A stretch of DNA of 13,045 nt from Anaerolineae bacterium (GTDB lineage Bacteria; Chloroflexota; Anaerolineae; 4572-78; NAK82). Position 1 is the first letter of the stretch. Every line of letters starts with the position of its first letter. A program made the translations under genes and the position numbers. Location of the stretch: NCBI GenBank assembly GCA_030598425.1, contig JAUVPY010000019.1, positions 1 through 13,045 of the forward strand, in the 5' to 3' direction. This document shows, in pieces, positions 1 to 13,045 of this stretch. Below the pieces are notes generated by a model. That model saw only the letters and a list, made by a program, of their open reading frames with translations, did no database searches and had not been told where the DNA came from.

Positions 1-1
1 C

Positions 2-49
2 ACGATTATAGCGGCCTACTTGAATGGATCCGGCTTCAAAGCGGGCTGA
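2..49 (+). pseudogene. possible C-terminal remnant of an integrase or recombinase reading frame
   Basis: Sixteen codons are open from the window edge to a TGA at 47-49. They read TIIAAYLNGSGFKAG. The AAYLN core resembles a segment of the IS transposase just downstream (AAYLNEKEF, residues 115-123) and also the AxYLNxxGF motif of other DNA recombinases. Only the end is visible, so the identity is a guess. It may be chance similarity or the tail of another mobile-element gene cut by the window edge. Confidence 0.15.
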
Positions 50-82
50 AAGTGCGTTGCACCTGAGTAGTTACCTTACCGG

Positions 83-109
83 TGTTGAATCCCGTAAAGT
101 CGTACCGGT
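83..109 (+). repeat. left terminal inverted repeat of the IS
   Basis: The 27-bp left end matches the reverse complement of 1526-1552 at 24 of 27 positions. The inner 15 bases (TAAAGTCGTACCGGT, 95-109) are identical in the two ends. The 12-mer AAAGTCGTACCG is repeated in direct orientation at 132-143, between the left end and the transposase gene. It may be a second transposase-binding site. Confidence 0.85.
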
Positions 110-149
110 TGCACTTTAACAAAAGTCTCGAAAAGTCGTACCGCCCTTG

Positions 150-177
150 TTGACCAGCGGTATCTGTCTGTTATCCT
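150..177 (+). promoter_or_regulatory. candidate promoter of the IS transposase
   Basis: TTGACC (150-155) and TATCCT (172-177) are separated by 16 bases, a plausible -35/-10 pair 37 bases before the start codon. The extra AAAGTCGTACCG copy at 132-143 ends just upstream of the -35, so transposase binding there could repress or tune transcription. This is a motif match only. Confidence 0.35.
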
Positions 178-214
178 TGTCCACGAAGATGATTTCCTGG
201 CAAGGAGAGCAGCT

Positions 215-1543
215 ATGGCCCAACGAGGACGAAGAACAACACTTAAAGAGCGCATTGAAATTGGTGAACGCTGGGAAGCTGGTCAAACGGACTCAGAGAT
301 CGCTACAGCCATGGGAATCTCGGTTTGGACGGTGCGTAAATGGCGCCGCAAATACCAACGGGACGGACGAAGCGGCCTGGGTTCCCGGATGGGAAGGCCC
401 GCCACGGGCGCGCTGGGACAGTTTCCGCTGGAACTTCGTGATGCGGTTTATGAGATGCGCGAAGCTAACCCCGGCTGGGGTCCCTTGACGATTCTCACCG
501 AACTGGGAGAAGACGAACATTTTAAGCACTTGAAGTTGCCCAGTCGGTCGCGGGTGGCCGCCTACTTGAACGAGAAAGAGTTTACTCGAAAGTATGAACG
601 CCACAGTCAACTCCCTCAGCCGCGGGCCAGAACGCCCCAGCGGGCTCACGAGGAATGGGAAATGGATGCCAAAGGCGTAATCCGGCTCCCTCCTCTGGGG
701 TGTGTTTCCATCATCAACATTAGTGATCTCTTCAGCCGCCTGAAAGTGGATAGCTTTCCGTGTTTGAACAGCTCCCATCCGAGCACCCTCGACTATCAGC
801 TCGTCCTGCGCCGGGCTTTCATGCGCTATGGCCTGCCCGAGCGGATCAGTCTCGACCGGGATAGTGTTTTCATTGACAACACGTGTGCCTCACCGTATCC
901 AACTACTTTGCACCTGTGGCTGATCGCTCTGGGCATTGAGGTGCGCTTCATTGAGAAGCCACCTCCCCAGGAACATAGCGTGATAGAACGTAGCCATCAA
1001 ACCGTGACCCACCAGGCTGTCACCGGTCAGGTATTTGCGGATGGTCTGGCACTTCAGCATCACCTATCAGACCGCCTGGACTTTCTCAACCAGCGCTTTC
1101 CCTCCCGTTCCCTGGGCGGTCAGCCTCCGTTGCAGGCCTATCCCGAAGCGCAACATTCAGGACGGCCCTATCGCCCAGAATGGGAGAAAGCCTCGCTGGA
1201 TATGCAGCGGGTATACGCCTACCTGGCTCAGGGGCGTTGGTTTCGCCGGACGAGTTCGCCAGGACAATTCTCCCTGGGAGCTCATCGCTACGGAGTTGGC
1301 AATAACCTTGGCGACCAGACGTTGGAGATTACCTTTGATCCCCAGTCTTGCAAGTTGAATTGCCTCTCCGAGGATGGTCGTCAAGAGATACGGCTCCCTG
1401 CCCGAGGGCTCACCGAATCTGATCTGATGGGCGAACTGGGGCCTTTGGTGGCCCTGCCTGCCTACCAACTGGCGTTACCTTTCTCCCCATCTACCTGGCG
1501 GGAGATGATGCTATGCACCGCCTTGACCGGTACGACTTTATGA
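215..1543 (+). CDS. IS481-like DDE transposase
   Basis: This 442-residue protein is an integrase-core transposase that would cut and join the ends of the surrounding element. Residues 12-45 form a helix-turn-helix (SEIATAMGISVWTVRKWRR) for end binding. A catalytic core follows, with candidate acidic residues Asp151 (EMDAKG), Asp214 (SLDRDSVF) and Glu258 (VIERSH), giving the D-D-E order. The length is somewhat above that of small IS481 enzymes because of a beta-rich C-terminal tail after residue 330. The ATG at 215 has a good Shine-Dalgarno AAGGAG at 202-207. The stop codon TGA (1541-1543) lies inside the right terminal repeat, so the last four residues are encoded by the inverted repeat. The frame looks intact, so the element could be active. 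It is the only gene on the plus strand here. Confidence 0.88.
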   Translation: MAQRGRRTTLKERIEIGERWEAGQTDSEIATAMGISVWTVRKWRRKYQRDGRSGLGSRMGRPATGALGQFPLELRDAVYEMREANPGWGPLTILTELGEDEHFKHLKLPSRSRVAAYLNEKEFTRKYERHSQLPQPRARTPQRAHEEWEMDAKGVIRLPPLGCVSIINISDLFSRLKVDSFPCLNSSHPSTLDYQLVLRRAFMRYGLPERISLDRDSVFIDNTCASPYPTTLHLWLIALGIEVRFIEKPPPQEHSVIERSHQTVTHQAVTGQVFADGLALQHHLSDRLDFLNQRFPSRSLGGQPPLQAYPEAQHSGRPYRPEWEKASLDMQRVYAYLAQGRWFRRTSSPGQFSLGAHRYGVGNNLGDQTLEITFDPQSCKLNCLSEDGRQEIRLPARGLTESDLMGELGPLVALPAYQLALPFSPSTWREMMLCTALTGTTL

Positions 1544-1552
1544 GACTCAACA
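1526..1552 (-). repeat. right terminal inverted repeat of the IS
   Basis: This is the partner of 83-109 (24 of 27 matches, inner 15 bases identical). It contains the transposase stop codon. Immediately outside it, the minus strand reads CAAATCAGCAAAT, like the intergenic 8-bp repeat at 3863-3918. Confidence 0.85.
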
Positions 1553-1583
1553 CCCATTTGCTGATTTGTTGATGAATTCGTCC

Positions 1584-1919
1584 CTAAAAGGTGCCGACGG
1601 CCTCTGCGGCGTCGTCGAAGAACACAAAGAGGGGTATAAAGCCCACCAACTCCATGGCATCGTGGATGCGCGGAGAAACGCCGGCCAGGACCATCTGCCC
1701 GCGGTTCCACCGCTTGCACGTTTTCTGTGTGTCAATCATCGCCCGCAAGCCCGCGCTGGAGATGAATTCCACCCCGCTCATATCAAACACGATTTTGAAT
1801 CGGCCGGCGTCGTTGATGGCCTTAAAAGTATCGGCCAACTGCGGCGCGGTATTGCTATCGATACGACCGGTTGCTTTGACGAGATCGCAGCGCTTCAATT
1901 GGCTGGTGGTGACTTCCAT
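1584..1919 (-). CDS. STAS-domain anti-sigma factor antagonist
   Basis: This 111-residue protein is a single STAS domain of the SpoIIAA/RsbV type. Such proteins bind an anti-sigma kinase when unphosphorylated and so release a sigma factor; the kinase switches them off by phosphorylating a conserved serine. The hallmark DMSGVEFISSAGLR lies at residues 46-59, and Ser55 is the expected phosphorylation site. The start is well supported by an AGGAGGT (1926-1932, minus strand) five bases before the ATG. No partner kinase, phosphatase or sigma factor is present in the window, so the target is unknown. The stop codon is followed within about 30 bases by the right end of the insertion sequence, which may have removed downstream genes of an original operon. 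Confidence 0.88.
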   Translation of the reverse strand: MEVTTSQLKRCDLVKATGRIDSNTAPQLADTFKAINDAGRFKIVFDMSGVEFISSAGLRAMIDTQKTCKRWNRGQMVLAGVSPRIHDAMELVGFIPLFVFFDDAAEAVGTF

Positions 1920-1991
1920 TGCTTGACCTCCTGGGACTGATGTGGTTTCTTGGACCGACCCGGACTACACGGGATGCTTCACCTTAGTAAT

Positions 1992-2019
1992 GACGCCACC
2001 CCGATGTTTGGGCGGCGTC
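1992..2019. other. interrupted palindrome between STAS and TPR genes
   Basis: GACGCC-A-CCC at 1992-2001 pairs with GGG-C-GGCGTC at 2010-2019 around an eight-base loop. It lies in the 213-bp gap downstream of the TPR lipoprotein and upstream of the STAS gene. No T-run follows on either strand, so it is not a canonical Rho-independent terminator. It could be an operator or an mRNA-stabilising structure. Nothing else is recognisable in this gap. Confidence 0.35.
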
Positions 2020-2132
2020 CTGTCTTGATACCGGCCGCCGAATTCACTCGGCGACTTCTGGCATCTTATCACAATCCACAGCGTGTGTCAATCATCCTCT
2101 TCTCCGTACACCACTTGGCTCACTCGCTGATT

Positions 2133-2879
2133 TTACGCCTCAGAACTCCAAGTCTGGAGCTGCTCCAATAGCTCCTCCGCCTTGGCCCGTCGCTTGGGGT
2201 CCAGCGGCGGATTCTCTAATTGGAGCGATAGCTCCAGGTCAGGAATCGCGTTGGTGCTCTGGCCCATGTCGATGTGTATCAGGGCGCGGTTGTAATACAC
2301 CCACGCGTTGTCCGGGTTGAGTGCGATGGCCCGCTCGAAGTCGCTAAATGCCTGCTCGTACTTCCCCAGGCTACCGTAGGCGAAGCCACGGTTATTGTAG
2401 GCATAATCGACGTTGTCGTAATCGGGATCCAGTTCTATGGCTTTGTCGTAGTCAGCAACGGCTCGCTCATACTTTCCCAGCTCAGCGTAGGCAAACCCGC
2501 GATCGTTGTAAAGGATGGGGTTTTCCGATTCCAGCTCGATGGCTGTGTCGTAATCGGCGATCCCCTGTTCAATTTGGCCGAGCGCTATGTAGGCGAAGCC
2601 GCGCGTGGCGTAGACCTCGACGTCGCCGGGGTCCAGTTCGATGGCCCGATCGAATTCGGCGATGGCGCGCTCCAGTTGTCCCTGGGCGATAAGGGCGCGT
2701 CCACGTTCGAGGTGGTCTCCCGCCTCGCCAAGATGGACGGCCGGCTCCGCCGGGGTCCCAGCCCCATCTGCCGTCGGATAAACACAACCAGCCAGGGAGA
2801 TCAGCACCGCCACCGTAAGTATGATATTGATGACCAAACGGTTAGCCCACTTGTCGTTAAATCGGATGTTATGACTCAC
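2133..2879 (-). CDS. TPR-repeat lipoprotein
   Basis: This 248-residue protein has a lipoprotein signal: a basic N-terminus, a hydrophobic segment at residues 14-30 and the lipobox LAGC (29-32) with Cys32 as the lipidated residue. A linker follows, then about five tetratricopeptide repeats spanning residues 53-226. Each unit is 34 residues or close to it and carries consensus phrases such as YNDRGFAYAELGKYERAVADYDKAIELDP. It should sit on the outer face of the cytoplasmic membrane and act as a protein-binding scaffold. The sequence does not show the partner. The start is a GTG preceded by GAGG at six-base spacing. The next ATG would fall inside the signal peptide, so the GTG start is preferred. 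Confidence 0.87.
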   Translation of the reverse strand: MSHNIRFNDKWANRLVINIILTVAVLISLAGCVYPTADGAGTPAEPAVHLGEAGDHLERGRALIAQGQLERAIAEFDRAIELDPGDVEVYATRGFAYIALGQIEQGIADYDTAIELESENPILYNDRGFAYAELGKYERAVADYDKAIELDPDYDNVDYAYNNRGFAYGSLGKYEQAFSDFERAIALNPDNAWVYYNRALIHIDMGQSTNAIPDLELSLQLENPPLDPKRRAKAEELLEQLQTWSSEA

Positions 2880-2955
2880 TCGAACCTCACTCGGAAAGGA
2901 TAGTCAACCGGTTTGCGTCTATGGATCGGGCACAACCCATCCGCTTATCCATTCT

Positions 2956-3021
2956 CTATCCGTTGCCCTCGCTCAACCAAGCCGCCCACTCGGCCTCAAA
3001 GGTCTCCAGGTCGACGCCCAT
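2956..3021 (-). pseudogene. short ORF resembling the C-terminus of a larger protein
   Basis: Between the M50 protease gene and the TPR gene, a 21-codon frame reads MGVDLETFEAEWAAWLSEGNG and ends at TAG. In the same frame, upstream codons continue open into the end of the protease gene. The pattern of an acidic, aromatic FEAEWxxWL tail resembles the extreme C-terminus of some gluzincin-like (peptidase MA) proteins. I infer a possible relic of a deleted gene. It could equally be a chance frame in intergenic DNA. Confidence 0.22.
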
Positions 3022-3031
3022 TCTACCAGCC

Positions 3032-3850
3032 TTAATTTGCCCAAAACTGAAACTGCCTCAGGCCCAGATCGATCAGGGAAAAATCGAGGTTGACCAGCCT
3101 GACGACCAGGAAGATGCCTGTCCAGAACGCGCGACTGACGGGGGTGCCACCGAAGAAGAGGAAAAAGATGATAAAATAGGTGAGCATACCAAGGCCGCGA
3201 ACGGCCTTTACCAGATCCTCGGGTAGGTAAGGCGAGAGGATGCCAAATCCATCCAGGCCGGGGATGGGGAGCAGGTTAAAGAACAGCGCTGTGATCTGTA
3301 GAAAGGCGAGCAACGCCAACCCGGCCCAGAAGGCCAGGTGGTCCATCTGCTGGATCTCAAAGACCCCGGTCATAAAGGGCATCAGCAGCACAATGGCGCA
3401 TATGGTCGTGGCGAAGGGGCCGGCGGCTGAGGTGAGGCTGCGCAAGTGCTTGCTCCTGATGGCGCCGGGATTGATGTACACCGCGCCGCCCGGCAGGCCG
3501 ATGCCGCCCATGGCCAGGAATATCAGGGGAAACACGATGCTCAGCAGCCCGTGGGTGTATTTGAAGGGGTTGAGCGTCAGGTATCCCTTGCCCACCACCC
3601 CGTGGTCGCCGCCCACGTAGGCAACCAGCGCGTGGCCGAATTCGTGCAGGCACAGGGAGACAACCCACCCGCCAACCACAAAGACTATCAGCAATACGCT
3701 GGTCAACGTGTTGTCCAGGGCCAGGCTGTAGATGCCGTAGCCTGCCGCAACGGTGATCAACAGGATCAGCGAGAAGACGGGGCTGATGCTAACCGGCACC
3801 CTCGAGGTGGGTGGTGGGTAGGGGGCCGGAGCAAAGTCTCTCTCATCCAT
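3032..3850 (-). CDS. site-2 protease-like M50 membrane metalloprotease
   Basis: This is a 272-residue integral membrane protein of peptidase family M50. Numbered from the ATG at 3850, the zinc motif HEFGH is at residues 69-73, inside a transmembrane segment. The third ligand lies in NLLPIPGLDGF at 192-202, with Asp200 as the ligand. Hydrophobic segments around 24-45, 50-73, 101-120, 144-162, 175-195 and 222-250 suggest about six membrane spans. There is no PDZ domain, which points to the short S2P-like subgroup rather than RseP. Such enzymes cleave within the membrane, often to release regulators; no substrate is evident here. An in-frame TTG lies 15 bases upstream, but GAGGA (3858-3862) sits eight bases before the ATG, so the ATG is chosen. 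An 8-bp tandem repeat abuts the leader. Confidence 0.87.
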   Translation of the reverse strand: MDERDFAPAPYPPPTSRVPVSISPVFSLILLITVAAGYGIYSLALDNTLTSVLLIVFVVGGWVVSLCLHEFGHALVAYVGGDHGVVGKGYLTLNPFKYTHGLLSIVFPLIFLAMGGIGLPGGAVYINPGAIRSKHLRSLTSAAGPFATTICAIVLLMPFMTGVFEIQQMDHLAFWAGLALLAFLQITALFFNLLPIPGLDGFGILSPYLPEDLVKAVRGLGMLTYFIIFFLFFGGTPVSRAFWTGIFLVVRLVNLDFSLIDLGLRQFQFWAN

Positions 3851-3862
3851 AGGGCGTGTCCT

Positions 3863-3918
3863 CAAATCAGCAAATCGGCAAATCTACAAATCAGCAAATC
3901 GGCAAATCAGCAAATATC
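3863..3918. repeat. tandem repeat of seven 8-bp units (CAAATCRG)
   Basis: Seven consecutive 8-mers can be read without a gap: CAAATCAG, CAAATCGG, CAAATCTA, CAAATCAG, CAAATCGG, CAAATCAG and CAAATATC. The array lies between the ArsN2-type frame and the M50 gene and touches the M50 ribosome-binding region. Read along the minus strand it lies in the 5' untranslated region of the protease transcript. One and a half copies of the same unit occur beside the right end of the insertion sequence (1555-1567). Confidence 0.9.
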
Positions 3919-3929
3919 CCTACTCGCCA

Positions 3930-3976
3930 AACTCCCAATCTCTAATCTCCAATCTCCAATCTACCAACCATCTAAC
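3930..3976. repeat. degenerate TCTCCAA-type repeat next to the 8-bp array
   Basis: This stretch is built from imperfect 7-8 base units such as AATCTCC, AATCTCC and AATCTACC on the plus strand. It is purine-rich on the coding (minus) strand. It continues the low-complexity region started by the CAAATCRG array and ends just before the stop codon of the ArsN2-type frame. Confidence 0.6.
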
Positions 3977-3982
3977 CTGCCA

Positions 3983-4458
3983 TCAAATATCCTTCACCAT
4001 ACACACCGCGCTGTCAGGACATAGGTTTTTGAACTCGGCCGTGTCTTGGAGCGGCGCTGGAGCCGCGTCGCGATCGATGCGCTGATAGCCTCGCTTGGCG
4101 AAGAAATCGGGGACGGTGGTGGTCAGCAGGTAGAGGGCCTGGACGCCTTGGGCGCGGGTGTAGTCCTCGGCCTTATCGGTCAACTGCGCGCCGATCCCGC
4201 GCCCCCGGCACGCTTCAGGGACGGCCAGGGAGCGCAGCAGCCCGACGTCCCCAACACCTCCAGCCCAACCACCCCGGCCAGCTTGGGCCCGTCGCGCATC
4301 ACCCAGAAGTGTTGTAAGGCGGCGGGGGTGAGGTCCTCGACCGGCAACTCGCACACGGCCAGCGTGGCCTTGATCCCGGCTTCGTCGCGGGGGCGGGCGG
4401 GCACCGGCGCCGGGTCGAAGCCGAACAGCCCGCCCTGAACGATGGGCGTGACAAACAC
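3983..4458 (-). pseudogene. arsN2: ArsN2-type GNAT acetyltransferase, frameshifted, fused in frame to the MerB-like gene
   Basis: The translation in two frames resembles the ArsN2 family of GNAT acetyltransferases, which occur in arsenic-resistance operons. The first frame gives AGIKATLAVCELPVEDLTP and GVVGLEVLG. The second continues DVGLLRSLAVPEACRGRGIG and LYLLTTTVPDFFAKRGYQ, and ends with CPDSAVCMVKDI. RGRGIG is the acetyl-CoA-binding loop. The two halves join with no missing residue if one base is re-read or restored in the G4 run at 4249-4252, so the lesion is a single-base deletion or a sequencing error. No convincing separate start is visible: the frame runs in from the MerB-like part without a stop. 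The nearest ATG (4456-4458) lies in the lyase tail and has no clear Shine-Dalgarno. The ArsN2 substrate is not firmly known to me; the related ArsN1 acetylates amino-acid organoarsenicals. Confidence 0.8.
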
Positions 4459-5163
4459 GTTCTGCTCCAGGGTCAGGTAGATGCCATTGGGTTGATCGGC
4501 CTCAGCCCTGTAGTCCTTTGCGTGTTCTTCTGACCAGAAGAAGACGGAGTTGCGTCAGAAGGCATCGATGATGTTCGGTTCGGTGAAAGTCGCCCAGTCG
4601 ATGAGCGGCTGAAAAACCAGCGGCTCGGCACCCTCGTCTGCTTCAGACACCTGGTAGCGCAGGTCGCTGTCGATCGTCAAGTGCAGCGACTGGCTGCAGT
4701 GGGCGCATTCCGTCTCGATCTCGAAGGACAGTGGCTCTTTCCGTAAGCCCCCTTGCACGAAGGGGGTCGCTATCACGTCCTCCGCTCAGGCGGCGTAAAG
4801 CCGCTCGCCGGTGCTAGAGGTCAGCCGGTGCGGAGTGCGCTCCGCGGTGACCGGGTAAGCCCAGGCCACGGCGCCCCTTTCGTCCCGAACCAGGAAGAAG
4901 AGTTTCTTCTCCAGGTCCTCCAGAACCGCCTGAGTCAGATCCAGGGGCATATCCAGTCCCTCGGCGATGAGCTCCGGCGGCAGCGGCTCCCCGCGCCGTG
5001 GCAGTTCCCGGACCGCGAAATAGCGGACCGCGTGATGGGCCGGGGACATAAAGCTCAGCCGGGTCTGCATATGCCCCGGCACGTCCGCTAGATGCCCTTC
5101 CCATTCGGCGCGAGGGATCTCCAGGATTTGGTTTCCTTGGCCTAACAGGATGGTTTCGGTCAT
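4180..5163 (-). CDS. MerB-like organometal lyase with two selenocysteine (UGA) codons, reading into ArsN2
   Basis: MerB enzymes cleave carbon-mercury bonds using two cysteines and an aspartate. Here the family fold is recognisable: an N-terminal winged-helix region, then VAWAYPVTAERTPHR at residues 98-112. GERLYAA-UGA-AED follows at 119-129, where MerB has YAWCALD, and AF-UGA-RNSVFFWSEEHA at 201-214, where MerB has SFCCHVHFFAS. Both UGA codons (4786-4788, residue 126; 4555-4557, residue 203) replace the catalytic cysteines, and Asp129 matches the catalytic Asp99. Each is followed by a SECIS-like hairpin. A CxxC pair (Cys153, Cys156) lies near the position of MerB Cys117. There are no other stops before the ArsN2 frameshift; with one base restored the fusion would be 393 residues. 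The ATG has AGGAGG at good spacing. A conventional gene caller would split it into fragments. Double inactivation at exactly these two codons is the alternative, and I think it unlikely. Confidence 0.83.
4525..4557 (-). promoter_or_regulatory. UGA-2 codon and SECIS-like hairpin
   Basis: UGA at 4557-4555 is followed after 12 bases by a perfect 7-bp stem, TTCTTCT/AGAAGAA, closing a GGTC loop (4532-4535). The loop begins 19 bases after the UGA. In E. coli fdhF, the SelB-binding loop also contains GGUC at nearly the same distance (recalled from the known element). The stem can be extended by a GU/AC pair beyond a C-C mismatch. Position, stem and loop all fit a bacterial SECIS. Confidence 0.78.
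4748..4788 (-). promoter_or_regulatory. UGA-1 codon and SECIS-like hairpin
   Basis: UGA at 4788-4786 is followed after 19 bases by a perfect 7-bp stem, CCCCCTT/AAGGGGG, closing the five-base loop CGTGC. The loop starts 26 bases after the UGA and has a G as its second base. That fits the general bacterial SECIS pattern (stem-loop about 16-37 bases downstream, G within the first two loop bases). No bulged U is apparent, so it is a less classical element than the second one. Confidence 0.7.
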
Positions 5164-5187
5164 AGGCTCCTCCTGTGGAGTGAATGC

Positions 5188-5205
5188 GCTGGGCTGACGC
5201 CCGGC
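5188..5205. other. small hairpin in the leader of the MerB-like gene
   Basis: On the coding strand GC-C-GGGC, GTCA loop, GCCC-A-GC can form a short stem 25-42 bases before the start codon. It could be a leader structure or part of a regulator site. Short GC-rich stems are common by chance in DNA of this composition. Confidence 0.25.
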
Positions 5206-5218
5206 GTTGAAAGAACCA

Positions 5219-5240
5219 AGCCCTGCGGGCTATTATAGCA
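5219..5240 (-). promoter_or_regulatory. extended -10 promoter and start-site palindrome of the MerB-like gene
   Basis: On the minus strand, TGCTATAAT (5240-5232) is a perfect extended -10 element, about 70 bases upstream of the lyase start codon. No good -35 lies 17 bases further upstream, as is common for extended -10 promoters. The interrupted palindrome AGCCC-GCA-GGGCT (5231-5219) immediately follows, across the expected transcription start, where a repressor operator would lie. It is followed by a moderately T-rich stretch, so it might instead act as a weak terminator for the nitroreductase gene upstream. No regulator gene is nearby. Confidence 0.55.
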
Positions 5241-5253
5241 TGAATTGTTCGCT

Positions 5254-5763
5254 TTACTCTAAATTCGTTCTAGCGCCCTCACCATCCTTGGGTGTCAACA
5301 CCATAACCGGAATCGCCCCTCCCTCCGCGCGCGCCTGATAGGCGGTGTAACCGGGGTAGAGGTCAATAGCCTGTCCCCAATACCTCTCCCGTTCGGCGCC
5401 TGCCGCCTCGCGGGCCATGTAGGTTCCGGCCCGCCCGTGGCCGGTCAGCCTGGCCTCCGGGTTGGCCCGCAGATTGTGATACCAGGCGGGATGGTGAGGG
5501 CGACCAAAGTTGGACGCGATCAACACCACTTTCTCCCCATCCGGGATGCCGACCAGAGGGAGGGTGCGCGGTCTCCCACTCCTGGCGCCAACTGCCGTTA
5601 ACGTGACCACCGGCAGGCCGGCCAGGATGCCCGTCAGTGAGTAGCGGCCCTTTGAGAGGCGGATCAGGGGGAGGTCGAGGCGGTGAGCGGTACGGGCGAA
5701 GAGCCACGCTCCGGCTCGTGTTGATGCAGTCCGTTGGACAAAGCGCTGCAACGCTCCAAACAT
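5254..5763 (-). CDS. deazaflavin (F420)-dependent nitroreductase family protein
   Basis: This 169-residue protein belongs to the split-barrel nitroreductase/quinone-reductase family typified by mycobacterial Ddn. Members bind coenzyme F420 or a flavin and reduce quinones or nitro compounds. The signature TAVGARSGRPRTLPLVGI lies at residues 56-73. The conserved SNFGRPHHPAWYHNLRANPEA (84-104) includes the cofactor-phosphate region and a membrane-facing Trp/Tyr pair. The length is normal. The ribosome-binding site is weak (AAAGG about six bases before the ATG). The gene ends 90 bases upstream of the MerB-like gene on the same strand; that gene has its own promoter, so they need not be one operon. 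Whether F420 or FMN is used cannot be told from the sequence. Confidence 0.85.
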   Translation of the reverse strand: MFGALQRFVQRTASTRAGAWLFARTAHRLDLPLIRLSKGRYSLTGILAGLPVVTLTAVGARSGRPRTLPLVGIPDGEKVVLIASNFGRPHHPAWYHNLRANPEARLTGHGRAGTYMAREAAGAERERYWGQAIDLYPGYTAYQARAEGGAIPVMVLTPKDGEGARTNLE

Positions 5764-5879
5764 TCAGGCCTTTGGATATTCGCGTTTCTAGCTAGCAGGG
5801 TTTCCTGTCTCTGAGCTTGTCGAGCATCTCCGTCCTCCAGTGCAGATCTGGTGACGATAGGTTATCGGCTCATTCAGTG

Positions 5880-6308
5880 CTATTCCCCGATCAGATGCAC
5901 CCAGGTGACACCTACCTGACGTGTGCCATTTGCCAGTCGTCTGTCGGCTGTCCAGAGTTCGGCTTGTTGTTGCTCAGCCAGAGCCACATACTGTGCGTCA
6001 TACGCCTTTGAGTGTCCAAGGCGATCAGCCCAGCGTAGTGCTTGTCTATGTAGCTCGGGGGTAGGCGGAGTGCATTGGATGTTCAGAGCTGAAATCTGGC
6101 CTAGCGCTTTGACTGCAAAATCGGTGGTCATCAAACCAGCAACGACCGCTCTGCGCAAAGCGGCTACTACTTCGTATTCGAGGAGTAGAGGGGCCAGCAA
6201 TTCGGCCCCAGTGTGCTTCCACGTGGTGATCTTCTGCGTCGCCTGGTCGGAGTAAGGCAAGGGCAGGACTGTCGCCGCGACGAGGTTGGCATCGATGATA
6301 ATGTTCAC
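5880..6308 (-). CDS. vapC: PIN-domain toxin, VapC-like
   Basis: This 142-residue PIN-domain protein is a likely Mg-dependent endoribonuclease toxin. The acidic residues expected of the fold are visible: Asp6 (IIDAN), Glu44 (LLEYE), Asp104 (AYDAQYVALAE) and Asp122 (TADRRL). Its ATG overlaps the antitoxin stop codon in an ATGA arrangement (6305-6308), the typical sign of translational coupling in a toxin-antitoxin pair. VapC toxins usually cleave tRNA or rRNA. The target of this one is unknown. Confidence 0.88.
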   Translation of the reverse strand: MNIIIDANLVAATVLPLPYSDQATQKITTWKHTGAELLAPLLLEYEVVAALRRAVVAGLMTTDFAVKALGQISALNIQCTPPTPELHRQALRWADRLGHSKAYDAQYVALAEQQQAELWTADRRLANGTRQVGVTWVHLIGE

Positions 6309-6604
6309 TCCTCATCTCCCCACACTCGTTCCATGTCCCGATCTCGTTCTTCTCTTACCTCAGCCACCAGATCGACGTGGTATATTCCGTGCTGCTCTTG
6401 AATTTGCTTACGAATGTGCGTTAACTCTTCAATAGCCTGGAGTTCACGCTGCAGCCGGACCTCTCGGTCCCGCTCGGCTAGGTGCCGCCCTACGATCTCC
6501 CGCACCAGATCGGATATACTTCGCCCCTCACGTTGTGCAATCTCGGTCAAAGCCTGGTGCTGTTCTGGCTCTAACAGAATCTGCGCTCGGTATAAGGTAC
6601 TCAC
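6305..6604 (-). CDS. ribbon-helix-helix antitoxin of the VapBC-like module
   Basis: This 99-residue protein begins with a ribbon-helix-helix DNA-binding domain (residues 3-43: a strand YRAQILLEPE, then helices around REGRSISDLVREIVGRHL). A long charged helix follows, expected to wrap and neutralise the PIN toxin. The start is a GTG with GGAGGT five bases upstream. Transcription starts from an excellent promoter overlapped by a palindrome, consistent with autorepression by the antitoxin-toxin complex. The toxin overlaps its 3' end by four bases. Confidence 0.85.
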   Translation of the reverse strand: MSTLYRAQILLEPEQHQALTEIAQREGRSISDLVREIVGRHLAERDREVRLQRELQAIEELTHIRKQIQEQHGIYHVDLVAEVREERDRDMERVWGDEE

Positions 6605-6620
6605 AGTTCACCTCCACCCT

Positions 6621-6650
6621 ATTATACACCTACACACGTGTAGGTGTCAA
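6621..6650 (-). promoter_or_regulatory. vapBC promoter with palindromic operator in the spacer
   Basis: On the minus strand TTGACA (6650-6645) and TATAAT (6626-6621) are both perfect consensus hexamers with an 18-base spacer. The whole spacer is an inverted repeat: arms ACACCTACAC (6626-6635) and GTGTAGGTGT (6638-6647) around a two-base centre. A ribbon-helix-helix antitoxin bound here would block RNA polymerase directly. The -35 overlaps the TGA stop codon (6647-6649) of the M23 peptidase gene. Confidence 0.85.
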
Positions 6651-7627
6651 ACATCTTCGTCTCGCACCCCCTTGACCCGCACAAACCGCACCGCATCAAA
6701 AGCGATTTGTTTTCGACCCGCCTTGTGACGGGTGAAGGGCTCGCCGGTCTGGTCCGAGAGTCGGACGACGGACGGCATGGTGGGCGAGATGGAGAAGGCG
6801 TAGCGGCCCAGAGAGGCCCATTGATCGAAGTAACGGGACTGGTCGACGATGGCGACATCGGTGCCCCGCCGGTGGGTGATTTGGTAGCGGGCCTGCCGGG
6901 AGGTGGCGTACACGGAGGGGATGAAGGCCCTGACCTCATACAGCCCGGTCGCGGGTAGCTCCGGCCGCCATTCGGCACAGCAATCCTCTTTGGTGGCCAT
7001 GGTGTAGGTCCAGTAGGAATGGCCGCCCTGCCCGGTGGTGGACTCGTACCAATACTTCGACTCGGAGCGGGTGCATTCCTCGTCGTCTTCCTCGACGGTG
7101 ACCTGGACACGGACCATCCCCGGACGGTGGGTCTTGATGAACTCGGTGGGGTGGGCGTACCAGGCCAGCACCTGGGCGCGGCTCAGTCCCCAGGTGTCGG
7201 GCTCCAGTTGGCGGCGCCTGATCTCGAAGTGCAGGTGGGCTGGATAGCTCCCGTGGCCCTTGCCGAGCGTTCCGAGGCGCTGGCCGCGCGCCACGTTATC
7301 GCCCACGGCCACCTTTCGCTCCCGCAGATGGGCATATTGCGACCAAACGTTGTCGCCGTCGGGCATTTGGTGCTGGACGAGGACGATGTTGCCCCACGAA
7401 GGCGTGTAGTAGTCGGAGGCGATCACCTGGCCGTTGGCAGTGGCGTGTACCGGATCGCCCAGGTCGCTGTCGCCGCCCCCGAGCCCGTTCCAATCTTCAC
7501 CTGTGTGCCAGGCGTTGAAACGGTCATAGTAGGCCTGTTCGGCCAGCCCGGCAGCCACGTAGTAGCCCGCCCCATCCGGCGGCCCGCACGGGAAGTTAAA
7601 GCCATCCGCCGTGGTTCCGTTTGACAT
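6647..7627 (-). CDS. M23 metallopeptidase with golvesin-like C-terminal domain
   Basis: Numbered from the ATG at 7627, the 326-residue protein has an N-terminal M23 (LytM) peptidase domain with zinc ligands His41 and Asp45 in HTGEDW and His133 in HLHF (131-134). A supporting His100 is in YAHL. These enzymes hydrolyse peptide cross-links of peptidoglycan. Residues from about 185 to the end resemble the golvesin C-terminal or carbohydrate-binding type domain (YWYEST, GLYEVRAFIPSVYATSRQARYQI, DAVRFVRV). There is no signal peptide or membrane segment, which is odd for a wall hydrolase; a phage-like lysin or a non-classical export route are possibilities. An in-frame GTG 27 bases upstream lacks a ribosome-binding site, whereas GGAG lies about eight bases before the ATG, so the ATG is chosen. 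The gene sits between two toxin-antitoxin modules. Confidence 0.86.
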   Translation of the reverse strand: MSNGTTADGFNFPCGPPDGAGYYVAAGLAEQAYYDRFNAWHTGEDWNGLGGGDSDLGDPVHATANGQVIASDYYTPSWGNIVLVQHQMPDGDNVWSQYAHLRERKVAVGDNVARGQRLGTLGKGHGSYPAHLHFEIRRRQLEPDTWGLSRAQVLAWYAHPTEFIKTHRPGMVRVQVTVEEDDEECTRSESKYWYESTTGQGGHSYWTYTMATKEDCCAEWRPELPATGLYEVRAFIPSVYATSRQARYQITHRRGTDVAIVDQSRYFDQWASLGRYAFSISPTMPSVVRLSDQTGEPFTRHKAGRKQIAFDAVRFVRVKGVRDEDV

Positions 7628-7690
7628 AGCCAATCTCCTTTCTTCCAGTGGCACGCACGTTCCCTATCTTCCCCAAAGCCACAGCGTTCG

Positions 7691-7717
7691 GGAAGATGGT
7701 GTCCTGAACCCTCTTCC
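7691..7717. other. hairpin in the M23 peptidase leader
   Basis: GGAAGA (7691-7696) pairs with TCTTCC (7712-7717) in the 125-bp leader of the peptidase gene. A TATAAT on the minus strand overlaps the mazF stop codon just upstream and may be its -10, but no matching -35 is apparent. The hairpin has no T-run, so I do not call it a terminator. Confidence 0.25.
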
Positions 7718-7752
7718 GTAGCACCCAAATGGGAGGTCAACGAGAACGCGGA

Positions 7753-8076
7753 TTATAACAGATTCAGCTGCACCTTGATCGCACGTTCTACCTGTTGCAT
7801 CTCGGCATTACTCAGATTACCTGCGCGATTGGTCAGCCGCGTTTTGCTAGCCGTGGTGAGCTGATCGGCCATGGCTTTGCCCCGTCTGCCTTTCAATGTC
7901 ACCAGAGCCTCGCTGGGATATACGCGCCCAACTTGAGACGTCATGGGAACCACTTGCACGCGGTTGAGGTGTTTGTTGGCAGCGTCATTGCTTACAATGA
8001 CCGCAGGCCGGCGCTTTCTGATTTCGCCCCCCACAGCCGGTTCGAAGTTGACCCACCACACCTCACCACGTTTCAT
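7753..8076 (-). CDS. mazF: MazF/PemK-family toxin
   Basis: This 107-residue protein is a MazF-type ribosome-independent mRNA interferase. The family landmarks are KRGEVWWVNFEP (residues 2-13), the loop arginine region KRRPAVIVSND (21-31), VVPMTS (42-47) and SEALV (55-59). The start at 8076 is chosen because the conserved MKRGEVWW begins there and GGGAGA lies eight bases upstream; the longer in-frame start at 8127 would add 17 non-conserved residues. It overlaps the antitoxin gene by 14 bases, as expected for a coupled toxin-antitoxin pair. Confidence 0.9.
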   Translation of the reverse strand: MKRGEVWWVNFEPAVGGEIRKRRPAVIVSNDAANKHLNRVQVVPMTSQVGRVYPSEALVTLKGRRGKAMADQLTTASKTRLTNRAGNLSNAEMQQVERAIKVQLNLL

Positions 8077-8293
8077 CGCCGATGTCTCCCACGGTGGCTT
8101 CCGCCCATTCCAGTGCGGCTGCTTCACGTTCTGCGTCTATGGCCATCTGCTCATAAGCAGTCTCCAGATCGGGATATAGGACGTGGGGACGCACCAGCTC
8201 CTCAATAAAGCGGCTGATCCGGCGGGGCCCGATCACTCGGTATAGACCCTCATAGACCTGTTCGTCAATCGTAATCGTAAGCTTTTTCTGCAC
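8063..8293 (-). CDS. antitoxin of the MazEF-like module (ribbon-helix-helix type)
   Basis: This is a 76-residue small acidic protein. It begins QKKLTITIDEQVYEGL, a strand-helix start typical of ribbon-helix-helix antitoxins, and has an acidic helical C-terminus (MAIDAEREAAALEWAEATVGD) expected to bind MazF. The start is a GTG at 8291-8293 with AGGAGG at good spacing. A longer open frame exists upstream, but it runs back through the promoter. It is not an AbrB-type MazE; pairing of MazF with ribbon-helix-helix antitoxins is known. Confidence 0.82.
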   Translation of the reverse strand: MQKKLTITIDEQVYEGLYRVIGPRRISRFIEELVRPHVLYPDLETAYEQMAIDAEREAAALEWAEATVGDIGDETW

Positions 8294-8314
8294 AGCACCC
8301 CTCCTGAGCTTAAC

Positions 8315-8358
8315 ACGTGTATTACACGTATAATAATCGTAACCGAGGATGAAGTCAA
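8315..8358 (-). promoter_or_regulatory. mazEF promoter with downstream palindromic operator
   Basis: On the minus strand TTGACT (8358-8353) and TATTAT (8335-8330) are 17 bases apart. Directly after the -10, ACGTGT-N3-ACACGT (8315-8329) is an inverted repeat covering the likely start site. The -35 lies inside the last codons of the aminotransferase gene. The 8-mer ACACGTGT within this operator (8313-8320) also occurs in the vapBC operator (6634-6641). Confidence 0.7.
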
Positions 8359-9563
8359 ATATCGTGGTGAGGATTTGTTTTTTGCCATGTTTGGCTGCCT
8401 TCAATTAATTTTGCTACCTCCGGGAGCAGCAGAGCCAGCGTCTCGACCAGCGCATCCACGTCGGCCCGGGTGTTGTAGCCCTGCACCGAGATGCGCACCA
8501 GGTTCTCCCCGTTCCAGGTGATGATGGGTATCTCCACGGCGAACTCGTCGTGGAGCCTGCGCTGAAGCGTCTCGCCGTCGCAAGCCGGCAAAGGGAAGGC
8601 GGCCATCTGCGCATACCAGGTCGGTGTGTCGGGGGCGACGGGCGCCAGTCCCGTCAACTCGGTAATCGCCCGACGCGCGTGGCGGATCAACTCGTGACAA
8701 CCGCGCCCCACGGCAGGCCAGTCGTGCGCTTCCATGAATGCTATGGCGGCCGGGACGGTCAGGCAGGCGGCGATGTCGCGCGTGCCCTGGTACTCCAGCT
8801 CATCGATGAAGCGTGATGGCCCGGGCGTCTCGCTCTGCCAGCCCCAGCTCACCACCAGCGGCTCCAACAGCGGCTGCCTATCCGGCCGGGCGTGCAGAAA
8901 CGCCGCGCCCTTGGGGGCCATCATCCACTTGTGGCAGTTGCCGACGTAGAAATCGGCACCCAGTTCGTTCAGATCCAGAGGCACTTGCCCCGGCGCGTGG
9001 GCACCATCCATCACCGTGATGATGCCCGCCGCGCGGGCGCGGCGCACTAGCTCCGCGGTGGGGGTGATGAACGCCGTGGGGGAGGTGATGTGGCTGAAGA
9101 AGAGCACCTGTGTGCGATCCGTCACACCCGACCAGACGGCCTCGGTTACCTGCTGGGTGGACGTGACCGGGATTGGCAGCGCCTGGCGGACGTAGCGTGC
9201 GCCGCGCTTGGCGCAGATAAAGCGCCAGGTGCGGTCCAGCGCGCCGTACTCGTGGTCGGTCGTCAGGACCTCGTCGCCGGGTTCCAGGGGGAGTGAGCGG
9301 GCGACCAGGTTAAGGCCGGTCGTCGCATTAGGCACGTAAACCAGGTCATCGGCGTCGGCGCCCAGGTAGCCGGCCAGCGCCTCGCGCGCCTCCCGCATCA
9401 AGCCTGCGAAGCGTCGCCCCAGAAACGCCACCGGCTGGCGTTCCAGTTCCAATTGCCAGGCCTGGTAGGCCTCGAAGACCGGCCGCGGACAGGCGCCAAA
9501 CGAGCCGTGGTTGAGAAAGACCACGTCGGGTCGCAAGAGGAAAAGGTCGCGCAGATTACGCAT
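8355..9563 (-). CDS. class V aminotransferase / isopenicillin N epimerase-like PLP enzyme
   Basis: This 402-residue PLP-dependent enzyme is of fold type I, class V (the CsdA/isopenicillin N epimerase-like group). It opens with LRDLFLLRPDVVFLNHGSFGACP, the usual N-terminal signature. The cofactor aspartate is Asp186 in MDGAHAPG (185-192), with His189, and the Schiff-base lysine is Lys212 in GNCHKWMMAPKG (209-219). The C-terminal domain reads NLVRISVQGYNTRADVDAL. The substrate cannot be told from the sequence; desulfurase, epimerase and other amino-acid activities all occur in this group. The start at 9563 is preferred because conserved sequence begins there. An ATG at 9614 would add 17 unconserved residues, and neither has a clear ribosome-binding site. 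It follows the VIT1 gene closely and may be co-transcribed with it. Confidence 0.85.
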   Translation of the reverse strand: MRNLRDLFLLRPDVVFLNHGSFGACPRPVFEAYQAWQLELERQPVAFLGRRFAGLMREAREALAGYLGADADDLVYVPNATTGLNLVARSLPLEPGDEVLTTDHEYGALDRTWRFICAKRGARYVRQALPIPVTSTQQVTEAVWSGVTDRTQVLFFSHITSPTAFITPTAELVRRARAAGIITVMDGAHAPGQVPLDLNELGADFYVGNCHKWMMAPKGAAFLHARPDRQPLLEPLVVSWGWQSETPGPSRFIDELEYQGTRDIAACLTVPAAIAFMEAHDWPAVGRGCHELIRHARRAITELTGLAPVAPDTPTWYAQMAAFPLPACDGETLQRRLHDEFAVEIPIITWNGENLVRISVQGYNTRADVDALVETLALLLPEVAKLIEGSQTWQKTNPHHDI

Positions 9564-9638
9564 GTGCCAACCCAACGCTCCGCTCCACGCGGAACACGTC
9601 ATCCGGCCGGTCATTGCGCCAGATCAAGCTCAGCGCCG

Positions 9639-10450
9639 TCACGTTCCCAGACCTTTGAGCAGTGCGCCGACCGCGTAGGCCACGACCGCTGCCAGCCCAC
9701 CGACCAACAGCATCTCCAGGCCACTCTTCAATGGATTCTGGTGCGTGACCAGGACTTTGGCCGCCCCCAGTCCGAACAGCGCCAGCCCCGAGAGGGCCAC
9801 ACTGAGATGGGGAAGGCCATCCCCGGCGGGATGGGGACCACCAGGCCGACCAGGTAGACCAGCAAGGGCACCGTACCGGCCACGATGAAGGCGATCAGGG
9901 TGGCCAGCCCGTTGAACAGCGGGTTGCCCTCGTCCTTCATGAGGCCCAACTCGTCGATCATCATAGCGTCCACCCAGCGCTCTTTGTCGCGGGTCAGGAT
10001 CGACAACATCTGCTCGGCTTCCTCTTCCGAGTAACCATTCCGCCGGTAGAGTTCGTACAGCTCCGCTCGTTCTCCCTCTGGAAAGTGCTCGACCTCCCAC
10101 GTTTCGCGCTGGCGCTCCTTGTCGTAGTACTCCTGCTCGGCCCTGGTGGACAGATAGGCCCCCGTAGCCATAGAGAAGCCATCGGCCAGCAGATTGGCTG
10201 TGCCCAGGATGAGGATGACGCCGGTTCCCAGGTTGGCCCCGGCGACGCCGCTGACCACGGCGAAGGTGGTGATGATGCCATCCAGGCCACCATAGACGAA
10301 GTCGCCGATGTATTGGGAGCCCGCGCCGCCGTGTTCCTCACCATGGAACGCTAAGGCGATTTGATCGGGGTCGTGGGCGGCCGCCGAGGCCTTTTCGTCG
10401 CGTCTGGCGTATGCTTTGCGGGCGTCGTCCAGCCGTTTCACAAGACTCAT
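9639..10450 (-). pseudogene. VIT1/CCC1-family iron/manganese transporter, frameshifted
   Basis: The family moves Fe(II) or Mn(II) across membranes. The first frame (from 10450, GGAGG six bases upstream) gives FVYGGLDGIITTFAVVSGVAGANL and NLLADGFSMATGAYLS (membrane segments near residues 47-100). A glutamate-rich cytoplasmic metal-binding region follows (about 104-170, with RAEQEYYDKERQRE and RDKERWVDAMMIDELGL), then a third membrane segment (180-206). After GMAFPIS (210-216) the frame goes wrong. The family continuation, SVALSGLALFGLGAAKVLV and SGLEMLLVGGLAAVVAYAVGALL, appears in another frame to the stop at 9639. The shift lies near 9798-9812, within CCACACTGAGATGGGG, where a two-base excess or one-base loss would explain it. 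Corrected length is about 270 residues, normal for the family. It could be a true pseudogene or a sequence error. Confidence 0.83.
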
Positions 10451-10530
10451 TCCATTCCTCCGCGAGTTCTTCGATGTTGGATGTCAAGCGTGATACTCGT
10501 GTTCCAATTGGACGGTTGGATGGCTGGAAG

Positions 10531-10577
10531 GATGGAAGATTGGAAGACTGGAAGACTGGAAGACTGGAAGAATGGTA
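10531..10577. repeat. tandem repeat of 8-bp units (GACTGGAA)
   Basis: GATTGGAA, three exact copies of GACTGGAA and a degenerate GAATGGTA follow one another at 10538-10577, preceded by a 7-base GATGGAA unit at 10531. The array is in the 211-bp gap between the CPBP protease and the VIT1 gene. It has the purine-rich strand on plus, opposite to the other copies of this repeat type. The rest of the gap holds a CCCCA/TGGGG hairpin (about 10583-10600) without a T-run. Confidence 0.85.
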
Positions 10578-10631
10578 AATCGGTACCCCAGGAACTTGGG
10601 GGCTGTGCCGATCCACGAGTTCGCCTGTTCT

Positions 10632-10660
10632 CCAGCCATCCAGCCTTCCAATCTTCCAAC
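10632..10660. repeat. CTTCCAAT-type repeat after the CPBP protease stop codon
   Basis: CCAGCCATCCAGCCTTCCAATCTTCCAAC-type units begin a few bases past the CPBP stop codon. With the opposite-strand array at 10531-10577 they form imperfect inverted repeats that could fold into a large imperfect hairpin in the transcript. Confidence 0.7.
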
Positions 10661-10661
10661 T

Positions 10662-11651
10662 CTATTCATACTCTGCTAACTTGGTGTATAGTCCAACCCG
10701 CCCATAGCGCCAGCGAACCCAGAGGGCGGTCAATACGCCACCCAGCAAGATCCCTCCCAGCCCCAACAGGCCGGCCTCGGGGCCAAACGCGCCGCCGGTC
10801 CACACATCCGGGCCACCCTGCTGGATGCTGATGAACGTCGCCGAACCGAAGTCCGCACCGCTGACCGGGAAGCCGAACACATTCCCCTGGAAGAAGTTCC
10901 AGGTGATGTGTACACCAATGGGTATCGCCAGCTCGCCGGTCAGCAGGTAGCCCACGGCCAGCAAGATGGCCCCGGCAACGAAGATGTTGAAGCTGCTGAT
11001 GAAGCTGGCGTTTGGGTTGGCTAGGTGCGCCAGGCCAAACAGCGCTGAGGAGAGCAGGGTCGCAATCACGATCGCCCAGCGCGGCCCGATGACGTTCCAA
11101 TTAAAGCCTTCGGCCATATTGCGAAGGTGGTAACCCCGGCTGAGCAGCTCTTCGTATATACCCACCGCCACGAAGGTGATGAGCGGTAGCAGAATGGCCA
11201 GGAAGAAGGGCGCGTTCGGGGCACGGGTCGTGAATGTCCCGGTGACGCTCAGCCAACCGGCGCCGAGTTCGATCAGAAAGATGAGGAGCATCAGGATGGC
11301 GCCCAGAAACAGCCCAAAGCCAAAATCCCTCCACCAGTTTTGGTTCACGTGAAAGCCGAAATCGGCGAAAAGTCGCCGATCGAGAAGCCGCCCTGCCAAC
11401 CACACGCTGGCCAGGATTGCCGCCAATATCGCTAACGTCGCTAACGCAATCACCAGCGGTGATTCCAAAAGCGTCATTGGGCTGGCCGTGATTCCACCTT
11501 GGGCCGTGCGAATCATCAACGCCACCGCACCCAGCCCGATCTGCGTCGGCAGCGCGATCGCGAGCAGTATTAACAGCTGCCCGATCAGCCGCCACAGCGC
11601 CCGCACGCGGTGTTCGTCGCCGTTCCAAAAGATGTTTTTAATGAATTGCAT
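10662..11651 (-). CDS. CPBP-family intramembrane glutamic endopeptidase
   Basis: This 329-residue multi-span membrane protein carries the CPBP (Abi/CAAX protease-like) motifs: EELLSRG (residues 167-173, catalytic Glu168 region), FGLAHL (205-210, His209) and HITWNFFQG (248-256, His248 and Asn252). Hydrophobic stretches near 22-46, 64-90, 109-135, 148-166, 191-208, 222-245 and 277-312 imply about seven or eight spans. Relatives process membrane proteins, act in bacteriocin self-immunity or have unknown targets. AGGAGAGG lies about nine bases before the ATG. The neighbours give no hint of a substrate. The stop codon is followed immediately by the CTTCCAAT-type repeat. Confidence 0.85.
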   Translation of the reverse strand: MQFIKNIFWNGDEHRVRALWRLIGQLLILLAIALPTQIGLGAVALMIRTAQGGITASPMTLLESPLVIALATLAILAAILASVWLAGRLLDRRLFADFGFHVNQNWWRDFGFGLFLGAILMLLIFLIELGAGWLSVTGTFTTRAPNAPFFLAILLPLITFVAVGIYEELLSRGYHLRNMAEGFNWNVIGPRWAIVIATLLSSALFGLAHLANPNASFISSFNIFVAGAILLAVGYLLTGELAIPIGVHITWNFFQGNVFGFPVSGADFGSATFISIQQGGPDVWTGGAFGPEAGLLGLGGILLGGVLTALWVRWRYGRVGLYTKLAEYE

Positions 11652-11702
11652 TGCCAGTTGCCTCTCCTATTATCACCAGACACCAGTCACGTTTGCAGCG
11701 TG

Positions 11703-11736
11703 ACCTTCCAATCTTCCAACCTTCCAATTATCCATC
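11703..11736. repeat. CTTCCAAT-type 8-bp repeat after the PdxA stop codon
   Basis: CTTCCAAT, CTTCCAAC and CTTCCAAT are consecutive 8-bp units (11705-11728), continued by TATCCATC. The pdxA-like gene's TAA stop falls within the left edge of this repeat block. Confidence 0.8.
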
Positions 11737-12723
11737 CCCTCCCATCTGCGCCGCCAGCCGCAATGCCGCCACCAGGCTGCGCTCGTCGGCACGTCCGGTG
11801 CCCACGATGTCGAAGGCGGTGCCGTGATCGACCGAGGTGCGCACGATAGGCAGTCCCAGGGTCACGTTCACGCCCTCGTAGAAACCCAGCAGCTTGATGG
11901 GGATGTGTCCCTGATCGTGGTACATAGCAATCACCGCGTCGAACTCGCCCTGGCTGGCGCGCAGGAAGATGCTGTCGGGTGGGTACGGGCCCGTGACGTC
12001 CATTCCCTCCGCCCGCGCCGCCTCGGCCGCCGGGCTGATGATGTCGGCCTCCTCGTTTCCGAACAGCCCCCCTTCGCCGGCGTGGGGATTGAGCCCGGCC
12101 AGCGCGATGCGGGGCGTCCCCAACCCCATGCGTCTCAGTGCCTCGTGGGTCAGGCCGATGACCCGGATGATGCGTTCCACGTTCACCCGCTCCACGGCCT
12201 GGCGCAGCGATACGTGGGTGCTGACGTGGCTGACCCACAACTTGCCGGAGACCAGCAGCATGGCCACGTCCTTGGCGGCGCACAGAGCGGCCAGCATCTC
12301 GGTGTGCCCGGCGTAGGGCACGCCGGCGGCGTGGAGCGCCTCCTTGTTGATGGGCGCCGTCACCACCCCCGCCGCCTCCCCTTCCAGCGCCAGACGCACC
12401 GCGCGATGGATATACTCGTAGGCGGCCTGTCCCGCCTCGGGGCTGACCCGGCCTCTCTCCAGGCGACCGGCGTTCACGTTGGCCAGGTCCAGCACGTCCA
12501 CGGACTCGCCGCTCCCCGCCTGGCTGATTGCGTCCAAGGCGCGCACCGGGCGCTGCGTTCCCACGATGCGCCTTGCTTCTTCCAACCAGCGGGCATCACC
12601 CACTACCACCGGCCGGCAGATGTCCCATACCTCGGAGCATTCCAGCGCCTTGACGATCACCTCTGGGCCCACGCCGGCCGGATCGCCCATCGTAACCGCC
12701 AATACCGGGCGTTCGTTTGTCAT
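11728..12723 (-). CDS. pdxA2: PdxA2-type 4-phosphate dehydrogenase (D-threonate/D-erythronate catabolism)
   Basis: This 331-residue member of the PdxA family is an NAD-dependent, metal-requiring dehydrogenase. Family features seen are TMGDPAGVGPE (residues 11-21), TAPINKEAL (122-130), AGHTEML (138-144) and the metal-binding histidines His170 (VSTH), His214 (LNPHAGEGG) and His269 (MYHDQGH). Its neighbour 30 bases upstream is a DUF1537 kinase. In known pathways the kinase phosphorylates D-threonate or D-erythronate and PdxA2 oxidises the 4-phosphate, which decarboxylates to dihydroxyacetone phosphate. That context favours PdxA2 over the vitamin B6 enzyme PdxA, although the sequence alone does not exclude PdxA. 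The start at 12723 has GAGGAGGT close upstream and begins at the conserved region; an in-frame start 30 bases earlier has no such site. Confidence 0.85.
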   Translation of the reverse strand: MTNERPVLAVTMGDPAGVGPEVIVKALECSEVWDICRPVVVGDARWLEEARRIVGTQRPVRALDAISQAGSGESVDVLDLANVNAGRLERGRVSPEAGQAAYEYIHRAVRLALEGEAAGVVTAPINKEALHAAGVPYAGHTEMLAALCAAKDVAMLLVSGKLWVSHVSTHVSLRQAVERVNVERIIRVIGLTHEALRRMGLGTPRIALAGLNPHAGEGGLFGNEEADIISPAAEAARAEGMDVTGPYPPDSIFLRASQGEFDAVIAMYHDQGHIPIKLLGFYEGVNVTLGLPIVRTSVDHGTAFDIVGTGRADERSLVAALRLAAQMGGDG

Positions 12724-12749
12724 GCTACCTCCTCGGGGAAGTGCTTCGT

Positions 12750-12788
12750 CCAATCATCCAGCCTTCCAACCTTCCAATCTCCCAATTG
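12750..12788. repeat. CTTCCAAT-type repeat overlapping the end of the DUF1537 gene
   Basis: CCTTCCAACCTTCCAATCTC-type units run across the last codons and stop codon of the kinase gene, so the repeat encodes its final residues (RLEGWKAG). Confidence 0.7.
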
Positions 12789-13045
12789 CCACCGCCAGCG
12801 CCTCGTCCGCGCCAAAGCCACCCGCCTTGGTAACGACCGGCAGGCCGGGGAGAACGCCGCCCAGCAGGACGCCCCAGGCGATACCAGGCTGGGTTTCGCC
12901 GCGCAGCCAGAGAGCTGACCCACCCAGCGCGGCGCACGCGGCACTCGCAGTATCCCCACCGGTGAGGACCAGCCCTCCTACGTGACCTCCGGCGACCAGT
13001 CCCCGCGTCATTCTCCCCAGAGCGTCGGCCACCGCCTGGCCGTCG
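12754..13045 (-). CDS. DUF1537 four-carbon acid sugar kinase, C-terminal part (cut by the window edge)
   Basis: Only the last 96 codons are in the window; the frame stays open to the edge. The visible part holds the nucleotide-binding signature of the C-terminal domain: LVLTGGDTASA, then GETQPGIAWGVLLGGVLPGLPVVTKAGGFG, which is typical of DUF1537 (OtnK/DtnK-like) kinases. These phosphorylate four-carbon acid sugars such as D-threonate, D-erythronate or oxo-tetronate. Pairing with the PdxA2 gene 30 bases downstream supports the D-threonate/D-erythronate branch. The C-terminus RLEGWKAG is encoded by an intergenic-type repeat and is probably not part of the ancestral protein. Confidence 0.88.
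   Translation of the reverse strand, partial: DGQAVADALGRMTRGLVAGGHVGGLVLTGGDTASAACAALGGSALWLRGETQPGIAWGVLLGGVLPGLPVVTKAGGFGADEALAVAIGRLEGWKAG

Follow-up and report, generated by a model that had tools for sequence, protein, structure and literature searches.

The MerB-like gene on the reverse strand of the window, by which we mean the whole 13,045-nucleotide stretch of Anaerolineae DNA analysed here, is interrupted by two in-frame UGA codons, and it probably encodes a double-selenocysteine (double-Sec) protein of the MerB fold, with its own SECIS element for each UGA and a putative MerB-like ability to cleave carbon-metal bonds. The parts of this explanation differ in strength. Sec is almost certainly incorporated at the UGAs. 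A role as a carbon-metal(loid) lyase, suggested by the fold and the catalytic residues, is the function that we somewhat favour, and methylmercury is the leading but unproven substrate, put forward here tentatively. An earlier note on this DNA had proposed a double-Sec organometal lyase; its reading of UGA as Sec is supported by conservation, hairpins and machinery, and its lyase half, which draws on fold and catalytic residues, is the weaker one.

Reading frame of the MerB-like gene

The window belongs to a bin of 2.96 Mb in 482 contigs that is 63% complete. The features of the MerB-like gene are as follows.

4414..5163, (-) strand: MerB-like double-UGA frame of 250 residues, ATG at 5163; Pfam MerB 46.2 bits against a cut-off of 27; AlphaFold pLDDT 95.8
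4786..4788, (-) strand: first UGA (codon 126), aligned with MerB Cys96; UGA in 67/68 members
4555..4557, (-) strand: second UGA (codon 203), aligned with MerB Cys159; UGA in 68/68 members
4777..4779, (-) strand: Asp129 codon, at the MerB Asp99 position; Asp in 68/68
4748..4766, (-) strand: SECIS-type hairpin 1, CCCCCUU-CGUGC-AAGGGGG, loop 26 nt 3' of the first UGA
4525..4542, (-) strand: SECIS-type hairpin 2, UUCUUCU-GGUC-AGAAGAA, loop 19 nt 3' of the second UGA

That exactly two UGAs interrupt the MerB-like frame, as had been claimed, is confirmed: codons 126 and 203 are the only stops inside it. Beyond UGA203 the frame stays open to a UGA at 4180, with no TAA, TAG or further UGA before it. 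The C-terminal ends of relatives fall mostly near residue 249-255 (the longest reaches ~277 and one, L078, ends near 232), and because most of them end there we set the MerB-like part at ~250 residues; the read-through product of 203 residues described earlier is too short.

Conservation of both UGAs among relatives

When the species-genome collection was scanned with patterns taken from the window protein, 69 loci were recovered, and a search of 25 same-order genomes gave L014, L015 and the window plus one weak match; a third TGA in L015 is its gene end. From the 74 loci aligned, L016, L018, L085, L086 and L087 were dropped as distant or fragmentary and L029, identical to L015, was merged with it, leaving 68 distinct members including the window. 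UGA stands at codon 126 in 67/68 of these and at codon 203 in 68/68, with no other internal stop. The sole member with Cys at codon 126 (TGT) is L050 (5989-6636), which retains UGA203. Family bins are labelled Chloroflexota, 'Deltaproteobacteria', Desulfobacterales, Acidobacteriota, Nitrospirae, Acidimicrobiia and others. Sequence similarity extends past the UGAs to about residue 249 in most members, and the Sec motifs read YAA-U-AxD and F-U-xxSVFFW. The search patterns were codon-degenerate and the UGAs were not among them; one pattern was VFFWSEEH, so the perfect protein-level conservation of residues 207-214 is partly imposed.

Protein searches free of motif patterns were also carried out. 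Among 400 Chloroflexota genomes, all four matches above 250 bits hold exactly two TGA (one is the window itself, and another, L097, was already in the pattern scan), the other 11 matches being distant at <=41 bits. The 395 Desulfobacterota genomes yielded 15 matches of >=147 bits, every one with two TGA, at least 4 of them repeating genomes of the pattern scan; six weaker matches (<=33 bits) have one or no TGA. Moreover, L098 and L099, which came from the pattern-free search, carry the same hairpins as the family.

The earlier note had argued that random decay would not pick these two codons, and had suggested a search for homologues with Cys or Sec at both. The first point stands, given UGA at the same two columns across phyla, and the search was fruitful, recovering the UGA family and in addition relatives with Cys at both columns, for example L018 (TGC/TGC) and the Chloroflexota MerB-like loci L102, L103 and L109. 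These Cys/Cys homologues are all distant, at about 25-35% identity. Among the close relatives found, none has a random internal stop and none has TGC or TGT at both codons.

Alignment to MerB and predicted fold

A profile of 66 members was aligned to solved MerB, for which we take the residue numbers Cys96, Asp99, Cys117 and Cys159 as landmarks. Residue 126 aligns to Cys96, 129 to Asp99, 153 to Cys117 and 203 to Cys159. PDB entry titles of MerB give the mutants C160S and D99S; 3f2g is the C160S mutant, which settles that of the adjacent Cys residues it is Cys159 that aligns to residue 203. Both cysteine alignments proposed beforehand are therefore right, as is the claim that the equivalent of the catalytic Asp99 is intact: it is Asp129, present in all 68 members.

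Pfam MerB (PF03243) scores 46.2 bits on the window protein, above its gathering cut-off of 27, and matches at E <=0.01 in 66/66 members scanned (the 68 less L068 and L076). The cut-offs of the curated MerB models lie far above the window protein, which scores 45.4 against a cut-off of 193 (NF009710) and 38.5 against 200 (NF033555). Apart from SaoL, considered below, these two are the only NCBIfam models that match any of the 66 members at E <=0.01. A search of the PDB with the single window sequence found no match; the profile search did find MerB. AlphaFold predicts the MerB fold throughout the catalytic domain (pLDDT 95.8), the structural comparison being confined to the matches that Foldseek itself returned.

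Compared with MerB itself (PDB 3f0o, 3f2f, 1s6l; PF03243), which has a catalytic Cys pair, the window family has UGA (Sec) at both places; of the Cys96/Cys159/Asp99 signature of MerB sensu stricto, Asp is kept and both Cys positions are UGA. Identity to MerB is 20-22%, the window protein has an N-terminal extension of about 20 residues, and similarity clustering found no conserved operon around the double-UGA loci. MerB2 (PDB 5c17) has Cys at both sites and, in the alignment, Ser at the Asp99 position, whereas the double-UGA family has Asp in 68/68.

Proposed mechanism and function

MerB holds its metal between two Cys while Asp99 protonates the carbon. By analogy, an organometal substrate would be gripped at its soft metal(loid) by Sec126 and Sec203, and protonation of the carbon by Asp129 would then split the carbon-metal bond. 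Each Sec would be inserted by SelB and tRNA-Sec at its UGA, steered by its own hairpin a few codons downstream. Selenolates carry no proton at neutral pH and have a higher affinity for mercury, so Hg-C protonolysis should be easier. Product release would be the difficulty, so that a role as a trap, or one limited to a single turnover, has to be taken seriously as an alternative. We know of no characterised close relative. A passage of one review describes selones, as mimics of the lyase, reacting faster than their sulfur analogues (PMC11639659).

A real double-Sec protein that is not a carbon-metal lyase, serving instead as a redox Sec pair or as a metal trap without turnover, is in our judgement somewhat unlikely. 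Its case lies partly in the gene neighbourhood. Similarity clustering of the neighbours of 66 loci, some with little flank, gave no conserved partner gene, and the commonest clusters, an upstream MerR-type and an upstream MarR-type regulator, occur at only 7 and 6 of the 66 loci (Pfam identified one gene of each type). The window has a relative of F420H2-dependent quinone reductases upstream and an M50 peptidase relative downstream, and the MerB-like gene looks self-standing. Moreover, an Hg-Se bond might prove so strong that the product is not let go, and section 7 of a review holds that most uncharacterised selenoproteins are likely to be redox proteins (PMC13188914). Against a non-lyase role, the catalytic Asp is found in 68/68 members and stands as far from the first Sec as it does from Cys96 in MerB, the prediction shows a MerB fold throughout, and the two Sec lie 77 residues apart, unlike a redox motif of the CxxU type.

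The earlier note had also raised SaoL, the MerB-like selenoprotein of a selenocysteine-assisted organometal system, as a possible home for the protein. A divergent SaoL is, we think, very improbable. The SaoL profile (NF040728) does match 66/66 scanned members at E <=0.01; the window protein, however, scores 37.6 bits against a cut-off of 140, and none of 44 family genomes holds a match over the cut-off. SaoL resembles the double-UGA protein as a MerB relative that is listed as a selenoprotein (table of PMC13188914). It differs in that its model has 159 positions and its entry in the same table gives one Sec, in a CU motif, whereas the double-UGA protein has ~250 residues and two separated Sec. 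On these scores, genome counts and Sec numbers we reject identity with SaoL.

SECIS-type hairpins

In the family, UGA126 is followed by CGCCCUU-CGUGC-AAGGGCG or a variant of it, and UGA203 by UUCUUCU-GGUC-AGAAGAA. Codon entropy was scored in 115 columns, those in which the majority residue occurs in at least 40 of 68 sequences, with Met and Trp excluded. The ten lowest-entropy columns are the hairpin core codons P134, F135, V136, Q137 and G138 after the first UGA and F208, F209, S211, E212 and E213 after the second, at 0 to 0.50 bits versus a median of 1.63; Trp210 has no synonym, and the outer codons of hairpin 1, 133 and 139, are variable. Ser211 is TCA in 64/68, although TCA encodes 11% of the other serines of these genes; for Pro134 the codon is CCC in 66/66, versus 28% elsewhere.

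Covariation adds to this at hairpin 1. There, compensatory change was counted in 16 cells versus 5.1 in shuffles (0/500 as high), three pairs have changed on both sides (11/500 shuffles as high), and 94.9% of cells are paired versus 32-60% when the hairpin is slid. No covariation was seen within the family at hairpin 2, because there is hardly any variation. In L050, with Cys at site 1, hairpin 1 is broken and hairpin 2 intact.

The bacterial SECIS model, as set out in PMC13188914, calls for a loop of 3-9 nt, a stem of 4-16 bp and G in the first two loop positions, with a spacing of 16-37 nt and an MFE <=-7.5 (legend of Fig 2). Site 1 agrees with it in every respect in 68/68, with loop CGUGC and a spacing of 26 in 64; the model is permissive, since L050 passes there through another hairpin. 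The GGUC loop and 19-nt spacing at site 2 are present in 68/68, and 60/68 agree in everything including the energy limit. When hairpins were ranked codon by codon in 23 of the 68 genes, the share of codons with a better qualifying hairpin had a median of 3% for site 1, with 48% in the worst gene, and of 12% for site 2, with 38% in the worst. The UGAs of a gene are not picked out by hairpin energy alone, and it is therefore the codon freeze that carries weight. Similarly, generic folding energy against synonymous shuffles gave a weak signal, with mean z of -0.71 and +0.11 at the UGAs and -0.65 to +0.38 at 13 control columns. Rfam returned only chance-like microRNA matches on the window, and nothing on four contigs of its own genome (three with Sec genes, one without).

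The ArsN2 part and the rest of the contig

The MerB-like frame runs on into an ArsN2-like acetyltransferase.

4243..4383, (-) strand: first part of the ArsN2-like acetyltransferase, in the MerB-like frame; NCBIfam ArsN2 22.3 bits, profile positions 2-48 of 133
3986..4354, (-) strand: rest of the ArsN2-like domain, in another frame; NCBIfam ArsN2 117.4 bits against a cut-off of 125, positions 34-132

Of the ArsN2 part reported earlier, the beginning (profile positions 2-48) does stand in the MerB-like frame, and the rest (34-132) is in another frame; what is present is a domain split by one frame break and not an intact domain fused to the MerB-like part. Among the other members examined past the MerB-like end none has an ArsN2-like continuation, so far seen only in the window. 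Because it is known from the window only and is frame-broken, we give an ArsN2 fusion little weight and leave it out of the mechanism.

A VIT1-family gene at 9642-10450 of the window is likewise split between two reading frames, so that base-level indels in the assembly are possible. These two breaks are what could be said for regarding the MerB-like gene as a decaying pseudogene, or its UGAs as sequencing or assembly errors, but the MerB-like part is free of both, UGA recurs at these two positions in further genomes and phyla while other internal stops are absent, and synonymous variation is frozen in the core of each hairpin, and we give this explanation practically no weight.

Elsewhere in the window, a class-V aminotransferase gene (8358-9614) scores far below the cut-offs of the SufS and selenocysteine lyase models among the matches listed, a transposase-like gene (215-1543) has HTH and integrase-core matches, and a pair of small genes (5880-6604) has, by eye, the look of a toxin-antitoxin module.

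Selenocysteine machinery

The window's own genome encodes selA (575 bits) and selB (354.6 bits with both stretches), each over its cut-off, and a piece of selD that is over the cut-off and cut by a contig end. In this 63%-complete bin tRNA-Sec was not found, the top matches being tRNA-Ser. Thus the search for selA, selB, selC and selD that had been suggested succeeded for selA, selB and part of selD, and tRNA-Sec did not appear in the incomplete bin.

For tRNA-Sec, the genomes of 44 of 71 relatives' loci were searched, among which G034 and G010 are one genome. The gathering score for tRNA-Sec was passed by 40/44 family-genome handles and also by 5/14 control genomes; because it is so unspecific, a limit of 61 bits was used, chosen after viewing the score list, tRNA-Ser being able to reach the fifties. 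At this limit 37/44 handles have tRNA-Sec, and the best four were confirmed, with anticodon UCA. The same-order genomes G007 and G010 gave strong matches of 67.5 and 69.3 bits. As for selA, it is over the cut-off in 39/44 family genomes, the window's included (any match in 42), versus 1/14 controls. It is also over the cut-off in 321/400 Chloroflexota, so in that phylum the co-occurrence adds little.

Reassignment of UGA to an ordinary amino acid in the window's genome, for which the two in-frame UGAs might themselves be cited, can be dismissed, as the selA and selB frames contain no internal UGA, the M23 peptidase gene of the window ends at a UGA (6647-6649) shortly past its last domain, and the two UGAs of the MerB-like gene sit at catalytic Cys positions with a hairpin after each.

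A second double-UGA MerB-like family

Below its cut-off, the SaoL profile also picked up a family of shorter MerB-like proteins encoded by some of the family genomes. With one of these proteins (P0003) as query, the 395 Desulfobacterota genomes gave 26 matches of >=180 bits, all with two TGA; below that score come partial or distant matches, in which TGA occurs twice, once or not at all. In the alignment of this family, 29/39 loci have TGA at both columns and Glu at the Asp99 position.

L144-L148, L152, L154, L158-L179, outside the window: second-family double-TGA loci

As L147 equals L176 and L148 equals L164, the 29 loci represent 27 distinct double-TGA genes. L183-L187, distant relatives of this family at about 25-35% identity, have Cys at both columns and Glu. 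Of the remaining five loci, two have TGA at the first column and end short of the second, another covers neither column, one has TGA at the second only, and L157 reads TGT/TGA. The last is a distant MerB-like locus with a GGUC-loop hairpin and a TAG inside the match.

An alignment with a six-member profile places the UGAs of the second family at MerB Cys96 and Cys159. Most of its members carry, after the second UGA, the hairpin CUCUUCC-GGUC-GGAAGAG, which has the same structure as that of the first family and differs from it in sequence. One genome holds both double-UGA families (L037, L146) and also a Cys/Cys MerB relative, L135/L156 (G042:C117).

These observations suggest a broader hypothesis, on which our opinion is evenly divided. 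It is that a branch of the MerB fold with at least two subfamilies, one with Asp and a shorter one with Glu, has exchanged its catalytic Cys pair for an obligate Sec pair, and that its members act as diselenolate carbon-metal(loid) lyases in anaerobic and sediment bacteria, independently of a mer operon. If true, such lyases would perhaps demethylate mercury at low levels or act on other methylated metal(loid)s.

Discussion

Both the fold and the recoding described here are known, and we did not find their combination in print within the open-access literature searched. The table of PMC13188914 gives SaoL a single Sec and contains no MerB-like protein with two. Its MbdU, MduS, UxxU proteins and others likewise carry two or more UGA-encoded Sec per chain, and judged by the names in the table none of these is MerB-like. 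PMC9312934 lists one MerB-like selenoprotein, under SaoL's accession and with no Sec count, and text searches of PMC12013277, PMC2398784, PMC5029168 and PMC8318568 turned up no MerB-like protein. No MerB-type family with two Sec came up among the open-access matches listed, a set that does not include Haft and Gwadz 2023 or Haft and Tolstoy 2025.

An ordinary gene caller would end such a gene at its first UGA, and therefore these genes are probably missing or truncated in most annotations. The family would be an unusual case in which a whole catalytic pair has turned to Sec, with a frozen SECIS for each. L050, in which Cys has been kept or regained at one site, offers a natural test of what the second Sec contributes.

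How methylmercury is demethylated outside the mer operon is a standing question in mercury biogeochemistry. A lyase-like family that is widespread and has selenium at each of its two metal-binding positions would be a concrete, testable candidate for such mer-independent demethylation.
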